Assembly (NCBI RefSeq): GCF_903469665.1
Contig: NZ_CAGKLC010000001.1
Coordinates: forward strand, 75,852-139,851
Reading direction: 5' to 3'
Length of the DNA: 64,000 bases
Source of the DNA: Flavobacterium sp. UGB4466
GTDB lineage: Bacteria > Bacteroidota > Bacteroidia > Flavobacteriales > Flavobacteriaceae
The position numbers were made by a program, and so were the translations under genes. Each line of letters begins with the position of its first letter. Positions within the stretch are counted from its first letter, which is position 1. Below are positions 1-64,000 of the stretch, piece by piece. The notes beneath the pieces are model-generated. The model saw only the letters and a program-made list of their open reading frames with translations. It did not search any database and had not been told where the DNA came from.

Positions 1-2630
1 AAGTTAACTGATTTGTCTTTGTTTTTTCCAGTTAACATTTTGTATGAGAAACCAGCATCCATCAAACCATAAGAAGGCAATTGTAATGCTCCTTTGTTTG
101 TTGCAGATGTAAAACTAGTTGGGTTGATTCCTGCATATAAATTGTCGTTGAAGTTATAGTTTGCATCAACTGTTACTCTTGTTAGAACTTCGTAAGATGC
201 TCCTAAAGAGGCTGTCATTTGTGCTGCGTCACCCACTTTTACTTTGTCCATGTAAACTGTAGTTCCTTGGAATCCTGGTACAGGTGAGTTGTCTGCTTGG
301 AAGTAAGCATTAACTGTTGCATTTCCTTTGTATTCCCAAATACCATAAGAGAACATTCCTGTTACTTTTAATCTTTCTGTAATGTTAGAAGATCCTTCGA
401 ATTCAATTCCAGAGTGAACTTCGTTAAGTCCTAAGAACTCAGTGTAAGTTGAATTTGCAGGTGTTGCAGTAGTAGTTGGAAGTGCATTACCTTTTAAGTA
501 TCTGTCATTCCAAGTAGTGTTGTAAACGTTTACTGTAGCGTTGAAAAATCTAGAACGGAAACCATATCCAGCTTCAAATCCAATAATTTTCTCGTTAGTA
601 AGGTTAGGGTTTACTGTTGATCTGTTGTTTGGATAAACAGAGTTAAAGAAAGGTTGTTTGGAGTAATATCCAGCGTTTACATATACGTTGCTTTTTTCGC
701 TAATATTGTAGTTAGCTCCCGCTTTTGCATTACCACCTAATAAGTTTTTGTAAGGAGTAGAAGCTAAAGGATCAGTTGGTAAATAAACGAAGTCATCTTC
801 TCTTTTGTATCCTTGTTGAGAAATTGCTCCCTGAACAAATGCTGTTAGGTTGTCTTTAGAGTACTCTAATTGAGTAAATAAACCATACCATTTTACATTA
901 CCAGTACTGTTGAAAGATACTTTGTCGTATTTTCTATTTTGGAAAACATTCCATTGAACATCAGTATCGTAAGTGTTAGTTAACTGTCTTCCGTTTGGTT
1001 TTTGACTAGCAATAAAGTTGTCAAAATACTCACCACCACCTAATAAATCATTTACAACTGTAAAGTGGTATCCTTTATAAGTTCTTCCGTCAAAACCGAA
1101 ATCTAAAGTTAAGGTATTAGAAAGTTTCTTGTTTAAGTTAATTACCGCACCAAACCAGTCATGAGAGTTGATAGATGACGTTTGTGAGATACCAGAAGTG
1201 TTGATATTTGTGCTTGGATTATAATTTGCTACATCAGAACCTGCATTAAAATAAGAACTGTTTTGATAAACTCCACCAATTTTTTGTCTTGTTTGAGGTC
1301 CTGTAAAACCTGCGATAGTAACTGGTTTTCCAGAGTTGTAAGCATAAATTTTATCATAGTCTACTAAACCGTCAGCAGTTCTGAATGCTATAGCATCATT
1401 GTATCCTTTTCCTTTAATTCCTCCAGTTGCACTAGCTCCTGCACCACGTCCCATAGAAGCGTAAACAACAGAAGAAAGTTTTGTAGTTTCGTTGATTTTA
1501 TAATCCCAGTTGAAAGAAGCTACTGGTTTGTGGTAGTAGTTTTTTCTAATGTTATATTCTTCACCATTCAAATATCCTGCATCAGGATTGTATCTGATAT
1601 TTGGTTCGTTATTTCTACCGTATTGTTGGTAAGCTGCGATTGTAGATACTGTAGATCTTTGGTTGTGCCATTGTGGAGCACCTGTTACCGTAAGTTGAAA
1701 GTCGTGTTTACCACTTTTGCTGCCATATCCTAAAGCAACATAGTAGTTAGATCCTTCAAATTGAGTTCCGTTAACATATCCGTCTCCCATTGTTTTTGAT
1801 AACAAAACAGATGCAGAAAGACCGTTTTCTAATTTTCCGGTATTGTATGAACCTTGAATTTTGAAATTTCTACCGTTTCCGAAACCAGAAGAGAAAGATC
1901 CTCCTTCTTTTCTGTCAGAAGCTTTAGTTACAATGTTGATCGTTCCTCCTACAGAAGGAGTTGCAAGTTTAGATGCTCCTAAACCTCTTTGTACCTGCAT
2001 AGCAGATGTAACATCTGAAAGACCAGCCCAGTTACTCCAGAAAACAGAACCGTTTTCCATGTCGTTTACCGGCATACCATTGATCATAACAGCAATATTG
2101 TTTTGAGTAAAACCACGAATATTGATTCTGGCATCTCCAAAACCACCACCTGCTTTTGTTACATACACAGAAGGAGTGTTTCTTAAGATTTCCGGAAATT
2201 CCTGAGTTCCAAGTTTTTCCTGGATCTCAGCAGCTTTAATTGTAGAAACCGCTACTGGAGTTTTTCTGTCTTTTGCGATGTCAACGATTGTGCTTTTTAC
2301 AACAATTTCGCTTAATTCGTTAGAATTAGAAGTCAAAACAATTGTTCCTAGATTAGTAGTTTGACCATTTTTAACTGAAAATCTAAGAGTTAAGTTCTCG
2401 TAACCTAAAAAAGAAATAACGATTTCTCCTGTACTTGTTGTTGCATTAAGAGTAAATTTACCGTCAAAATCTGTAGAAGTAGCAACTGTAGATCCTTTGA
2501 TCACAACGTTTGCTCCCGGAAGTGAACCCACTCCGTCGGTAATCATACCGGAAATTTTTCCTTGAGAAAATGCGGTTGAAACTATCATGAACAATAGTCC
2601 AGTAAGTAACCAATTTTTCATTGTCTTCAT
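1..2630 (-). CDS. TonB-dependent receptor, N-terminal part (truncated by the window edge)
   Basis: Outer-membrane TonB-dependent receptor; the C-terminal strands lie beyond base 1. The minus-strand frame is open from the edge to an ATG at 2630, with a second ATG at 2621 (MKNWLLTG). The second gives the more typical signal peptide, ending near AFSQ, so the true start is one of the two. Order seen: signal peptide, a carboxypeptidase-D regulatory-like domain to about residue 105 (GKISGMITDG, FLGYENLTL), then a plug with NIRGFTQNN, MINGMPVND and GGTINIVTK, then a barrel rich in aromatic strand ends. The substrate cannot be read from sequence: there is no SusD-like partner to the right and the left neighbour is outside the window. 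The family is certain, the ligand unknown. Confidence 0.93.
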   Translation of the reverse strand, partial: MKTMKNWLLTGLLFMIVSTAFSQGKISGMITDGVGSLPGANVVIKGSTVATSTDFDGKFTLNATTSTGEIVISFLGYENLTLRFSVKNGQTTNLGTIVLTSNSNELSEIVVKSTIVDIAKDRKTPVAVSTIKAAEIQEKLGTQEFPEILRNTPSVYVTKAGGGFGDARINIRGFTQNNIAVMINGMPVNDMENGSVFWSNWAGLSDVTSAMQVQRGLGASKLATPSVGGTINIVTKASDRKEGGSFSSGFGNGRNFKIQGSYNTGKLENGLSASVLLSKTMGDGYVNGTQFEGSNYYVALGYGSKSGKHDFQLTVTGAPQWHNQRSTVSTIAAYQQYGRNNEPNIRYNPDAGYLNGEEYNIRKNYYHKPVASFNWDYKINETTKLSSVVYASMGRGAGASATGGIKGKGYNDAIAFRTADGLVDYDKIYAYNSGKPVTIAGFTGPQTRQKIGGVYQNSSYFNAGSDVANYNPSTNINTSGISQTSSINSHDWFGAVINLNKKLSNTLTLDFGFDGRTYKGYHFTVVNDLLGGGEYFDNFIASQKPNGRQLTNTYDTDVQWNVFQNRKYDKVSFNSTGNVKWYGLFTQLEYSKDNLTAFVQGAISQQGYKREDDFVYLPTDPLASTPYKNLLGGNAKAGANYNISEKSNVYVNAGYYSKQPFFNSVYPNNRSTVNPNLTNEKIIGFEAGYGFRSRFFNATVNVYNTTWNDRYLKGNALPTTTATPANSTYTEFLGLNEVHSGIEFEGSSNITERLKVTGMFSYGIWEYKGNATVNAYFQADNSPVPGFQGTTVYMDKVKVGDAAQMTASLGASYEVLTRVTVDANYNFNDNLYAGINPTSFTSATNKGALQLPSYGLMDAGFSYKMLTGKNKDKSVN

Positions 2631-2887
2631 TTGTTAATTAGTTTATTGTTTTTGGCAAAATTATAACAATAAAATCAGATAATGTTATCAAAGTGTTAAG
2701 AAAAGAAAGATTTGTATAATGTGTTGCGCATTAAAATGATTTTTCTAATTTTTGCTAGATAAAATGTAGTTTTTGTAAATTTTTAGACACTGATTTTGTT
2801 AAAATCGTAATGATTGTAATGGTCTTGTAGTGCTAAACTTGCAAGAACGCGTTGTTTGGCTCCTTTTTCGCAGGTTTACGTACGAAA
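2631..2887. other. Intergenic region without a gene
   Basis: AT-rich spacer between the receptor and the pgi terminator. Apart from the receptor's -7 element it holds no open frame of coding character, no RNA gene and no clear repeat. Confidence 0.6.
2656..2663 (-). promoter_or_regulatory. -7 element of the TonB receptor promoter
   Basis: The minus strand reads TAATTTTG, an exact match to the Bacteroidetes -7 consensus TAnnTTTG, about 26-35 bases before the candidate starts. No good -33 TTG lies at the usual 17-21 base distance; the nearest is 25 bases away. Only the -7 box is supported. Confidence 0.4.
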
Positions 2888-2920
2888 AAACGCCTTAATT
2901 TTTATTAAATCAAGGCGTTT
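2888..2920 (-). terminator. Rho-independent terminator of pgi
   Basis: Inverted repeat AAACGCCTT / AAGGCGTTT with a 15-base loop. On the minus strand the stem is followed by a run of T, about 33 bases after the pgi stop codon. Confidence 0.8.
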
Positions 2921-2952
2921 CAGTATGTTGTGAAAAAAGGCTTTCGTTAATT

Positions 2953-4596
2953 TTATTTGTTCTTCAAAAAGTGATTTAACAAAAAAGAAGTCGAGCTGTC
3001 ATGATTCTTTACGGTCGTACTGTTAATTTCATCCAAAATAGAATTCGCTAATTGCTTTCCTAGCTCCACTCCCCATTGATCGTAACTGAAAATGTTCCAA
3101 ATAATACCCTGAACAAAAATTTTGTGTTCGTACAAAGCAATCAGTGATCCCAAAGTTTTTGGAGTTAGTTTTTGAATTAAGATCGTGTTTGTAGGTTTGT
3201 TTCCTGGGAAAACTTTAAAAGGCAATAAGTAAGCTGCTTTTTCTGCTGATAATCCTTGTTTGTCAAATTCGGACTGAACTTGTGCAGCTGTTTTTCCGTT
3301 CATTAAGGCTTCCGTCTGAGCAAAAAAGTTGGACATCAATTTATCGTGATGATCGTTGTTTCCGTATAAAGGTTGAACGAATCCAATAAAATCTGTTGGA
3401 ATTAATTTTGTACCCTGGTGAATCAATTGAAAAAAGGCATGTTGAGAATTCGTTCCCGGTTCTCCCCAGATAATTGTTCCGGTTTGGTAGTTAACCGGTT
3501 TTCCGTCACGACCAACACTTTTTCCGTTACTTTCCATAGTAGCCTGTTGCAGGTAGGGAGCTAATTTTTGAAGATATTGGGTGTATGGAATCAATGCTTC
3601 GCTTTCAGCACCAAAGAAATTATTATACCAAATGCTTAACAATGCCAGAATTACAGGGATGTTTTTGTCGAATGCTGTTGTCTTGAAATGTTCGTCCATT
3701 TCATTAGCTCCTTTTAAAAGTTCGTTGTAATTGTCAAAGCCAATCGCCAACGAAATGCTCAAACCAACAGCGCTCCATAAAGAAAATCTTCCTCCAACCC
3801 AATCCCACATTGGGAAAACATTGTCAGGATTAATTCCAAATTCAGTTACTTTTTGAATATTGGTGGAAACCGCAACAAAATGTTTGGCAATATCTTCCTG
3901 GGAAGCCGATTTCAAAAACCATTCTTTTATCGTTTCAGAATTAGATAAGGTTTCCTGAGTGGTAAAAGTTTTGGAAACAATAAGGAATAAAGTTGTTTCC
4001 GGGTTCAATTTTTTAATCACTTCGTTTACATGGTCGCCGTCTACATTAGAAACAAAGTGTAAGTTTAAGTGGTTTTTGTAATACTGTAAAGCTTCAACTG
4101 CCATAACCGGCCCAAGGTCAGAACCTCCGATACCGATATTTACTACATCAGTGAAAGCTTTTCCGGTGAAACCTTTTCTTTCTCCCGAAATAACTTCATG
4201 CGTGAATTGTTTGATTTTGTTTTTTACTTCATAAACTTCCGGAATTACATTTTCGCCTTCTACTTTAATAACTGCAGATTCTGGTGCACGCAACGCAGTA
4301 TGCAAAACCGCTCTGTTTTCAGTCTGGTTAATGATTGCTCCTTCAAAATATTGAGAGATGGCTTCTTTTAATCCAATGGAATGGGCTAATTCCAGTAAAA
4401 GAGAAACGGTTTCCTGACTAATGTTATTTTTGGAATAGTCAATTAAAAAGTCATTCCATTGTAAATTGAATTTTTCAACACGCGCATTGTCCTGTTGAAA
4501 AAGTTCTTGTATCGTAGTTGTATGAGTTGCGTTATAGTGGTTTTGTAGATTTTTCCACGCTTCAGTCCCGGTTGGGTTTGTAGTGTTTAAAGCCAT
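2953..4596 (-). CDS. pgi: Glucose-6-phosphate isomerase
   Basis: Interconverts glucose 6-phosphate and fructose 6-phosphate in the cytoplasm, for glycolysis and gluconeogenesis. At 547 aa it has the usual length of the long bacterial/eukaryotic-type PGI. Visible family signatures: the SIS-fold stretch [12 protein letters not shown] near residue 150, [13 protein letters not shown] near 205, [12 protein letters not shown] near 265, the catalytic-Glu region MESNGKSV near 355 and the C-terminal [10 protein letters not shown] with its catalytic Lys. It is a single-gene unit with its own terminator downstream and a -7 box upstream. Nothing looks degraded. Confidence 0.98.
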
Positions 4597-4630
4597 TTTT
4601 TGTTTAATTGAGAATGTGGTTATAAAAAAA

Positions 4631-4638
4631 CAAAAATA
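4631..4638 (-). promoter_or_regulatory. -7 element upstream of pgi
   Basis: The minus strand reads TATTTTTG, an exact TAnnTTTG match, 35-42 bases before the pgi ATG. No convincing -33 TTG is seen. Confidence 0.4.
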
Positions 4639-4708
4639 CTGAAATTAGTTCTAATAGCTTTAAGCTTCACAATTATATAACAAATAGTTACGAAAACGAT
4701 ATATGTGT

Positions 4709-5044
4709 TTATTTGTTCCGAATTCTTGCCGTTATTATAATGGCACCATCGTTTTCTTTTTCGTTGTAAATGATGCGGCTGCTGTTTTCATTTAAAAAAT
4801 CTATACTTATGATGTCAGCTTTTTCAAGAGGCAAAATTATAGTGTCTTGCTTTTTGTCGTACTGGAACGGAACTCCGTTTATCACAATTAAAGGCGATTT
4901 TGTAATGATGTCTTTTTCGAATGCCTGTTGGATGGATTCCGATACAAAGTATTGATTTTGTTTCTTATCGTTTAAAAGAAAAGTGTGTGGATTAGAGCAC
5001 CCCACAGCTATTGTACAAGAAAGTAGTAGTAAGAATCGTTTCAT
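4709..5044 (-). CDS. Small lipoprotein with a TonB-receptor plug-like C-terminus
   Basis: A 111-aa predicted lipoprotein: lipobox AVGC with the acylated Cys at residue 16, so probably anchored in a membrane facing the periplasm. The rest resembles the N-terminal part of a SusC-type plug. PLIVINGVPF matches the plug motif PLyViDGvP; after a short insert, ADIISIDFLNE, then RIIYNEKENDGAIIITAR, match the motif in which the Ile-Glu-x-Ile strand leads to YGxxxxNGVIxIxT. There is no barrel. Its role is unknown; free-standing plug-like modules occur in Bacteroidetes and may be signalling or adaptor parts. It lies 45 bases downstream of the following minus-strand gene and may be co-transcribed with it. 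Confidence 0.75.
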   Translation of the reverse strand: MKRFLLLLSCTIAVGCSNPHTFLLNDKKQNQYFVSESIQQAFEKDIITKSPLIVINGVPFQYDKKQDTIILPLEKADIISIDFLNENSSRIIYNEKENDGAIIITARIRNK

Positions 5045-5089
5045 GCGTCGATGTAGGATTTGATAAATACTTGTTTTTAAGTGGAAGTT

Positions 5090-5710
5090 TTACCAAATTT
5101 TCCACCAGGGCTTTTTGTTGATTTCGATGCGCTTTTTGATTGTATTGATTTCTATTCTTTGAAGTTCCTCTTTTTTGATAGTTGAATCGTCAAAGTGTAA
5201 TTCACCGGAAAGACTGATGCCAATAGGGGATTTTGTTTTTTCTCTCCAAACTTCGGTTTGTAATTCCGGAATTAGAGGAGCGTTGATTTTAGCGGTAAAT
5301 TTTTGTCTTGCTTTTGTTGTAATTTCTTCTTCGAGATTTGAAATCGAATTTTTAAAAAGCGGAAGTGAGTTTCCGGGAATGTTGAGGAGGAAAATCTGGG
5401 TTTTGTTGTCGATTTTACAAATGTCCAATACTTTAAAGAAAGAATTGTCATCCAGAAGAGCATGTCCGTTTTTTGCCGAATCCGGATTGAATTTGGATAA
5501 ATCTCTTGCTCCGGCACTTGCAATTAAAAATCTACAGTTTCCGGAAAGACCGCCACCAATAAAAGACATGTCTGTAAAGTCTTTTTCTTTTAATATTTGT
5601 CCAATTTGATACGCAGTAAGTAAACGATCATCTAAAGTGGTGTCTCTGTAGAATAATTTTAAATCTGAAAAAGTTTCATCAAGAAGGTCTTTAATGCGTT
5701 TGTTTTTCAT
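5090..5710 (-). CDS. Conserved hypothetical protein, about 206 aa
   Basis: Not recognised. The protein is soluble, with no signal peptide or membrane segment. The N-terminal half (KDLLDETFSDLKLFYRD, then SFIGGGLSGNCRFLIASAGARDLSKF) looks like a compact alpha/beta domain. The C-terminal third is charged and strand-rich, ending in tryptophans (KKPWWKIW). It sits between the M23 peptidase, 33 bases upstream in the direction of transcription, and the small lipoprotein, so it may be the distal part of the same transcript. No catalytic motif is visible, so no function is proposed. Confidence 0.7.
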   Translation of the reverse strand: MKNKRIKDLLDETFSDLKLFYRDTTLDDRLLTAYQIGQILKEKDFTDMSFIGGGLSGNCRFLIASAGARDLSKFNPDSAKNGHALLDDNSFFKVLDICKIDNKTQIFLLNIPGNSLPLFKNSISNLEEEITTKARQKFTAKINAPLIPELQTEVWREKTKSPIGISLSGELHFDDSTIKKEELQRIEINTIKKRIEINKKPWWKIW

Positions 5711-5743
5711 GTTTGTTTCTATATTAAGGATAAAAACAGATTT

Positions 5744-7003
5744 TTATAGATTCCCAATACTGTCCAGTTCTCTCTTCAAAGGTTCTATTTGCTGGAAGAA
5801 ACGGGTCTTGTAATTTCCGGTTAAAGATTCTCCGGTTGGTAAATTAAGTCTCAAAGCATCTACCTGTACGCCATTTTTCCAAAAACGGTAACAAACATGA
5901 GGTCCTGTTGCAAGCCCTGTGCTGCCCACTAATCCAATGGTTTGTCCCTGTGTCACACGCTGACCGCGTCGCACTAAAATTCGGGACATGTGTAAATATT
6001 GAGTAGAGTAGGTTCCGTTGTGTTTTACTTTTACAAAGTTTCCGTTTCCTGCCGTGTATCCTGTTGCTTCTACAATTCCCGAGGCAGTTGACGAAATTGG
6101 TGTTCCGGTTGGAGCGGCATAATCCGTTCCTTTGTGGGCTTTCCAGGTGTGTTGTACCGGGTGGAATCTGTTGGCTGTAAATCGCGAAGTGATTCGGCTG
6201 AATTTAATCGGAGTTTTTAAGAAAAAGTTTTTCAACGTTTTCCCCTGATCGTCATAATATTCTATTTTTCCTGAAGTAGTGTCTTTTTCAAATGGGAAAG
6301 CATAAATAATTTTGCCTTTATATTCGAAAAAAGCGGCTTCAAGATCTTCAACACCGTCGTAAGTTTTGCCATTAATAAAACGTTCTGTGAAAATTAATCC
6401 ATAACGATCTCCTTTTTTTAGTTTAAAGAAGTCAATCGACCATGAAAAAACTTTGGTAATTCTGCTGGCAAGAGCGGCTTCCACGCTTTCATTACCTAAA
6501 GTTTCAGAAAGAGAGCTTTTTAAAACTCCTCCGATAATTTTACGTTTTAAAGTGACCGGTTTTATTTTTTTGCTGGCCTTTGCAATACTGTCTCTTACAT
6601 CTATTACATAATAAGTCAGCGGATCCGGCTGATAAATAAAAACCTGTAACTTGTTTGTTTTGTTTTTTGAGCGAAGTATAGTATAAGGTTTGTTGTAGCG
6701 AATGGTCCTTACATTGAAAGAATCCTTTATTTGTTCTACAACATCATAGACTTTTTTGTCTCCAATATTCTGACTCTGAAGAATAGATCCAAATGAATCT
6801 CCTTTTTTAATAGTATCGTGAATAACATTGAAATCGGCGTAATTAAAACCAAATTCTACTTTTTTAGTTTTTGGTTTAGTGATTTTAGTTTCAACTTTTT
6901 CGGCAGTTTTATTGCATGAAAATATTGAGAATAAAACGGTTATAATTACGAATGCTTTTTTCAAACTTTTAAATTTTTTTAGGAAATTAATTAGCTGTTT
7001 CAT
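5744..7003 (-). CDS. M23-family (LytM-like) peptidase lipoprotein
   Basis: Predicted cell-wall peptidase or peptidase-like protein, 419 aa. The start at 7003 (MKQLINFLKK) is preferred over an ATG at 7114: it gives a lipoprotein signal with lipobox SIFSC, and the longer frame would run far into the preceding gene. A central region of about 200 residues resembles the LysM/OapA-like part of Bacteroidetes M23 proteins. The LytM domain is C-terminal: HKGTD near residue 290 (zinc His and Asp) and YLHMS near 335. Where active enzymes have HxH, this protein reads HVC near residue 368, so one zinc ligand is Cys. It overlaps the dioxygenase gene by 17 bases, so translation is probably coupled. Confidence 0.9.
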   Translation of the reverse strand: MKQLINFLKKFKSLKKAFVIITVLFSIFSCNKTAEKVETKITKPKTKKVEFGFNYADFNVIHDTIKKGDSFGSILQSQNIGDKKVYDVVEQIKDSFNVRTIRYNKPYTILRSKNKTNKLQVFIYQPDPLTYYVIDVRDSIAKASKKIKPVTLKRKIIGGVLKSSLSETLGNESVEAALASRITKVFSWSIDFFKLKKGDRYGLIFTERFINGKTYDGVEDLEAAFFEYKGKIIYAFPFEKDTTSGKIEYYDDQGKTLKNFFLKTPIKFSRITSRFTANRFHPVQHTWKAHKGTDYAAPTGTPISSTASGIVEATGYTAGNGNFVKVKHNGTYSTQYLHMSRILVRRGQRVTQGQTIGLVGSTGLATGPHVCYRFWKNGVQVDALRLNLPTGESLTGNYKTRFFQQIEPLKRELDSIGNL

Positions 7004-7928
7004 TTCCCCAATTGGACAATTCTTCTTCGGTCCACAATTTAGGAAAAAAGATGCGTCTTTGGTATTTTGGGTGCATATATTTTTGCCAATCACTTCCTCC
7101 GGTGGCTTCTCCATTTCCTTTTCCGCTTTCCAGTATGTATTTTCTTGCAGTATTTAAATGCTGCATTACCCAGGTGATGTTTACCGTTTTGTCGTAATGA
7201 CGCATCGCATCAATTAACTCCTGATTTTGTTGGTCCTCTAAAGGTAACTGAGTAAATTTCTGCCAGATGTTTTTTGATTTAAAAGTTGACATTTGTCTTA
7301 GGAACTGATCCTTGTACTTGTTTTCAAATTCCTGAAGCAAATATGATTTTTCTCCGGTTTGATAATCTTTTCCGGCAGCCTGCCAATATAAATGTTCGAA
7401 ACTGGTTTCTAGCGGAGTATTTTCGTCAAAGTTTGATTTGTATCGGCGATCGGTTAAATTGATCACATCTGTCGATGCAAATTCGATTAATCGGTATTGT
7501 GCACTTTGAAAGCCGCTTGCAGGAGTCAGTGTATTTCTGAATTTCATGTATTGATCCACTTCCATTCCGTTTTCCATGATGCTAAACGAATTGGTCAGCA
7601 TGTCAAAGTATCTCGTTATTCTTGATAATCTTTCACTGAAAAAGGCAACCTGAATAGCTTGCGTGTTGGAAATTTGGTCAATTTCCCATAATATCATTTT
7701 AAAGATCAATTCGTTTACCTGATGGTACATGATGAAAACCATCTCGTCAGGAAGCGTAGTGCGTTGGGTTTGTAAACTTAACAGGGCATCCGTTTGTATG
7801 TAGTCCCAGTAGGTGATAGGTTTTGACCAAAGCAATCCTTCTAATTGTACATCGGTTTTTTGATTTATAGCTTGGAATTTAAGGTCAATTTCTTTTAAAA
7901 TTGATTCTGAATGATCAGTAGGGTTCAT
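6987..7928 (-). CDS. kynA: Tryptophan 2,3-dioxygenase
   Basis: Haem dioxygenase opening the indole ring of L-tryptophan to N-formylkynurenine, first step of the kynurenine pathway. It has 313 aa, the usual length. Signatures: YWDYIQTDALLSLQ near residue 40, the substrate-binding FIMYHQVNELIFK near 65 and, toward the C-terminus, WVMQHLNTARKYI with the likely haem-ligand His, then GEATGGSDWQKYM, the usual Gly/Thr-rich loop. Its ATG shares a base with the stop of the DUF3108 gene (TAATG) and its end overlaps the M23 gene, so the three form one translationally coupled unit. No kynureninase or formamidase is seen in the window. Confidence 0.93.
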   Translation of the reverse strand: MNPTDHSESILKEIDLKFQAINQKTDVQLEGLLWSKPITYWDYIQTDALLSLQTQRTTLPDEMVFIMYHQVNELIFKMILWEIDQISNTQAIQVAFFSERLSRITRYFDMLTNSFSIMENGMEVDQYMKFRNTLTPASGFQSAQYRLIEFASTDVINLTDRRYKSNFDENTPLETSFEHLYWQAAGKDYQTGEKSYLLQEFENKYKDQFLRQMSTFKSKNIWQKFTQLPLEDQQNQELIDAMRHYDKTVNITWVMQHLNTARKYILESGKGNGEATGGSDWQKYMHPKYQRRIFFPKLWTEEELSNWGNETAN

Positions 7929-8698
7929 TATTTTTTTGCTTTAAATGGATTTTTTAATCCTTTATATTCGTCAAGGTCGGCTTTAAGTGATCCAACAGCC
8001 AAATCTGCTTTTATGCGTATCGGAACTTTGTTCTCGTCGTCTGTAATCCAAAGGGTTACGCTTTCTTTTTCTTTGAAAACTCTCCCGGTTTGTACCAGTG
8101 GTTTGAAAACCATTGAAGAAACAGTACCAAATTTAGTTGTAATATCCTGTCGGCCTACATATTTTAACTTAAATTTTGTGATTTCATCATCAAAAAACAT
8201 ATCAATGGTGATGGCCTCACCTGATTTGAGTTTGTCTATGTTGGGATGGTTTCTCAAATAATAAAAAGAAGAGATAATATCCTGAACATTGTCGGTGATT
8301 ACAATTGTTTTTTCGGTTTTACGCTTGTAATCTTTTACTAAAACTTTTTTCTCAGACTGATCAAAAAAACCTTCCTGGTTTTTGGTGTAGCCTCCTTCGT
8401 TTATTTTTCTAACGTAACGATAAGGATCTCCGTTTTGTTTGTCGAAATAACTTTCATAAAGGTCTTCCACCTTAAAGAAAAATTTTGACATTCCGGTGGT
8501 GTATCCTTTACCTACAGCATGAAAAACTTTTTTATTGTTGATCGTTGCGTCCTTAATTTCAAGGGTAGCGTAACCGGCGTTTATGATTCCGTAATGAATT
8601 CTGAATCTGAAGTATTCTCCGGTGTCAAAAGCATCTTCTTTTTGAGTGTCGAAACCTAGGGTCGTAAGAACTAATATGAGCAGGACTATTTTTTTCAT
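7928..8698 (-). CDS. DUF3108-family secreted protein
   Basis: A 256-aa protein of the DUF3108 family, found in the envelope of many Gram-negative bacteria; its biochemical role is not established. The start MKKIVLLILV at 8698 gives a clean signal peptide. An in-frame ATG seven codons earlier would lie at the predicted transcription start, so it is unlikely. The mature part is strand-rich (FRFRIHYGIINAGYATLEI, ESYFDKQNGDPYRY, VTLWITDDENKVPIRI), typical of the family's lipocalin-like fold. First gene of the DUF3108-kynA-M23 unit. Confidence 0.85.
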   Translation of the reverse strand: MKKIVLLILVLTTLGFDTQKEDAFDTGEYFRFRIHYGIINAGYATLEIKDATINNKKVFHAVGKGYTTGMSKFFFKVEDLYESYFDKQNGDPYRYVRKINEGGYTKNQEGFFDQSEKKVLVKDYKRKTEKTIVITDNVQDIISSFYYLRNHPNIDKLKSGEAITIDMFFDDEITKFKLKYVGRQDITTKFGTVSSMVFKPLVQTGRVFKEKESVTLWITDDENKVPIRIKADLAVGSLKADLDEYKGLKNPFKAKK

Positions 8699-8722
8699 AG
8701 TACATTTTTTACATTTCACTAT

Positions 8723-8753
8723 TAAAGATATATAAATGCAAATTTTATTCCAA
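8723..8753 (-). promoter_or_regulatory. Predicted promoter of the DUF3108-kynA-M23 operon
   Basis: On the minus strand TTG is followed after 20 bases by TATCTTTA, one mismatch from TAnnTTTG, about 25 bases before the chosen ATG at 8698. The spacing fits the Flavobacterium sigma-A type promoter. Confidence 0.5.
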
Positions 8754-8764
8754 ATGTATCAAAA

Positions 8765-8889
8765 CAAAAAAACTCCGTCAAGGAATGACGGAGTTTTTAT
8801 GCTATTAACTAACCAAAAAACTATAAATTATGAAATTTATATCAATTCGGAAGGAAACCACCCCTTCCTGATTTGCGAGTGCAAAGATA
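8765..8889 (-). ncRNA. Candidate small RNA between hpd and the DUF3108 gene
   Basis: The minus strand has TATCTTTG (8889 to 8882), an exact -7 box. It is followed by a GGAAGG/CCTTCC hairpin (8849-8868), an AT-rich linker and the strong terminator at 8771-8795. This would give a transcript of about 110 bases without an evident protein. It could equally be just the 3' end of the hpd message: TAnnTTTG occurs often by chance in AT-rich DNA, and no -33 box is seen at the right distance. Confidence 0.3.
8771..8795 (-). terminator. Strong hairpin terminator (hpd transcript or a small RNA)
   Basis: Ten-base perfect stem AACTCCGTCA / TGACGGAGTT with loop AGGAA, followed on the minus strand by a T-rich run and on the plus strand by a shorter one, so it could act both ways. 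The genes on both sides are minus-strand, making termination of the hpd transcript or of a short RNA starting near 8876 its likely use. Confidence 0.8.
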
Positions 8890-8998
8890 GATACAAAGTT
8901 CAAAAAATAAATGTTAAAAAGTGAGTTTAACATAACATTTGCATAAAAACCATCATTTTACAGAGAATTTTTTTGCATAATGTAAAAAAAATGCGTTT

Positions 8999-10159
8999 TT
9001 ACAACGTTCCTCTCAATTCCTGCTCTCTCTCGATTGACTCGAAAAGGGCTTTAAAGTTTCCTGCGCCGAATCCTTTTGCGCCCATTCTTTGTATAATTTC
9101 AAAGAATAGTGTTGGTCGGTCCTGAACAGGCTTCGTAAATATTTGTAACAAGTAACCGTCCTCGTCGGCATCGACCATGATAGCCAGCTTTTCAATTTCG
9201 TTAATGTCTTCTTTCATCATATCCATATGCACGCCTAATCTTTCAGGAATTGCCTGATAGTAAGTGTGAGGAGGAGCTGATAAAAATTCAACACCTCGTG
9301 CTCTCAATTGTGATACGGTTTTGATGATGTCATCTGTAGCAATGGCAATGTGCTGAATTCCGGGACCACCATAAAAATCTAAATATTCTTCGATTTGAGA
9401 TTTTTTCTTTCCTTCTGCCGGTTCGTTAATAGGAAATTTGATTCTTCCGTTTCCGTTAGACATTACTTTGCTCATCAATGCTGAATATTCTGTGGTAATT
9501 TGCTTGTCATCAAATGACAGGAAATTTACGAATCCCATAACATCTTCGTAGAATTTTACCCAGGTATTCATTTCGTTCCAGCCTACATTTCCAACCATGT
9601 GGTCGATGTATTTTAAACCGGTTGGCTCGGGATTGTAATCCGATTTCCATTCCTGATACCCCGGAAGGAAAATACCGTTGTAGTTTTTTCTTTCTACGAA
9701 AATGTGAACCGTTTCTCCGTAAGTGTATATTCCCGAACGAACCACTTCTCCAAATTCGTCTGATTCAACCGTTGGTTCCATAAAAGAACGAGCACCGCGT
9801 TTCATCGTTTCTTCGTAGGCACTTCTGGCATCTTCAACCCAAAGAGCGGCTACTTTTACACCATCACCGTGTTTTTTAAGGTGTTCGTGTATTGGTGAAT
9901 CCTGAGTTAAAGGTGTTGTTAGAACAATTCTGATTTTGTCCTGTTTTAAAACATAAGAAGCCTTGTCCTTTACTCCGGTTTCCAGTCCGGCATAAGCTAA
10001 TGACTGATATCCGAAAGCTGTTTTGTAATAATGTGCCGATTGTTTTGCATTTCCGACGTAGAATTCTACATAGTCGGTTCCTAATAACGGAAGGAAATCC
10101 TGTGCTCCTTCAAAGATTTTTTCCAATCCGTATTCTACTGATTTTACTTCTTTTGACAT
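8999..10159 (-). CDS. hpd: 4-Hydroxyphenylpyruvate dioxygenase
   Basis: Non-haem iron enzyme converting 4-hydroxyphenylpyruvate to homogentisate in tyrosine breakdown; 386 aa, typical of the class. Two VOC domains: the degenerate N-terminal one (TDYVEFYVGNAKQSAHYY near 30) and the catalytic C-terminal one, with iron ligands in YIDHMVGNV near 190, GIQHIAIATDDI near 270 and the Glu of LFFEIIQRMG near 350. The C-terminal helix that closes the site is complete (FGAGNFKALFESIEREQE). It lies 170 bases downstream of hmgA, the next enzyme of the pathway, in the same orientation, with a REP-like palindrome between them. Confidence 0.97.
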   Translation of the reverse strand: MSKEVKSVEYGLEKIFEGAQDFLPLLGTDYVEFYVGNAKQSAHYYKTAFGYQSLAYAGLETGVKDKASYVLKQDKIRIVLTTPLTQDSPIHEHLKKHGDGVKVAALWVEDARSAYEETMKRGARSFMEPTVESDEFGEVVRSGIYTYGETVHIFVERKNYNGIFLPGYQEWKSDYNPEPTGLKYIDHMVGNVGWNEMNTWVKFYEDVMGFVNFLSFDDKQITTEYSALMSKVMSNGNGRIKFPINEPAEGKKKSQIEEYLDFYGGPGIQHIAIATDDIIKTVSQLRARGVEFLSAPPHTYYQAIPERLGVHMDMMKEDINEIEKLAIMVDADEDGYLLQIFTKPVQDRPTLFFEIIQRMGAKGFGAGNFKALFESIEREQELRGTL

Positions 10160-10229
10160 AATGTTTATTTGTTTAATCGGTTAATCGTTTAATTGATTGA
10201 ACCGTAGTGTTGTTTTTAAGTTTTTTTTA

Positions 10230-10311
10230 CCGCAAAGTGCGCGAAGTTAGTTCGCAAGGTTCGCAAAGTTGGAATAAGAATCTTAGCGTAAAATCCTTGC
10301 GAACTTTGCGG
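10230..10311. repeat. REP-like palindromic element
   Basis: An 82-base imperfect palindrome between hmgA and hpd. Outer arms CCGCAAAG / CTTTGCGG (10230-10237, 10304-10311) and inner arms TTCGCAAGG / CCTTGCGAA (10251-10259, 10295-10303). Related words (CGCAAAG, CGCGAAG) recur near 58390-58450, suggesting a dispersed family. Confidence 0.7.
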
Positions 10312-10329
10312 TTAGATTGATTTAGTGAA

Positions 10330-11487
10330 TTACTCCGTCCAGGATTTATAATACTGACCGTCGTCAAGACCCATGGCTTCTTCTGTAACCATAAGTGGGC
10401 GGAAAGTATCAACCATAACGGCTAATTCCTGTGTTTCTGTGTGACCAATGCTACGTTCCATCGCGCCTGGCGCAGGACCGTGTGGGATTCCTTTTGGGTG
10501 TAAAGTGATATGACCCTGCTCAATGTTGTTACGGCTCATGAAGTCACCGTCTACATAATATAGAACTTCATCAGAATCTATATTGCTGTGATTGTAAGGT
10601 GCCGGAATTGCTTTCGGATGATAATCGTAAAGTCTTGGGCAGAAAGAGCAAACGACAAAAGTAGCCGTTTCGAATGTTTGGTGTACCGGAGGCGGTTGGT
10701 GAACACGTCCCGTTATAGGTTCAAAATTATGAATCGAGAATCCGTATGGGAAATTGTAACCGTCCCAACCCACAACATCAAATGGATGTGTCGCATAAAC
10801 CACTTCATGAATCATGCCCTCTTTTTTGATTTTAATTAAAAAATCGCCTTTTTCGTCATGTGTTTCCAGTTCGTTTGGCAAAATAAAGTCGCGTTCGCAA
10901 AATGGCGAGTGCTCTAAATGCTGTCCCGATTGGTTTTTGTAACGTTTTGGGGTATAAAAAGGGGAGTAGGATTCGACATAAAAAAGTCGGTTTTCTTCCG
11001 TCTCGAATTCGATTTGGTAAATAATGCCTCGTGGAATAATTAAGTAATCACCATATTCAAACGGAATGTTACCTAACATGGTTCTTAATTTTCCTTTTCC
11101 TTTATGGATGAAAAGCATTTCATCAGCATCGGCATTTTTGTAGAAATAATTTCGAAGTGATTCTTTAGGAGCAGCCAGTCCAATGATACAGTCTTTATTA
11201 ACCATCATCGCTTTACGGCTGTCCAAAAAGTCATTTTCAGGTTTTAATTCAAAACCTTTAAAAAGTAACGATTTTATATTTTTTCCGATGGCAATTTTTG
11301 GCTCAACGGAATAGGAATTTAAAATTTCTTTTACCTGAGTTGGTCTGTGAACATGATAAGATAATGACGAGTGTCCGTGAAAACCTTCAGTTCCGAATAA
11401 CTGTTCGTAGTAAAAACCTCCGTTAGGTTTTTCGAATTGTGTGTGTCTCTTTTGAGGGAAGTCTCCAAGTTTGTGATATAATGGCAT
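10330..11487 (-). CDS. hmgA: Homogentisate 1,2-dioxygenase
   Basis: Opens homogentisate to maleylacetoacetate, the step after hpd. It has 385 aa and belongs to the shorter bacterial branch of the cupin-fold HmgA family. Signatures: GFHGHSSLSYHVHRPTQV near 35, FIHKGKGKLRTMLG and YLIIPRGIIYQI in the central cupin, and the metal region YNHSNIDSDEVLYYVDG then ITLHPKGIPHGPAPGAME near 325-345, with the His and Glu ligands. The C-terminus ends in DDGQYYKSWTE. It is probably co-transcribed with hpd. The later enzymes, maleylacetoacetate isomerase and fumarylacetoacetase, are not in the window. Confidence 0.95.
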   Translation of the reverse strand: MPLYHKLGDFPQKRHTQFEKPNGGFYYEQLFGTEGFHGHSSLSYHVHRPTQVKEILNSYSVEPKIAIGKNIKSLLFKGFELKPENDFLDSRKAMMVNKDCIIGLAAPKESLRNYFYKNADADEMLFIHKGKGKLRTMLGNIPFEYGDYLIIPRGIIYQIEFETEENRLFYVESYSPFYTPKRYKNQSGQHLEHSPFCERDFILPNELETHDEKGDFLIKIKKEGMIHEVVYATHPFDVVGWDGYNFPYGFSIHNFEPITGRVHQPPPVHQTFETATFVVCSFCPRLYDYHPKAIPAPYNHSNIDSDEVLYYVDGDFMSRNNIEQGHITLHPKGIPHGPAPGAMERSIGHTETQELAVMVDTFRPLMVTEEAMGLDDGQYYKSWTE

Positions 11488-11804
11488 GGCTTTTCTATTA
11501 GATAATTTTAAAATTAGATAATTTGAAAATTTGAATTGTGTGAACAGATAACCAGCTCAATTTCTTAAAATTGACCAATTATCTCAATTCGATAGCTTCA
11601 CTCAGGATTTCTCTTGATGAGGAATTGAAGATACTCTAATAAACCTGTCCATTTTGTTTTCATTATAACAAATGTCGTAATTTTTGCTGAGTAAAATTAT
11701 AAATTATATCATTTACAAACATGATTTTTTTTAATTTTTTTTGATATAATTTTTAATGGGCAAAAAAATAGTACAATTTTGTTGAACCATTCTTTGCTTT
11801 AGTG
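11488..11804. other. Intergenic region without a gene
   Basis: AT-rich spacer upstream of hmgA and downstream of the patatin gene. It holds a short direct repeat of TTAGATAATTT near 11497-11523 and no frame with coding character. No terminator or promoter could be assigned with confidence. Confidence 0.5.
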
Positions 11805-14162
11805 CTAAAATAAAAACCCAATACTAAACCAGGTATAGCTTTTAGACATTTCCGGAGACCAGGATTGTTTAATCTCGATTGGGCCAATGATGGTTTCCAG
11901 TCCATAACCAACAGCATATCCGGTATATTTTGGCATTGAGATCCAGTCGACCTTAGTAAAAATATCATTTCCCAAGTTGGCAAAGTTAGCAGAAAGATTT
12001 ACGTGATTCTTTTTGAAAATTTCATAATCGAGCGTAATCCCCGTTTTTATAAAGCTGTTTCCGGCTATACTTAGAAAATCGTATCCATAAAAATAATTGA
12101 AGTTGTTGATTTTGCTATAACCGTATCCTCCGAGTATAAAGTCGAAAAACGGAACGCTGTCGCTGCCAATGTTAAACCCTGCGTCGGCGTCAATTTTGAA
12201 AGTAGCCTTTCTGAAGAACGTTTTTACGAAAGCAATTTCGGCCTTTGCAATCGAGAATGGTTTAAATTGACGTGTATAGTCAGACGACGCTAAGTAGGTT
12301 TGTAAATCGGTAGAGAAGTACAAGCCGGAACGAGGGAAGCTTTTGCTGTCGAATGAATCGTATTTTAAGTAACCAAAAAGACTAAGATAGCTGCTCTTTT
12401 CAATAGTATTTACGGTATTGGTAAGTGTTGGAGAGTCTATTTTTAAATATTTGTATTCAAAACCACCCCCCATTAAAAATTTTTGTACAAAGATGGTTTG
12501 AAAATAGGCCTGATTGGTAATGTCTAAAAAGTCAACATTAATCAGATTTACATTTGGATTCTGTGCTGTTAAGGTATTAATGCTAGTGGTGACATTCCGA
12601 TTAAATTGATTCAAACGGGACTGAAATCCAAAACTGATATTAAAACCGTTTTCTATATAGTAGTTGAAGTCGTACCTGAAGTTATCTCCCAAAATAACAT
12701 CAAGCGAGGTAACATCATTTTTTAAAAAGGTCTTTTTGTGGGTAAGATTTAGCAGAATTCCACTTTTGTACAGCCCGTCATAATGCAGACCTAGTTTTAG
12801 AAAAGTCTGAGTGGGATTTTCTTTTAAGACGATATCAAGATCGTCCTGTTGGTCATCCGGCTGTAAACAGTAGGAAATAGTACTGAAGTTCTGGGTGGCA
12901 TTCAGGTTATTGATTCCGGTTTTCAGATCATTGTAAGTAATCGTACTTCCGGGTTTAAAACGCAGTTTTCCGCGAATGTATTCTTTTGTGTAATTCTCAA
13001 GGTTTTCACTGTTTATCTGTTTGATTTGCAGTGTGTCACTGGCAATTTTTAGTTTAGGTTTTTTATAAAAATGAGCTTCATCGGTTAAAGATTTGATTCT
13101 TTCATAGACCGCAAAAGCTGCTTCTTCTCCTTTTCGGATAATTTCTTCTCCTTTGTCAAATGAAATTACGCCATAATCGCGAATGTCCGGTTTGATATAA
13201 ACATCGGTATCCTTGATTTTGTTTTTCATCTTATCGATAGACTGCAAATTGGTAATCTGTACGAGTATCTTGGTCGCATTTTTCAGATTTTTGCGATTCA
13301 TAAGATCGTCCTGAACATCGACACCAATAATAATATCAGCACCCAGATTACGAACTTCTTTTATGGGATAGTTGTTGACTACACCTCCATCTACTAGTAA
13401 ATTTCCTTCAATTTCGACAGGGGTGAACAGGGAGGGGAATGCTGAACTTGCCATCATAGCCTGAACGAGATTTCCTTTGTTTAGTAAAACTTCTTCTCCG
13501 GTTTCAATATTAGTTCCGATACATAAAAAAGGAGTTGGAAGTTGATTGAAATCACGTACATGACGTACATTCCGAGTAAGACCACTTAACAAATTGTAAT
13601 TGTACATTCCTTTTGAAAGGGCTTCCGGAATCCCGATTCTGAAGTTGCTAAAAGGTAATGAAATGGCATATAACTCATCATTTTTTTTGCCATAGAAGTT
13701 TTTGGACGATCTCGGTATGTAATCGTTGATGAGTTCATCAAAGTTGGTTTTCTTGAAAATGGAATCAATTTGAGAGGCATTGTATCCCGAAGCATAAAGT
13801 CCGCCGATTATAGATCCCATACTGGTACCACCGATAAAGTCGATTTTAATTCCGGCTTCTTCCAGAACTTTTAAAACTCCAATATGAGCGAATCCTTTTG
13901 CGCCTCCACCGCTTAAAACCAATCCGATTTTGGGTCTTTTAATGCTGTCTTTTTTTTGATCCTGTGAAAATGTTTTTTGCGGATTTAGAAGTAACACTAT
14001 AAAAAGGAATAGTGCTGTGCTCCAGATCGAAACAGACAACTGCGAACTACAAAGAAACTTTCCTTTTGGAAAGAATAGAACAACTTTAGAAACATCTTTT
14101 TTCAGTGGAGAAAAAAAAGGTTTCGATGTGGTATTTTTGTGGGGCAGTTGATCTGGGCGCAT
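11805..14162 (-). CDS. Patatin-like phospholipase fused to a POTRA/beta-barrel outer-membrane domain
   Basis: A 785-aa protein with the architecture of PlpD-type (type Vd) autotransporters. A signal segment lies around residues 48-65 (IWSTALFLFIVLLL). The patatin domain follows: oxyanion loop GGGAKG near 86, nucleophile GTSMG near 113 and catalytic Asp in VDGGVVNNYP near 255. Next comes a POTRA-like stretch (IKQINSENLENYTKEYIRGKL) and a C-terminal Omp85-type barrel of about 380 residues ending in SYTWFSIGFLF. It is expected to be an outer-membrane lipid hydrolase. The N-terminus before the signal segment is unusually long, but no later ATG precedes it, so the start is uncertain. The start lies 8 bases after the uvrC stop, suggesting coupling. 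Confidence 0.9.
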   Translation of the reverse strand: MRPDQLPHKNTTSKPFFSPLKKDVSKVVLFFPKGKFLCSSQLSVSIWSTALFLFIVLLLNPQKTFSQDQKKDSIKRPKIGLVLSGGGAKGFAHIGVLKVLEEAGIKIDFIGGTSMGSIIGGLYASGYNASQIDSIFKKTNFDELINDYIPRSSKNFYGKKNDELYAISLPFSNFRIGIPEALSKGMYNYNLLSGLTRNVRHVRDFNQLPTPFLCIGTNIETGEEVLLNKGNLVQAMMASSAFPSLFTPVEIEGNLLVDGGVVNNYPIKEVRNLGADIIIGVDVQDDLMNRKNLKNATKILVQITNLQSIDKMKNKIKDTDVYIKPDIRDYGVISFDKGEEIIRKGEEAAFAVYERIKSLTDEAHFYKKPKLKIASDTLQIKQINSENLENYTKEYIRGKLRFKPGSTITYNDLKTGINNLNATQNFSTISYCLQPDDQQDDLDIVLKENPTQTFLKLGLHYDGLYKSGILLNLTHKKTFLKNDVTSLDVILGDNFRYDFNYYIENGFNISFGFQSRLNQFNRNVTTSINTLTAQNPNVNLINVDFLDITNQAYFQTIFVQKFLMGGGFEYKYLKIDSPTLTNTVNTIEKSSYLSLFGYLKYDSFDSKSFPRSGLYFSTDLQTYLASSDYTRQFKPFSIAKAEIAFVKTFFRKATFKIDADAGFNIGSDSVPFFDFILGGYGYSKINNFNYFYGYDFLSIAGNSFIKTGITLDYEIFKKNHVNLSANFANLGNDIFTKVDWISMPKYTGYAVGYGLETIIGPIEIKQSWSPEMSKSYTWFSIGFLF

Positions 14163-14170
14163 AAAGATAA

Positions 14171-15967
14171 CTAGTTGGTTTTGTAAAAGTCGACAATTTT
14201 TTTGGCTTTTGATACCCCTATTACATCAGATATTTCTTTTTCGGTAGCCAGTTTCAATCTTTTAACACTTTTGAAATGTTGTATTAACGTAAGCATTGTT
14301 TTTTCGCCAATGCCGGGTATGCCTTCTACTGAGGAGTTAAGTGCGGCTTTGCTTCGTTTGTCTCTGTGAAAAGTGATCCCAAATCGATGCGCCTCATTTC
14401 GCAGCTGCTGAATCACTTTTAAGGTTTCGGATTTTTTATCGAGATACAACGGAATTGAATCTCCAGGGTAAAACAATTCCTCGAGACGTTTCGCAATTCC
14501 GATGATCGCAATTTTGCCGCGCAGTTCGAGAGCGTCGATACTTTTTAATGCTGCAGAAAGCTGTCCTTTTCCACCGTCAATGATGATTAATTGCGGCAGT
14601 GGTTCGTTTTCATCTAATAACCTTTTGTAACGTCGGTAGACAATTTCGGTCATCGAGGCAAAATCGTCAGGACCTTCGACGGTTTTAACGTTAAAATGAC
14701 GATAGTCTTTTTTGCTGGGTTTCCCGTCTTTAAAAACTACACAGGCGGCTACCGGATTTGTTCCCTGAATATTCGAGTTGTCAAAACACTCAATGTGACG
14801 GGGTTCAACAGGCAATCGCAGGTCCTTTTGCATTTGTGCCATGATCCGATTGGTATGTCGGTCAGGATCTACAATCTGTAATTGTTTGAGCTGTTCGATT
14901 CGGTAAAATTTCGCGTTCCGAATAGACAGTTCTAATATTTGTTTTTTATCTCCCAATTGAGGAACGGTAGTTTTGATGTTTTCACCTAAATCAATTTCAA
15001 ACGGAACGATGATTTCTTTAGACAATAACTGAAAGCGCTCACGTAATTCTATAATGGCAAGTTCTAATAATTCTTCGTCCGTCTCCTCCAACTTTTTCTT
15101 CATTTCTAAAGTATGCGAACGTATAATCGATCCGTGTGAGATTTGAAGGAAGTTAACATAGGCTGAGCTTTCATCGGAAACAATCGAGAAAACATCAATA
15201 TTTGTAATTTTCGGATTGACAATGGTAGATCGCGACTGGTAATTCTCCAGAATTTCGATTTTTTCTTTTATTTTTTGAGCTTCTTCAAAACGCAAGTCTT
15301 TTGCATACTTGGTCATCAGTCGTTTGAAGTCTTTCATGCTTTCTTTGAAATTCCCTTTTAGAATTTCGCGGATCGCATCAACCTGTCTTTGGTAGTCTTC
15401 CAGAGATTCAAGTCCTTCACAAGGTCCTTTACAGTTACCAATGTGATATTCCAGACAGACTTTGAATTTTCCGGAATCAATATTAGACGGACTCAAATCA
15501 AAATTACAAGTCCTCAAAGGGTATAATTCTTTGATTAAATCTAAAATAGTATGTACTGTTTTGAAACTGGTGTAAGGACCAAAATATTCAGAACCGTCTT
15601 TGACCATTCTTCGGGTAGAAAATATTCTCGAAAAAGGTTCCTTCTTGATACAGATCCAAGGGTAACTTTTGTCGTCGCGAAGCAAAACATTATAACGCGG
15701 TTGGAGTGTTTTAATTAAATTGTTCTCCAATAAAAGTGCATCAGTTTCTGTGGGAACTACGATGTGTTTGATGGTTACAATTTTCTTCACCAAAACATTG
15801 GTTTTGGCGGTATCGTGTATTTTATTGAAATAAGAGGAGACTCTTTTTTTTAGGTTCTTAGCTTTTCCAACATATAAAATCTTTCCGTCTTTGTCATAAT
15901 ACTGATACACACCCGGATTGTCCGGCAAGGTTAGGATTTGAAGATCTAAGGATGATGGTTTGTGCAT
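14171..15967 (-). CDS. uvrC: Excinuclease ABC subunit C
   Basis: Nuclease subunit of nucleotide excision repair; makes both incisions around the lesion. It has 598 aa, full length. Order: GIY-YIG domain at the N-terminus (NPGVYQYYDKDGKILYVGKAKNL), a Cys-bearing region (CLEYHIGNCKGPCEG near 175), the UVR motif binding UvrB (AKDLRFEEAQKIKEKIE near 220), the RNase H-like endonuclease domain (IECFDNSNIQGTNPVA near 400; IIIDGGKGQLSAA near 475) and tandem helix-hairpin-helix at the end (VEGIPGIGEKTM, VIGVSKAKKI). All domains are intact. The patatin gene follows closely. Confidence 0.98.
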   Translation of the reverse strand: MHKPSSLDLQILTLPDNPGVYQYYDKDGKILYVGKAKNLKKRVSSYFNKIHDTAKTNVLVKKIVTIKHIVVPTETDALLLENNLIKTLQPRYNVLLRDDKSYPWICIKKEPFSRIFSTRRMVKDGSEYFGPYTSFKTVHTILDLIKELYPLRTCNFDLSPSNIDSGKFKVCLEYHIGNCKGPCEGLESLEDYQRQVDAIREILKGNFKESMKDFKRLMTKYAKDLRFEEAQKIKEKIEILENYQSRSTIVNPKITNIDVFSIVSDESSAYVNFLQISHGSIIRSHTLEMKKKLEETDEELLELAIIELRERFQLLSKEIIVPFEIDLGENIKTTVPQLGDKKQILELSIRNAKFYRIEQLKQLQIVDPDRHTNRIMAQMQKDLRLPVEPRHIECFDNSNIQGTNPVAACVVFKDGKPSKKDYRHFNVKTVEGPDDFASMTEIVYRRYKRLLDENEPLPQLIIIDGGKGQLSAALKSIDALELRGKIAIIGIAKRLEELFYPGDSIPLYLDKKSETLKVIQQLRNEAHRFGITFHRDKRSKAALNSSVEGIPGIGEKTMLTLIQHFKSVKRLKLATEKEISDVIGVSKAKKIVDFYKTN

Positions 15968-16046
15968 TCTGTTTTGTTTCTGAAGATAGCTGTTAAACTT
16001 AAAAAAACCTTTTGAGGTCTTAAAAAGCTTAACATTGATTTAGTTT

Positions 16047-16054
16047 CAAATTTA
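16047..16054 (-). promoter_or_regulatory. -7 element upstream of uvrC
   Basis: Exact TAAATTTG on the minus strand, about 80 bases before the uvrC ATG, in the divergent region shared with the plus-strand gene at 16100. A weaker plus-strand TATATTTA lies at 16076-16083. Confidence 0.35.
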
Positions 16055-16099
16055 CGAAATCAAAAGAATAATTTCTATATTTAGATTTTATAATTCCAC

Positions 16100-17080
16100 A
16101 TGAAAAACAGTAAACCCCTGATTATTTTTGGCGAATCAGTTTTGCCGGGCGAAAGTAAAACAATAAACGTTGAAATTGCTCGTCTGCATACCACTACAAA
16201 ATTGAATATTCCGATTATCGTACGCCGTTCAAAAATTGAAGGTCCGGTCGTTTTATTTTCGGCAGGAATCCACGGTGATGAGATTAACGGTGTTGAAATA
16301 GTCCGACAGCTGATCAGCAAAAAAATCAACCGTCCCGCTAAAGGAACCATTATTTGCATTCCCATTATCAATATTTACGGTTTTGTAAATAAATCCAGAG
16401 AATTTCCCGACGGGCGTGACTTAAACCGCGTTTTTCCGGGGAGCAAAAAAGGATCTTTGGCAAGCCGTTTCGCTTATCATATCGTAGCAGAAATTTTGCC
16501 AATTATTGATTATGCGGTTGATTTTCATGCCGGGGGAGCGAGCCGATTTAATGTTCCGCAAATCAGGATTACGGAGAACAACCCGGAACTGAAAGAACTT
16601 GCCGATGTTTTCAATGCGCCTTTTACCTTGTATTCTAAAAATATTAGCGGTTCATTCCGCACTACCTGTGAAAAGGCCAATATAAAAATGCTGCTTTTTG
16701 AGGGCGGAAAATCTCTGGATATTAATGATTCGGTGGCAAATGAAGGGGTAATGGGAGTGAAGCGTTTGTTGAATTATTTGAATATGCTGGATTCAAAACA
16801 TCTTGTCGAAACCGCAGAAGATCCTTCTATCTACATTAAAAATTCGGTTTGGCTGCGTGCGAAATGTTCGGGTCTGCTTCATGATTATAACAGGATTGGA
16901 CGTTTTGTAACGAAAGGGACTATCTTAGCCATTATTACCGATCCGTTTGGTAAATTTGAACAAAAAGTAAAAGCACCGCATGACGGATTTGTGATCAATG
17001 CCAATCACTCGCCCATCGTGTACGAAGGAGATGCGATTTACCATATGTCTAAAAACAGAGACGAGTATGCCGACGAATAA
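16100..17080 (+). CDS. Succinylglutamate desuccinylase/aspartoacylase-family protein
   Basis: Zinc carboxypeptidase-like amidohydrolase of the AstE/AspA superfamily, 326 aa. Metal site: AGIHGDEINGVE near residue 56 (HGDE) and the later His of DFHAGG near 140; substrate-binding DLNRVFPG near 113. The C-terminal domain is beta-rich (VKAPHDGFVINANHSPIVYEGDAIYH), as in family members associated with peptide or amino-acid deacylation. The exact substrate cannot be told from sequence. No glutamate-ligase (RimK) partner is adjacent, though many Bacteroidetes homologues have one. It overlaps the next gene by 14 bases. Confidence 0.88.
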   Translation: MKNSKPLIIFGESVLPGESKTINVEIARLHTTTKLNIPIIVRRSKIEGPVVLFSAGIHGDEINGVEIVRQLISKKINRPAKGTIICIPIINIYGFVNKSREFPDGRDLNRVFPGSKKGSLASRFAYHIVAEILPIIDYAVDFHAGGASRFNVPQIRITENNPELKELADVFNAPFTLYSKNISGSFRTTCEKANIKMLLFEGGKSLDINDSVANEGVMGVKRLLNYLNMLDSKHLVETAEDPSIYIKNSVWLRAKCSGLLHDYNRIGRFVTKGTILAIITDPFGKFEQKVKAPHDGFVINANHSPIVYEGDAIYHMSKNRDEYADE

Positions 17081-17636
17081 AAAAGAATTACGATTACACT
17101 ATAAAAATCTTCGAAAAGAACTTTCGGAAAATGATATCGAAGAGAAAAGTCTGGCTATTGCCAATAATATAATCCAATTGTCTATTTGGGATAAAATCTA
17201 TTATCATGTTTTTCTTCCGATTGAAGAGCAACGGGAAGTAAATACAGAATACGTATTGCATTTGCTTTCCGGAAAAGATAAAGAAATAGTAGTTTCAAAA
17301 AGTGATTTTGAGACTCGTGGTATGACGCATTTTTTGTTGACCGATAATACCAAAATCAGAAAGAATGAATACAATATTCCTGAACCGGTAAATGGTTTGC
17401 AAGTTCCTTCTGAAACTATAGAGGTCGTTTTTGTCCCGCTTTTAGTTTTTGATGTTTTTGGAAATCGGGTAGGATACGGAAAAGGGTTTTATGATAAATT
17501 CCTGTCAGAATGCAAACCCGGGACAATTAAGATTGGCCTTTCTTTTTTTGAAGCTGAAAATCAGATCGAGGATGTTTTTGAATCAGATGTGAAACTGGAT
17601 TACTGTGTGACGCCTTTAAAAATCTATAGTTTTTAA
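17067..17636 (+). CDS. fau: 5-Formyltetrahydrofolate cyclo-ligase
   Basis: ATP-dependent conversion of 5-formyl-THF to 5,10-methenyl-THF, salvaging folate in one-carbon metabolism; 189 aa, normal for the family. The start at 17067 (MPTNKKELRLHYKNLRKEL) is chosen over an upstream in-frame ATG because the family begins with this KxxLRxxxxxxR helix and because it leaves a short overlap with the previous gene. Signatures: FLPIEEQREVNT near 50 and the ATP/folate loop GNRVGYGKGFYDKFL near 140. Confidence 0.93.
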   Translation: MPTNKKELRLHYKNLRKELSENDIEEKSLAIANNIIQLSIWDKIYYHVFLPIEEQREVNTEYVLHLLSGKDKEIVVSKSDFETRGMTHFLLTDNTKIRKNEYNIPEPVNGLQVPSETIEVVFVPLLVFDVFGNRVGYGKGFYDKFLSECKPGTIKIGLSFFEAENQIEDVFESDVKLDYCVTPLKIYSF

Positions 17637-17661
17637 TTGTAAAACAAGAATTTGCCATAAG

Positions 17662-17698
17662 TAAACTTAAGAAGTATGCGGTTTTGAACTTAAGTTTA
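17662..17698. repeat. Intergenic hairpin downstream of fau
   Basis: Ten-base perfect arms TAAACTTAAG and CTTAAGTTTA separated by 17 bases, 26 bases after the fau stop. It is followed by a weak T-rich stretch. It may be a first, weaker terminator ahead of the one at 17742-17785. Confidence 0.5.
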
Positions 17699-17741
17699 TT
17701 TATAGTATCGATGCGATTCCGAAGTGATTGATACCCATACA

Positions 17742-17785
17742 AAAAATCCCAAACACCATTTTAAGAGGGGTGTTTGGGATTTTTT
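17742..17785. terminator. Bidirectional terminator between fau and batE
   Basis: Arms AAAAATCCCAAACACC and GGTGTTTGGGATTTTT with an 11-base loop; the flanking A and T runs make it work in both directions, as expected between convergent genes. Confidence 0.9.
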
Positions 17786-17806
17786 CATTTGATTTTTTTT
17801 GAATAT

Positions 17807-18553
17807 TTATTTTACTTCCCGAATGGTAGAGGCATCCATCCAGCCTTCCGTTCCATCAGTTAATTCTATTTTTTTCCAGCCTCCAACGGTTTCCAAAACA
17901 TATACTTTGGCTCCTTCGTGCAGTAGAATAATGGCAGAACCTGATTTCTGAGGTTCGCTGCGAACTTCACTTAATTCGGCAAAAACAATTGCAGGACGGT
18001 CGTTGTCAAAATGATTTTTTTCAGACATCCCTGCCGAAACACTTAAAAGCAAAGCGATCAAAAGAACAAACATTCCAATGAAATAAATTCTTTTCGAGAG
18101 CGTAAGCTGTGAGAAGTAATAGCCGATAAAAGTCAGTAAGAAAGCAAATGCGATTGCGATAGAAATTATTGCCCAGGTATTATAATCGAAGATTCCGGTA
18201 AAATTCTGAATCAGTTTTGCAAAACCTACTTTTGGGACTTCTTTAATTTCATCGATGGTTAGCTTTTTGGCAAATTTTAAGTTGTTTAGGGTCTCCGAAT
18301 CATGTGGTTTTAAAACCAGTGCCTTTTCATAATTATAGATCGAAGGAGCTACTTTGTTTAATTTATAGTAACTGTTCCCTAAATTAAAATACAATTCTGC
18401 CGATTGCTGTTTGTCTTCTTTGAGAATACTTTCATAAACATCAACCGCTTGCTGATATTGTCCTTTTTGATACAGCGCATTTCCTTTTTCAAAGCTGCTT
18501 TGAGCAAAGAAAATCTGAGTGATTAGTAAAAAAAGATATACTATATTTTTCAT
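17807..18553 (-). CDS. batE: BatE: TPR and SH3-like membrane protein
   Basis: Last gene of the bat operon, 248 aa. A signal peptide (to about residue 18, FFAQ) is followed by TPR repeats (GNALYQKGQYQQAVDVYESIL; AELYFNLGNSYYKLN; YNYEKALVLKPHD). Two membrane helices follow, around residues 125-150 and 160-175. The C-terminal SH3b-like domain is periplasmic (VFAELSEVRSEP; WKKIELTDGTEGWMD). This matches BatE of Bacteroidetes aerotolerance operons. It is separated from batD by a 58-base gap holding a hairpin repeat. Confidence 0.88.
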   Translation of the reverse strand: MKNIVYLFLLITQIFFAQSSFEKGNALYQKGQYQQAVDVYESILKEDKQQSAELYFNLGNSYYKLNKVAPSIYNYEKALVLKPHDSETLNNLKFAKKLTIDEIKEVPKVGFAKLIQNFTGIFDYNTWAIISIAIAFAFLLTFIGYYFSQLTLSKRIYFIGMFVLLIALLLSVSAGMSEKNHFDNDRPAIVFAELSEVRSEPQKSGSAIILLHEGAKVYVLETVGGWKKIELTDGTEGWMDASTIREVK

Positions 18554-18565
18554 CTTATTGTCGTT

Positions 18566-18599
18566 AAACCCGACAGGTTTTTTAAAACTTGTCGGGTTT
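18566..18599. repeat. Hairpin repeat between batD and batE
   Basis: Arms AAACCCGACAGGTTTT and AAAACTTGTCGGGTTT with a two-base loop. They pair with one G-T wobble in the plus-strand sense and one mismatch in the minus sense. It sits between two co-directional genes, so a dispersed REP-like element or an attenuator of batE is more likely than a full terminator. Confidence 0.65.
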
Positions 18600-18611
18600 G
18601 ATTTTTTAAGT

Positions 18612-20366
18612 TTAAACGATTTGTTTCTCTAAGTCCGAAATGATCAGAACAGCTTTGTCAAAATCCTGTTGGATTGATGTGCTGGATGCCGGAGCATATC
18701 TCGCAAATTCACAGTTTTCAGTCAGATTAATAAAACTTTGAACCGATTCCGGGCTGGCATTTCGGGACAATAACAGTTCGCTAATATTATCTTTGCTCAT
18801 TTCTGAAGTTTCGATATGCAGTTTCGCTTTTAGGAAATTGTGCATCGCTTTTTCCAGAGCAATATAAAACGGTTCTTTGTTGTTAAGTTGTTTTTTAGCT
18901 TCAGATAGATATTTCTTCGCCAGCTTATTGTTCATTTTAATACGGTTTCCGGTAACGTCGCCGTCAATTGCTTCTTTTCTTTTCTTAGCCAGAATAATGA
19001 TTGGCAGAATTACGAAAGGCAGGAACAATAGCGTGTAATATAAATTAGAACCGTAAAAATCATTTTTAGCGATCGAAACCAAAGTGGTTTTAGGTTTGAT
19101 GTACTTGAACTGTTCCGTTTTTGCAATTGTATTTGTAGCTGCATGTGCAGGGGTATTTGCTGCCGATGGCATTGGGCCGTCTAAAACGTCAATCATGATT
19201 TCCTGTGAAGTGATCGTTTTGTAGGAACCTGTGCTCAAATCAAAATAAGAAAACTGCATGGGTTTGATGGCATATTTTCCTTTGTATTGCGGAATAATGG
19301 TGTACTTGTCGCTTATTTTTCCGGACATTCCCGAAAGTGAAGTGGTTACTTTTTCATCGTGAACCGGATCATACATCTCTAAGGCATTAGGAACGACAGG
19401 TTTTGGCAAAGTAAACAATTTCATGTTTCCGTTCCCGGCTGCGCTCACAAACAGGTCAAGACTTTCTCCGCTCTTCAAGGTCGTTTTAGAAGGGGTAACC
19501 GTAAAATTAAATTTACCCACAGCACCGCCAAAGCCTTCAGGTTTGGTAGCTTCCGGTAAAGGTCGTACGTTGATTGTTTTGGCTCCGGCCGAAACTACTT
19601 TATTGTCGTCGCTTACAATCATCTGACCGAACATATCACGACGGTTGGTAGGCAATTGCACGCCTATGTCCAGTGAAAGTGGTTCAATGGTAAGTCTTCC
19701 TGATTTTTGTGGATACAAAATGGTCTTTTTCAAGACTACATAATAACATCTTTGCCCTTGATAACTTCCCTGTTCAACAGCAAGTTGTTTGATATCGATA
19801 TTCTGATTCCAGAAGTCATTGTATTTAGGTTTAGCCAACTCTTTGAAACCGGTCACATTGATATAGTTGAAATACAGTTTGTAAACAACAGTTATAGGTT
19901 CATTCAGATACGGATTTGTTTTTGAAATTTCGGCCACAAGGTGTAGCATTTCATCACCTGTACTTGATCCTTGAGGTCTGTCATTAGGATCTCTTTCCTG
20001 TGCAACGGCATTGGTTACCACAATTTTTAAAGGTGCCGTTTTATAGATCTGACCATTGTATTCAATAGCAGCTTGTTTGATTGTTACAGTCCCTTTGTGG
20101 TCGGGCTGTAAGATATAGGAATAGATTTTTTGAAAAGAACTTCTTCCATTAATCCAGGATTGACTGATTTGCTGGCTTGGTCCGGCTACAATTTTAAAAC
20201 CATCAAAAGAAGGCTGGTCAAAGTTGTCCCCATCAACATTCATGATGAAGTCGATACGAAGCCTTTCGTTTACTCCAAGCGTATTCTTGCTTACTCTGGC
20301 TTCAAATTGAACTTGAGCCATAAGTCCCTGAAAAGTGAATAGTAATAGAATTAAATATCTTTTCAT
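18612..20366 (-). CDS. batD: BatD: large Ig-like membrane-anchored protein
   Basis: A 584-aa BatD-family protein. The signal peptide ends near GLMAQ; the long periplasmic part is beta-rich and Ig-like (VGKFNFTVTPSKTTLKSGESLDLFVSAAGNGN). One membrane helix lies near residue 435 (YYTLLFLPFVILPIIILA). A cytoplasmic tail of about 130 residues resembles the DUF4381/BatD C-terminus. The family has no known enzyme activity; it is thought to work with the VWA proteins BatA and BatB. It follows batC after 122 bases that carry repeated GTTTAATCG words. Confidence 0.9.
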   Translation of the reverse strand: MKRYLILLLFTFQGLMAQVQFEARVSKNTLGVNERLRIDFIMNVDGDNFDQPSFDGFKIVAGPSQQISQSWINGRSSFQKIYSYILQPDHKGTVTIKQAAIEYNGQIYKTAPLKIVVTNAVAQERDPNDRPQGSSTGDEMLHLVAEISKTNPYLNEPITVVYKLYFNYINVTGFKELAKPKYNDFWNQNIDIKQLAVEQGSYQGQRCYYVVLKKTILYPQKSGRLTIEPLSLDIGVQLPTNRRDMFGQMIVSDDNKVVSAGAKTINVRPLPEATKPEGFGGAVGKFNFTVTPSKTTLKSGESLDLFVSAAGNGNMKLFTLPKPVVPNALEMYDPVHDEKVTTSLSGMSGKISDKYTIIPQYKGKYAIKPMQFSYFDLSTGSYKTITSQEIMIDVLDGPMPSAANTPAHAATNTIAKTEQFKYIKPKTTLVSIAKNDFYGSNLYYTLLFLPFVILPIIILAKKRKEAIDGDVTGNRIKMNNKLAKKYLSEAKKQLNNKEPFYIALEKAMHNFLKAKLHIETSEMSKDNISELLLSRNASPESVQSFINLTENCEFARYAPASSTSIQQDFDKAVLIISDLEKQIV

Positions 20367-20488
20367 TACTTGTTTAATCTTTTTTTATGTTGAATCGTTT
20401 AATTGGTAATTTGTTTAATCGTTTTTCTACAGTTTTGCTGCTTGTCCGAATTAACAGTTAAACGAATAAACGGTTAACCTAAGAAATC

Positions 20489-21262
20489 CTACCAGTCTTT
20501 TTCTGTTTTTTTCTGGTTACCTTTTACTTTTTGAGCGTTGACTTTGTCCTGAATTTTCTTTTCTTCGTTGTTCACGGCATCCAGTAAATTCTGAACTCTT
20601 TCTTTAGATATCCCTCCAGGCATTGGTTTTGGCTCCCCTTTGTTGTCTGATTTGTCATCTTTCTTAGGGTCATTTTTACCGTCTTTTTTATCCTTGTCTT
20701 TATCGCCTTTGTCGTCTTTTTTCTGATCGTCTTTTCCGTCCTTTTTGTCTTTGTTGTCGCCGTCTTTTTTCTGATCGTCTTTTTTGTCGTTCTTTTTATC
20801 TTTATCCTTGTCCTTGTTTTTGTCGTTTTTCGGAGGATTTTCTTTTAGTTTCTGTTTTGCCAAAGCATAATTGTAACGGGTCTCATCATCGGCAGGGTCG
20901 TTACGCAAAGCTTCTTTGTAAGCTTCAACGGCCTGTGTGTAATTTTTCTCTTTCATAAAAACATTCCCTAAATTGTGAAATGCTTTGTGCTTATCAGGTC
21001 TGGCTTTAGCATTTTTTATCGCTTTAGCGTAAGCAAACTTAGCTTCAGAAACCTGATTCTGTTTGTATATAGTGTTTCCCAGATTATAAGGAGCAGCAGT
21101 ACGTTTTGGGAATTTTGATTCTGAAATTCTGTAATTGGCTTCTGCGTCCGTAAATTTATTCTGCTTATATTCTTCATTGGCCTCAGGCAATGTTTTGTCT
21201 TTCTCCTGAGCAGAAACTGCTAAAGAAAATGTGAGTAAAATATAAAGAAGTAAATTTTTCAT
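20489..21262 (-). CDS. batC: BatC: TPR protein with a charged low-complexity region
   Basis: About 257 aa. The start at 21262 (MKNLLLYILLTFSLAVSAQ) gives a standard signal peptide; an in-frame ATG 14 codons upstream is less likely. TPR repeats fill residues 20-130 (ANYRISESKFPKRTAAPYN; HKAFHNLGNVFMKEKNYTQA). Then comes a stretch of about 75 residues almost wholly Lys, Asp, Asn, Gln and Gly (KNDKKDDQKKDG and variants), which is tandemly repetitive at DNA level (about 20640-20830). Family role: periplasmic scaffold of the Bat complex. The repeat length may vary between strains by slippage. Confidence 0.88.
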   Translation of the reverse strand: MKNLLLYILLTFSLAVSAQEKDKTLPEANEEYKQNKFTDAEANYRISESKFPKRTAAPYNLGNTIYKQNQVSEAKFAYAKAIKNAKARPDKHKAFHNLGNVFMKEKNYTQAVEAYKEALRNDPADDETRYNYALAKQKLKENPPKNDKNKDKDKDKKNDKKDDQKKDGDNKDKKDGKDDQKKDDKGDKDKDKKDGKNDPKKDDKSDNKGEPKPMPGGISKERVQNLLDAVNNEEKKIQDKVNAQKVKGNQKKTEKDW

Positions 21263-21304
21263 TCTAATTTTTTTATGTTTTGTTTCCGGTTTTATGCGAA
21301 ACAA

Positions 21305-22339
21305 TTATTTCTTTTCGTTAAATAAATTCAACTCTTTAATCCAGTTTGTTTTTCTTTCCAAAAGGAAAATGTCTAAAAACAATAACAGAAAAGCAAATCC
21401 GATGAACCACTGAAATTGCGATTGAAAATCGGCCATTTGAGTTGCTTCGAATTCTGTTTTCTGAATGTTATTTAAGGCATTCTTGATATATTCGAGCACT
21501 TCTTTGGTATTTCCGCCGTAAACATAACCACCTTTGGTCGCTTTTGCAATATTTTTTAAATCTTCCTGATTTAATTTTGTGGTAACGGTTTGCCCGTTTT
21601 GGTCTTTTTGATAACTTCTGACTACGCCGTTTTCTTTTAAAGGAATGGTACCTCCTTTTTCAGTTCCAACACCAATGGTAATGATTTTCATTCCCATTTT
21701 GTTGGCTTCTTCTGCAGCAGCTGTAGCGCCTTCAGAGTGGTCTTCTCCATCGGAAATCAGAATCAGTAATTTACTGGTTTTGCTTTTTTCGTCAAAATAA
21801 GTAGAGGAAAGTCTGATGGCCTCGTCTAAAGAAGTTCCTTGTGAAGAAACCATGTCGGGAGTCATGCTTTGCAGGAACATTTTGGCAACACTATAATCGG
21901 AAGTAATTGGTAAAACCGGAAAGGCGCTTCCGGCATAGGCTACGATTCCGATTCGGTCACTTCCTAAATTGTTGATGATTTGAGAAACCAGCTGTTTACT
22001 TTTTTCTAAACGGCTTGGTGCCACATCTTCGGCAAGCATACTTTTTGAAACGTCAACGGCAAAAACAATATCGATTCCTTCCCGTTTTACGGTTTCCATT
22101 TTAGTCCCAATCTTCGGATTTACCAATCCGATAATTAAACAGGCAAGTGCCAAAAGCAATACCGATAATTTTAGGACAGGTTTAAAAACAGAGCGTTCCG
22201 GGCTCAGTCTTTTTACCATTTCAAGATCACCAAATTCACGTTGTTTTTTCTTTTTCCAATACATATTGAAAAGGAAAATGCACGCCACAATTGGGAGTAA
22301 GAATAAAAGGTATAAATATTTTTTTTCGTCTAATTCCAT
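21305..22339 (-). CDS. batB: BatB: VWA-domain membrane protein
   Basis: A 344-aa VWA protein with membrane helices at residues 8-26 and 55-75 and at the C-terminus (WFIGFAFLLLFLDIFLL). The VWA domain has a full MIDAS metal site (DVSKSMLAED near 92, later Thr and Asp). A short peptide links it to the last helix. It is paralogous to BatA, the next gene upstream. In the family BatA and BatB are thought to form a periplasm-facing complex. batC begins 43 bases after its stop. Confidence 0.92.
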   Translation of the reverse strand: MELDEKKYLYLLFLLPIVACIFLFNMYWKKKKQREFGDLEMVKRLSPERSVFKPVLKLSVLLLALACLIIGLVNPKIGTKMETVKREGIDIVFAVDVSKSMLAEDVAPSRLEKSKQLVSQIINNLGSDRIGIVAYAGSAFPVLPITSDYSVAKMFLQSMTPDMVSSQGTSLDEAIRLSSTYFDEKSKTSKLLILISDGEDHSEGATAAAEEANKMGMKIITIGVGTEKGGTIPLKENGVVRSYQKDQNGQTVTTKLNQEDLKNIAKATKGGYVYGGNTKEVLEYIKNALNNIQKTEFEATQMADFQSQFQWFIGFAFLLLFLDIFLLERKTNWIKELNLFNEKK

Positions 22340-22357
22340 TTTTTAATTCTAGTTCTC

Positions 22358-22406
22358 AGTCGCAGTCGCAGTTTTCAGTTTTAAACGGAAAACTGTGACT
22401 GCGACT
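22358..22406. repeat. Hairpin repeat between batA and batB
   Basis: Nineteen-base arms, the left beginning AGTCGCAGTCGCAG and the right ending GACTGCGACT, with one mismatch and an 11-base loop. A partial copy (CAGTCGCAGTTTTGAG) occurs at 28262-28277, so this is a dispersed intergenic element within the operon. Confidence 0.7.
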
Positions 22407-22412
22407 AAAATA

Positions 22413-23414
22413 TTATATAAAGCTTCTGTAAACTGTATTTCTTAATCCTACTTCCAATACTAACAAAAAGGCGGCAAGTAAAACAAATATTCGGTACTTT
22501 TCGTCGTAATCGTAGAATTTTAGTTCCTGTATTTCGGTAGTTTCGAGTTTATTGATGGCACTGTATATTTCGGCTAATCGATCGTTACTGGTTGCTCTGA
22601 AGTAGGTTCCGTCTGTTTTGCGGGCAATACTTTTCATCAATTGCTCGTCGATTTCTACTTTTTGCATTTTAAACAGGAAACCTCCGTTTGGTGCGTAGGC
22701 GTATGGCGACGGAGCCATTCCGTTGGTACCAATTCCGATCGTGTATACTTTTATTCCGTATTGTTTTGCAATGTCTGAAGCTGTTTCAGGCTCAATAAAA
22801 CCGGCATTGTTCACCCCATCAGTCATCAAAATAATCACACGACTTTTTGCCTTACTGTCTTTTAGACGGTTTACGGCTGTTGCCAATCCCATTCCAATTC
22901 CCGTTCCGTCTTGCAGCACCGTGTCGTATTTAATTCCTTTGATCGCTTCTAGAATAATAGCTTTATCGCTTGTAACGGGAGTTTTGGTATAAGCTTCTGA
23001 GGCATATAAAACCAATCCGATTCTGTCGTTAGGTCTTTCCCCAACAAAATCTGCGGCCACTCTTTTTAAAGCTTCCATACGGTTTGGCTTTAAATCTTTG
23101 GCAAGCATACTACCCGAAACGTCAATTGCCATTACAATATCAATCCCTTTCGTGGTCTTGGTCTGATTGCTGATGTCAACCGTTCTTGGTCTTGCCAATG
23201 CAATGATTAAAGAGCTTAAAGCGATAATCCTGAAAACATACAAACAAGGTTTTAATTTGGTCAATAGCGATTCGCTGTTTTTGAAACCCTGAGTTGAACT
23301 CATTTTTAAAGTCGCCGATTGCTGGTTGCGTTTCCAGAAAAACCAAGCGATCGCAATGGGGATTAACAGAAACAACCAAAAAAATTCCGGATTTAAAAAA
23401 GTTATCTTATCCAT
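22413..23414 (-). CDS. batA: BatA: VWA-domain membrane protein
   Basis: A 333-aa VWA protein, membrane helix near residue 10 (FFWLFLLIPIAIAWFFW), a second near 60, and one at the C-terminus. It has a complete MIDAS (DVSGSMLAKDLKP near 98; later DGVNNAG). BatA is the aerotolerance protein named in Bacteroides, where loss of the operon reduces survival in oxygen. Its start codon shares a base with the stop of the preceding BatD-like gene (TAATG), so translation is coupled. Confidence 0.92.
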   Translation of the reverse strand: MDKITFLNPEFFWLFLLIPIAIAWFFWKRNQQSATLKMSSTQGFKNSESLLTKLKPCLYVFRIIALSSLIIALARPRTVDISNQTKTTKGIDIVMAIDVSGSMLAKDLKPNRMEALKRVAADFVGERPNDRIGLVLYASEAYTKTPVTSDKAIILEAIKGIKYDTVLQDGTGIGMGLATAVNRLKDSKAKSRVIILMTDGVNNAGFIEPETASDIAKQYGIKVYTIGIGTNGMAPSPYAYAPNGGFLFKMQKVEIDEQLMKSIARKTDGTYFRATSNDRLAEIYSAINKLETTEIQELKFYDYDEKYRIFVLLAAFLLVLEVGLRNTVYRSFI

Positions 23415-25048
23415 TAGTTACTCGCTTTTCTAAGTTCTACAGAATTTAATATTCTGGTTGTAATATCATTGGCATAGGTATCTCCTTCTTCGTGTAAAAT
23501 CAAGATCTGTTGTAATCCCTGATCTTGTTTAAAAAGTAAGAGTTCATAATATGCTTTTGCACTTGTCTTGTCAATAGGATTGAAAACGGTCATGGTTCCG
23601 TATCCTTTTAGTCCCTGAACGCCTTCATTGGTTTGAAAATCTTCTTGTTTTACAATAATATTTTGTCCGCCCTGAGCTTCAATAACTTTTAAAGAACCTT
23701 CTAATGCTTTGGCTAAGTCAAGCTCTACAGGATTCTTAAACTTGCTGGTAGAAACGGTTACGTAGAAGTTTCCAACCATGCTTCCGTAAGCGAAAAGCTG
23801 CATCTCTTTGATGAGGGCCATGGTTTCTTTCGGAAGGACTTTTTGAGTATCCATACGTTTTAAAACCTTTGGGGTTTCAATCAGGATGCCCGGATTTCCG
23901 TACTCACTTTTTACCCATTCTCCTTCTAATAATTCTTTTGAAGGATGTCCGATTACATTATCTTTTACATAGTTAAAACCTTTTGTAACGATAAAGAAGG
24001 CGGTAGTGGCAATCAGTAAAAATAAAACAGATCCTACTGAGATCGCAATACGTTTGTTGCGTTTCTTTAACAACTGAAGTTTTATCTGTTTTTGTTTTTG
24101 TGCTTCGTTCAACAATTGATCCTCTTCTTCTGCCGGTACTTCGGTGGGAATAGCATTATCAAGTGTCAGGATTACTTTCTGAATTTTATTTCGGTCTTCT
24201 GTGATTTCAAACTCTAAGGGTTTAGATTTTGCAAATTTCACTAAATCCGCCTGACGTAAAACACGTTCTAAGTTTTCAACGGTTTCCGGTGTTAAAGTCA
24301 TCTTCTTTTTGGTAGAAGCAGTTCTGATGGCCTGAATCAATTCAGAAGTGGTGCTTTCCATTGCCGGAATATGAATTGCCTCTTCGATGTAGTTTCGGGC
24401 AATATCCGTCAATTCACTGTAGTATTCTTTTATTTCTCCTTTTTGTACCAGTTCTTTCTGCTCCAGATTGTTCAACAAACTTGTCGCTTTTTCTATAGGA
24501 GTTTTGTAGACTTCCTCTTCTATCTTTTTCTTTTGATGTTTCTTAACATACCAATAAACAAACGCTCCGATGGCAAGAATTACAATCAGAATCAAAACGT
24601 AAATCCACCAGTTACCAATCCCATTGTCTGCGGGAGTAATGTCTTTGATGTCGTACATTTTTTGCTGTAACGTATCTACTTTTACATTGGCCACTTCAAC
24701 GCGAATAGAATCTGTTGCATATGGTTTCTTGTCAATTAAAATTTTAATAGACGGAATGGTATATTTTCCGGAATCAAATTGGGTTAATCCGTATTTTTTA
24801 ATCAGTTCGTAAGTGTCATTTTTCTTGACAGTGTCGATAGGATAGGATTGAATAACCTCTAAAGGACCAATGTTTTTTAGTTTAGGAAAAACAACCTTAG
24901 ATTTTGAACTTACAACTGTTTTAAGAGTGAGTTTAAACTCGGCACCAATTTTATTTTTTGTAGTATCAATACTTGTCTCAACTTGTTTTTGTTGCGCAAA
25001 AACAGCTGAGGAAAGTAAAAATAAAAATATGTAAAATTTTAATTTCAT
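23414..25048 (-). CDS. BatD-like / DUF4381-like membrane protein of the moxR-bat operon
   Basis: A 544-aa protein with a signal peptide (to about AVFAQQ), a beta-rich periplasmic segment like the N-terminus of BatD, a membrane helix at about 147-168 (YVLILIVILAIGAFVYWYV), and a helical cytoplasmic region resembling DUF4381 (ARNYIEEAIHIPAMESTTSEL). A second membrane helix lies near 340-358, followed by a C-terminal domain of about 185 residues that resembles no part of BatD. It sits between the DUF58 and batA genes, overlapping batA. Homologues at this position in Flavobacteria are usually left unnamed. The second helix and C-terminal domain set it apart from ordinary DUF4381 proteins. Confidence 0.8.
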   Translation of the reverse strand: MKLKFYIFLFLLSSAVFAQQKQVETSIDTTKNKIGAEFKLTLKTVVSSKSKVVFPKLKNIGPLEVIQSYPIDTVKKNDTYELIKKYGLTQFDSGKYTIPSIKILIDKKPYATDSIRVEVANVKVDTLQQKMYDIKDITPADNGIGNWWIYVLILIVILAIGAFVYWYVKKHQKKKIEEEVYKTPIEKATSLLNNLEQKELVQKGEIKEYYSELTDIARNYIEEAIHIPAMESTTSELIQAIRTASTKKKMTLTPETVENLERVLRQADLVKFAKSKPLEFEITEDRNKIQKVILTLDNAIPTEVPAEEEDQLLNEAQKQKQIKLQLLKKRNKRIAISVGSVLFLLIATTAFFIVTKGFNYVKDNVIGHPSKELLEGEWVKSEYGNPGILIETPKVLKRMDTQKVLPKETMALIKEMQLFAYGSMVGNFYVTVSTSKFKNPVELDLAKALEGSLKVIEAQGGQNIIVKQEDFQTNEGVQGLKGYGTMTVFNPIDKTSAKAYYELLLFKQDQGLQQILILHEEGDTYANDITTRILNSVELRKASN

Positions 25049-25155
25049 TTGGTTTTTGATTTCAGATTTTGGTCTAAAATGAATGCTTAAAAATGGAACA
25101 CGGATGACACAGATTTAAACGGATTTTTTTATCTAAAGACTTTATAATTCGTATG

Positions 25156-25213
25156 ATCTAACAGTCTAACAATCTAAGAAAACTAATATTCTAAGAAGTC
25201 TAACAATCTAAGA
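25156..25213. repeat. TTAGATT/AATCTAA-family repeat after the DUF58 gene
   Basis: Short array of AATCTAAGAAGTCTAAC-type words running up to the stop codon of the DUF58 gene. The same words build the larger arrays at 29141-29474 and 37582-37896. Confidence 0.7.
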
Positions 25214-26077
25214 TCATCTTGATTTAAAATAGCCTAGCAACTTAGTTACGTAATTTTCGTCGACTCTTGTATTTACGACACCAGCTCCCGATTTACTAAA
25301 AATATCCTTGAAATAATTCACTCTGTCCTGATAGTGTTTTTCGTAATTCAGTCGTACTGTTTTTGAGCCGGTATTTACCAATTGAATTTTTCCTGTTTCG
25401 GCATCGAGCATACTTACCATTCCTAAATTCGGAATTTTTTCCTCGCGGATATCGTACACACGTACCCCGGTGATGTCATGTTTTTTAGAAGCAATTTTTA
25501 AAGTCTGCTCATAATTTTCGGCCATGAAATCGGAAATCATAAAAACGATCGCTTTCTTTTTTTGTGTTCCGGACAGGAATTTCAAAGCTTGCGAAATATC
25601 GGTTTTGTGACTCTTTGGTTCAAATTCAATTAACTCGCGAATGATTCGGAGTACATGAGAACGTCCTTTTTTTGGGGGAATATACAACTCTACATTGTCA
25701 GAGAATAATATTAAACCAATTTTATCATTATTTTGTGTAGCCGAAAAAGCCATCGTTGCCGCAATTTCGGTGACGATGTCTTTTTTAAACTGACTTTTTG
25801 ATCCAAAACCTTCAGAGCCTGAGATGTCTACCATTAAAACCATGGTTAGCTCACGCTCTTCTTCAAAAACTTTTACGTGAGCTTCGTTGTAGCGCGCCGT
25901 TACATTCCAATCGATGTTACGAATATCATCGCCATATTGGTATTGACGTACTTCACTAAAAGTCATTCCTCGTCCTTTAAAGGAAGAGTGGTATTCTCCT
26001 GAAAAGATATGATTACTCAGTCTTTTGGTTTTGATTTCTATTTTCCGTACTTTTTTTAAAAGCTCTTTTGTATCCAT
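25214..26077 (-). CDS. DUF58-family protein of the MoxR/Bat system
   Basis: A 287-aa protein. The family signature GDDIRNIDWNVTARYNEAHVKVF is near residue 49, followed by a VWA-like core with a MIDAS-type DISGS near 88. DUF58 proteins are encoded beside MoxR ATPases almost everywhere and are thought to be part of the chaperone-like MoxR/VWA machinery. No signal peptide, so cytoplasmic. It follows moxR after 80 bases containing an inverted repeat. Confidence 0.9.
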   Translation of the reverse strand: MDTKELLKKVRKIEIKTKRLSNHIFSGEYHSSFKGRGMTFSEVRQYQYGDDIRNIDWNVTARYNEAHVKVFEEERELTMVLMVDISGSEGFGSKSQFKKDIVTEIAATMAFSATQNNDKIGLILFSDNVELYIPPKKGRSHVLRIIRELIEFEPKSHKTDISQALKFLSGTQKKKAIVFMISDFMAENYEQTLKIASKKHDITGVRVYDIREEKIPNLGMVSMLDAETGKIQLVNTGSKTVRLNYEKHYQDRVNYFKDIFSKSGAGVVNTRVDENYVTKLLGYFKSR

Positions 26078-26106
26078 TTTATTTGTTTAAAGTTTAAAGT
26101 TTAAAA

Positions 26107-26151
26107 GTTTCAAGTTAGTCTTGCAACAACCTGAAACCTGAAACTTGAAAC
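26107..26151. repeat. Inverted repeat between moxR and the DUF58 gene
   Basis: Arms GTTTCAAGTT and AACTTGAAAC with a 25-base loop that itself contains CCTGAAACCTGAAAC-like words; preceded by GTTTAAAGTTTAAAG direct repeats. Likely a dispersed repeat; no T run strong enough for a terminator inside the operon. Confidence 0.55.
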
Positions 26152-26157
26152 AAATTT

Positions 26158-27162
26158 TTAAGGTACCTCAATCTCGTTTACGATTTTGTTGATAATGTCT
26201 ACAGAAGTAATGTTTTCGGCTTCAGCCTCATAAGTGATACCCACTCTGTGACGCAGAACATCATGTACTACTGCACGAACATCTTCAGGAATTACATAAC
26301 CACGACGTTTGATGAAAGCGTAACATTTTGCTGCGTTAGCTAAATTGATACTTCCACGTGGTGATGCTCCAAAGCTGATAAGAGGTTTTAAGTCGGCAAG
26401 CTTGTATTTTTCCGGATAACGGGTAGCAAAGATGATATCTAAGATGTATTTTTCGATTTTTTCGTCCATGTAAACTTCACGAACAGCTTCTTGCGCACGC
26501 AAAATTTGCTCTACAGAAACGACAGGATTTACTTTTTCGTAACTTCCTTTTAAGTTTTGACGAATTACGAAGCGCTCTTCGTCAATTTTTGGATAATCAA
26601 TTACAGTTTTAAGCATAAAACGATCGACCTGTGCTTCAGGAAGCTGATAAGTTCCTTCCTGCTCCACCGGGTTTTGGGTAGCAAGAACTAAAAACGGACG
26701 ATCTAATTTGAAAGTGGTATCGCCAATGGTAACCTGCTTTTCCTGCATCGCCTCTAAAAGTGCCGATTGTACTTTTGCCGGAGCACGGTTAATCTCATCT
26801 GCAAGAACAAAATTAGCGAAGATTGGTCCTTTTTTAATGGAGAATTCGTTGGCTTTGATGTTGTAAATCATTGTTCCAATAACATCGGCAGGTAATAAGT
26901 CAGGAGTAAACTGGATACGGCTGAACGATCCCTGAACGGCTTGCGACAAAGTATTAATCGCTAAAGTTTTGGCTAATCCCGGAACACCTTCAAGCAAAAT
27001 GTGCCCTTGTCCTAAAAGTCCGATTAGTAAACGCTCGACCATATGTTTCTGGCCCACAATAACTTTGTTCATTTCCATTGTAAGAAGGTCTATAAAAGCA
27101 CTTTCTCTTTCAATTTTCTCATTTATCGCTCTAATGTCTAAAGTCGTTGTATTTTCTTCCAT
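26158..27162 (-). CDS. moxR: MoxR-family AAA+ ATPase
   Basis: A 334-aa ATPase heading the operon. Walker A GVPGLAKT near residue 49, Walker B/sensor region VLADEINRAPAKVQSALLEAMQEKQ near 110, sensor-1 LATQNPVEQEGTYQLPEAQVDRF near 155 and sensor-2 near SFGASPRGSI. MoxR proteins are chaperone-like ATPases acting with VWA proteins, here DUF58, BatA and BatB. It is the first gene of an eight-gene minus-strand block (27162 to 17807). Confidence 0.96.
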   Translation of the reverse strand: MEENTTTLDIRAINEKIERESAFIDLLTMEMNKVIVGQKHMVERLLIGLLGQGHILLEGVPGLAKTLAINTLSQAVQGSFSRIQFTPDLLPADVIGTMIYNIKANEFSIKKGPIFANFVLADEINRAPAKVQSALLEAMQEKQVTIGDTTFKLDRPFLVLATQNPVEQEGTYQLPEAQVDRFMLKTVIDYPKIDEERFVIRQNLKGSYEKVNPVVSVEQILRAQEAVREVYMDEKIEKYILDIIFATRYPEKYKLADLKPLISFGASPRGSINLANAAKCYAFIKRRGYVIPEDVRAVVHDVLRHRVGITYEAEAENITSVDIINKIVNEIEVP

Positions 27163-27374
27163 ATAAATATTTTTAAAACCTTGATTTTTATGCCTAACTT
27201 TTGAGAGTGCAAATTGAATATTTTTTGAGAAGTAAGATGTTAAAAAATGGTTAAAACTTCGACCAAAGACCTAATTTTAAGGACGAATTGGGAATCTATT
27301 TTTATATTTTTAAGAACTTTGGTGATTATGCTTCAGAAAAGCATATTTATTACCAAAAATAACGCAATAAAACC

Positions 27375-28247
27375 ATGAGTAAAACAGCATTATCGCCTAT
27401 TATTTCGGGCACTATGAATTGGGGTGTATGGGATAAAAACCTAACGCTTAAAGAAATGGAAAACATGATACAGATTTGTATCGAAAACAAAATTACTACT
27501 TTTGATCACGCTGATATTTACGGAGCTTATACTACTGAAGCGGATTTTGGAAAAGCATTTCAGGCCAGTAAAATTTCGCGTGAAAAATTACAACTAATCA
27601 CCAAATGCGGTATTCAGATGATTGCCGAAAGCCGTAAAAATACAATCAAACATTACGACTACTCGAAAGAATATATTATATGGTCTGTTGAAGAATCGCT
27701 AAAGAAATTAAAGACAGATTATGTGGACGTTTTTTTACTGCACAGACCTAGTCCGTTGATGCAGGCCGATGAAATTGCGGAAGCCGTTGAAAAGTTAAAA
27801 TCAGAAGGGAAAATTATTGATTTCGGACTTTCGAATTTTACAAGTTCTCAAACCGAATTGATTCGTCAGAAAACAGAAGTAAGCTATAATCAGGTGCAAT
27901 TTTCAGCAACGAATTTCGAGCCGATGGTTGACGGAAGTTTCGATTATATGCAGACTCACGGGATTCGTCCGTTGTCATGGAATCCGCTTGGAACGGTTTT
28001 TAGAGAAGACACTAAAAAAACACGTCGTTTGAAAAAGCTGTTTTCGGATTTAGTGAAGAAATACGGATTTGGTTCGGATACTCTTTTATTAGCCTGGATT
28101 TTAAAACATCCTGCTCAGGTAATTCCAATTGCGGGAACGGTTAATATTGCCAGAATTCAGTCGTTGATGAAAGCAGTAGAATTGGAAATGGATAAGGAAG
28201 ACTGGTTTGCGATCTGGACAGAAAGTATGGGCGATGATGTTGCTTAA
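27375..28247 (+). CDS. Aldo/keto reductase
   Basis: NADPH-dependent oxidoreductase, 290 aa, with a TIM-barrel fold of the YdhF-like branch. Catalytic residues visible: Asp and Tyr in FDHADIYGAY near 45-50, Lys in LITKCGI near 77, His in VFLLHRP near 120. Cofactor region near PIAGTVNIARIQSL, about residue 255. Substrate unknown. A repeat-bearing gap of 137 bases separates it from the next gene, so an operon is only possible. Confidence 0.9.
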   Translation: MSKTALSPIISGTMNWGVWDKNLTLKEMENMIQICIENKITTFDHADIYGAYTTEADFGKAFQASKISREKLQLITKCGIQMIAESRKNTIKHYDYSKEYIIWSVEESLKKLKTDYVDVFLLHRPSPLMQADEIAEAVEKLKSEGKIIDFGLSNFTSSQTELIRQKTEVSYNQVQFSATNFEPMVDGSFDYMQTHGIRPLSWNPLGTVFREDTKKTRRLKKLFSDLVKKYGFGSDTLLLAWILKHPAQVIPIAGTVNIARIQSLMKAVELEMDKEDWFAIWTESMGDDVA

Positions 28248-28306
28248 TTTTTTTAAGTTTTCAGTCGCAGTTTTGAGTATTCAGGGAAAATGCTAAAAAT
28301 ATTTTG

Positions 28307-28364
28307 CCACAGATTAACGGATTATAGATGATTGATTAATCTGTGAAAATCTTTTAATCTGTGG
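28307..28364. repeat. Inverted repeat CCACAGATTAA between the AKR and SDR genes
   Basis: Eleven-base perfect arms CCACAGATTAA and TTAATCTGTGG around a 36-base interior that contains a further ATTAATCTGTG copy. The sequence type is common to intergenic DNA of Flavobacteria. No T run follows, so it is not a convincing terminator. Confidence 0.6.
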
Positions 28365-28384
28365 TAAAAAAATAAAAATATACA

Positions 28385-29140
28385 ATGAAAAAAACAGTTT
28401 TAATTACTGGGGCCACAAGCGGAATTGGAAAAGCAACTGCGCAAATACTGGCCAAAAACAATTTTAAAGTGATCCTTTGCGGAAGACGTACGGATCGCTT
28501 AAACGAACTTGAAAAAGAACTTTCGGAGTTTACGGAAGTACATTCTTTAGCATTTGATGTTCGGGATAAAAAGGATGTTCTTGAAAAAATTGCTTCTCTT
28601 CCTGCATCCTTTTCAGATATTGATATTTTGATCAATAATGCCGGAAATGCTCATGGTTTAGACCCGATTCAAACCGGTGATTTAGACGATTGGGATGCTA
28701 TGATTGATATCAATGTCAAAGGACTTTTGTACGTTTCAAAAGCGGTGATTCCGAAAATGACAGCCAAAAAATCAGGTCATATTATAAACATTGGTTCAAC
28801 AGCCGCAAAGGAAGTGTATCCGAACGGAAATGTGTATTGCGGAAGTAAACATGCCGTTGATGCGATTACGGCCGGAATGCGAATCGACTTAAATCCTTTC
28901 GGAATTAGAGTTGGAGGAATTCATCCCGGGATGGTCGCAACCGAATTTAGTGAAGTGCGTTTTAAGGGAGATACTGAGAGAGCTTCAAATGTATACAAAG
29001 GTTTCGATCCGCTACAAGCAGAAGATATCGCCGATATTATTCATTTTGTAGTTTCAAGACCGTACCACGTTAATATTGCCGATTTAGTGGTCATGAGTAC
29101 GGCACAAGCCTCGTCGACAATTGTTAAGAAAGATTCTTAG
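28385..29140 (+). CDS. Short-chain dehydrogenase/reductase (YdfG-like)
   Basis: NAD(P)-dependent oxidoreductase, 251 aa, classical SDR length. Cofactor motif [11 protein letters not shown] at residues 7-17, NNAG near 84, catalytic Ser in NIGSTAAK near 137 and YCGSK near 151 (YxxxK). The Arg-rich CGRRTDRL after strand 2 suggests NADP preference. It resembles YdfG-type enzymes that oxidise serine or 3-hydroxy acids; the true substrate is not known. Confidence 0.92.
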
Positions 29141-29474
29141 ACGTCTTAGACTGGCTTAGATTTTTAGACTAGCTTAGACTTCTTAGAATGTTAGATTATT
29201 GGATTCTTAGATTTTTAGACTGGCTTAGACTTCTTAGAATGTTAGATTATTGGATTCTTAGATTTTTAGACTGGCTTAGACTTCTTAGATTTTTTTAGAT
29301 ACTAAATCAGTAATCTTAAAATAGAGTTTACGGACTTCTTAAAATTTTAGATTAATTTAGAGGTCTCAGAAGTCTAGCAATTTCGGCTTCTTAGATTGTT
29401 GGATTATTAGATCTTTAGACTAAGCAATAATCCAACAATCTAAAACTCAAATAATCCAAGCAATCTAAAAAAAA
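29141..29474. repeat. TTAGATT-family repeat array, partly 51-bp tandem
   Basis: No gene. The block GCTTAGACTTCTTAGA recurs at 29172, 29223 and 29274, giving a 51-base period with two nearly perfect units. The right part holds an 18-base perfect inverted repeat, TTAGATTGTTGGATTATT at 29391-29408 against its complement at 29426-29443, ending just before the start of the next gene. Confidence 0.85.
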
Positions 29475-30626
29475 ATGATCAACAAGCGCCTTTTAATAAA
29501 AAACCTGCTCGCTCATAATGACGAGAGCAGTTTTTATGATAAGAAAAGGCAATTGAATCTGCATTCGCGGGAAGGAAAGGGGAAATTCCTGAAACATATC
29601 TGTGCCTTATCCAATTCCAACCCGACCAATAATTCTTATATCGTGGTGGGGGTGGAAGATCATGACAACGAAATCGTTGGGGATGATTTCTTTGATGACA
29701 GCCGAATCCAGAATCTCGTGAACGCCTTTTTAGAAAATCCGCCTAAAATTCAATACGAGAATGTACCGTTCCCAAATCTTCCAAAAGATAAAGTAATCGG
29801 ATTGGTAACGATTAAGCCCAAAAGTAAAATCTCTTATTTTAAAAAAGGAATTCATACCATTCTTGCTAATAGTGTTTTTATTCGACGGGGAAGCAATTCT
29901 GTTCCTGTTGAAGGCGAGGTCGAAAAGAACTATCAAAATACAGAAACGGTCATCGGGATCGAAAACAGCTCAAGAAACAGCATTCAGTACACACTTGACG
30001 GGGTAATTGATTTTATGAATTTCAGACACAAAGACATGTCGCCTAAGTACCATGTTTTTAAAGAATTATTTGTGATCTGCTGGGCAGGAGTTCCTAAAAA
30101 ATCCAGAGATAAAACATTCTTGTCCCGCGTTGATATTGAGCTGATCAATGAACAGATTAAGCTTTTTTATTCTGCTCAGGATGTGGTTACGATTGTGTAT
30201 GATGAAGATAGTTTTACCATAACAGAATATGTTCCGCTGGGTTTAAATGACAAGACCAGTTATTATCCGTTGGAGAAGCAAACCATTCATTTTTTTGACA
30301 ACGGCTATTATAAAATTGAAAGTGAAATGCTTTTTCAGCCCCCGGAATTCAATAGGAAAATGTTGTATCATATTTACAATTCAAATATCTCGCTACTCCA
30401 AAAACTTCAGAAAGGGATCGCTTTGTCAGCGCGTGAATTAAAAGATCTGGAAAATCTGCCCTCTACTTTTATGATTTGTCATCTGAATGGTTTTGAGGAT
30501 GCCAAACAAAAATTGATTGATGCCAAACTGCTTTTAAAACCTTTTGGGAATATTTACTTATCATTTAAAGAGGCGCTTCGAGTTTTGCGTAAGATGAAAT
30601 ACGATGTTCAGGAAGGGGCTAAATAG
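29475..30626 (+). CDS. AlbA_2 (Schlafen-type) domain protein
   Basis: A 383-aa protein whose first 150 residues match the AlbA_2/Schlafen-type putative nucleic-acid-binding domain: SSFYDKKRQLNLHSREGKGKFLKHICALSN, then NNSYIVVGVEDHDNEIVG and FIRRGSNSVPVEGE. In databases this family is often called ATP-binding protein, but no Walker motif is seen here. The C-terminal part is unrecognised. Its role is unknown; such domains occur in regulators and in some defence genes, but nothing nearby suggests defence. A repeat array fills the whole region upstream of its start. Confidence 0.78.
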   Translation: MINKRLLIKNLLAHNDESSFYDKKRQLNLHSREGKGKFLKHICALSNSNPTNNSYIVVGVEDHDNEIVGDDFFDDSRIQNLVNAFLENPPKIQYENVPFPNLPKDKVIGLVTIKPKSKISYFKKGIHTILANSVFIRRGSNSVPVEGEVEKNYQNTETVIGIENSSRNSIQYTLDGVIDFMNFRHKDMSPKYHVFKELFVICWAGVPKKSRDKTFLSRVDIELINEQIKLFYSAQDVVTIVYDEDSFTITEYVPLGLNDKTSYYPLEKQTIHFFDNGYYKIESEMLFQPPEFNRKMLYHIYNSNISLLQKLQKGIALSARELKDLENLPSTFMICHLNGFEDAKQKLIDAKLLLKPFGNIYLSFKEALRVLRKMKYDVQEGAK

Positions 30627-30680
30627 AGGTTCTAAGTTGCTAAGGTTCTGAGATTCTAAGGTTATTTTTGAAACGTGTAA

Positions 30681-31424
30681 CTATTGGTACTTTAAATACT
30701 TGTGGACTTCATCGTACGGAAATAATAGCTCTTTAGACCCGTCGGCATAAGAAGCGGCTTCATAGGAGTTGTAATATAAGAGCAATCCTTCTTTTGTATA
30801 AAAAATGTTCTGTGGCAGGTGAAATTTGTCATTTTCAAACATTAGACCAGTTGCATTGATGTTTGATTTTTCAGGGATTTTATATTTTTTGCGGAATTCC
30901 TTTTCGGCATAAGCCATAAATTCTTTTTCGTTTTTAAAGATCTGATCGGTAAAAATTGTTTTTCCCGTTTGGGAATGAAACAATAAGGAGCGATATCCCT
31001 GATAGCCATGTGCTCCTCCGGTAAACGTATAGTGATCAATTTTGATATTGATAATCTCATCAGATTCAAATTCGACATTCCCTTTTACGGTCGCTTCCCA
31101 TCCGAAAGTTTCTGTTGGGAATTTTTTGTGCATTTCTTCATAAGAAGCTATAAAAGAGGTTGCCAAAGATTTGTAGTCGTTAGCTTTTTTGGGATCTTCT
31201 TCAAAATAGACGATCTCTTTTATCACAGAGAAAACTTTTTTATTAATACTGTCGGCAACAACAGGAATATTTTTTGCAATAGGAACGTCGATCGTTATTT
31301 TCGGACAGTCCTTTTCGCAAGGGATTGTCGATTCTTTTTCAAATGACTCATTTTCAAATGAAAGTTCTTTGCTGCAGCTTACAAACGTTAATAGCAAAAA
31401 GAGTATAAAAGGATAATGTTTCAT
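30681..31424 (-). CDS. DUF4163/DUF3298 (RsiV-like) lipoprotein
   Basis: A 247-aa lipoprotein: lipobox TFVSC, acylated Cys at 18. An N-terminal DUF4163-like part (ITIDVPIAKNIPVVADSINKKVF) is followed by a DUF3298 part with the typical IKIDHYTFTGGAHGYQGYRSL near 140 and LPQNIFYTKEGLLLYYNSYEAASYADG near 215. The fold is shared with the extracellular domain of the anti-sigma factor RsiV, which binds lysozyme. This protein has no cytoplasmic anti-sigma part, so sigma control is not implied. It is divergent from metB. Confidence 0.87.
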   Translation of the reverse strand: MKHYPFILFLLLTFVSCSKELSFENESFEKESTIPCEKDCPKITIDVPIAKNIPVVADSINKKVFSVIKEIVYFEEDPKKANDYKSLATSFIASYEEMHKKFPTETFGWEATVKGNVEFESDEIINIKIDHYTFTGGAHGYQGYRSLLFHSQTGKTIFTDQIFKNEKEFMAYAEKEFRKKYKIPEKSNINATGLMFENDKFHLPQNIFYTKEGLLLYYNSYEAASYADGSKELLFPYDEVHKYLKYQ

Positions 31425-31446
31425 GTCAAAAAGTGTTAATTATATA

Positions 31447-31454
31447 CAAAGGTA
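31447..31454 (-). promoter_or_regulatory. -7 element of the DUF4163/DUF3298 gene
   Basis: Exact TACCTTTG on the minus strand, 23-30 bases before the ATG. Its position close to the start favours a real promoter; the -33 box is weak. Confidence 0.45.
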
Positions 31455-31488
31455 AGAAGTTGTATCAGGATTAAAATAAATTAAACGG

Positions 31489-31496
31489 TAAATTTG
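31489..31496 (+). promoter_or_regulatory. -7 element of metB
   Basis: Exact TAAATTTG, 34-41 bases before the metB ATG, in the divergent intergenic region. No -33 TTG at normal spacing. No S-adenosylmethionine riboswitch is visible in the short leader. Confidence 0.45.
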
Positions 31497-31529
31497 TACC
31501 AGAATTAAGGATTTAAAATTTATAACCAT

Positions 31530-32672
31530 ATGAAATTCAATACTAAAGTAATACATGGGGGTCAGCATCATGATCCGGCTACAGGAGCAGTTATGCCTCC
31601 GGTGTATCAAACTTCAACTTTTATACAAACCAGTCCGGGTAAACCTTTGGCAGATTATGAGTATAGTCGTGCTTCAAATCCAACGCGTACAGCTTTAGAA
31701 AATGCTTTGGCCAGTATTGAAAATGGTACTCGTGGATTGGCTTTTTCATCAGGTTTGGCTGCTACCGATTGTATTCTGAGATCGTTTAAGGCCGGTGATG
31801 AGATTATCGCAATGGATGACTTGTATGGAGGAACCTACAGAATGTTCTCCAGAATATATAAAGATTCAGGAATTAAGTTTCATTTTGTTGATATGACAGA
31901 TATCGAAAAACTGAAATCATTAATCAATGAAAATACGAAATTGATCTGGGTGGAGACGCCAACCAATCCGTTGATGAAATTAGCAGATATTCAGGAAGTA
32001 GCCAAAATTACTAAAGCCAATAATATTTTATTTGCTGTTGATAATACATTCGCAACTCCTTATTTGCAAAAGCCTCTTGATTTGGGTGCTGATATCGTAA
32101 TGCACTCTGCAACAAAATATTTAGGAGGACACTCAGATGTTATTGCAGGAGCTTTAATTGTGAAAGATGAAGCTTTAGGAGATCAGTTGCATTTTCAGCA
32201 ATTTGCGACCGGAGCAACATTAGGGCCAATGGACAGCTTCTTGGTTTTAAGAGGAATCAAAACACTTTCGTTAAGAGTACAGAGACATTGTGAAAACGGA
32301 GAAAAAGTGGTTGAATATTTAAGCAAACACCCTAAGATCAATACGGTTTATTATCCGGGCTTAGAGAGTCATCCTTTTCATGAAATTGCCAAGAAGCAAA
32401 TGAAAGCTTTTGGAGGAATGGTATCTTTTACTTTTAAATCAGGGAAAAAAGAAGACTCAATTGCCTTTTTAGAGAAGCTGAAAGTTTTTACTTTGGCGGA
32501 GTCTTTAGGTGGAGTAGAATCTTTGGCCAATCATCCGGCTTTGATGACACATGCATCGATCCCGGCAGACAAAAGAGCCGAAGTGGGTATTACCGATGAC
32601 TTAGTTCGATTGAGCGTTGGTATTGAAGATGCCGAAGACTTAATTGCCGACTTAGAGCAGGCTTTAGCATAA
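31530..32672 (+). CDS. metB: Cystathionine gamma-synthase / gamma-lyase-type PLP enzyme
   Basis: PLP enzyme of the trans-sulfuration group, 380 aa. Visible: YEYSRASNPTRTALE near residue 45, GLAFSSGLAAT near 70, VDNTFATPYLQKPLDLGAD near 170, the PLP Lys in MHSATKYLGGHSDV near 195, and the C-terminal AESLGGVESLANHPALMTHAS near 330. It fits cystathionine gamma-synthase, but cystathionine gamma-lyase has the same motifs, so the reaction direction is not settled by sequence. Monocistronic, with its own promoter element and terminator. Confidence 0.85.
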   Translation: MKFNTKVIHGGQHHDPATGAVMPPVYQTSTFIQTSPGKPLADYEYSRASNPTRTALENALASIENGTRGLAFSSGLAATDCILRSFKAGDEIIAMDDLYGGTYRMFSRIYKDSGIKFHFVDMTDIEKLKSLINENTKLIWVETPTNPLMKLADIQEVAKITKANNILFAVDNTFATPYLQKPLDLGADIVMHSATKYLGGHSDVIAGALIVKDEALGDQLHFQQFATGATLGPMDSFLVLRGIKTLSLRVQRHCENGEKVVEYLSKHPKINTVYYPGLESHPFHEIAKKQMKAFGGMVSFTFKSGKKEDSIAFLEKLKVFTLAESLGGVESLANHPALMTHASIPADKRAEVGITDDLVRLSVGIEDAEDLIADLEQALA

Positions 32673-32686
32673 AAAAATCAATAAAA

Positions 32687-32733
32687 AAATTCCAAATTCC
32701 AATTTGAATTATTTTGGAATTTGGGATTTTTTA
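32687..32733. terminator. Terminator between metB and the outer-membrane barrel gene
   Basis: Arms AAATTCCAAATTCCAA (32687-32702) and TTGGAATTTGGGATTT (32714-32729), flanked by A and T runs. One T-G wobble exists in the plus sense. It serves the convergent genes on both sides. The same 16-base stem recurs at 44705-44751. Confidence 0.8.
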
Positions 32734-32749
32734 TTTGGGATTTTTAAAA

Positions 32750-33532
32750 TTATAAGTATTGAATATATCCTATATTAAACCAAATCTGAGCATCGTTTGA
32801 TTTGTTTTCTTTGTGAATTTTCTTATTCGGATTTAGACCGTCTACCCAGTCGGAATTAAAAGCCTGAAAACGGGTTTCAAACATCAAATCGCTCATTTCA
32901 TTTAATTTATAATGAACACCTATTCCGGCAGTACCAGATAAAACGATACCGTTTTCACTTGAAAAGCCAAATTGACGGCCATCTGAAGGAGTCAGATATT
33001 TAGGAAATGTAGCTGCAGGAGTTCCCAACTGACCAAGGCTGGAACTTACTTCTGTTGTATAGTAACTTACCAAAAAACCTAAACTTACATAAGGGCTGAA
33101 AGCCCCTATAGAATTTTCATAATAATGTATTTTCATTGGAGAAAATTCCAGTTGGGATCCGAGACTTATTACAGTCGATTTTCCTTGCATGGCTTTGAGT
33201 TGTCTAACCCCCAGTGTTTCGGGTTTTTTCTCTGTCCACTCTCCAAAATTATTCAGTTTTGTTCTGTTGAATGAAAGTTCTGATCTGACTTTAAAGTGTT
33301 CAGAAAAGAATCGTTCTCTGTTGCTGTTAGTGGAAAAGTTGACAAAATGAACAAGTCCAACTCCAACCCCTGTATTTCCAAGAGTCGTATCCAGATTGTT
33401 TCTTTCGCCAAAATCAGATTGGAAAAGAACAGGGCCGAATATTATTCCAACCTCGTGTGCTAGTGATTGTGCAGTCGATATTGTTGAGATGCCTAGAAAG
33501 GCAAAAAACGTGAGTATTATAGGTTTAAGCAT
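32750..33532 (-). CDS. Outer-membrane beta-barrel protein (THC0290_0291-like)
   Basis: A 260-aa secreted protein. The start at 33532 (MLKPIILTFFAFLGISTIS) gives a signal peptide ending near STAQS; an upstream in-frame ATG would add a non-signal leader. The mature part reads as an eight-strand type barrel (EVGIIFGPVLFQSDFGERNN, GVGVGLVHFVNFS, FSPYVSLGFLVSYY, GTAGIGVHYKLN, WFNIGYIQYL). The N-terminus resembles the Flavobacteriia family labelled THC0290_0291; that name rests on memory and is tentative. Function unknown. Confidence 0.75.
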   Translation of the reverse strand: MLKPIILTFFAFLGISTISTAQSLAHEVGIIFGPVLFQSDFGERNNLDTTLGNTGVGVGLVHFVNFSTNSNRERFFSEHFKVRSELSFNRTKLNNFGEWTEKKPETLGVRQLKAMQGKSTVISLGSQLEFSPMKIHYYENSIGAFSPYVSLGFLVSYYTTEVSSSLGQLGTPAATFPKYLTPSDGRQFGFSSENGIVLSGTAGIGVHYKLNEMSDLMFETRFQAFNSDWVDGLNPNKKIHKENKSNDAQIWFNIGYIQYL

Positions 33533-33766
33533 GTGGTATTTGGTATGGGGTTTCAGATCCCGGCAAATATATAAAAAGAGGAGCAACTAAGAAGTATAAA
33601 GAGCTGTATTGATGAATATTTATTAAAAATATTAAAATATTAAATATATCGGTAGTAATTTACTGTAAAACGCAAAACCTAAAATATCTTTTTTCTTGAT
33701 TTACTGTATAATGAATAAAAGTTTAAGAGAATCGTAAAAAAATATTCAATAAATGTCATTTTCGAT

Positions 33767-33774
33767 TACCTTTG
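33767..33774 (+). promoter_or_regulatory. -7 element of gdhA
   Basis: Exact TACCTTTG, 48-55 bases before the gdhA ATG at 33822; TTC lies 19 bases upstream in the -33 position. Transcription would start near 33781, downstream of an in-frame ATG at 33753, which excludes that codon as the start. Confidence 0.55.
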
Positions 33775-33821
33775 TCATAAATAACGAAAACGTTTTCTTA
33801 AATGTTAATAATCTAATAATC

Positions 33822-35165
33822 ATGTCACAAAGTATTACCGCTTTTATGGATTCGGTTAGTCAAAAAAACCCGAATGAATCAGAGTTTTTACAAGCAGTTT
33901 TAGAAGTTGCCGAAACGGTAATTCCTTTTATTGAAGAAAATAAAAAATACCAGAACAAAATGCTTTTAGAGCGTATGGTAGAACCTGAACGTGTTATCTT
34001 GTTCAGAGTAAATTGGTTAAACGACAAAGGAGAAATCCAGGTTAATAAAGGATATCGTATCCAGATGAACTCCGCAATCGGACCTTACAAGGGTGGTTTG
34101 CGTTTTCATCCTTCTGTTAACTTAAGTATTTTGAAGTTTTTGGCTTTCGAGCAGACTTTCAAAAACAGCTTAACCACATTGCCAATGGGTGGTGGTAAAG
34201 GAGGATCTGATTTTGATCCAAAAGGAAAATCAGATAATGAAATCATGAAATTCTGTCAAAGTTTTATGACGGAACTTTCAAAACATATCGGAGCTGATAC
34301 TGACGTTCCTGCCGGAGATATCGGAGTAGGTGGTAGAGAAGTAGGATATATGTTTGGTCAATACAAAAGATTAAGAAATGAATTCACCGGAGTTTTAACT
34401 GGGAAAGGAATTTCTTTCGGAGGATCATTAATTCGTCCGGAGGCTACAGGTTACGGAGCAGTTTATTTTGCTCAAAGTATGTTGGCAACTAAAGGAGATG
34501 ACTTTAAAGGAAAAACGGTTGCAGTTTCAGGTTCTGGAAACGTAGCGCAGTACGCAACTGAAAAAGCAACTCAATTAGGAGCAAAAGTAGTTACATTGTC
34601 AGATTCTGCAGGATATATTTATGATGCAGACGGAATCGATGCTGAAAAATTAGCCTTCGTAATGGAGTTGAAAAATGAGCTTAGAGGAAGAATCAGCGAG
34701 TATGTGGCGAAATATCCAAATGCAAAATATGTAGAAGGAAAACGTCCATGGGAAGTTAAATGTGACGTAGCATTACCATGTGCAACTCAAAACGAATTGA
34801 ATGGTGATGAAGCTAAGCTTTTAGTTGCTAACGGTTGTATTGCTGTTGCGGAAGGAGCAAATATGCCATCTACACCAGAGGCAGTTACTGTTTTCCTTGA
34901 GGCTAAAATTTTATTCGCTCCTGGAAAAGCTTCTAATGCCGGTGGTGTTGCAACTTCTGGTCTTGAAATGTCGCAAAACTCATTGCGTTTAAGCTGGTCT
35001 TCTGAAGAAGTTGACGAAAGATTAAAAGGAATCATGTTAGCAATTCATGCTTCATGTGTAAAATACGGTTCGGATAAATCAGGTTATGTTGACTACGTAA
35101 AAGGAGCTAACATTGCAGGATTTGTTAAAGTTGCCGATGCTATGCTTGCTCAGGGTGTAGTATAA
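33822..35165 (+). CDS. gdhA: Glutamate dehydrogenase (NADP-type)
   Basis: Hexameric dehydrogenase interconverting 2-oxoglutarate plus ammonium and glutamate. The length of 447 aa from MSQSITAF equals that of well-known bacterial NADP-GDH. Motifs: KGGLRFHPSVN near 92, the catalytic-Lys loop LPMGGGKGGSDFDPKG near 125, DVPAGDIGVGGREVGYM near 165 and the Rossmann part VAVSGSGNVAQYATEKA near 235. The Ser after GSGNVAQ-strand 1 (TLSDSAG) supports NADP use. Monocistronic: own -7 box and terminator. Confidence 0.97.
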   Translation: MSQSITAFMDSVSQKNPNESEFLQAVLEVAETVIPFIEENKKYQNKMLLERMVEPERVILFRVNWLNDKGEIQVNKGYRIQMNSAIGPYKGGLRFHPSVNLSILKFLAFEQTFKNSLTTLPMGGGKGGSDFDPKGKSDNEIMKFCQSFMTELSKHIGADTDVPAGDIGVGGREVGYMFGQYKRLRNEFTGVLTGKGISFGGSLIRPEATGYGAVYFAQSMLATKGDDFKGKTVAVSGSGNVAQYATEKATQLGAKVVTLSDSAGYIYDADGIDAEKLAFVMELKNELRGRISEYVAKYPNAKYVEGKRPWEVKCDVALPCATQNELNGDEAKLLVANGCIAVAEGANMPSTPEAVTVFLEAKILFAPGKASNAGGVATSGLEMSQNSLRLSWSSEEVDERLKGIMLAIHASCVKYGSDKSGYVDYVKGANIAGFVKVADAMLAQGVV

Positions 35166-35187
35166 TTTTTTAGTTATAGTTTTTTAG

Positions 35188-35230
35188 TGCCTCCATTTGT
35201 CTTTTTTAAGATAAATCGGAGGCATTTTTT
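35188..35230 (+). terminator. Terminator of gdhA
   Basis: Arms TGCCTCC and GGAGGCA around a 23-base loop, followed by a run of T, 22 bases after the gdhA stop. Confidence 0.8.
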
Positions 35231-35269
35231 ATTTGCAGGAGAACAAAAATCAAATACTTTCGTTTGTAG

Positions 35270-35277
35270 TATATTTG
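35270..35277 (+). promoter_or_regulatory. -7 element of porZ
   Basis: Exact TATATTTG, 22-29 bases before the porZ ATG. No TTG at the standard -33 distance. Confidence 0.45.
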
Positions 35278-35298
35278 TCTATCTGAATTTATCAAACA

Positions 35299-37581
35299 AT
35301 GAAAAGAAAGTTTTTGTATGTTTTACTTTTGTTGGTAGTACAATTTTGTTTCTCTCAGAATAAATTGTCCTGGCAGGGGTATTTTTCGTTTAACGAAATA
35401 AAAGATATCTCACAATCTTCAACAACTGTTTTTGTAGCTTCAGAGAATGCTCTTTTCTCTAAAAATACAGCTATGAACACAGTTAAAATGACTACAACGG
35501 TCGATGGACTTTCCGGGCAGACCATTTCTGCTTTATACCATAGTGAAGGATTTAAGAAAACCATAATTGGATACGAAAACGGACTAATGATTGTGGTAAA
35601 TGAAACCGATGGCAGTATACTGAAAGTTATTGATATCATAAACAAACAATTGCCGGCCAACCTGAAAAGAATTAACCATTTTATGGAGTATAATGGCGTG
35701 ATTTATGTTTCCTGCGATTTCGGAATTGTACAGTTTAATTTAACTAGCCTCAAATTTGGAGATACTTATTTTATTGGAGATAATGGGGCTGAAGTTCGAG
35801 TAAGACAAACGGCTTATTTTAATGGATTCTTCTACGCGGCGACTTCAAGCGGAATTAAAAAAGCCAATAGTACCAATACCAATCTTATTGATTTTAATCA
35901 ATGGAGTCTGGTAAACGCGGGTGACTGGAGTAGTATTGAGCCGATAGATTCGGAGCTGGTCGCGATAAGTTCGGCAGGATTCATACACCGATACAACTCC
36001 AATTCATTTGTTGGTTTTTTACAGCTCCCAAAACCTTCAGTTGACATGCGGGCTGTAAATCATAATCTAATAATCACAACGCCGGATGTTGTTTATGTGT
36101 ATAACAATCAAATGGTATTGATGCGTCAGGTTACCAATACGCAGGTCTTGGATAATATGCTAAATTTTACCTGTTCTAGTGTTATTGGAGATCAAATATA
36201 TATAGGAACAAAAGAAAAGGGATTGTTCTCATCGACACTTTCAGGAACTTCCGCTTTTCAGGAGAATACACCATCAGGGCCGGTTCGAAATAATATTTTT
36301 TCTTTAGATGTAAGTCCTAACGCGCTTTGGGCAGTGTATGGGGATTATGATACTTTTTACAATCCGTATGAGCTAGACAGTTATGGAGTGAGTAAATATA
36401 GTACTTCGGGCTGGCTAAATATTCCTTACTCAGGGGTTTTTGGAGCGAAATCAATGACAAGGGTAATTACGAACCCCAATAATGAAAAGCAGGTTTTTGT
36501 AAGTTCCTTCTTTTCCGGTTTGTTGAAAATAGAAAACGATATCCCAGTCTTATTGTACAATGAAAAAAATAGCGGATTAGAATCGATTTCGTTTGCAGGG
36601 CCTAACTATATTGATGTTCGTATTAATGGAACTGTTTTCGATAAAACGGGGAATTTGTGGGTCACTAACAGCAGAATTAAGAACGGTTTAAAAGTTTTGA
36701 AAACCGATGGAAAATGGCAAAGTTATGCGACAACTTCAATTCTTAAAGATGCAGAAACAATCAGTTATGCCGGAATTGTTGTCGATAGAAATAATACCAA
36801 ATGGATCGCAACGAGTAATGATGGAGTAATTGCTTTTAACGAGAGTAACAATACTTTTAAAAAGATGACTTTTGGAGCTGATGTGGGAAATTTGCCGGTT
36901 GCGGATGTGAGGGCTGTGGCACTTGATGCCAAAAGTCAGCTTTGGATTGGTACTACAAAAGGGTTGAGAGTATTGTCAAATGTTGGGGGTTTTCAAACAG
37001 AGAGCCAGCTAAAGGCAAATCCAATCATAATCATGGAAGATAATCTGGCTCAGGAGCTGCTTTATGAGCAGTTTATCACATCGATCGCAGTAGACGGAGC
37101 AAATAATAAATGGATTGGTACAATTGATTCCGGGATTTTTATGGTGTCACCAAACGGTCAGGAAACAAAATATCATTTTACAATAAACAATTCGCCTTTG
37201 CCAAGTAACGTAATAAACGATGTCAAAATCAATAGTGTTACCGGTGAGGTTTTTATTGCAACCAACAAAGGAATGATTTCGTTTAAAGGAATTGCAACAG
37301 GAGCAAACGATGATTTGAATAATGTTTACGTTTATCCAAATCCCGTGCGTCCTAATTATGCAGGGACCGTAAAAGTTGCCGGACTTATTGATAAAGCCAA
37401 TATTAAAATTACAGACATCGAAGGTAATTTAGTGTACGAAACTACTTCGTCAGGCGGAACAATCGAATGGGATACCACTGCTTTCGGAAAGTATAAAGTA
37501 GCTTCAGGGGTCTATATGGTTTTTATTTCAGCCGAAGATGGAAGTGAAACTAAAGTAAAAAAGGTAATTTTAATTAGATAA
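35299..37581 (+). CDS. porZ: PorZ-like type IX secretion protein (two beta-propellers, CTD)
   Basis: A 760-aa secreted protein. Signal peptide to about residue 19 (FCFSQ). About 650 residues of propeller repeats follow (WVTNSRIKNGLKVLKTDGKWQSY; KWIATSNDGVIAFNESNN; LWIGTTKGLRVLSN; KWIGTIDSGIFMVSPNG), as in two-component-regulator-type propellers. It ends in a type A sorting domain: VYPNPVRPNYAGTVKV, then KITDIEGNLVYE and ASGVYMVFI. This is the architecture of PorZ, the surface protein of the type IX attachment complex that delivers anionic LPS in Porphyromonas. recO follows, after a repeat array. Confidence 0.88.
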   Translation: MKRKFLYVLLLLVVQFCFSQNKLSWQGYFSFNEIKDISQSSTTVFVASENALFSKNTAMNTVKMTTTVDGLSGQTISALYHSEGFKKTIIGYENGLMIVVNETDGSILKVIDIINKQLPANLKRINHFMEYNGVIYVSCDFGIVQFNLTSLKFGDTYFIGDNGAEVRVRQTAYFNGFFYAATSSGIKKANSTNTNLIDFNQWSLVNAGDWSSIEPIDSELVAISSAGFIHRYNSNSFVGFLQLPKPSVDMRAVNHNLIITTPDVVYVYNNQMVLMRQVTNTQVLDNMLNFTCSSVIGDQIYIGTKEKGLFSSTLSGTSAFQENTPSGPVRNNIFSLDVSPNALWAVYGDYDTFYNPYELDSYGVSKYSTSGWLNIPYSGVFGAKSMTRVITNPNNEKQVFVSSFFSGLLKIENDIPVLLYNEKNSGLESISFAGPNYIDVRINGTVFDKTGNLWVTNSRIKNGLKVLKTDGKWQSYATTSILKDAETISYAGIVVDRNNTKWIATSNDGVIAFNESNNTFKKMTFGADVGNLPVADVRAVALDAKSQLWIGTTKGLRVLSNVGGFQTESQLKANPIIIMEDNLAQELLYEQFITSIAVDGANNKWIGTIDSGIFMVSPNGQETKYHFTINNSPLPSNVINDVKINSVTGEVFIATNKGMISFKGIATGANDDLNNVYVYPNPVRPNYAGTVKVAGLIDKANIKITDIEGNLVYETTSSGGTIEWDTTAFGKYKVASGVYMVFISAEDGSETKVKKVILIR

Positions 37582-37896
37582 TTAGATTTTTAGATTGTTA
37601 GATTGTTAGATTGTTGGATTATTAGAAAGAATTAGAGTCTAACATCTAAGCAGTCTAATAATCTGAAAATCCAACAATCTAAGAAGTCTAACATCTAAGC
37701 AGTCTAATAATCCAACAATCTAAGAAGTCTAACATCTAAGCAGTCTAACATCTAAGCAGTCTAATAATCTGAAAATCCAACAATCTAAGAAGTCCAACAT
37801 CTAAGCAGTCCAATAATCTGAATATCCAATAATCTAAGAAGTCTAACATCTAAGCAGTCTAATAATCCAACAATCTAACAATCTAAAAATCTAATC
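37582..37896. repeat. AATCTAAGAAGTCTAAC repeat array between porZ and recO
   Basis: No gene. About 315 bases built from the words CAACAATCTAAGAAGTCTAA and CATCTAAGCAGTCTAATAATC in variable order. AAGAAGTC recurs at 37681, 37722, 37787 and 37836, giving spacings of 41, 65 and 49 bases. The left end carries the opposite orientation (TTAGATTGTTGGATTATT), so the array can fold back. It begins at the porZ stop and ends at the recO start codon. Confidence 0.9.
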
Positions 37897-38610
37897 TTGC
37901 TAGTCAAAACCAAAGCAATAGTAATCTCATCGTTAAAATTTCAGGAGAAAAGTCTGATCGTAAAGTGTTTTACACTTTCACACGGACTGAAATCCTATTT
38001 TGTACGTGATGCCTTTTCGAGTCGGAAAGCAAGTCAGAAAATTGCTTATTTTCAGCCATTGTCCGTTCTTGAGATTGAGGCGGTACACAAAAACAAAGGA
38101 ACCTTAGAAACTTTTAAGGAGATAAAAACAGCAGTACCTTTTCAAAGTATCCATACCGATCTTGTAAAAAGTACGATGGTGATGTTTTTGTCTGAAATGC
38201 TCCATTATTCCATTCAGGAAGAAGAAAAAAATGAAGCCTTTTTTGTGTTTTTAGAGACAGCATTGGGTTGGCTGGATCACCATGATGAAATTTCGAATTT
38301 TCATTTGATTCTGCTTTTGGAAGCTACAAAGTATTTTGGTTTTTATCCTGATATTTCAGAAGTTGAATTTTCTTATTTTGAAATGATTGACGGCGTTTTT
38401 ACTTTGTTTCATGGAGCAAATACTTTGACAGAACATGAAACAAATCTTTTTAAGAAATTAATTGATCTTAAATTCGAAAACGATCAGAAGGTTTTTCATG
38501 TAGCTGAAAGGCAAATTTTACTGAAAATCCTCATTGATTACTACAGTTTTCATTTGGAAGGATTCAAAAAACCAAAATCTTTAGAGGTTTTAAAGGAGAT
38601 TTTTTCTTAA
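37897..38610 (+). CDS. recO: DNA repair protein RecO, TTG start
   Basis: Recombination mediator that helps load RecA with RecR; 237 aa, the usual Bacteroidetes length. The N-terminal OB fold begins directly with the family pattern VKTKAIVISSLKFQEKSLIVKCFT, then a helical domain (LSEMLHYSIQEEEKNEAFF). The start must be TTG at 37897: the frame has TAA at 37876-37878, no ATG or GTG in between, and the next Met is near residue 90. The leader consists wholly of the repeat array, so expression must begin inside the array or in porZ. The zinc-finger cysteines of some RecO proteins are absent. Confidence 0.93.
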   Translation: MLVKTKAIVISSLKFQEKSLIVKCFTLSHGLKSYFVRDAFSSRKASQKIAYFQPLSVLEIEAVHKNKGTLETFKEIKTAVPFQSIHTDLVKSTMVMFLSEMLHYSIQEEEKNEAFFVFLETALGWLDHHDEISNFHLILLLEATKYFGFYPDISEVEFSYFEMIDGVFTLFHGANTLTEHETNLFKKLIDLKFENDQKVFHVAERQILLKILIDYYSFHLEGFKKPKSLEVLKEIFS

Positions 38611-38708
38611 TTTTTTAAAATCGACATTCTTTTTTACGAGATCTATTAGAAATTTTCTGTCCGGGCGCTTTTTTTAAACATCTTTTATCTATATTCCTCA
38701 AAATTCCT

Positions 38709-38716
38709 TACTTTCG
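38709..38716 (+). promoter_or_regulatory. Possible -7 element of ileS
   Basis: TACTTTCG, one mismatch from TAnnTTTG, 25-32 bases before the ATG of ileS. No T-box leader is seen. Confidence 0.3.
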
Positions 38717-38740
38717 CACCTCGTTTAAGAAAAGTATAAA

Positions 38741-41700
38741 ATGAGCACAAAATTTACTGAATACAAAGGACTTGACTTGCCAACAGTAGCGTCAGAAGTA
38801 CTTGATTTTTGGAAGAAAGAAAATATATTTGAAAAGAGTGTAAGTACCCGTGAAGGTGCTGAGCCTTATGTGTTTTTTGAAGGTCCGCCTTCAGCAAACG
38901 GATTGCCTGGAATTCACCACGTGATGGCTCGCGCAATTAAAGATATTTTCTGTCGTTACAAAACTCAAAAAGGTTTTCAGGTAAAAAGAAAAGCCGGTTG
39001 GGATACTCACGGATTGCCTGTAGAATTGGGTACCGAAAAAGAACTTGGAATTACAAAAGAAGATATTGGTAAAACCATTTCTATCGAAGAATATAACGAA
39101 GCGTGTAAAAAAACCGTAATGCGTTATACCGATGTATGGAATGATTTGACCGAAAAAATGGGGTATTGGGTAGATATGGAAGATCCGTATGTAACCTATA
39201 AACCTAAATATATGGAATCGGTTTGGTGGCTTTTGAAGCAAATCTACGATAAAGGTTTGTTGTACAAAGGATACACCATTCAGCCTTACTCACCTAAAGC
39301 CGGGACAGGATTGTCTTCTCACGAAGTGAATCAGCCCGGAGCATATCGTGATGTTACGGATACTACAATCGTAGCACAATTTAAAACGTTACCGGAAACA
39401 TTACCTTCATTTTTGAAAGGTTTTGGAGATATTCACATCCTGGCCTGGACGACCACTCCATGGACATTACCATCGAATACTGCTTTGACAGTTGGACCAA
39501 AAATCGATTATGTTTTAGTAAAAACGTTCAATCAGTATACTTTTGAACCGATCAATGTGATTTTGGCTAAAAATTTAGTTGGAAAGCAATTCGGAAAAGG
39601 ATTTTTTGCCAGCGAAGACGATGCTGATTTTGATAAAGTGAAAAACGGCGATAAACAGCTTCCGTATAAAATTGTAGCAGAAGCAAAAGGAACCGATTTG
39701 GCAGAAATTCGCTACGAACAATTATTACCATACGTGTTGCCTTATCAGAATCCTGAAAATGCGTTCAGAGTAATCACAGGAGATTTTGTTACCACAGAAG
39801 ATGGAACAGGAGTAGTGCATACTGCGCCTACTTTTGGTGCTGATGATGCGAAAGTAGCAAAAGAAGCTAAGCCGGAAGTACCGCCAATGTTGGTTTTAGA
39901 TGAAAATGGTACAGCAGTTCCTTTAGTAGATTTGCAAGGAAAATTCACTTCTCATGTAGGTGATTTGGCAGGGAAATATGTGAAAAACGAATATTACGAT
40001 GCAGGTCAGGCGCCGGAGCGTTCTGTAGATGTTGAAATTGCTATTCGATTAAAAGAAGAAAATAAAGCCTTTAAGGTTGAAAAATACGTACATAGTTATC
40101 CACACAGTTGGAGAACTGATGAGCCGTTATTATATTATCCGCTAGACTCATGGTTTATTAAAGTAACCGATGTCAAAGATAGAATGTTCGACCTGAACGA
40201 AACTATCAATTGGAAGCCTAAGTCTACTGGTGAAGGACGTTTTGGGAACTGGCTGAAAAATGCCAACGACTGGAACTTATCTCGTTCTAGATATTGGGGG
40301 ATTCCATTGCCAATTTGGAGAACTGAAGACAAAAAAGAAGAAGTTCTTATTGGTTCTGTTGAAGAATTGTATCATGCGATCGAAAAATCTATCGAAGCAG
40401 GTTTTCAAAAAGAAAACCCATTCAAAGGTTTTGAAATCGGAAATATGTCTGAATCAAATTATGATTTAGTTGACCTGCATAAAAATGTAGTCGACGGAAT
40501 TACTTTGGTTTCAGCTTCAGGCCAGCCAATGAAACGTGAAAGCGATTTAATTGACGTTTGGTTTGATTCGGGAGCGATGCCTTATGCACAATGGCATTAC
40601 CCTTTTGAGAATAAAGATAAAATCGATGAGAATAAAGATTTCCCTGCGAATTTCATCGCAGAAGGTGTCGATCAGACTCGTGGATGGTTTTATACACTGC
40701 ATGCAATCGGAACTTTAGTTTTTGATAAAATTGCGTACAAAAATGTCGTTTCGAATGGTTTGGTTCTGGATAAAAACGGACAAAAAATGTCGAAACGTTT
40801 AGGAAATGCAACGGATCCTTTTGAAACCATTAAGGAGTACGGTCCTGATGCCACACGTTGGTACATGATCTCTAATGCAAATCCATGGGATAACTTAAAG
40901 TTTGATATTGAAGGAATTGCTGAGGTTCGCCGTAAATTCTTCGGAACGCTGTATAATACGTATTCATTCTTCTCGTTATATGCCAATATTGATGGGTTTA
41001 AATATGCAGAAGCTGAAATTCCGTTAAACGAAAGACCGGAAATCGATCAGTGGATCATGTCTGAATTGCATAGCTTAATAAAATTTGTTGACGAATGTTA
41101 TGAAGATTATGAGCCTACGAAAGCAGCAAGGGCTATTTCTGACTTCGTTCAGGAAAACCTGAGCAACTGGTACGTTCGTTTGTGTCGTCGTCGTTTCTGG
41201 AAAGGAGAATACGTCCATGATAAAATCGCAGCCTATCAAACGCTTTACACTTGTTTATTAACGATAAGTAAATTAAGTGCTCCGATCGCTCCTTTTTTCA
41301 TGGATAAATTATACCGCGATCTAACAGGTTCGACGCAAACAGAGCAATTTGCCAGTGTTCACTTGGCAGAGTTCCCGAAATTTGTCGAAAACTTTGTTAA
41401 TAAAACGTTAGAAAGCAAAATGCAGAAGGCGCAAACTATATCGTCTTTGGTTTTGTCACTGCGTAAAAAGGAAATGATTAAAGTACGTCAACCTTTGCAA
41501 AAGGTAATGATTCCGGTACTTGACGAGAATCAGAGGGCTGAAATTGAAGCGATTTCTGAACTTGTAAAAGCAGAAGTTAACGTTAAAGAAATTGTGCTTT
41601 TAGACGATGATTCAGGTATTTTGGTGAAACAGATTAAACCTAATTTTAAAGCTCTTGGGCCACGTTTCGGTAAGGATATGGGGTTGATTTCCAAAGAGAT

Positions 41701-42142
41701 ACAGTCTTTTTCTGCGGATCAGATCAATCAATTGGACAAGCAGGGAGCATTGGATATTGTAATTGCAGGAAATACCGTAACTTTATCATTAGAAGATGTC
41801 GAAATAACATCTCAGGATATCGAAGGCTGGCTGGTTGCAAATTCAAATGGAATTACGGTTGCACTTGATATTACAATTTCTGAAGAATTGAAAAACGAAG
41901 GAATCGCGAGAGAATTGGTAAACAGAATTCAAAATATTCGTAAAGACTCAGGATTTGAAGTTACCGATAAAATTAAAGTTCAAATAAAAAGAAGTGGCCT
42001 TTTAGAAGAGGCAATTCTAAAAAATGAAGACTATATTAAGTCTGAGACATTGACTGATGATTTGGTTTTTGTTGACGCTTTAGAAAACGGCACAGAAATT
42101 GAATTTGATGACATTAAAACAATGATATTAATTTCAAAATAA
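38741..42142 (+). CDS. ileS: Isoleucyl-tRNA synthetase
   Basis: Charges tRNA-Ile. At 1133 aa it belongs to the longer, eukaryote-like branch of IleRS. HIGH-type motif GLPGIHHVMARA near residue 50, editing-domain WTTTPWTLPSNTAL near 235, KMSKR in KNGQKMSKRLGNATDPF near 680, an anticodon-binding domain (NWYVRLCRRRFWKGE near 810) and a C-terminal DUF5915-like extension. The C-terminal zinc finger of the short bacterial form is lacking. This branch is the one often linked with mupirocin tolerance; that is family knowledge, not seen here. It is followed after six bases by the DksA-like gene. Confidence 0.98.
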   Translation: MSTKFTEYKGLDLPTVASEVLDFWKKENIFEKSVSTREGAEPYVFFEGPPSANGLPGIHHVMARAIKDIFCRYKTQKGFQVKRKAGWDTHGLPVELGTEKELGITKEDIGKTISIEEYNEACKKTVMRYTDVWNDLTEKMGYWVDMEDPYVTYKPKYMESVWWLLKQIYDKGLLYKGYTIQPYSPKAGTGLSSHEVNQPGAYRDVTDTTIVAQFKTLPETLPSFLKGFGDIHILAWTTTPWTLPSNTALTVGPKIDYVLVKTFNQYTFEPINVILAKNLVGKQFGKGFFASEDDADFDKVKNGDKQLPYKIVAEAKGTDLAEIRYEQLLPYVLPYQNPENAFRVITGDFVTTEDGTGVVHTAPTFGADDAKVAKEAKPEVPPMLVLDENGTAVPLVDLQGKFTSHVGDLAGKYVKNEYYDAGQAPERSVDVEIAIRLKEENKAFKVEKYVHSYPHSWRTDEPLLYYPLDSWFIKVTDVKDRMFDLNETINWKPKSTGEGRFGNWLKNANDWNLSRSRYWGIPLPIWRTEDKKEEVLIGSVEELYHAIEKSIEAGFQKENPFKGFEIGNMSESNYDLVDLHKNVVDGITLVSASGQPMKRESDLIDVWFDSGAMPYAQWHYPFENKDKIDENKDFPANFIAEGVDQTRGWFYTLHAIGTLVFDKIAYKNVVSNGLVLDKNGQKMSKRLGNATDPFETIKEYGPDATRWYMISNANPWDNLKFDIEGIAEVRRKFFGTLYNTYSFFSLYANIDGFKYAEAEIPLNERPEIDQWIMSELHSLIKFVDECYEDYEPTKAARAISDFVQENLSNWYVRLCRRRFWKGEYVHDKIAAYQTLYTCLLTISKLSAPIAPFFMDKLYRDLTGSTQTEQFASVHLAEFPKFVENFVNKTLESKMQKAQTISSLVLSLRKKEMIKVRQPLQKVMIPVLDENQRAEIEAISELVKAEVNVKEIVLLDDDSGILVKQIKPNFKALGPRFGKDMGLISKEIQSFSADQINQLDKQGALDIVIAGNTVTLSLEDVEITSQDIEGWLVANSNGITVALDITISEELKNEGIARELVNRIQNIRKDSGFEVTDKIKVQIKRSGLLEEAILKNEDYIKSETLTDDLVFVDALENGTEIEFDDIKTMILISK

Positions 42143-42148
42143 TATAAG

Positions 42149-42529
42149 ATGATAGATGAAATTACAAGATACTCTGATGCTGATTTAGCAGAGTTCAAAG
42201 AAATAATTCAAAGCAAAATACAAAAAGCACAAGCTGATCTGGATTTAATTAAGAGTGCTTATATGAACGATTTGAATAACGGAACAGATGATACTTCTCC
42301 AACTTTTAAAGCATTTGAAGAAGGAAGCGAAACAATGTCTAAAGAAGCAAACTCACAGTTGGCGATCAGACAGGAAAAGTTTATACGCGATCTAAAAAAC
42401 GCATTATTCCGTGTTGAAAATAAAACCTATGGTATTTGCAAAGTAACAGGTAAATTAATCAGCAAAGAAAGGCTTAAAATCGTTCCTCATGCTACAATGA
42501 GTATCGAAGCTAAAAACTTGCAGAGATAA
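42149..42529 (+). CDS. TraR/DksA-family protein with a degenerate zinc finger
   Basis: A 126-aa DksA-like protein. The coiled-coil N-terminus (EFKEIIQSKIQKAQADLDLIKSAY) and C-terminal globular end are recognisable. The usual CxxC...CxxC region reads YGICKVTGKLISKERLKIVPHAT, with a single Cys, so it probably binds no zinc. Such zinc-less forms are common in Bacteroidetes next to ileS and lspA, and are presumed RNA-polymerase secondary-channel binders. It lies 6 bases after ileS, hence the same operon. Confidence 0.88.
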   Translation: MIDEITRYSDADLAEFKEIIQSKIQKAQADLDLIKSAYMNDLNNGTDDTSPTFKAFEEGSETMSKEANSQLAIRQEKFIRDLKNALFRVENKTYGICKVTGKLISKERLKIVPHATMSIEAKNLQR

Positions 42530-42557
42530 TTTTCAATTTTAATACTTCATAAAATAG

Positions 42558-42585
42558 ACGCTCCTTAATTAGGGGCGTTTTTTTT
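42558..42585 (+). terminator. Terminator after ileS-dksA
   Basis: Arms ACGCTCC and GGGGCGT (one U-G pair), loop TTAATTA, followed by eight or more T; 28 bases after the stop of the DksA-like gene. Confidence 0.85.
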
Positions 42586-42789
42586 GTTTAATGTTTTAAC
42601 GGTTTTGTTTAAGGAGTAACGGAGTGATAAATAAAGAATTGAATTACAAAAGGGCTAAATGTAGTAAAATAATGTTGCTTATTTTTTGTAAGAATTTTTC
42701 AAACGATAGTTTTTGGAGACTATAAGGAGTAAAAAATAATTAGAACTGCCAGTTTGGAAGACAGTTCTAATTAAAAAGTTGGCTTGAGA

Positions 42790-43170
42790 TTAAGCCAGAT
42801 TTTTTTCCAGTTCTAATTTGTGTTTTCTTAAAACAGCTCTTGTCATTCCTAAATTTGCTTTAGTAGAGTCAGCGGCAAGATAGATCATGAATTTTTTGTT
42901 GGGAGAAATGTCGATGATGTGAATTTGATTCGAAAGTGTAATCAAAATGTCTTCGATTTCCTGATTTAAATTTAAAGCTTTTACGGCACTTAATTTTGCT
43001 TTAACAACTTCTAGGTTGTATGCTGCTGCAAGTTCAGGGTCAAATGCCGGATCTATTGTCAGGTTTCCAAAGCTTAATCCTGATTCGATTTCTGTTACAG
43101 CTACTGCAATAAAGCCGTTTACGTTAGTTTTCATTTCATTCAAAAAAACGTTTAAAAAGTCATTACTCAT
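42790..43170 (-). CDS. Roadblock/LC7-like protein, second of a pair
   Basis: A 126-aa protein without signal or membrane segment. The pattern of an initial helix (SNDFLNVFLNEMKTNVNGFIAVAVTEIESG), alternating strands and helices, and late IHIIDISPNKKFMIYLAADS is that of the Roadblock/LC7 fold (about 120 aa). Roadblock proteins act on small GTPases of the MglA/Rab type. No GTPase gene is next to it. It follows a related-size Roadblock-like gene after 32 bases and is probably co-transcribed. The assignment is from pattern only. Confidence 0.62.
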   Translation of the reverse strand: MSNDFLNVFLNEMKTNVNGFIAVAVTEIESGLSFGNLTIDPAFDPELAAAYNLEVVKAKLSAVKALNLNQEIEDILITLSNQIHIIDISPNKKFMIYLAADSTKANLGMTRAVLRKHKLELEKNLA

Positions 43171-43202
43171 AGTTTTCGGGGTTTGGTGTTAATAGAAATA
43201 TG

Positions 43203-43559
43203 TTATTTTAACAGTGAATTTTTGCTTAACTCAGCAGCAGTTTCCTCGGTCGATCGTAATAATAACCCCAGATTGCTTCCGTCTTTTGAAAATGTAATAA
43301 TGAAATTTGTGCCGCTTATTTTGTTTCCGATAATAACTCCTTCAGTGGTTTTTAAAAAGAGTTGTTTTAAGGAGCCTTTTTCAAGATCTAATAATAATTT
43401 GTCGCTCATCGATACTATGGCAGAGCTCATTGCGGCAATACTGTCTGCATAGTCTAAGTGAAGTGATGTGATTAGTTTTCCTTTTCCATTGATAATTAAT
43501 GCTGCGGAAGATTTGGTATGAAGCAGAAAATCGTTTAGAGTAGTTGTGATTTCATTCAT
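43203..43559 (-). CDS. Roadblock/LC7-like protein, first of a pair
   Basis: A 118-aa protein: NEITTTLNDFLLHTKSSAALIINGKGKLITSLHLDYADSIAAMSSAIVSMSDKLL, then GVIIGNKISGTNFIITFSKDGSNLGLLLRST. The strand-strand-helix-strand order with the Gly-Lys-Gly turn and a final small-residue helix is typical of Roadblock/LC7 (MglB-like) proteins. The pair lies inserted, on the opposite strand, between the ileS-dksA unit and the 71-aa gene ahead of lspA. Confidence 0.7.
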   Translation of the reverse strand: MNEITTTLNDFLLHTKSSAALIINGKGKLITSLHLDYADSIAAMSSAIVSMSDKLLLDLEKGSLKQLFLKTTEGVIIGNKISGTNFIITFSKDGSNLGLLLRSTEETAAELSKNSLLK

Positions 43560-43738
43560 ATTTGTAGGATTTAAGAAAGTTGTTAAATTCTTTTCGTTTT
43601 AATACCGTATAAAGGGTAAATATGATCTTTTAATCTAAACAAGTGTTAATTTTTATTAACAAATATAAATTAAATTATGTATCATTGTAATACCAAATCA
43701 TGAATAATTTTATTTATTTAACATTAAAATCTTGTAAA

Positions 43739-43954
43739 ATGGCTAAAGTGTTGAAATTTAAAGAGGTAAGCTCTGATGTAGAGCACAGAATGAAAGAATT
43801 TGAAAGGATTCGTATTCAGTTTAAAACTCAGGTCAAGAAAGCTGAGGCTAAGAACGCAGCAGCAGGAAAAGAAGGGAAAGGGCTCTTTAAGTCGATTTCA
43901 GAATTCTTCGCTGATCCTCCCAAAAAGTCAGCGCAGTCCAATATGAGAAAATAA
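43739..43954 (+). CDS. Small conserved basic protein, 71 aa
   Basis: Unrecognised. The start at 43739 (MAKVLKFKEVSSDVEHRMKEFERI) is preferred over an ATG at 43700, which would add a hydrophobic leader of 13 residues lying in the AT-rich non-coding part. The protein is mostly a charged helix with a KKAEAKNAAAGKEGKG linker and a tail SEFFADPPKKSAQSNM. No signal or cysteine. It lies upstream of lspA with a terminator in between, so it is a separate unit. Confidence 0.65.
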   Translation: MAKVLKFKEVSSDVEHRMKEFERIRIQFKTQVKKAEAKNAAAGKEGKGLFKSISEFFADPPKKSAQSNMRK

Positions 43955-44014
43955 ATTCTCTATATAGGTGATGAATTGATGTAATACCTGCTCGTTTGTC
44001 CTCAAAAAACAATT

Positions 44015-44040
44015 AACGCTCCATTGGGAGCGTTTTTTTT
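44015..44040 (+). terminator. Terminator of the 71-aa gene
   Basis: Perfect arms AACGCTCC and GGAGCGTT with a four-base loop, then eight T; 60 bases after the stop. Confidence 0.9.
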
Positions 44041-44051
44041 GATTAAATTGT

Positions 44052-44059
44052 TATTTTTG
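44052..44059 (+). promoter_or_regulatory. -7 element of lspA
   Basis: Exact TATTTTTG, 21-28 bases before the lspA ATG, just after the preceding terminator. The -33 region falls within the terminator stem. Confidence 0.4.
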
Positions 44060-44079
44060 CCGCATCAAAATTTAATAAA

Positions 44080-44679
44080 ATGTCATTACGAAAAGCGTAT
44101 TTGCTTATATTCTTAGTTTTAATTGTTGATCAGCTTTCAAAAATCTATGTAAAAACAAACTTTGTGCTAGGAGATGAAGTGGAAGTTTTTGACTGGTTTA
44201 GAATTCATTTTATTGAAAATGAGGGAATGGCCTGGGGAACTAAAATTCCCGGAGAATATGGTAAATTGATTTTGACTGTTTTCAGGATTTTTGCTGTATT
44301 CGGAATTGGATACTGGTTAGCCGATTCGGTTAAGAAGCGTTATTCTAATTATTTAATTGTTGCCATTGCTTTGATTTTTGCAGGAGCTGCCGGAAATATA
44401 ATCGATTCAGTATTCTACGGGGTTATTTTTGATGCCAGTGATAGTAATTTAGCAACGCTTTTCTCGCCGGAACCTTATGGAACATGGTTTCATGGTTTGG
44501 TTGTAGACATGTTTTACTTTCCGATCTGGAGAGGTACTTTGCCTGCCTGGTTTCCTTTATGGGGTGGTGAAGAGGTTTCTTTTTTTAATGCAATCTTTAA
44601 TGTTGCCGATGTGGCCATTTCTACAGGAGTAGGTATATTACTGGTTTTTAATAAAAGAGCATTTCCTAAAACAGCATAA
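44080..44679 (+). CDS. lspA: Lipoprotein signal peptidase II
   Basis: Inner-membrane aspartic protease that removes the signal peptide from prolipoproteins after acylation; 199 aa, slightly long, as is usual in Bacteroidetes. Four membrane helices: residues 5-18, 67-83, 100-117 and 165-190. Family motifs: VDQLSKIYVK near 16, ENEGMAWG near 47, the catalytic Asp pair in AAGNIIDSVFYGVIFD near 108 and FNAIFNVADVAIS near 170. The extra residues form a loop before the second Asp (APEPYGTWFHGLVVDMFYFP-type). A bidirectional hairpin lies downstream. Confidence 0.95.
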   Translation: MSLRKAYLLIFLVLIVDQLSKIYVKTNFVLGDEVEVFDWFRIHFIENEGMAWGTKIPGEYGKLILTVFRIFAVFGIGYWLADSVKKRYSNYLIVAIALIFAGAAGNIIDSVFYGVIFDASDSNLATLFSPEPYGTWFHGLVVDMFYFPIWRGTLPAWFPLWGGEEVSFFNAIFNVADVAISTGVGILLVFNKRAFPKTA

Positions 44680-44704
44680 TTTTTATAGAAAATTTAAAAT
44701 ATTC

Positions 44705-44751
44705 AAATTCCAAATTCCAATGGCAGTACATCCTGTTGGAATTTGGAATTT
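44705..44751. terminator. Hairpin terminator between lspA and the AddA-like gene
   Basis: Perfect 16-base arms, AAATTCCAAATTCCAA at 44705-44720 and its complement at 44736-44751, 15-base loop. The T run is short. The stem has the same sequence as the metB terminator at 32687, so it is a dispersed element used as a terminator. Confidence 0.7.
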
Positions 44752-44819
44752 TACATTATTGGGATTTAGAGCCTGTTTAAAATTAATGTGTTATTTTTAC
44801 CTTACGAAAAACCAAACTT

Positions 44820-47800
44820 ATGCAAAGTCCGTCTTTCTCTATCTATGATGCATCTGCAGGCTCCGGAAAGACCTATACTTTGGTAAAAGAGTATCTTAAA
44901 ATTATTCTTTCTTCACCAAGGAACGATGCTTATCGCAACATTCTGGCCATTACATTCACCAACAAAGCAGTTCATGAAATGAAAAGCCGTATTGTTGGGA
45001 GTTTGTCTGAGTTTGCAAAAGAAGAGCCTTCTGTAAAAGCAGTTGATTTGATGGAGGATTTGTCTCGGGATACAGGACTTTCGATTATTAAGATTAAGAC
45101 AAAATCTCAAAATATTATCAAGCACTTAATTCATAATTATGCTGCTTTTGATATTTCTACCATTGATAAATTTACACATAAAGTAATTCGCGCTTTTGCA
45201 CATGATCTTAATCTGCCAATGACTTTTGAAGTCACTTTGGATACAGAGAATTTATTAGTTGAGGCGGTTGATGCTATAATTGCACAAGCCGGTCAGGACG
45301 AAACATTGACTAAGCTGTTGGTTGATTTTACGATGGAAAAAACCGACGATGATAAAAGTTGGGATGTTTCCCGGGAAATCTTAGAAACGGGTAGGCTCGT
45401 TCTGAATGAAAACAATCGGAATGAAATTTCTCATTTTCAGGATAAATCTATTGAAGAGTTTATTGAGATCAAGAAAAAAATGCTCGCTTTGTGTAAAGAA
45501 CTCGAATCTGAAAATGAAAATTTTGCGATTGAGGCATTAGCTTTAATCGATAAAAACGGAATCGATTTGAAGTCATTCTCTCGCGGTACTTTTCCAAACC
45601 ATTTAGAAAGTATTCGCGACGGGAAATTTAATCCCCGAAATAAAACTTTTCACGAATTTGATGATATAGCAATCAATAAAACCGCAAAAGACCGTGCGTT
45701 AATTGAAAATGTAATCCCTGAACTGCTTCATATTCTGGTGAAAATCTATAAGAATTTCGAAAAAAGAGATTTCTATAAAGCCTTTCTGAAAAATATTACG
45801 CCATTGTCGCTGTTGAATACGGTTAGTAATGAATTGGCTAAAATTCAATCAGAGCAAAATGTACTGTCTATTTCTGAATTCAACGCCATTATTCACCGTG
45901 AAATTCAGAATCAGCCTGCACCGTTTATTTATGAGCGTTTGGGAGAGAAATACCGCCATTTTTTTATCGATGAATTTCAGGATACCTCCGAGATGCAGTG
46001 GCAGAATCTGATTCCGCTGATTCATAATTCCCTTTCCGGAGAAGATGATTTTGGAAACAAAGGGACGCTGATGATAGTGGGAGATCCGAAACAATCTATT
46101 TACCGATGGAGAGGGGGAAAAGCAGAACAGTTTATAGAATTAGGAAAAGAAGAAAATGCTTTTTTTAACCATAAAAAAGAGGTTAAGCATTTAGATACAA
46201 ATTACCGCAGTTATAGTGAGGTAATTGAATTCAATAACGATTTTTTTAAATTAATTTCGGCAGAGTTTACCAATGAAGATTACAAAGATTTGTATGAAAA
46301 TCATAGTTTTCAGAACATAAATTCAAAGAAGGGAGGCTATGTTAATATTGCTTTTCTTCCTCTAATCGAGAAGTCAGATTATGCAGACGAAGAAGAAGTG
46401 GTCGAGAAATCGGATCTGTATGTTTTGGCGACTTTAAATACCATTCAAAAAGTGGTTCGGGAAGGTTTTGAATACAAGGATATTGTAATCTTAACCCGAA
46501 AAAGAGATCAGGGAATTGCTATTGCGAACTATTTAACGGAGCAGAATATTCCGCTTTTATCATCTGAAACCCTAATGATTCAAAATGCAACAGAGGTGCG
46601 TTTGATTGTTTACTTGCTGAAATATTTAAACAACAGTGCTGATCTGGAGTCGAAAGCAAATTTTCTTCATTTTTTGGGATCCAATAAAGAAGTTCAGCTG
46701 CCAATTCATGACTTTATTGCTTTAGGGATGTCTCAAAAAAAGGAAGGTGATTTTGAAAAATGGCTTTTAACTTTTGATGTCTCACTTTCTTTCGAAGATG
46801 TTCGTAAAAAATCCTTGTATGAGGCGGTTGAAATTATAATTGCAAAATTTATTCTTCCTAATGAAGGAAATGCCTATGTTCAGTTCTTTTTGGATATTGT
46901 TTTAGAGCGGGACATGAGAAATCAGGCTGGTATAGCTGATTTTTTAACTTATTGGGATAAAAATGCGGAGAAATTTAGCATTCCGTCTCCTGAAGGAAAC
47001 AATGCTGTTCGGATCATGACGATTCATAAATCAAAAGGATTGGAATTTCCGGTTGTCATTATGCCTTTTGCGGAAGAAGACTACAATCGAAAGCCAAAGG
47101 ATAAATTATGGCTCGACACCGAAGATGTAAATTTAGATGTTCCAAAAGCTTTGATCGATAATAGTAGTGCGGTTGAAGGTTTCGGTGAGAGTGCTTCGGC
47201 AGTTTTTAACTTGAAGAAACAGGAAGAACTGCTGGATAATATAAATGTTTTGTATGTTGCTTTAACACGTGCTGAAGAGCAATTGTATGTGATATCGCAA
47301 GGGATGAAAGAAAGGAAAGATGGTGAATTGCCTAATAATATGGCTTCTTTTTTTATTCGGTATTTAATGCATAAAGGGGTTTATGATGCTGAACGATCAG
47401 AGTATGAGTTTGGCAATAAGAGTAGGCTTTCGAATGCTGTAAAATCAGTTGATTTGGTGAAGACGATTCCTGTTGTTTCGGAAGTTTTAAATCCGAAAAA
47501 CATCAAGATTGCACAACGAGAGGCTTTAATGTGGGGAACGCATCAGCAGGAGGCAATCGCTTATGGTAATATAGTTCACGAAATTCTGGCTTTTGTTAAA
47601 GATCGGTCGGATGTGGATCTGGCAATTACAAAAGGAATTGAAAATGGACTTATTACAAACGATCAGGTCGATATGGTTTCAAAGACACTTCAGGAAATTG
47701 TGAATCATCCGGAGCTGAGTATTTGTTTCGATGGAAATGCAACTATTTTGAACGAACAGACAATTGTTCAGAAAGAAGGCAGGATTTTAAAACCCGATCG

Positions 47801-47978
47801 TATTGTTCTTACTTCAAATAAAGAAGCTTATTTGTTGGATTATAAAACAGGAGTGATCAATTCAAAATATACAAGACAAATTCAGGAGTATGAGGAGGCT
47901 ATAGAGGATTTAGGTTATAAAGTGTTAAAAAAAGCGTTGGTATACATCGGATCAGAAATCGATGTAGTAAATTTGTGA
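44820..47978 (+). CDS. AddA-like helicase-nuclease (UvrD/Rep superfamily)
   Basis: Helicase-nuclease subunit of an AddAB-type double-strand break resection enzyme, 1052 aa. Walker A YDASAGSGKTYTLV at residues 8-21, motif Ia ITFTNKAVHEMK near 48, Walker B FFIDEFQDTSEMQW near 380, MIVGDPKQSIYRWRGG near 420, motif V IMTIHKSKGLEFPVV near 735 and motif VI LYVALTRAEEQLYV near 808. The C-terminal nuclease has LKPDRIVLTSNKEAYLLDYKTG near 1000. Its partner (AddB-like) is at 50894-53659. The pair would process DNA ends for RecA. Length is shorter than classical AddA. Confidence 0.92.
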   Translation: MQSPSFSIYDASAGSGKTYTLVKEYLKIILSSPRNDAYRNILAITFTNKAVHEMKSRIVGSLSEFAKEEPSVKAVDLMEDLSRDTGLSIIKIKTKSQNIIKHLIHNYAAFDISTIDKFTHKVIRAFAHDLNLPMTFEVTLDTENLLVEAVDAIIAQAGQDETLTKLLVDFTMEKTDDDKSWDVSREILETGRLVLNENNRNEISHFQDKSIEEFIEIKKKMLALCKELESENENFAIEALALIDKNGIDLKSFSRGTFPNHLESIRDGKFNPRNKTFHEFDDIAINKTAKDRALIENVIPELLHILVKIYKNFEKRDFYKAFLKNITPLSLLNTVSNELAKIQSEQNVLSISEFNAIIHREIQNQPAPFIYERLGEKYRHFFIDEFQDTSEMQWQNLIPLIHNSLSGEDDFGNKGTLMIVGDPKQSIYRWRGGKAEQFIELGKEENAFFNHKKEVKHLDTNYRSYSEVIEFNNDFFKLISAEFTNEDYKDLYENHSFQNINSKKGGYVNIAFLPLIEKSDYADEEEVVEKSDLYVLATLNTIQKVVREGFEYKDIVILTRKRDQGIAIANYLTEQNIPLLSSETLMIQNATEVRLIVYLLKYLNNSADLESKANFLHFLGSNKEVQLPIHDFIALGMSQKKEGDFEKWLLTFDVSLSFEDVRKKSLYEAVEIIIAKFILPNEGNAYVQFFLDIVLERDMRNQAGIADFLTYWDKNAEKFSIPSPEGNNAVRIMTIHKSKGLEFPVVIMPFAEEDYNRKPKDKLWLDTEDVNLDVPKALIDNSSAVEGFGESASAVFNLKKQEELLDNINVLYVALTRAEEQLYVISQGMKERKDGELPNNMASFFIRYLMHKGVYDAERSEYEFGNKSRLSNAVKSVDLVKTIPVVSEVLNPKNIKIAQREALMWGTHQQEAIAYGNIVHEILAFVKDRSDVDLAITKGIENGLITNDQVDMVSKTLQEIVNHPELSICFDGNATILNEQTIVQKEGRILKPDRIVLTSNKEAYLLDYKTGVINSKYTRQIQEYEEAIEDLGYKVLKKALVYIGSEIDVVNL

Positions 47979-48058
47979 AAAAATTAATCAGATGTTAAAG
48001 GTTTGACTAGGTGTTTTTGTCTTAAGTTGTTAATTTTTAACGTTTTAAATAAATAGAA

Positions 48059-49252
48059 ATGTACGGTAAAATAAAAGAACATTTGCAAAATGAGTTGCAA
48101 ACAATTGAAGAAAACGGAATTTTCAAAAAAGAACGCATTATAACTTCAGCACAAGATGCTGAGATAACGATTTCCACAGGAGAAAAAGTTTTAAATTTTT
48201 GTGCCAACAATTATTTAGGACTTTCATCACATCCTGAAGTGGTACAAGCGGCAAAAGACGCAATGGATTCACATGGTTTTGGGATGTCATCAGTACGTTT
48301 TATTTGCGGAACACAGGATATTCATAAAACTTTAGAGAAGAAGATTGCAGATTTTTATGGGACAGAAGATACTATTCTTTATGCCGCGGCTTTTGATGCC
48401 AATGGTGGTGTTTTCGAACCTTTGTTAGGAGAAAATGATGCTATTATTTCAGACAGTCTGAATCATGCGTCTATTATTGACGGAGTTCGTTTGTGTAAAG
48501 CAGCGCGTTACCGTTATGAGAACAGTAATATGGAAGATTTGGAGCAGCAATTAATTAAAGCAAATGAAGCTGGTGCGCGTTTCAAATTAATTGTTACTGA
48601 TGGAGTTTTCTCAATGGACGGCCTTGTAGCACCCCTTGATAAAATTTGTGACCTGGCAGATAAGTACGATGCTATGGTGATGGTAGACGAGTGCCATGCT
48701 GCAGGATTTATCGGAGCAACCGGAAAAGGAACTCTCGAAGCAAAAGGAGTTATGGGAAGAGTTGATATTATTACCGGAACCCTTGGTAAAGCTTTAGGTG
48801 GGGCAATGGGAGGTTATACTACTGCCAAAAAAGAAATTATTGAGTTATTGCGTCAGCGTTCAAGACCGTATTTATTCTCAAACTCACTAGCACCGGCTAT
48901 TGTTGGGGCTTCTATTAAGGTATTTGAATTGTTAGAAAAGGATACTACTTTAAGAGATAAATTAGAATGGAATACCAATTACTTTAAAGCAGGAATGAAA
49001 AAAGCCGGTTTTGATATCATTGATGGAGATTCGGCTATCGTTCCGGTCATGTTATATGATGCGAAATTGTCGCAGACTATGGCAAATGAATTATTGAAAC
49101 AAGGCATTTATGTAATCGGATTCTTCTTCCCTGTAGTACCTAAAGAAAAAGCGAGGATTAGAGTGCAATTATCGGCCGCGCATACAAAAGAGCACTTAGA
49201 CAGGGCTATAGACGCTTTTACAGTTGTCGGACAAATGTTAAAAGTTATATAA
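48059..49252 (+). CDS. kbl: Glycine C-acetyltransferase (2-amino-3-ketobutyrate CoA ligase)
   Basis: PLP enzyme cleaving 2-amino-3-ketobutyrate with CoA to glycine and acetyl-CoA, in threonine breakdown; 397 aa, standard. Motifs: [16 protein letters not shown] near 45, [17 protein letters not shown] near 80, [16 protein letters not shown] near 208 and the PLP Lys in [14 protein letters not shown] near 241. No threonine dehydrogenase gene is adjacent. It lies between the two recombination nuclease genes, with 80 bases to the AddA-like gene. Other alpha-oxoamine synthases share the motifs, but the residues fit Kbl best. Confidence 0.94.
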
Positions 49253-49298
49253 TTCCCACTTTGGTCGAATTTTTGTAGGTTTTTTTTAACATTTCATT

Positions 49299-49328
49299 TT
49301 GTATTTAAAAATTTTGGTGTTACTTTTG
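49299..49328 (+). promoter_or_regulatory. Promoter of the OmpA-family gene
   Basis: TTG (49299-49301), 19 bases, then exact TACTTTTG (49321-49328). This is the best Flavobacterium-type promoter in the window, 38 bases before the ATG, as expected for an abundant outer-membrane protein. Confidence 0.7.
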
Positions 49329-49366
49329 CTTGTAATTAACTAAATTGTAATTAAAAAAAATTAAGT

Positions 49367-50830
49367 ATGAAACATCTTAACAAACTTTTAGTTGCTGTGA
49401 TGATGGTGATGGGTTTAAGTTCTCACGCACAAGACAGCAACAATCCATGGGCTATCTCTTTTGGAGTTAATGCCGTTGATACTAGAACAAGTTCTGGGTC
49501 AGGAAGTGGTTTCTTCGATCAACATTTTTCTCAGCCATTCGCTGTAAAAGACAACTGGAATATTCTTCCTTCTCTATCTTACATTGGTGTAAATAGATAT
49601 GTAGGTAGCGGTTTCTCTGTTGGTTTACAAGGATCTGTGAACAAGATTGATAAGTATGTTACTTTCAGTCCATCTGCTGTAGGGCATGATAGTAGAGGTA
49701 ACGTAGTAACTAATCCTGGTGACTTGATGTATTACGGAATTGATGCTACTATTAAATATAGCTTCCAGGAATTAATCAAATCTAAAGTAATCGATCCTTC
49801 GTTATCTGTTGGTGGAGGTTATACTTTCTTCGGAGATAGCAGCTACGGAACTGTTAACCCAGGTGCTGGTGTTACTTTCTGGTTTACTGATGCTATTGGT
49901 CTTGAGCTTGCTACAAGATACAAATGGTCAGTTAGTGGTGATAGAACAGACAAAGCTGGTGTTCCAGATGCTCCATCTCACTTTCAACACACTGCAGGTC
50001 TAGTTTTCAAATTCGGAGGTAAAGATACTGACGGAGACGGAATCTACGATAAAGATGATGCTTGTCCAGATGTTGCTGGTTTAAAACAATTCAACGGATG
50101 TCCTGATACTGATGGAGACGGAATCGTTGACGCTTCTGACGCTTGTCCAGATGTATTTGGTTTAGCTGCATTAAACGGATGTCCTGATACTGACGGAGAC
50201 GGAATTGCTGACAAAGATGACGCTTGTCCAGATGTTGCTGGTTTAGCTGCTTTAAAAGGTTGTCCTGATACTGACGGTGATGGTATCGCTGACAAAGATG
50301 ACAAATGTCCTACAGTTGCTGGTCCTAGAGAAAATGGTGGTTGTCCTTTCTTAGACGCTGACAAAGACGGTGTAGCTGATAAAGATGACGATTGTCCTAC
50401 AGTTTACGGTCCTGCTTCTAACAGAGGTTGTCCTGAAGTAACTACTGAAGCTTTAGAAGATCTTAAAGTTCAAGCTAGAGCGGTTTACTTTAACTCAGGA
50501 AAAGCTACTTTCAAAACTGGTGACAAAGAAACTCCAGCTAGATTAGATGCAATTAAAGAAATCCTTAAAAACTATCCAAACGCGAAATTCTCTATCGAAG
50601 GACACACAGATAGTACAGGTTCTGCAAAAATCAACGACAAACTTTCTCAAGAAAGAGCTGACGCTGTGAAAAATGCATTAATCGAAAGAGGTGTAAATGC
50701 TGAGAACTTAGAGTCTAAAGGATTCGGATCTTCTCAACCAGTTGCAAGCAACAAAACTGCTGCAGGTAAAGCACAAAACAGAAGAACAGAAATTAAACAC
50801 ATTGGTTCTAAATACCAAGGTAAAATCTAA
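49367..50830 (+). CDS. OmpA-family protein with thrombospondin type-3 repeats
   Basis: A 487-aa outer-membrane protein. Signal peptide to about residue 21 (SSHAQ). An eight-strand barrel follows to about residue 215. Five calcium-binding TSP3-like repeats ([16 protein letters not shown] and variants, each ending GCP) fill 220-360. The peptidoglycan-binding OmpA domain is C-terminal ([10 protein letters not shown] near 378; [21 protein letters not shown] near 415; QNRRTEIK near 475). It anchors the outer membrane to the wall. The repeats are nearly identical at DNA level (50027-50370), a place for recombination. Strong promoter and own terminator. Confidence 0.95.
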
Positions 50831-50851
50831 TTTACTGTCTAAATAAATACT

Positions 50852-50883
50852 AAAAGCCATTCTTAATTGAATGGCTTTTTTTA
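50852..50883 (+). terminator. Terminator of the OmpA-family gene
   Basis: Arms AAAAGCCATTC and GAATGGCTTTT, loop TTAATT, followed by a T run; 22 bases after the stop. Confidence 0.9.
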
Positions 50884-50893
50884 TTTTTATCAA

Positions 50894-53659
50894 ATGATAA
50901 ATACTTCTTTTCTCGGGAAAATAGCGACCGTTATAATTCAGGAATATTCAGATAAACTTGCTGAAACAACTATTATTCTGCCTAATAAAAGAGCAAAAGT
51001 TTTTTTAATCGAGGCCCTGAAAAATGAGACGAAGAAAACAATACTTTCGCCTGAAATTATTAGTATTGAAGATTTTGTGCAGGACGTAGCCTCGATCCGA
51101 TCAGTTGATTCAATTGAGCTTTTGTTTGAATTCTATGATGTGTATCTTTCCGTAACAGAGAAACAACATCAACAGTCTTTTGAATTATTTGCCAATTGGG
51201 CAAAAACACTTCTGCAGGATTTTAATGAAATCGATCGCTATCTGTTAGATCCTTCGCATGTCTTGTCGTATTTAAGTGATATTGAAGACATCAAAAAATG
51301 GGGGATTGAAGTCGAGAACAAAACCAAACTTTTAGAGAATTATATTGATTTTTGGAAACTTCTTCCGTTGTATTATGATTCGCTATACAATCACTTACTG
51401 AATAAATCAATTGGATACCAGGGATTGATTTATCGGGAAGCCGTAAACAATCTCAATCACTTTTCGAATACCGTTTCAAATCGTAGTTTCATTTTTGCAG
51501 GATTTAATGCTTTGAACGCAGCTGAAGAAAAAATTGTTCAGCATCTTTTGGCCTTAGATCAGGCTAGGATTTATTGGGATGTTGATCAGACTTTCTTAAA
51601 TGATCCTTATCATGATGCGGGACTTTTTGTGAGACGTTTTAAAGAAAATTGGAAACATTATAAGGCTCATCCGTTTGAATGGATTGTAGATGATTTTTCA
51701 CAGTCTAAAAACATTCAGATCATTGGGACGCCTAAAACAATTGGTCAGGCAAAACTAGCGGGTAGTATTATCGAGAATATGATCACAGAAAACCCAACTA
51801 CTGCTTTAGATAAAGTGGCTATTGTGCTGGGTGAGGAGAATCTACTGATGCCGGTTTTATATTCCCTGCCTTCTTCGGTTGGAAGTTTGAATATTACAAT
51901 GGGTTATTCGGGAAAGAACAACCCATCGCAGATATTAATCGCGAAATTGTTTAGAATGCATACCAATGCGCTTTCGCGTAAAGGAGAAAGTTATGTCTTT
52001 TATTATAAAGATATACTTGATATTCTTACACATCCATTGGTTGAACCTTATGCCAATGCCAATAACTTGGTTCGGATTATCAAGGAGAATAATTACACTT
52101 TTATTACGCATAATCGGGTTTTAGAACTCAATTTGAGTCCAACGCCATTGTTTGATCTGCTTTTTCAAAAGTGGGAGAATGGATCGATTGCTGTTCTTGA
52201 AAATGTTTCGGCTCTTTTACTTTTGATAAAAGGAAATTTCAGCAATGATAATGAGGAGGAAAAAATTGCCAAAGCTTTTGTTTATGCTGTCTTTAAAGTA
52301 ATTAATAAGCTAATTAATTATTACACAAAACACAATCACATTGATAATATAGATACTTTGCATGCGATCTATAAACAGATTATTGATGTGGCTGAAGTTT
52401 CGTTTGAAGGAGAGCCTTTACGTGGACTGCAAATTATGGGGGTTCTGGAAAGTCGTGTACTTGATTTTGATACTGTAATTGTGACATCGATGAATGAAGG
52501 AAAGTTCCCGGCTGGAAAATCTCAGAATTCATTTATTCCCTATGATGTCAAAAACGAACTGGGATTGCCTACCTTTAAAGAGAAGGATGCCATTTATACC
52601 TATCACTTTTACCATTTACTGCAAAGAGCCCAAAATATCTATTTGATTTATAATACTGAAAATGATGGATTGGATGCCGGAGAACGTAGTCGTTTTATCA
52701 CACAATTGGAGGTAGAGAAACAAAAGAAACACAACTTAACGTTTGATATCTATAATCCTGTTTTGCCCACAACGGCTTATCAGCCTATGGTGGTTCCTAA
52801 ATCCGATGCTGTGATGGATCGTTTAAAAGAAATTGCACTTGCCGGTTTTTCTCCTTCGGCTTTGACGAGTTACATCCGAAATCCGATAGATTTTTATTTT
52901 CAAAAAATACTTCGAATTAGGGAAGTGGAAGAGGTTGAGGAGAATATCGCGCTGAATACTCTTGGAACTATCATTCACGAAACGTTAAAGACACTTTATG
53001 AGCCCTTTATAGGTAAGTTCATCTCGGAAACAGATCTCGAAAATTGTTTCAAATTATTGGATGCTGAAGTTTTAAATCAGTTTAAATTGGTTTATAAAGA
53101 AGGTGAGATAAAAAAAGGACGTAATCTTTTGGCCTTTGAAGTAGCGAAGCGAAATGTCTCTAATTTTTTGAAAATGGAATTAGAATCTCTTAAAAATGGA
53201 GATGCGGTTCAGATCATAGCTTTGGAGGAAACTTTTGAACGTGAATTAAATCATACGGATTTGCCGTTTCCTGTTTTAATTAGAGGTAATGTGGATCGTA
53301 TTGAATTACGCAACGGGAAAATCCGAATTATTGATTATAAGACAGGAAAAGTTGAAAAGACAAATGTTATCCTGAAATCATGGAACGGATTGACTCAGGA
53401 GCTTAAAAATGATAAAATTATTCAGGTTTTGGCTTATGCCTTTATGTTTGAAACCAAAGCGAAAGAAATCCCCATCGAAGCGGGTATAATTTCTTTTAAA
53501 AATCTTAAATCAGGTTTTTTGCCTTTCACATTCAAAGAGGATAAAGAGAGTACTACTACAGTTTCAAAAGAAATTTTGAGTAAGTATTTAGAGGAAATCG
53601 TATTACTGTTAAAAGAGATTTTTGACCGGGCAATTCCTTTTGAAGAGAAAATGGATTAA
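50894..53659 (+). CDS. AddB-like PD-(D/E)XK nuclease subunit
   Basis: Partner subunit of the AddA-like enzyme, 921 aa. The start at 50894 (MINTSFLGKIATVIIQEY) is chosen because the preceding ATG lies inside the upstream terminator. An N-terminal inactive helicase-like fold (TTIILPNKRAKVFLIEALK; ILSPEIISIEDFVQD) replaces the Walker A. The C-terminal nuclease has FSPSALTSYIRNPIDFYFQKIL near 665, GTIIHETLKTLYEP near 705, and RGNVDRIELRNGKIRIIDYKTGK near 810, the D-x(n)-D-x-K signature. Cysteines of an iron-sulfur staple, as in Gram-positive AddB, are absent. Confidence 0.88.
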   Translation: MINTSFLGKIATVIIQEYSDKLAETTIILPNKRAKVFLIEALKNETKKTILSPEIISIEDFVQDVASIRSVDSIELLFEFYDVYLSVTEKQHQQSFELFANWAKTLLQDFNEIDRYLLDPSHVLSYLSDIEDIKKWGIEVENKTKLLENYIDFWKLLPLYYDSLYNHLLNKSIGYQGLIYREAVNNLNHFSNTVSNRSFIFAGFNALNAAEEKIVQHLLALDQARIYWDVDQTFLNDPYHDAGLFVRRFKENWKHYKAHPFEWIVDDFSQSKNIQIIGTPKTIGQAKLAGSIIENMITENPTTALDKVAIVLGEENLLMPVLYSLPSSVGSLNITMGYSGKNNPSQILIAKLFRMHTNALSRKGESYVFYYKDILDILTHPLVEPYANANNLVRIIKENNYTFITHNRVLELNLSPTPLFDLLFQKWENGSIAVLENVSALLLLIKGNFSNDNEEEKIAKAFVYAVFKVINKLINYYTKHNHIDNIDTLHAIYKQIIDVAEVSFEGEPLRGLQIMGVLESRVLDFDTVIVTSMNEGKFPAGKSQNSFIPYDVKNELGLPTFKEKDAIYTYHFYHLLQRAQNIYLIYNTENDGLDAGERSRFITQLEVEKQKKHNLTFDIYNPVLPTTAYQPMVVPKSDAVMDRLKEIALAGFSPSALTSYIRNPIDFYFQKILRIREVEEVEENIALNTLGTIIHETLKTLYEPFIGKFISETDLENCFKLLDAEVLNQFKLVYKEGEIKKGRNLLAFEVAKRNVSNFLKMELESLKNGDAVQIIALEETFERELNHTDLPFPVLIRGNVDRIELRNGKIRIIDYKTGKVEKTNVILKSWNGLTQELKNDKIIQVLAYAFMFETKAKEIPIEAGIISFKNLKSGFLPFTFKEDKESTTTVSKEILSKYLEEIVLLLKEIFDRAIPFEEKMD

Positions 53660-53715
53660 TCGTTTTTATTCAGAATATCAACTTTGATGTTTTCCTGATG
53701 AAAAAGTGATTTCAT
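53656..53715 (-). other. Possible gene remnant, 19 codons, convergent with the AddB-like gene
   Basis: On the minus strand a short frame (MKSLFHQENIKVDILNKND, stop) overlaps the AddB stop. The frame stays open a further 10 or so codons upstream without a Met, and its composition is protein-like rather than AT-random. It could be the tail of a decayed gene or chance. Evidence is weak. Confidence 0.2.
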
Positions 53716-53896
53716 TTCTGAAATTATATTTAAAATGGACTTTTTTTAAATGAATTTTATGAAGTAAAATGTTATAATTTTTAAGGAGTGTATTTCTTTT
53801 TGATGAATTTGTCTACAAATTTCACCCAATAAACCATCAAAGTATAAACTATAAATAAAAGTGATTCAAGGGCTTAGGATTAGTGCATAAAAGGAA
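53716..53896. other. Intergenic region without a gene
   Basis: AT-rich, no open frame above 15 codons and no repeat of note; it precedes the putative small-RNA promoter at 53897. Confidence 0.5.
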
Positions 53897-54006
53897 TAAC
53901 TTTGCCGAAATTTTTAAAAAGAAATTTTTAAAAAAAGTATAAATTTTTGCCCCCAACAAAAAGAAGAAAAGGCTGTTTCGATAATTTTTCGAAACGGTCT
54001 TTTTTT
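53897..54006 (+). ncRNA. Candidate small RNA between the AddB-like and hydrolase genes
   Basis: An exact -7 box TAACTTTG (53897-53904), with TTA 20 bases upstream, is followed about 65 bases later by a terminator hairpin. No reading frame lies between. A transcript from about 53911 to 54006 would be near 95 bases. The terminator's two G-T pairs fit only a plus-strand RNA, so something transcribed rightward ends here, either this RNA or the long AddB message. Confidence 0.35.
53968..54006 (+). terminator. Plus-strand terminator with G-U pairs
   Basis: Fourteen-pair stem AAAGGCTGTTTCGA / TCGAAACGGTCTTT including two G-U pairs, loop TAATTTT, then a T run. On the minus strand these two pairs become mismatches, so the stem is weaker for the convergent hydrolase gene. 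Confidence 0.75.
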
Positions 54007-54023
54007 ATGTTGAAGGCCGTGAT

Positions 54024-54800
54024 CTAAGAGAAAAATTGAGACAAAACGGTTTTTAATTCCTCTTTGTTTTCGATATGACTCATATGTCCGTCTTCGAAAG
54101 AAATGAGTTCTGCTGTAGTATCATCTATCTGAGTACGGGAATCTTCGTAATCCAGAACAGGATCTTTTTTTCCTAAAATTAATAAAACGGGAAAAAGGTT
54201 TTGTTGCAAAAGTGTTTCCCTGTCTTTTCTGACTTTCATTCCTTCAAGTGAAGCAATAATTCCCTGTAAAGGTGTTTGGAGTGCCTGCGTTTTTACTTTT
54301 TCGATTTCGTCGGTTAATCGGATTCGGTTGTTCTCACTGAACAAATTACCAATAGCCAGACTCACAAAGGTTGCGTAATTCTGTTTGACTGCTTTGATAG
54401 CTCGTGTTCGGTTAAGTTTTCTCTCTGGGCTATCCTCCTTTGAAGTAGAGTTGAGTAAAACCAGTTTCTGAATGTTTTTTGGAAACAATTCGGCGAAAGC
54501 CAAACCAACATAACCTCCCATTGAATGCCCTACAACAGTAGCTTTTTCAATCTTTAAATGATTCAGCACTTCCTGAACGGCATTGGCATTGTCTTCCATC
54601 GTATGCACATATCCCAAAGAATCCGATTCGCCGTGTCCTAATAAGTCGATTATAATGACACGATATTTTTCAGAGAAAAAATCAACATAGTCTTTCCACA
54701 TTTTTTTGTTTTCCAGAAAGCCGTGAAGGAATACAATTGCATTTCCAGTTCCCGAATCTGAGTATGATATTTTGGTATTTTTGTATAAAAGCGTTTTCAA
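54024..54800 (-). CDS. Alpha/beta-fold hydrolase
   Basis: A 258-aa cytoplasmic serine hydrolase. Oxyanion loop FLHGFLENKKMW near 24, nucleophile elbow VGHSMGGYVGLA near 93, acid residue in GKKDPVLDYED near 210 and catalytic His in DGHMSHIE near 240. It resembles small esterases of the BioH/MenH or lipase type; substrate not predictable. Separate from its neighbours. Confidence 0.9.
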   Translation of the reverse strand: MKTLLYKNTKISYSDSGTGNAIVFLHGFLENKKMWKDYVDFFSEKYRVIIIDLLGHGESDSLGYVHTMEDNANAVQEVLNHLKIEKATVVGHSMGGYVGLAFAELFPKNIQKLVLLNSTSKEDSPERKLNRTRAIKAVKQNYATFVSLAIGNLFSENNRIRLTDEIEKVKTQALQTPLQGIIASLEGMKVRKDRETLLQQNLFPVLLILGKKDPVLDYEDSRTQIDDTTAELISFEDGHMSHIENKEELKTVLSQFFS

Positions 54801-54936
54801 AATGAACTTTTTTTGTTGTCAGGCACAAAGTTAAGAAAGCTGAAGTAAAATATCGAGATGTCTTGATTTAATTGGGAAATCTTTAAAACTGGAATAAATT
54901 TATTTATAGCAAAATATGGTTTGTGAACGAATTAAA

Positions 54937-54962
54937 AATGGCTTCCATTTCTGAAAGCCATT
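54937..54962 (-). terminator. Terminator of the AIM24-family gene
   Basis: Arms AATGGCTT and AAGCCATT, 10-base loop, followed on the minus strand by TTTAATT; immediately after the stop at 54968. Confidence 0.7.
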
Positions 54963-54967
54963 ACAAA

Positions 54968-55771
54968 TTAAAATCGGTTATCACCATCTAAAAGATTTCC
55001 TAATCCGCCTAGCAGGCTTCCTTCGTCACGGCTGTTTCCGCCAGATTTTGGTGCCGATGCAATAATGCGGTCAGCCAGTCTCGAGAAAGGCAACGATTGT
55101 ATATAAACTGTTCCGGGACCTTTTAAAGTGGCATAAAATAATCCTTCGCCACCAAAAATAGAATTCTTAATTCCGCCAATAAATTCAATATCATAAGCTA
55201 CATCTTTAGTAAAACCAATGATGCATCCCGTATCTACTTTTAGGACTTCGCCTGGTCCCAATACTTTTTTAGCCATTGTTCCGCCCGAATGTACAAATGC
55301 CATTCCATCTCCTTCGATTTTCTGCATAATAAAGCCTTCACCGCCAAATAAACCACGTCCAAGTTTCTGAGAAAATTCTATTCCGACAGAAACACCTTTA
55401 GCAGCACATAAAAACGAGCTTTTTTGGCAGATAAATTTGCCTTGAAATTCTGTTAAATCAATTGGAAGGATTTTTCCAGGATAGGGCGACGCAAATGAAA
55501 CTTTGCTTTTGCTATTGCCTTGGTTTAAAAATGCTGTCATAAATAAACTTTCGCCGGTAAGAACTCTTTTTCCTGCGCTTAAAAGTTTGTCAAACAAACC
55601 TGATCCTTGTTGTTGAGAACCGTCTCCAAATATCGTTTCCATCTGGATGTTGTTTTCCATCATCATGAAACTGCCAGCTTCGGCAATTACAATTTCCTGC
55701 GGGTCCAGTTCTATTTCAACATATTGCATTTCTTCCCCAAAAATCTGATAATCTATTTCGTGTGCTTGCAT
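54968..55771 (-). CDS. AIM24 / TIGR00266-family protein
   Basis: A 267-aa protein of the TIGR00266 (AIM24-like) family. The N-terminus FGEEMQYVEIELDPQEIVIAEAGSFMMMENNI is the standard opening, with ESLFMTAFLNQG near 75, GGEGFIMQKIEGDGMAFVHSGGTM near 150 and LFYATLKGPGTVYIQSLPFSRLADRI near 215. The fold is a double-stranded beta-helix; the molecular role is not known in bacteria. The last 25 residues are Gly/Ser/Asp rich, a flexible tail. Confidence 0.92.
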   Translation of the reverse strand: MQAHEIDYQIFGEEMQYVEIELDPQEIVIAEAGSFMMMENNIQMETIFGDGSQQQGSGLFDKLLSAGKRVLTGESLFMTAFLNQGNSKSKVSFASPYPGKILPIDLTEFQGKFICQKSSFLCAAKGVSVGIEFSQKLGRGLFGGEGFIMQKIEGDGMAFVHSGGTMAKKVLGPGEVLKVDTGCIIGFTKDVAYDIEFIGGIKNSIFGGEGLFYATLKGPGTVYIQSLPFSRLADRIIASAPKSGGNSRDEGSLLGGLGNLLDGDNRF

Positions 55772-55920
55772 AATTTCTTAATTTATTTGTTTTTAAAATT
55801 AGACTAATAATGCTGTAGAATGTTACATTCTTTAGTCAGTTACCGCTGTTTTTAAGAGCATTAAATGATTTTGTTATTTTAAATTAGTCTTAATTATGTT
55901 TTTTATTGCTTTAAATTCTA

Positions 55921-55928
55921 TATTTTTG
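55921..55928 (+). promoter_or_regulatory. -7 element of the 118-aa gene
   Basis: Exact TATTTTTG, 24-31 bases before the ATG at 55952, no clear -33 box. Confidence 0.4.
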
Positions 55929-55951
55929 CAACGTTATTATATTTTATCAGA

Positions 55952-56308
55952 ATGGCGTTAGTTAGTGATTTGACCACCAAAGTATTATTTGAAACCGAAA
56001 AAGGATATAGTTATCAATGTGATTTGACTAATAGTATAATCATCAATTTTGTTGATACAGTGTCAAGTTACAAAATTCATGATTTTTTGATTTTTCAAAG
56101 AAAGGTCAATAGCGTTGACATTCTTAATATGCTTTATGACTTATCTGATCGGTCAGACGCACAATTGATTGAAACCACCAAAAGAAATTTTTCCAGAAAT
56201 CTTACTATCTGTGAAATAGTGCAGTTAAGAGATTTATTAAACGGAACTAAATTTACCCTCACTTTACATTCTATGCTTTGTAATATTGTAAACGTAGAGC
56301 TTATTTAG
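55952..56308 (+). CDS. Unrecognised protein, 118 aa
   Basis: No known domain recognised. Soluble, alpha/beta, with two-thirds charged residues and two cysteines (YQCDLTN, SMLCNIVN, also NLTICEIV). It contains a beta start, a KIHDFLIFQRKVNSVDILNMLYDLSD helix and a C-terminal LRDLLNGTKFTLTLHSML. It lies 90 bases upstream of ferritin in the same direction; no terminator is seen between them, so it may share its transcript. No function is proposed. Confidence 0.65.
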   Translation: MALVSDLTTKVLFETEKGYSYQCDLTNSIIINFVDTVSSYKIHDFLIFQRKVNSVDILNMLYDLSDRSDAQLIETTKRNFSRNLTICEIVQLRDLLNGTKFTLTLHSMLCNIVNVELI

Positions 56309-56397
56309 ATTCTTACTTAGATCAAATCCAAATTTTCGAGCAGTTAGAGGTGCCTTCTTTAATTTTTGTAATTTTACACATATAAAAATTAGAGGAT

Positions 56398-56919
56398 ATG
56401 AAAGATTTATTAAGAACACGTACTTCATTAGTTGAAAGTGTAGAAAATATATTAAACTTACAAGCAAAATTAGAAAGTGACGCTTCTAACAAATATTTAG
56501 CTATGGCAGCATGGTTAGATAGAAATGGTTATGCTAATACAGCATCTTATTTGTACAAACAAGCCGAGGAAGAGAGAGAGCATTTCCTAAAAGTTTTCAA
56601 ATATATTACAGATATGGGAGGGATTGCCGTTACGCCGTCTGTTCCGGAAGTGCAGCAGGAATTTGCTTCTTTGAGAGAAGTATTTGAAATTGCTTTGCAG
56701 AATGAAATTGCAGTTACACAAGCAGTGAATAAAGTAATTGCAAAATGTAGAGCTGAAAATGACTATGCTACAGAAGATTTTATGATGTGGTATGTTGCTG
56801 AGCAGAGAGAAGAAGAGAAAAACGCAAGAAGAGCTTTAGAGCTTTTTGAGTTGATTGATGAAAGCGAAGCTGCCGGAAAATTCCAGTTGGATGTGCAAAT
56901 CGCAAAAATCGGAGAGTAA
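56398..56919 (+). CDS. ftnA: Non-haem ferritin
   Basis: Cytoplasmic iron-storage protein, 173 aa, self-assembling to a 24-mer. Four-helix bundle with the di-iron ferroxidase ligands: Glu in LESDASNKYLAMAAW near 22, the ExxH of EEEREHFLKVF near 57, Glu in LQNEIAVTQAV near 101 and Gln/Glu in MWYVAEQREEEK near 135. Iron-poor or oxidative-stress control is expected from the family but no Fur box was identified. Confidence 0.95.
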   Translation: MKDLLRTRTSLVESVENILNLQAKLESDASNKYLAMAAWLDRNGYANTASYLYKQAEEEREHFLKVFKYITDMGGIAVTPSVPEVQQEFASLREVFEIALQNEIAVTQAVNKVIAKCRAENDYATEDFMMWYVAEQREEEKNARRALELFELIDESEAAGKFQLDVQIAKIGE

Positions 56920-56935
56920 TTGATATATAAAATTG

Positions 56936-56970
56936 AAAAAGCCCTTAATATTTTTATTAAGGGCTTTTTT
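56936..56970. terminator. Bidirectional terminator between ferritin and pepP
   Basis: Arms AAAAAGCCCTTAATA and TATTAAGGGCTTTTT, short loop, A and T runs on both sides; convergent genes. Confidence 0.92.
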
Positions 56971-56975
56971 CTTAT

Positions 56976-58268
56976 CTATTCATTCATCAAACTCTCGATC
57001 TCGTCAGCTTCAATAGGAATGTTACGCATCAGGTTAAAAGGCTCTCCTTTTTCCTGAATCACTACGTTGTCTTCTAAACGAATTCCGAATCCTTCTGCCG
57101 GAATGTAGATTCCCGGTTCAACGGTAAAAACCATATTGGCTTTCATTGGTTCGTGAAGTAATCCGTAATCGTGCGTGTCCAGACCCATGTGGTGAGACGT
57201 TCCGTGCATAAAATATTTTTTGTAGGCGGGCCATTCCGGATTTTCGTTCTGAACATCGGCTTTGTCGATCAAACCTAAACCTAATAATTCAGAGGTCATC
57301 ACTTTCCCTACTTCTACATGGTATTGTTTCCAAAGTGTTCCCGGAGTCAACATTTTTGTAGCTTCGTTTTTTACTCTTAAAACAGCATTGTAAACTGCTT
57401 TTTGTCTTTCGTTATACCTTCCCGAAACTGGAATTGTACGGGATAAATCGCTTGAGTAGTTGGCGTATTCGGCAGCAACATCCAGTAAAATTAAATCCCC
57501 TTCTTTACATTGTTGGTTGTTTTCGATATAATGTAAAACATTCGCATTATTTCCCGAAGCAATAATTGGAGTATAAGCAAAACCTTTAGAGCGGTTACGA
57601 ATAAATTCGTGAATCAATTCCGCTTCAATTTCGTATTCGGTAACATTTGGTTTTACAAATGATAATAATCTACGGAAACCTTTTTCGGTAATATCACAAG
57701 CCTGCTGAATCAAATCAAGTTCTTCGCTTTCTTTTACAGAACGAAGACGTTGTAAAATCGGGTTGCTTTTGGCTACATTGTGTGCCGGATAATGTTCTTT
57801 CCACCATTTTACGAATCGGGCTTCACGGGTTTCTGTCTCCACTGTAGCGCGGTAATGTTCGTTGGTGTTGATGTACATCGTATCGGCATACGTCATCATT
57901 TCGTTCAAAATCTTATGAAAATCCTGTAACCAATACACTGTTCTGATTCCTGAAACCTGAAAAGCACGTTCTTTAGTCAGTTTTTCACCTTCCCAAATGG
58001 CGATATGTTCGCTGGTTTCTTTTAGGAAAAGAATTTCTTTTTGATGCTCATAAGGTGCATCCGGAAACAAAAGCAAAATACTTTCTTCCTGATCTACACC
58101 ACTCAGATAAAAAATATCTCGGTGTTGTGCAAACGGCAAAGTACTGTCGGCACTAACCGGGTAAATGTCATTAGAATTAAAAACGGCAACTGAATTAGGT
58201 TTCATTTCTGCCGTGAATTTTTTGCGGTTTTTTACAAAAAGAGCGCTGTTTATTTGGTGATATTTCAT
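56976..58268 (-). CDS. pepP: Aminopeptidase P (Xaa-Pro aminopeptidase)
   Basis: Manganese-dependent M24B peptidase removing the N-terminal residue ahead of proline; 430 aa, normal. The N-terminal domain (AVFNSNDIYPVSADSTLPFAQHRDIFYLSGVDQ) leads into the pita-bread domain. Metal ligands: Asp pair in LLDVAAEYANYSSDLSRTIPVSG near 245-255, His in YFMHGTSHHMGLDTHD near 352, and Glu in FTVEPGIYIP near 383 and RLEDNVVI near 403. Complete. Confidence 0.96.
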   Translation of the reverse strand: MKYHQINSALFVKNRKKFTAEMKPNSVAVFNSNDIYPVSADSTLPFAQHRDIFYLSGVDQEESILLLFPDAPYEHQKEILFLKETSEHIAIWEGEKLTKERAFQVSGIRTVYWLQDFHKILNEMMTYADTMYINTNEHYRATVETETREARFVKWWKEHYPAHNVAKSNPILQRLRSVKESEELDLIQQACDITEKGFRRLLSFVKPNVTEYEIEAELIHEFIRNRSKGFAYTPIIASGNNANVLHYIENNQQCKEGDLILLDVAAEYANYSSDLSRTIPVSGRYNERQKAVYNAVLRVKNEATKMLTPGTLWKQYHVEVGKVMTSELLGLGLIDKADVQNENPEWPAYKKYFMHGTSHHMGLDTHDYGLLHEPMKANMVFTVEPGIYIPAEGFGIRLEDNVVIQEKGEPFNLMRNIPIEADEIESLMNE

Positions 58269-58448
58269 GATAATTCGGTTTTTGAACTTCGAATTTCAAA
58301 ATTACGTTTTTTCAGCAAACAGCATGAAATTGATTTCTTAAAGTTTTATTATTTGTTTTGTGTTTTCCTGAGCGAAGTCAAAGGATCACCGCGAAGGGCG
58401 TTAAGGTTTACGCAAAGCACGCTAGTTTTTTCTCGCAAAGTCGCAAAG
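58269..58448. repeat. REP-like intergenic sequence downstream of pepP start region
   Basis: Contains CCTGAGCGAAGTCAAAGGATC and CGCGAAGGGCG / CGCAAAG words, the latter related to the palindrome at 10230-10311. Leads into the 122-base repeat units. No gene. Confidence 0.6.
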
Positions 58449-58857
58449 TAACCACAATCTTGTCATTCTGAGGAACGAAGAATCACACTAGTAACTCGAC
58501 AAAGATTGGCGGTTTTGTTTCACGCAGATTTCGCAGATTCTGCAGATTTTTTCTTTTTTACAGTTGGTCTTAACCACAATCTTGTCTTCCTGAGCGAAGT
58601 CGAAGGATCACCGCAAAGTAACCACAATCTTGTCATTCTGAGGAACGAAGAATCACACTAGTAACTCGACAAAGATTGGCGGTTTTGTTTCACGCAGATT
58701 TCGCAGATTCTGCAGATTTTTTCTTTTTTACAGTTGGTCTTAACCACAATCTTGTCATTCTGAGGAACGAAGAATCACACTAGTAACTCGACAAAGATTG
58801 GCGGTTTTGTTTCACGCAGATTTCGCAGATTCTGCAGATTTTTTCTTTTTACCGTAA
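58449..58857. repeat. Tandem 122-bp repeat units
   Basis: Unit beginning TAACCACAATCTTGTCATTC. Copy A 58449-58570 and copy B 58619-58740 show no difference by eye. A 48-base variant with TGAGCGAAGTCGAAGG lies between (58571-58618). Copy C, 58741-58850, agrees up to its last 10 or so bases. No open frame of coding character. Such GTCATTCTGAGGAACGAAG sequences are common dispersed elements of Flavobacteria. Confidence 0.92.
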
Positions 58858-59000
58858 GTATTAACCACTAATCTTGTCATCTCGACGCAGGAGACTCGAG
58901 CGAGAGCGAACAGACGAAGTAAATCACATTAGAAAATCTACACAGTAATTCGCCAATCTTTGTCGAATCCCGACTGTGATCTACTTCGTCGAAAGGACAA
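58858..59000. repeat. Diverged and inverted part of the same repeat family
   Basis: AACCACTAATCTTGTCAT at about 58863 opens like the units, and CCAATCTTTGTCGAAT near 58953 is the reverse complement of the unit's ATTCGACAAAGATTGG-type core (unit reads ACTCGACAAAGATTGG). So one degenerate copy is inverted relative to the array. Confidence 0.65.
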
Positions 59001-59054
59001 TATTGCGTAATATTGTATAATCTATGTACAAGTAACAGCCCAATAAAACATAAA

Positions 59055-60401
59055 ATGCATCACTCAGGTTTCAAATTAATAACAATCAAAGAAGTCAAAT
59101 CGCAATATCCATTTTTAATCGATCGGGAAGGTTTCGATTATTTTGAGGAATGGGAAGAGGAGGATTTCTTTTTGATTGCATTCGAAAGTGTAAATTTTGA
59201 GGCCAATTTTTATTTCGATCTTTATGAGAATAAAGAGAAAAAATGGCTTGCCGGAGTATTAAATCTTCCCTTAAAAGAAATGGAAGATCTTAGAATTGAA
59301 GGAGTCCTAATAAATGGAAATCTTTCTGTAAACGGAACGATTATAAATGCCGAAGGCGATTACGGACCTTATGTTTTTATTAAAGGAAATGTGAGTTGTC
59401 AAAGCATGTTGTTGGGAGGTTCGTATGTCGAAATTGAAGGCAACGTTACTGCGAAAGAAGTAGTAATGACTTCCTATAATCACGGTAATTTTAAATGTTC
59501 GGGCTGTATTGAAGCTCCGGTTTTTATAGTCGAAGATCATTATACCACATTCTCAAGCCGTAATAACAATTTGTTCTACTATAATGATAAAACAGACGAC
59601 ATGGATCCTGAAAATGAATCGGAATATGATGAGGACAGTGACGAAGAAGTTATTTCAGCCGAATTGCGAAAACACCTTAATAATTCTCTAATAACCACTT
59701 TTGAAGAACTCAAAAGAGAGTTGGAGGAGGGTGAGTTAGTTTTAAAAGAAAGTAATCCGTTGCCAAAAAATCAGGAATACTGGCAAAAGAGAGTTTTGTC
59801 CAATTACAGAGATTTAAAAATAGTTCCGCTCGAGTTTAAAACAGCAGCATTGTGCGAGATGGCATTAAATATCACCCATCATGCGTTACCGTTTGTGGAG
59901 GAAGATTTTATTACGTCTGAAATTTGCGAGAAATTAGTCGGTAAGGATGGTTTTGCACTTCAGGTAATTCTCGATCAATTTATAACCGAAGAACTTTGTT
60001 GGAAAGCGGCTGAGAGCGGAACATTGGTTTCACTGATTCCGGGGCGTTTTTATTCGGAAGAGTTAATTATAACGACTTTTAAAAAAGGCAAACACGAACC
60101 GAATATTAATGATGTTCCTGCTGAATTTATCACTGATAGTTTACTTGAAGCATATGTGAAAATTGGTAAAGGATTGTGGCTCGACAAGATTTGCAAAGAA
60201 AACGGAAAGGATAAATTATCTATTTTAAAAAGTGTAATTGATTCCGGAATACAGCATCTTGACGCTATTTTTGGGAATCACTTTAGTGTCGAAGTTGTTG
60301 ATTATGCGGCATCTCTTTATAATAATGAAGAAAATAAATCGAAATGGGATAACTATGTTCAAAAATATAAAGTTAAATTCGGGCGTCTTGGATTAAACTA
60401 A
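59055..60401 (+). CDS. Beta-helix/helical-repeat protein of unknown function
   Basis: A 448-aa cytoplasmic protein. The start at 59055 (MHHSGFKLITIKEVKSQ) is chosen over an ATG 14 codons upstream by the following sequence character. Part 1, to about 190: strands with Gly turns (GVLINGNLSVNGTIINAEG; VFIKGNVSCQSMLLGGSYVEIEGNVTAKEVVM), like a bactofilin-type beta-helix. A very acidic linker follows near 195 (DDMDPENESEYDEDSDEE). Part 2, to the end: helical repeats of the type FITSEICEKLVGKDG and FITEELCWKAAESGTL, resembling DUF4116-like repeats. This layout is seen in proteins next to polymorphic toxins, possibly immunity-related, but no toxin is nearby. Confidence 0.68.
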   Translation: MHHSGFKLITIKEVKSQYPFLIDREGFDYFEEWEEEDFFLIAFESVNFEANFYFDLYENKEKKWLAGVLNLPLKEMEDLRIEGVLINGNLSVNGTIINAEGDYGPYVFIKGNVSCQSMLLGGSYVEIEGNVTAKEVVMTSYNHGNFKCSGCIEAPVFIVEDHYTTFSSRNNNLFYYNDKTDDMDPENESEYDEDSDEEVISAELRKHLNNSLITTFEELKRELEEGELVLKESNPLPKNQEYWQKRVLSNYRDLKIVPLEFKTAALCEMALNITHHALPFVEEDFITSEICEKLVGKDGFALQVILDQFITEELCWKAAESGTLVSLIPGRFYSEELIITTFKKGKHEPNINDVPAEFITDSLLEAYVKIGKGLWLDKICKENGKDKLSILKSVIDSGIQHLDAIFGNHFSVEVVDYAASLYNNEENKSKWDNYVQKYKVKFGRLGLN

Positions 60402-60440
60402 TTTCTTTAATCAGGCTTTAAATATAAAATAAAACAGATT

Positions 60441-60818
60441 ATGATTGATAGAGAGAGAATAATTAAGAATTACGTTGAAGGTTACAATCAATTCGATATT
60501 GATAAAATGACAGCTGACTTTAGTCGGGATATTGTTTTTGAAAACATTCAGAACGGTGAAGTAAATATGACTTTAAACGGACTAAATGAATTTAAAGAAC
60601 AAGCCGAAAATGCAAAAGCCTACTTTTCCACCAGATCACAAGTAATTACTGTATTGAATCATTTTGAGTCTAAAACAGAGATTGAAATTGATTACCATGC
60701 TGTTTTGGCGATGGATTTTCCTAACGGAATGAAAGCGGGAGAAGAATTAAACTTGAAGGGGAAATCTGTTTTTGAATTTTTAGATAATAAGATTTTAAAA
60801 TTGAGTGATATTAGCTAA
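60441..60818 (+). CDS. SnoaL/NTF2-like protein
   Basis: A 125-aa protein with the cone-shaped NTF2/SnoaL fold: initial helix ERIIKNYVEGYNQFDIDKMTADF, strand DIVFENIQ, then RSQVITVLNHFESKTEIEIDYHAVLAMDFP and a final GKSVFEFLDNKILKLSDIS. The family includes many small isomerases, hydrolases and binding proteins; no diagnostic active-site residue can be picked out. It lies 39 bases after the beta-helix gene, suggesting one transcript. Confidence 0.8.
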   Translation: MIDRERIIKNYVEGYNQFDIDKMTADFSRDIVFENIQNGEVNMTLNGLNEFKEQAENAKAYFSTRSQVITVLNHFESKTEIEIDYHAVLAMDFPNGMKAGEELNLKGKSVFEFLDNKILKLSDIS

Positions 60819-60861
60819 TTATAAAACTGGAGAAAAGAATTCAAGAGATTAGATTTATATT

Positions 60862-61473
60862 ATGGACAATGAAAAGCTAAGAACACTAAGAAATAAAATT
60901 TCAATTCCATTAAGCCAGGCTATTAGACTTCTTAAAAAAAATAATGATGACATTGAATTGTGTGAGCAGGAATTTCATAATGATAATATCAAGACAATCA
61001 GCATAAAAACAGAGTGTGATTATGATGTTGCAAAAGAGAATTATGAGTTATGTAATTACGATGTTGTAAAAACAGTCGAAAGAATTAATCAAAAAACAAT
61101 TATCATAACAACAGGAAAAGCAACAGATTCTAAAATAGGCTTTGTTTTATGGCCCGAAAATGGAAAAGGTGAATTCTATAAAACTGTTAAGCGAAATGAT
61201 GCTTTTATTCCAACAGAAGATTTTGATCTTTTTTTGAAAGAGTTTCAATCTGTTTTTCCCTTGCGAAATCCGTGGAATGATGTAATTGAAGATGAATTTG
61301 ATAAAACGGGTCATAATTTTTTTGACCATAAAACGATCAGCTTGATTGTTGAAAAAATAAAACTTATAGAAAATGAAAATGAAAAGGAGAATGCTTTTTT
61401 ATTGGAAACAATAAATTGGTTAAACGATAAATTAGTTTATGCTGAGTATATTGTGGTTTATGGTAATTTATAG
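60862..61473 (+). CDS. Protein with two UBA/EF-Ts-like N-terminal modules
   Basis: A 203-aa soluble protein. Residues 6-40 (LRNKISIPLSQAIRLLKKNNDDIELCEQEF) follow the three-helix pattern of the UBA-like domain at the start of EF-Ts. A second, similar module covers about 44-75 (IKTECDYDVAKENYELCNYDVVKTVERI). The rest, 80-203, has an IGFVLWPENGKG strand segment, FDLFLKEFQSVFPLRNPWND, and a final helix; no known fold recognised. UBA-like modules bind proteins; the target is unknown. It precedes the GNAT by only six bases, so the two are probably co-translated. Confidence 0.68.
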   Translation: MDNEKLRTLRNKISIPLSQAIRLLKKNNDDIELCEQEFHNDNIKTISIKTECDYDVAKENYELCNYDVVKTVERINQKTIIITTGKATDSKIGFVLWPENGKGEFYKTVKRNDAFIPTEDFDLFLKEFQSVFPLRNPWNDVIEDEFDKTGHNFFDHKTISLIVEKIKLIENENEKENAFLLETINWLNDKLVYAEYIVVYGNL

Positions 61474-61479
61474 AAGACT

Positions 61480-61917
61480 ATGGAATCAAATATTAAAATC
61501 AGAAAAGTTGAAAAACAGGATTTAGATTTTGTTTACCAAGCGATAAAAGAGCTTGAAAATGAAATTTTAGATTTTGAAGTGTTTAGCCAGATATTTGATG
61601 AAAACATTTCAAATAAAAAGAATCTCTATCTAATTGCCGAAAACGAAACAGAAGGGTTAGGTTTTATTAGTTTTCATACCCAAAATCTTTTGCATCATTG
61701 CGGATTGGTAGGTGAAATCCAGGAGTTCTTTATTCACCAGAAACATCGCGGGCAAGGGGTTGGCAGGTTATTAATAAATGAGGTTTTAAATTTTGCAGAA
61801 CAGCATAATTTAAAAAGTATTGAAGTGACCACCAATAAAAGACGTGTAGAGAATGTTGCCATTTACGAGAATCTTGGGTTTGCTTTAAGTCATAATAAGT
61901 TTACGATTTATAAGTAA
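61480..61917 (+). CDS. GNAT-family N-acetyltransferase
   Basis: A 145-aa acetyltransferase. Acetyl-CoA site EFFIHQKHRGQGVGRLLINEVL near 84-105 (R/Q-x-x-G-x-G/A) and late helix/strand KRRVENVAIYENLGFALSHN near 125. Substrate unknown. Six bases after the UBA-like gene; a terminator follows. Confidence 0.9.
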   Translation: MESNIKIRKVEKQDLDFVYQAIKELENEILDFEVFSQIFDENISNKKNLYLIAENETEGLGFISFHTQNLLHHCGLVGEIQEFFIHQKHRGQGVGRLLINEVLNFAEQHNLKSIEVTTNKRRVENVAIYENLGFALSHNKFTIYK

Positions 61918-61949
61918 ACTTTGCAGCGATGGGAAGATTCAACATAAAA

Positions 61950-61978
61950 AAAACTGCTGTTTTGTAGGCAGCAGTTTT
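61950..61978. terminator. Bidirectional terminator between the GNAT and the leader peptide gene
   Basis: Arms AAAACTGCTG and CAGCAGTTTT, nine-base loop, flanked by A and T runs. Confidence 0.88.
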
Positions 61979-62002
61979 AATAAATGGGTAATTATGTTGT
62001 CA

Positions 62003-62194
62003 TTAATGTGAGTATTCCATACAGATACTGCCTACTGCCGTTTTGTATAAAATCCAACCACATCTGTTTTGTCCGATAGAAGGATAGATTTCTTCGCCGT
62101 TACACATCGGATATGGTACACATTCTATAGTACTGGTACCACCGGCATTAATTGATTTTAATTCTTCTTTTGTTAATTTTTCGAAATTTTTCAT
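62003..62194 (-). CDS. Bacteriocin-like / RiPP precursor peptide with double-glycine leader
   Basis: A 63-aa peptide. The leader MKNFEKLTKEELKSINAGG is of the double-glycine type: two charged-hydrophobic helical heptads and a GG at 18-19, as processed by peptidase-containing ABC transporters. The 44-residue core that would be released (TSTIECVPYPMCNGEE onward) holds four cysteines (CVPYPMC, RCGW, ICME), so two disulfides or thioether rings are possible. Bacteroidetes genomes carry many such peptides, annotated bacteriocin-like or natural-product precursor; few have a known activity. No exporter or modification enzyme lies in the window. A transcript terminator follows. Confidence 0.75.
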   Translation of the reverse strand: MKNFEKLTKEELKSINAGGTSTIECVPYPMCNGEEIYPSIGQNRCGWILYKTAVGSICMEYSH

Positions 62195-62377
62195 AAATGG
62201 TTTTTTGTTTTTTGATTTTCCTACTCTATAAGTTTTTCGGATACCACTTTGATAAAAATATAAATTATTTTTAAATAAATACTTACAAAATAAAGTTTTT
62301 GATTCGGAGTGATTTTTACTTGATGGAAGTTGGGTAAAAGTTTAATATTGTAAATTAATAATTTGCCTAAAGAAAAA
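62195..62377. promoter_or_regulatory. Divergent region between the peptide gene and the LytTR gene
   Basis: A 183-base AT-rich spacer that must contain promoters for both genes. No exact TAnnTTTG box is seen for either; LytTR-type direct repeats were searched for by eye and none was convincing. Confidence 0.3.
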
Positions 62378-63118
62378 ATGCAGCAATTAAATACGTCCAT
62401 AAAACATCATTTGATAGTTGGTGCACTAATTAGTGTTTGGCTATTTGTTTTTGCTTTCATCATTAGACCATTTGACGACGGAACGATCAATTTTAAGTCA
62501 TGGCTTTTAATTAGTTTAGGCTTTAGTGTTTTGGCATTTTTATGTTATTCAATTGTCGGATTTATTCAAAAGAGTATTTACAAGAAGATATCCAAATGGA
62601 ATGTTAGTTTAGAAATCGCAAGTATAGTTTTCTTTTATTTGATTTATCTTTTTGGAACTTACACCTATTATAAAAGCCCTATTTTAAACGGAGGATATGA
62701 TTTTACAGCATTTTTCTCGATTATTTTTATCAAAGTCACCCTGATTTTAACTCCTGTAATTGTTTTGGCAAGACGTTATTTGCTTAAACTGATTCCGATA
62801 AAAGAGGATTTTTTGATTGTTAAAGGAGAAAACAAATTAGATGTTTTAAAAATTAAAAAAGCAGATTTGGTTTGTGTTTCGAATGCACAAAATTATGTCG
62901 AGATCTTTTATTTGGAAAACAATCAGCTTCGGACAAAATTGATTCGGTCTTCACTCAAAAAAGTACAGGAAGATTTTGATTTTTTGCTTCAAATTCATCG
63001 TTCGCATTTAATAAATCCATTGCATTTTAAATCCTGGAGGAATTCAAATACGATCCTTCTTACTCAAATAGAACTTCCGGTATCCAAAAATTATAAAGCA
63101 AGTCTTTTGACTTTGTAA
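62378..63118 (+). CDS. Membrane-anchored LytTR-family transcription regulator
   Basis: A 246-aa regulator. ATG at 62378 (MQQLNTSIKHHLIVGALI) is preferred; a TTG five codons upstream is possible. Four membrane helices: about 16-32, 44-66, 84-100 and 118-136 (FSIIFIKVTLILTPVIVLA). A cytoplasmic LytTR DNA-binding domain follows: DLVCVSNAQNYVEIFYLENNQLRTKLIRSSLKKVQ and QIHRSHLINPLHFKSW. There is no receiver domain, so the membrane part probably senses the signal. A membrane protein gene follows after 101 bases. Divergent from the peptide gene. Confidence 0.87.
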   Translation: MQQLNTSIKHHLIVGALISVWLFVFAFIIRPFDDGTINFKSWLLISLGFSVLAFLCYSIVGFIQKSIYKKISKWNVSLEIASIVFFYLIYLFGTYTYYKSPILNGGYDFTAFFSIIFIKVTLILTPVIVLARRYLLKLIPIKEDFLIVKGENKLDVLKIKKADLVCVSNAQNYVEIFYLENNQLRTKLIRSSLKKVQEDFDFLLQIHRSHLINPLHFKSWRNSNTILLTQIELPVSKNYKASLLTL

Positions 63119-63219
63119 TTTCGTACCTAAAACAGTACGTTTTGTACCAAAGCCAATAAAAATGGGGTTTGAGCGGATTTTAAAAAATAGTTTTGCTTCA
63201 TCAATTTTAAAAATAAATT

Positions 63220-63780
63220 ATGAAAACAAAACACATTTGCCTGCTTGGATTGCTATTTTTTTTGATCAGTTATCTCTTCTTTTCTAAGATTCTGCCAAAC
63301 TTTCAAAAACCAATCGATTTTGCGCATTGGTTTAATTTAGTTGGAGCCTGTTTGTTGTTGTCATTTAATGATGTGTTTCCGAAATGCAAGCTAAATTTGA
63401 TTGCATCAGTATTAACCACTTTTGGTGTTATTGCCCACATTGGCCTTTGCACGATTGATTTTATGATGTGGAGTTTCGGGAATAACGATCTCGCCAGAGA
63501 GGCATTGAGCAAGCAGATTAGTGATACACCATCTATTCTTTATCCTTTTGTGATTGTTGGGCCCTCTTTGCTTTTTGTTGGTTTGGCGATTCATGCATTT
63601 ACTTTTATAAAAACGGAAACCGTAAAATCTTTGATGGTAATTGTTGGTTCGGCTGCTGTGGGATTTTCATTTTTTGCTTTGAAAAATGGCGTTTTGATGC
63701 TTTTGAGTTGTTTGGTTTTTGTTTTAGGATTAGGTTTGCTTCTTTATAGAAAAGAAAATCCAGAAACAAATGGAGTATAA
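63220..63780 (+). CDS. Unrecognised integral membrane protein, 186 aa
   Basis: Helices at about 6-22, 35-52, 62-80, 103-128, 137-150 and 158-176, so five to six spans. No known family recognised. Short loops with a few Asp, Lys and Asn. It lies downstream of the LytTR regulator and may be its partner, or target. Confidence 0.72.
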   Translation: MKTKHICLLGLLFFLISYLFFSKILPNFQKPIDFAHWFNLVGACLLLSFNDVFPKCKLNLIASVLTTFGVIAHIGLCTIDFMMWSFGNNDLAREALSKQISDTPSILYPFVIVGPSLLFVGLAIHAFTFIKTETVKSLMVIVGSAAVGFSFFALKNGVLMLLSCLVFVLGLGLLLYRKENPETNGV

Positions 63781-63856
63781 GGCAATTGGGAAAGAGTTTT
63801 CAGGTAGATTAGAACTTCTGTTTTAATTCATATCTTCGCTTTCATCTTGTGTGAAA

Positions 63857-64000
63857 ATGAGGATAGAAAAAGCAAATACAACCGATAGCGAAATTCTAAC
63901 ACAAATAACCAAAAAGTCAAAAGCTTATTGGGGATATTCAGCAGAACAAATTCAAAAGTGGGAGGTGAATCTTACTATTTCTCCAGATTATATAAGAGAA
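63857..64000 (+). CDS. GNAT-family protein, N-terminus only
   Basis: Open to the window edge, 48 codons from ATG 63857 (MRIEKANTTDSEILTQITKKSKAYWGYSAEQI). This is the usual N-terminus of a GNAT acetyltransferase with the KSKAYWGYS motif of that branch. A GTG at 63851 is an alternative start. Confidence 0.7.
   Translation, partial: MRIEKANTTDSEILTQITKKSKAYWGYSAEQIQKWEVNLTISPDYIRE

Follow-up and report, generated by a model that had tools for sequence, protein, structure and literature searches.

A four-cysteine peptide gene of Flavobacterium behind a candidate DUF805b control RNA and beside a LytTR gene

The stretch of Flavobacterium sp. UGB4466 DNA analysed here (the window, 64,000 nucleotides) carries on its minus strand, at 62003-62194, a genuine precursor gene that is conserved in some relatives and lies behind a DUF805b RNA motif. 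We read it as the gene of a secreted, disulfide-bonded and bacteriocin-like peptide that would be controlled through this RNA and exported by a distant C39/VKOR system, with the adjoining LytTR gene mostly a positional neighbour, and we give this account as a whole a probability of about 0.62. Transcription would start from the gene's own promoter just upstream of the DUF805b motif, which would then fold as a pseudoknot in the peptide mRNA and control translation, its input being a ligand, a protein or a state common to other DUF805b genes. The precursor would pass to a distant cluster encoding a VKOR-thioredoxin-C39-like oxidase, a C39 ABC transporter and an HlyD protein, where cleavage after Ala17-Gly18 and the formation of two disulfides would precede its release. 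The source genome is a draft assembly of 5.34 Mb in 306 contigs.

The precursor gene and its relatives

The peptide gene, its leader and its terminator lie as follows.

62003..62194, minus strand: precursor gene, 63 aa, with the leader at residues 1-18 and a core with four Cys at residues 19-63
62141..62194, minus strand: double-glycine-type leader, residues 1-18, matched by NF047798 over 1-18; Gly18 invariant in 18 members
61946..61978, minus strand: terminator hairpin and U-run, stem AAAACUGCUG/CAGCAGUUUU, lying where the acetyltransferase and peptide genes converge

The open reading frame begins with ATG and encodes cysteines at residues 25, 31, 45 and 58. The 63-aa product with a GG-type leader and four cysteines that was described in a sequence-only reading of this DNA is thus present as claimed, and its leader passes NCBIfam NF047798 (leader_Chryseo, 'bacteriocin-like protein'), aligning through residues 1-18 to all 18 model positions at 29.4 bits against a cut-off of 23.5. 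All 18 profile members of the peptide family match this model at E<=1. NF047798 models the leader alone and says nothing on the four-Cys core, which falls below every Pfam and NCBIfam cut-off; a similar leader is found in the CCPGW family putative bacteriocin model (NF047792), whose weak match of 15.2 bits misses its cut-off of 80.

Double-glycine leaders exported by C39 transporters have hydrophobic residues at positions -15, -12, -7 and -4 and small residues at -2 and -1, a rule that the peptide satisfies with F4, L7, L12, I15, A17 and G18. Cleavage is predicted after Ala17-Gly18, both because Gly18 is invariant among the 18 members while Gly19 is not and because no other register sets Phe, Leu, Leu and Ile at the four hydrophobic positions. 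The mature peptide is therefore expected to run from residue 19 and to have 45 aa. This displaces the start after Gly19 (at residue 20) proposed earlier; of the 44-residue, four-cysteine core described with it, the cysteines stand and the length does not.

The strong terminator noted earlier downstream of the gene is borne out by a perfect 10-bp stem followed by a U-run, 3' of the peptide stop codon, and the 76-nt stretch that holds it folds with a z of -4.87 against shuffles. In an AlphaFold2 model built from 18 alignment rows (mean pLDDT 72.1), residues 31-60 reach a mean of 87-90 and form two short strands, and the leader is poorly determined. The product is probably a small, secreted, four-Cys peptide.

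The sequence-only reading depended on the peptide occurring beyond this strain, and it does: full-length relatives (E<1e-25 with the profile of 18 members) are present in 17 of 398 Flavobacterium genomes. At E<=0.01, with at most 15 candidates scored per genome, the same search returned 54 genomes, and the remaining 37, mostly leader-only or chance matches, were left out of the count. Searched with the single sequence, 199 genomes from 42 genera gave six matches, all of them in Flavobacterium. The relatives are 53-74% identical with invariant Cys, and invariance across the 18 members extends to all four Cys, Trp47, Cys-Met-Glu-Tyr at 58-61 and Gly18. Pooled over 325 pairs of 26 peptide copies, dN/dS is 0.13 for the leader and 0.48 for the core; these 26 copies, also used for the 5' alignment below, retain L030, whose CDS equals that of G199. 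The family has two core subtypes, which stand in tandem in 5 of the 21 loci read. A mobile origin was considered and dropped, as no relatives were found in plasmids or viral contigs (388 pattern stretches, none confirmed).

The DUF805b element and the genes behind it

The 5' leader of the peptide gene holds the following features.

62218..62250, minus strand: DUF805b RNA motif (RF02914, typed cis-regulatory), 43.0 bits against a gathering score of 35.6
62249-62246 (AAGU) with 62233-62230 (ACUU), minus strand: DUF805b stem 1
62241-62239 (UCC) with 62221-62219 (GGA), minus strand: proposed pseudoknot stem of DUF805b, from covariation
62260..62288, minus strand: probable promoter in a conserved block, TTG at 62288-62286, 18 nt, then TAATTTAT at 62267-62260

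The motif is a full 35-position match to Rfam RF02914 (DUF805b RNA, clan CL00115), ends about 24-25 nt before the peptide start codon and is the only gathering-level Rfam match in the 64-kb window. Matches to RsaOG and Afu_190 did not reach their gathering scores and were set aside. An alignment of the 5' regions of the 26 peptide copies showed little conservation in the intergenic DNA outside two parts, a promoter-like box and a block of about 50 nt that precedes the start codon. In 13 of the 17 genomes, the element at the peptide attains the gathering score; among the four that fall short, G102, G262 and G416 keep an exact 23-nt core of the element, with one stem-1 mismatch in G262 and in G416, and G359 has lost this core at both of its peptide copies. 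The core is accordingly exact in 16/17 genomes and in 22 of the 26 copies. We propose the DUF805b motif as a candidate conserved control feature of the peptide gene, one that the earlier reading of its regulation had overlooked.

The -7 box at the peptide reads TAATTTAT in the window and TAATTTGT in many relatives. Flavobacterial -7 boxes are given as TAnnTTTG and TAnnTTGY in PMC9723704, which maps the TAnnTTGY class in F. psychrophilum; by its letters, the relatives' box resembles that class, but the window has TAATTTAT there. The promoter-like box occurs in 21/26 peptide copies and is missing from five, each the second member of a tandem pair.

In the source genome, RF02914 matches at 7 places over its cut-off and at 14 with E<=0.011, and these 14 elements, out of 27 in the genome listing, were compared for covariation with their letters anchored on GAAAA and GAGTA. 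Their letters covary in the manner of an H-type pseudoknot. For stem 1, 51 of 56 cells are paired where shuffling gives a mean of 38.8; this count is biased in that the covariance model that found the elements scores stem 1. The NCC/GGN knot stem pairs in 38 of 42 cells (shuffle mean 30.7). The cmscan structure line of RF02914 holds stem 1 alone, so the knot is an additional test, and the counts obtained here support this second, knotted stem. Moreover, the model is biased towards stem 1 and towards the inner letters of the knot, which makes the outer knot pair the freest test; it is Watson-Crick in 10/14 elements, as G-C, C-G and U-A (P 5e-5 by shuffling). Single-sequence folding of the window's leader, by a method that does not model pseudoknots, is unremarkable (z 0.40).

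RF02914 matches at E<=1e-7 were found in 72 of 80 further-examined genomes (71 over the cut-off) and in none of 14 control genomes; the 80 were hand-picked, as 17 with the peptide, 40 with LytTR and 23 others, of which 14 had a pattern match, so that 72/80 is no base rate. The pattern search was built on the peptide's own element, and its reversed control matched 3/398 genomes. Gathering was reached at 15 of the 20 pattern loci tested; some matches with three mismatches look like chance (L170, L178 and L182). The L078 match and register duplicates were left out.

The genes behind the elements examined encode DUF805 (PF05656, 72.8 bits), DUF1843, DUF1842 and DUF4234 proteins, and others that appear by eye to be lipoprotein-like or secreted. 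RF02914 is named after DUF805, of which one gene was found behind these elements, and here it precedes a leader-bearing peptide. The 29 best-scoring new loci, taken one per genome, comprise 10 before leader-bearing peptides, 17 before other ORFs and two at which no ORF was found; nine of the 29 belong to a CYCR peptide family. This second orphan GG peptide family, ending CCYCR and with a DUF805b-like element upstream, was also read at L163, L165, L184, L186 and L188 (a set that overlaps the 29), where it is flanked by the same two genes, one of 373 aa and one of 381 aa that is cut in L188. At another locus (L247, G460:C1:672500-678500), seven short lanthipeptide-type genes lie on one strand, five of them in close tandem, and each has a DUF805b element 20-odd nt before its start. 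Six of the seven elements pass gathering, and the one gene scanned passes NF038153 (class I lanthipeptide, 33.3 against 22 bits).

Within the source genome, 13 of the 14 elements precede genes other than leader-bearing peptides. Four DUF805b-like elements at G000:C61:15448-29838 stand before DUF1842, DUF1843 and two genes that had no Pfam match or were unscanned. The GG peptides of the genome's own exporter cluster (on contig C20) and an orphan on C26 have no credible RF02914 match. The orphan GG-leader Cys peptide of 66 aa at L037:6271-6471, in the same genome, is without a DUF805b match. Our literature search found no paper on DUF805 RNAs, although the survey that described them lay outside it and may note the link to such peptides, and among the matches listed there was nothing on the peptide or its RNA. 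DUF805 is absent from the available part of PMC2864571.

The LytTR gene and control of the peptide

On the other side of the intergenic region and beyond the terminator, the locus comprises the following genes.

62378..63118, plus strand: LytTR regulator with a hydrophobic N-terminal half, Pfam LytTR 31.1 bits, cut-off 22.6
61480..61917, plus strand: GNAT acetyltransferase
63220..63780, plus strand: 186-aa hydrophobic protein, 3' of LytTR in many relatives

The divergent membrane LytTR gene described earlier is there, its four hydrophobic segments being recognised by eye only. Beyond it, downstream of the 186-aa gene, 63851-64000 is the start of a second acetyltransferase, which by eye resembles one that stands directly before LytTR in 11 relatives. 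The 448-aa protein at 59055-60401, with a weak Bactofilin-like stretch below the cut-off, is near the locus in many relatives, and the LytTR gene at L121 (G096) is split and in part duplicated. LytTR mutations in F. johnsoniae are recorded in the accessible portion of a coevolution study (PMC10197871), whose gene was not matched to the window's LytTR; the corresponding portion of PMC7440613 holds nothing informative for the LytTR/peptide question.

LytTR orthologs (E<=1e-40) occur in 54 of 398 Flavobacterium genomes, 40 of which lack the peptide. Of these 40, 21 have a co-directional acetyltransferase gene immediately before LytTR, within 40 nt: in 10 it is the window's acetyltransferase, ending <=40 nt before LytTR and overlapping it as TAATG in at least four, and in 11 it is a second acetyltransferase that ends 14-20 nt before. 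Other genes or gaps precede LytTR in the remaining 19. Where the peptide is present, LytTR is instead preceded by an intergenic region of about 180-350 bp. Among the 17 peptide genomes, 14 have LytTR, each time divergent from and adjoining the peptide gene, and three have no intact LytTR and yet intact peptides: the gene is absent from G008, just part of the next gene is left in G199, and G367 keeps a 63-residue LytTR remnant. Adjacency of the pair, which the sequence-only reading proposed to check in related genomes, holds in those 14 genomes, and joint conservation does not.

On a tree of 57 LytTR genes (the 54 orthologs with L024, L028 and L033), peptide presence requires 9 changes (gain or loss) against a shuffled mean of 14.9, with 0/500 shuffles as low. 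Fewer changes than with shuffled labels mean that peptide presence partly follows kinship. Well-supported branches force at least five of the nine, and some sister pairs are mixed, as in G296/G313 and G474/L024. From this mixed distribution and the neighbouring genes, it follows that the peptide comes and goes at the site without matching the fate of LytTR.

Two other accounts of control have to be weighed against an RNA element. LytTR regulators of Gram-positive bacteria control bacteriocins via peptide sensing, and the present locus is like theirs in that a membrane LytTR protein adjoins a GG-leader peptide; unlike theirs, it has no linked exporter that we found, and the pairing is often lost. 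A dedicated regulator or receptor of the peptide would account for the divergent, adjoining position in the 14 genomes, for the intergenic region that accompanies the peptide and for the clustering of peptide presence on the tree, though kinship alone gives the last of these. It agrees poorly with the 40 peptide-less LytTR genomes, 21 of them with a GNAT gene closely upstream, with the forced changes and mixed sister pairs of the tree, and with G008, G199 and G367, where the peptide and the 23-nt core are intact next to no intact LytTR. We consider this role improbable; a LytTR binding site between the two genes, read by eye only, was likewise rejected as the cause of the conservation because the 23-nt core is unchanged in those three genomes. 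The conserved block might otherwise be a DNA site for a transcription factor, as its place in first copies, beside the promoter-like box, would allow, but compensatory changes in both stems, the exact core in 2/5 second tandem copies that have no promoter box (0/5), and the nearly equal distance from element to start codon in the seven G460 genes make this very improbable.

An RNA element in the peptide mRNA remains our preferred account, and LytTR is largely a positional neighbour of the peptide. The proposal that LytTR is its dedicated sensor or controller is not upheld, with LytTR in 54 genomes and the peptide in 17, and with the peptide and its 5' leader surviving the loss of an intact LytTR in 3/17. 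As regulator and peptide are not kept together, their distribution supports a regulatory pair weakly, and LytTR may have some effect on the divergent peptide promoter.

Export and the putative role of the peptide

As stated in the sequence-only reading, no exporter or modifier lies nearby: Pfam identified none in the 16 flanking ORFs scanned, which extend to 10 kb beyond the window's end and leave out two neighbours (55952-56308 and 56398-56919), and the window's contig has no C39 match. The same 16 ORFs include no recognised linked enzyme for a modified RiPP of the lanthipeptide or rSAM type. Elsewhere in the genome, three C39 ABC genes score over the cut-off, one with an in-frame TAA, which answers positively the search for a C39 exporter proposed earlier and supports the dependence of export on a distant system. 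The own exporter cluster, on contig C20, encodes an AraC-type regulator, short GG peptides, a VKOR-thioredoxin-C39-like oxidase, a Cys GG peptide, a C39 ABC transporter and HlyD, and thus resembles the Bacteroidota C39 ABC exporters that are accompanied by a VKOR-thioredoxin oxidase. The four conserved Cys fit an exporter with its own disulfide-forming enzyme, and this distant cluster is, we infer, the probable exporter of the peptide.

Orthologs of the cluster are present in 17/17 peptide genomes (91-100% identity for the C39 ABC protein, 76-100% for VKOR), and no C39 gene outside this cluster was found at E<=1e-15 in G102, G237 or G359. Both key genes are also present in 34 of the 40 peptide-less LytTR genomes; with the cluster nearly as usual in the absence of the peptide, co-occurrence (17/17 against 34/40) is consistent with this exporter yet not discriminating, and it fails to single out this peptide. 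Any C39 gene at all is found in 17/17 peptide genomes, in 36/40 peptide-less LytTR genomes and in 158/381 of all peptide-less genomes, the last and larger contrast being confounded by kinship and genome size.

A further locus (L249, G030:C8:95500-106000) has two Cys GG peptides, each behind a DUF805b element. Their co-directional run also holds a DUF6734 protein (one of two scanned), a VKOR-thioredoxin-C39-like protein, a C39 ABC transporter and an ORF that is HlyD-like by eye. This locus unites the DUF805b RNA and the C39/VKOR export route, unlike the window, whose peptide is unlinked to the C39/VKOR cluster of its genome.

Two rival views concern what becomes of the peptide. The interrupted C39 ABC gene (L034:11095-13287, G000:C20) reads one in-frame TAA in its peptidase domain and is open in the same-species genome G452, so that the peptide might not be matured in this strain at all. 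Two further C39 ABC genes are open, however, and the TAA may be a sequence error, given a draft assembly of 306 contigs; we hold failed maturation to be rather unlikely. A somewhat stronger, though still unlikely, contender is that the peptide is a signal (pheromone) instead of a bacteriocin. Streptococci export GG-leader peptides as signals, and the flanking ORFs scanned include no recognised immunity gene; a 45-residue core with four Cys is nevertheless closer to an effector than to a short linear pheromone, the peptide has no linked receptor, and paralogs of two subtypes whose core evolves faster than the leader speak for an effector as well. Antagonism of related bacteria is the likeliest of the putative roles of this peptide.

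Bacteroidota are rich in orphan GG-leader peptides for which neither a mode of control nor a function is known. We hypothesize, tentatively and at somewhat less than even odds, that DUF805b is a common translational switch in Flavobacterium that acts on leader-bearing peptides destined for export and on further proteins that are secreted or belong to the envelope, in which a tiny H-type pseudoknot on each cistron would set the amount of product in response to one shared signal. If this is true, scattered orphan precursors would be co-ordinated in the absence of a linked regulator while sharing one exporter and oxidase. More generally, the occurrence of DUF805b before several unrelated precursor families predicts a set of co-regulated peptides, and these peptides may in turn hint at what the RNA senses.
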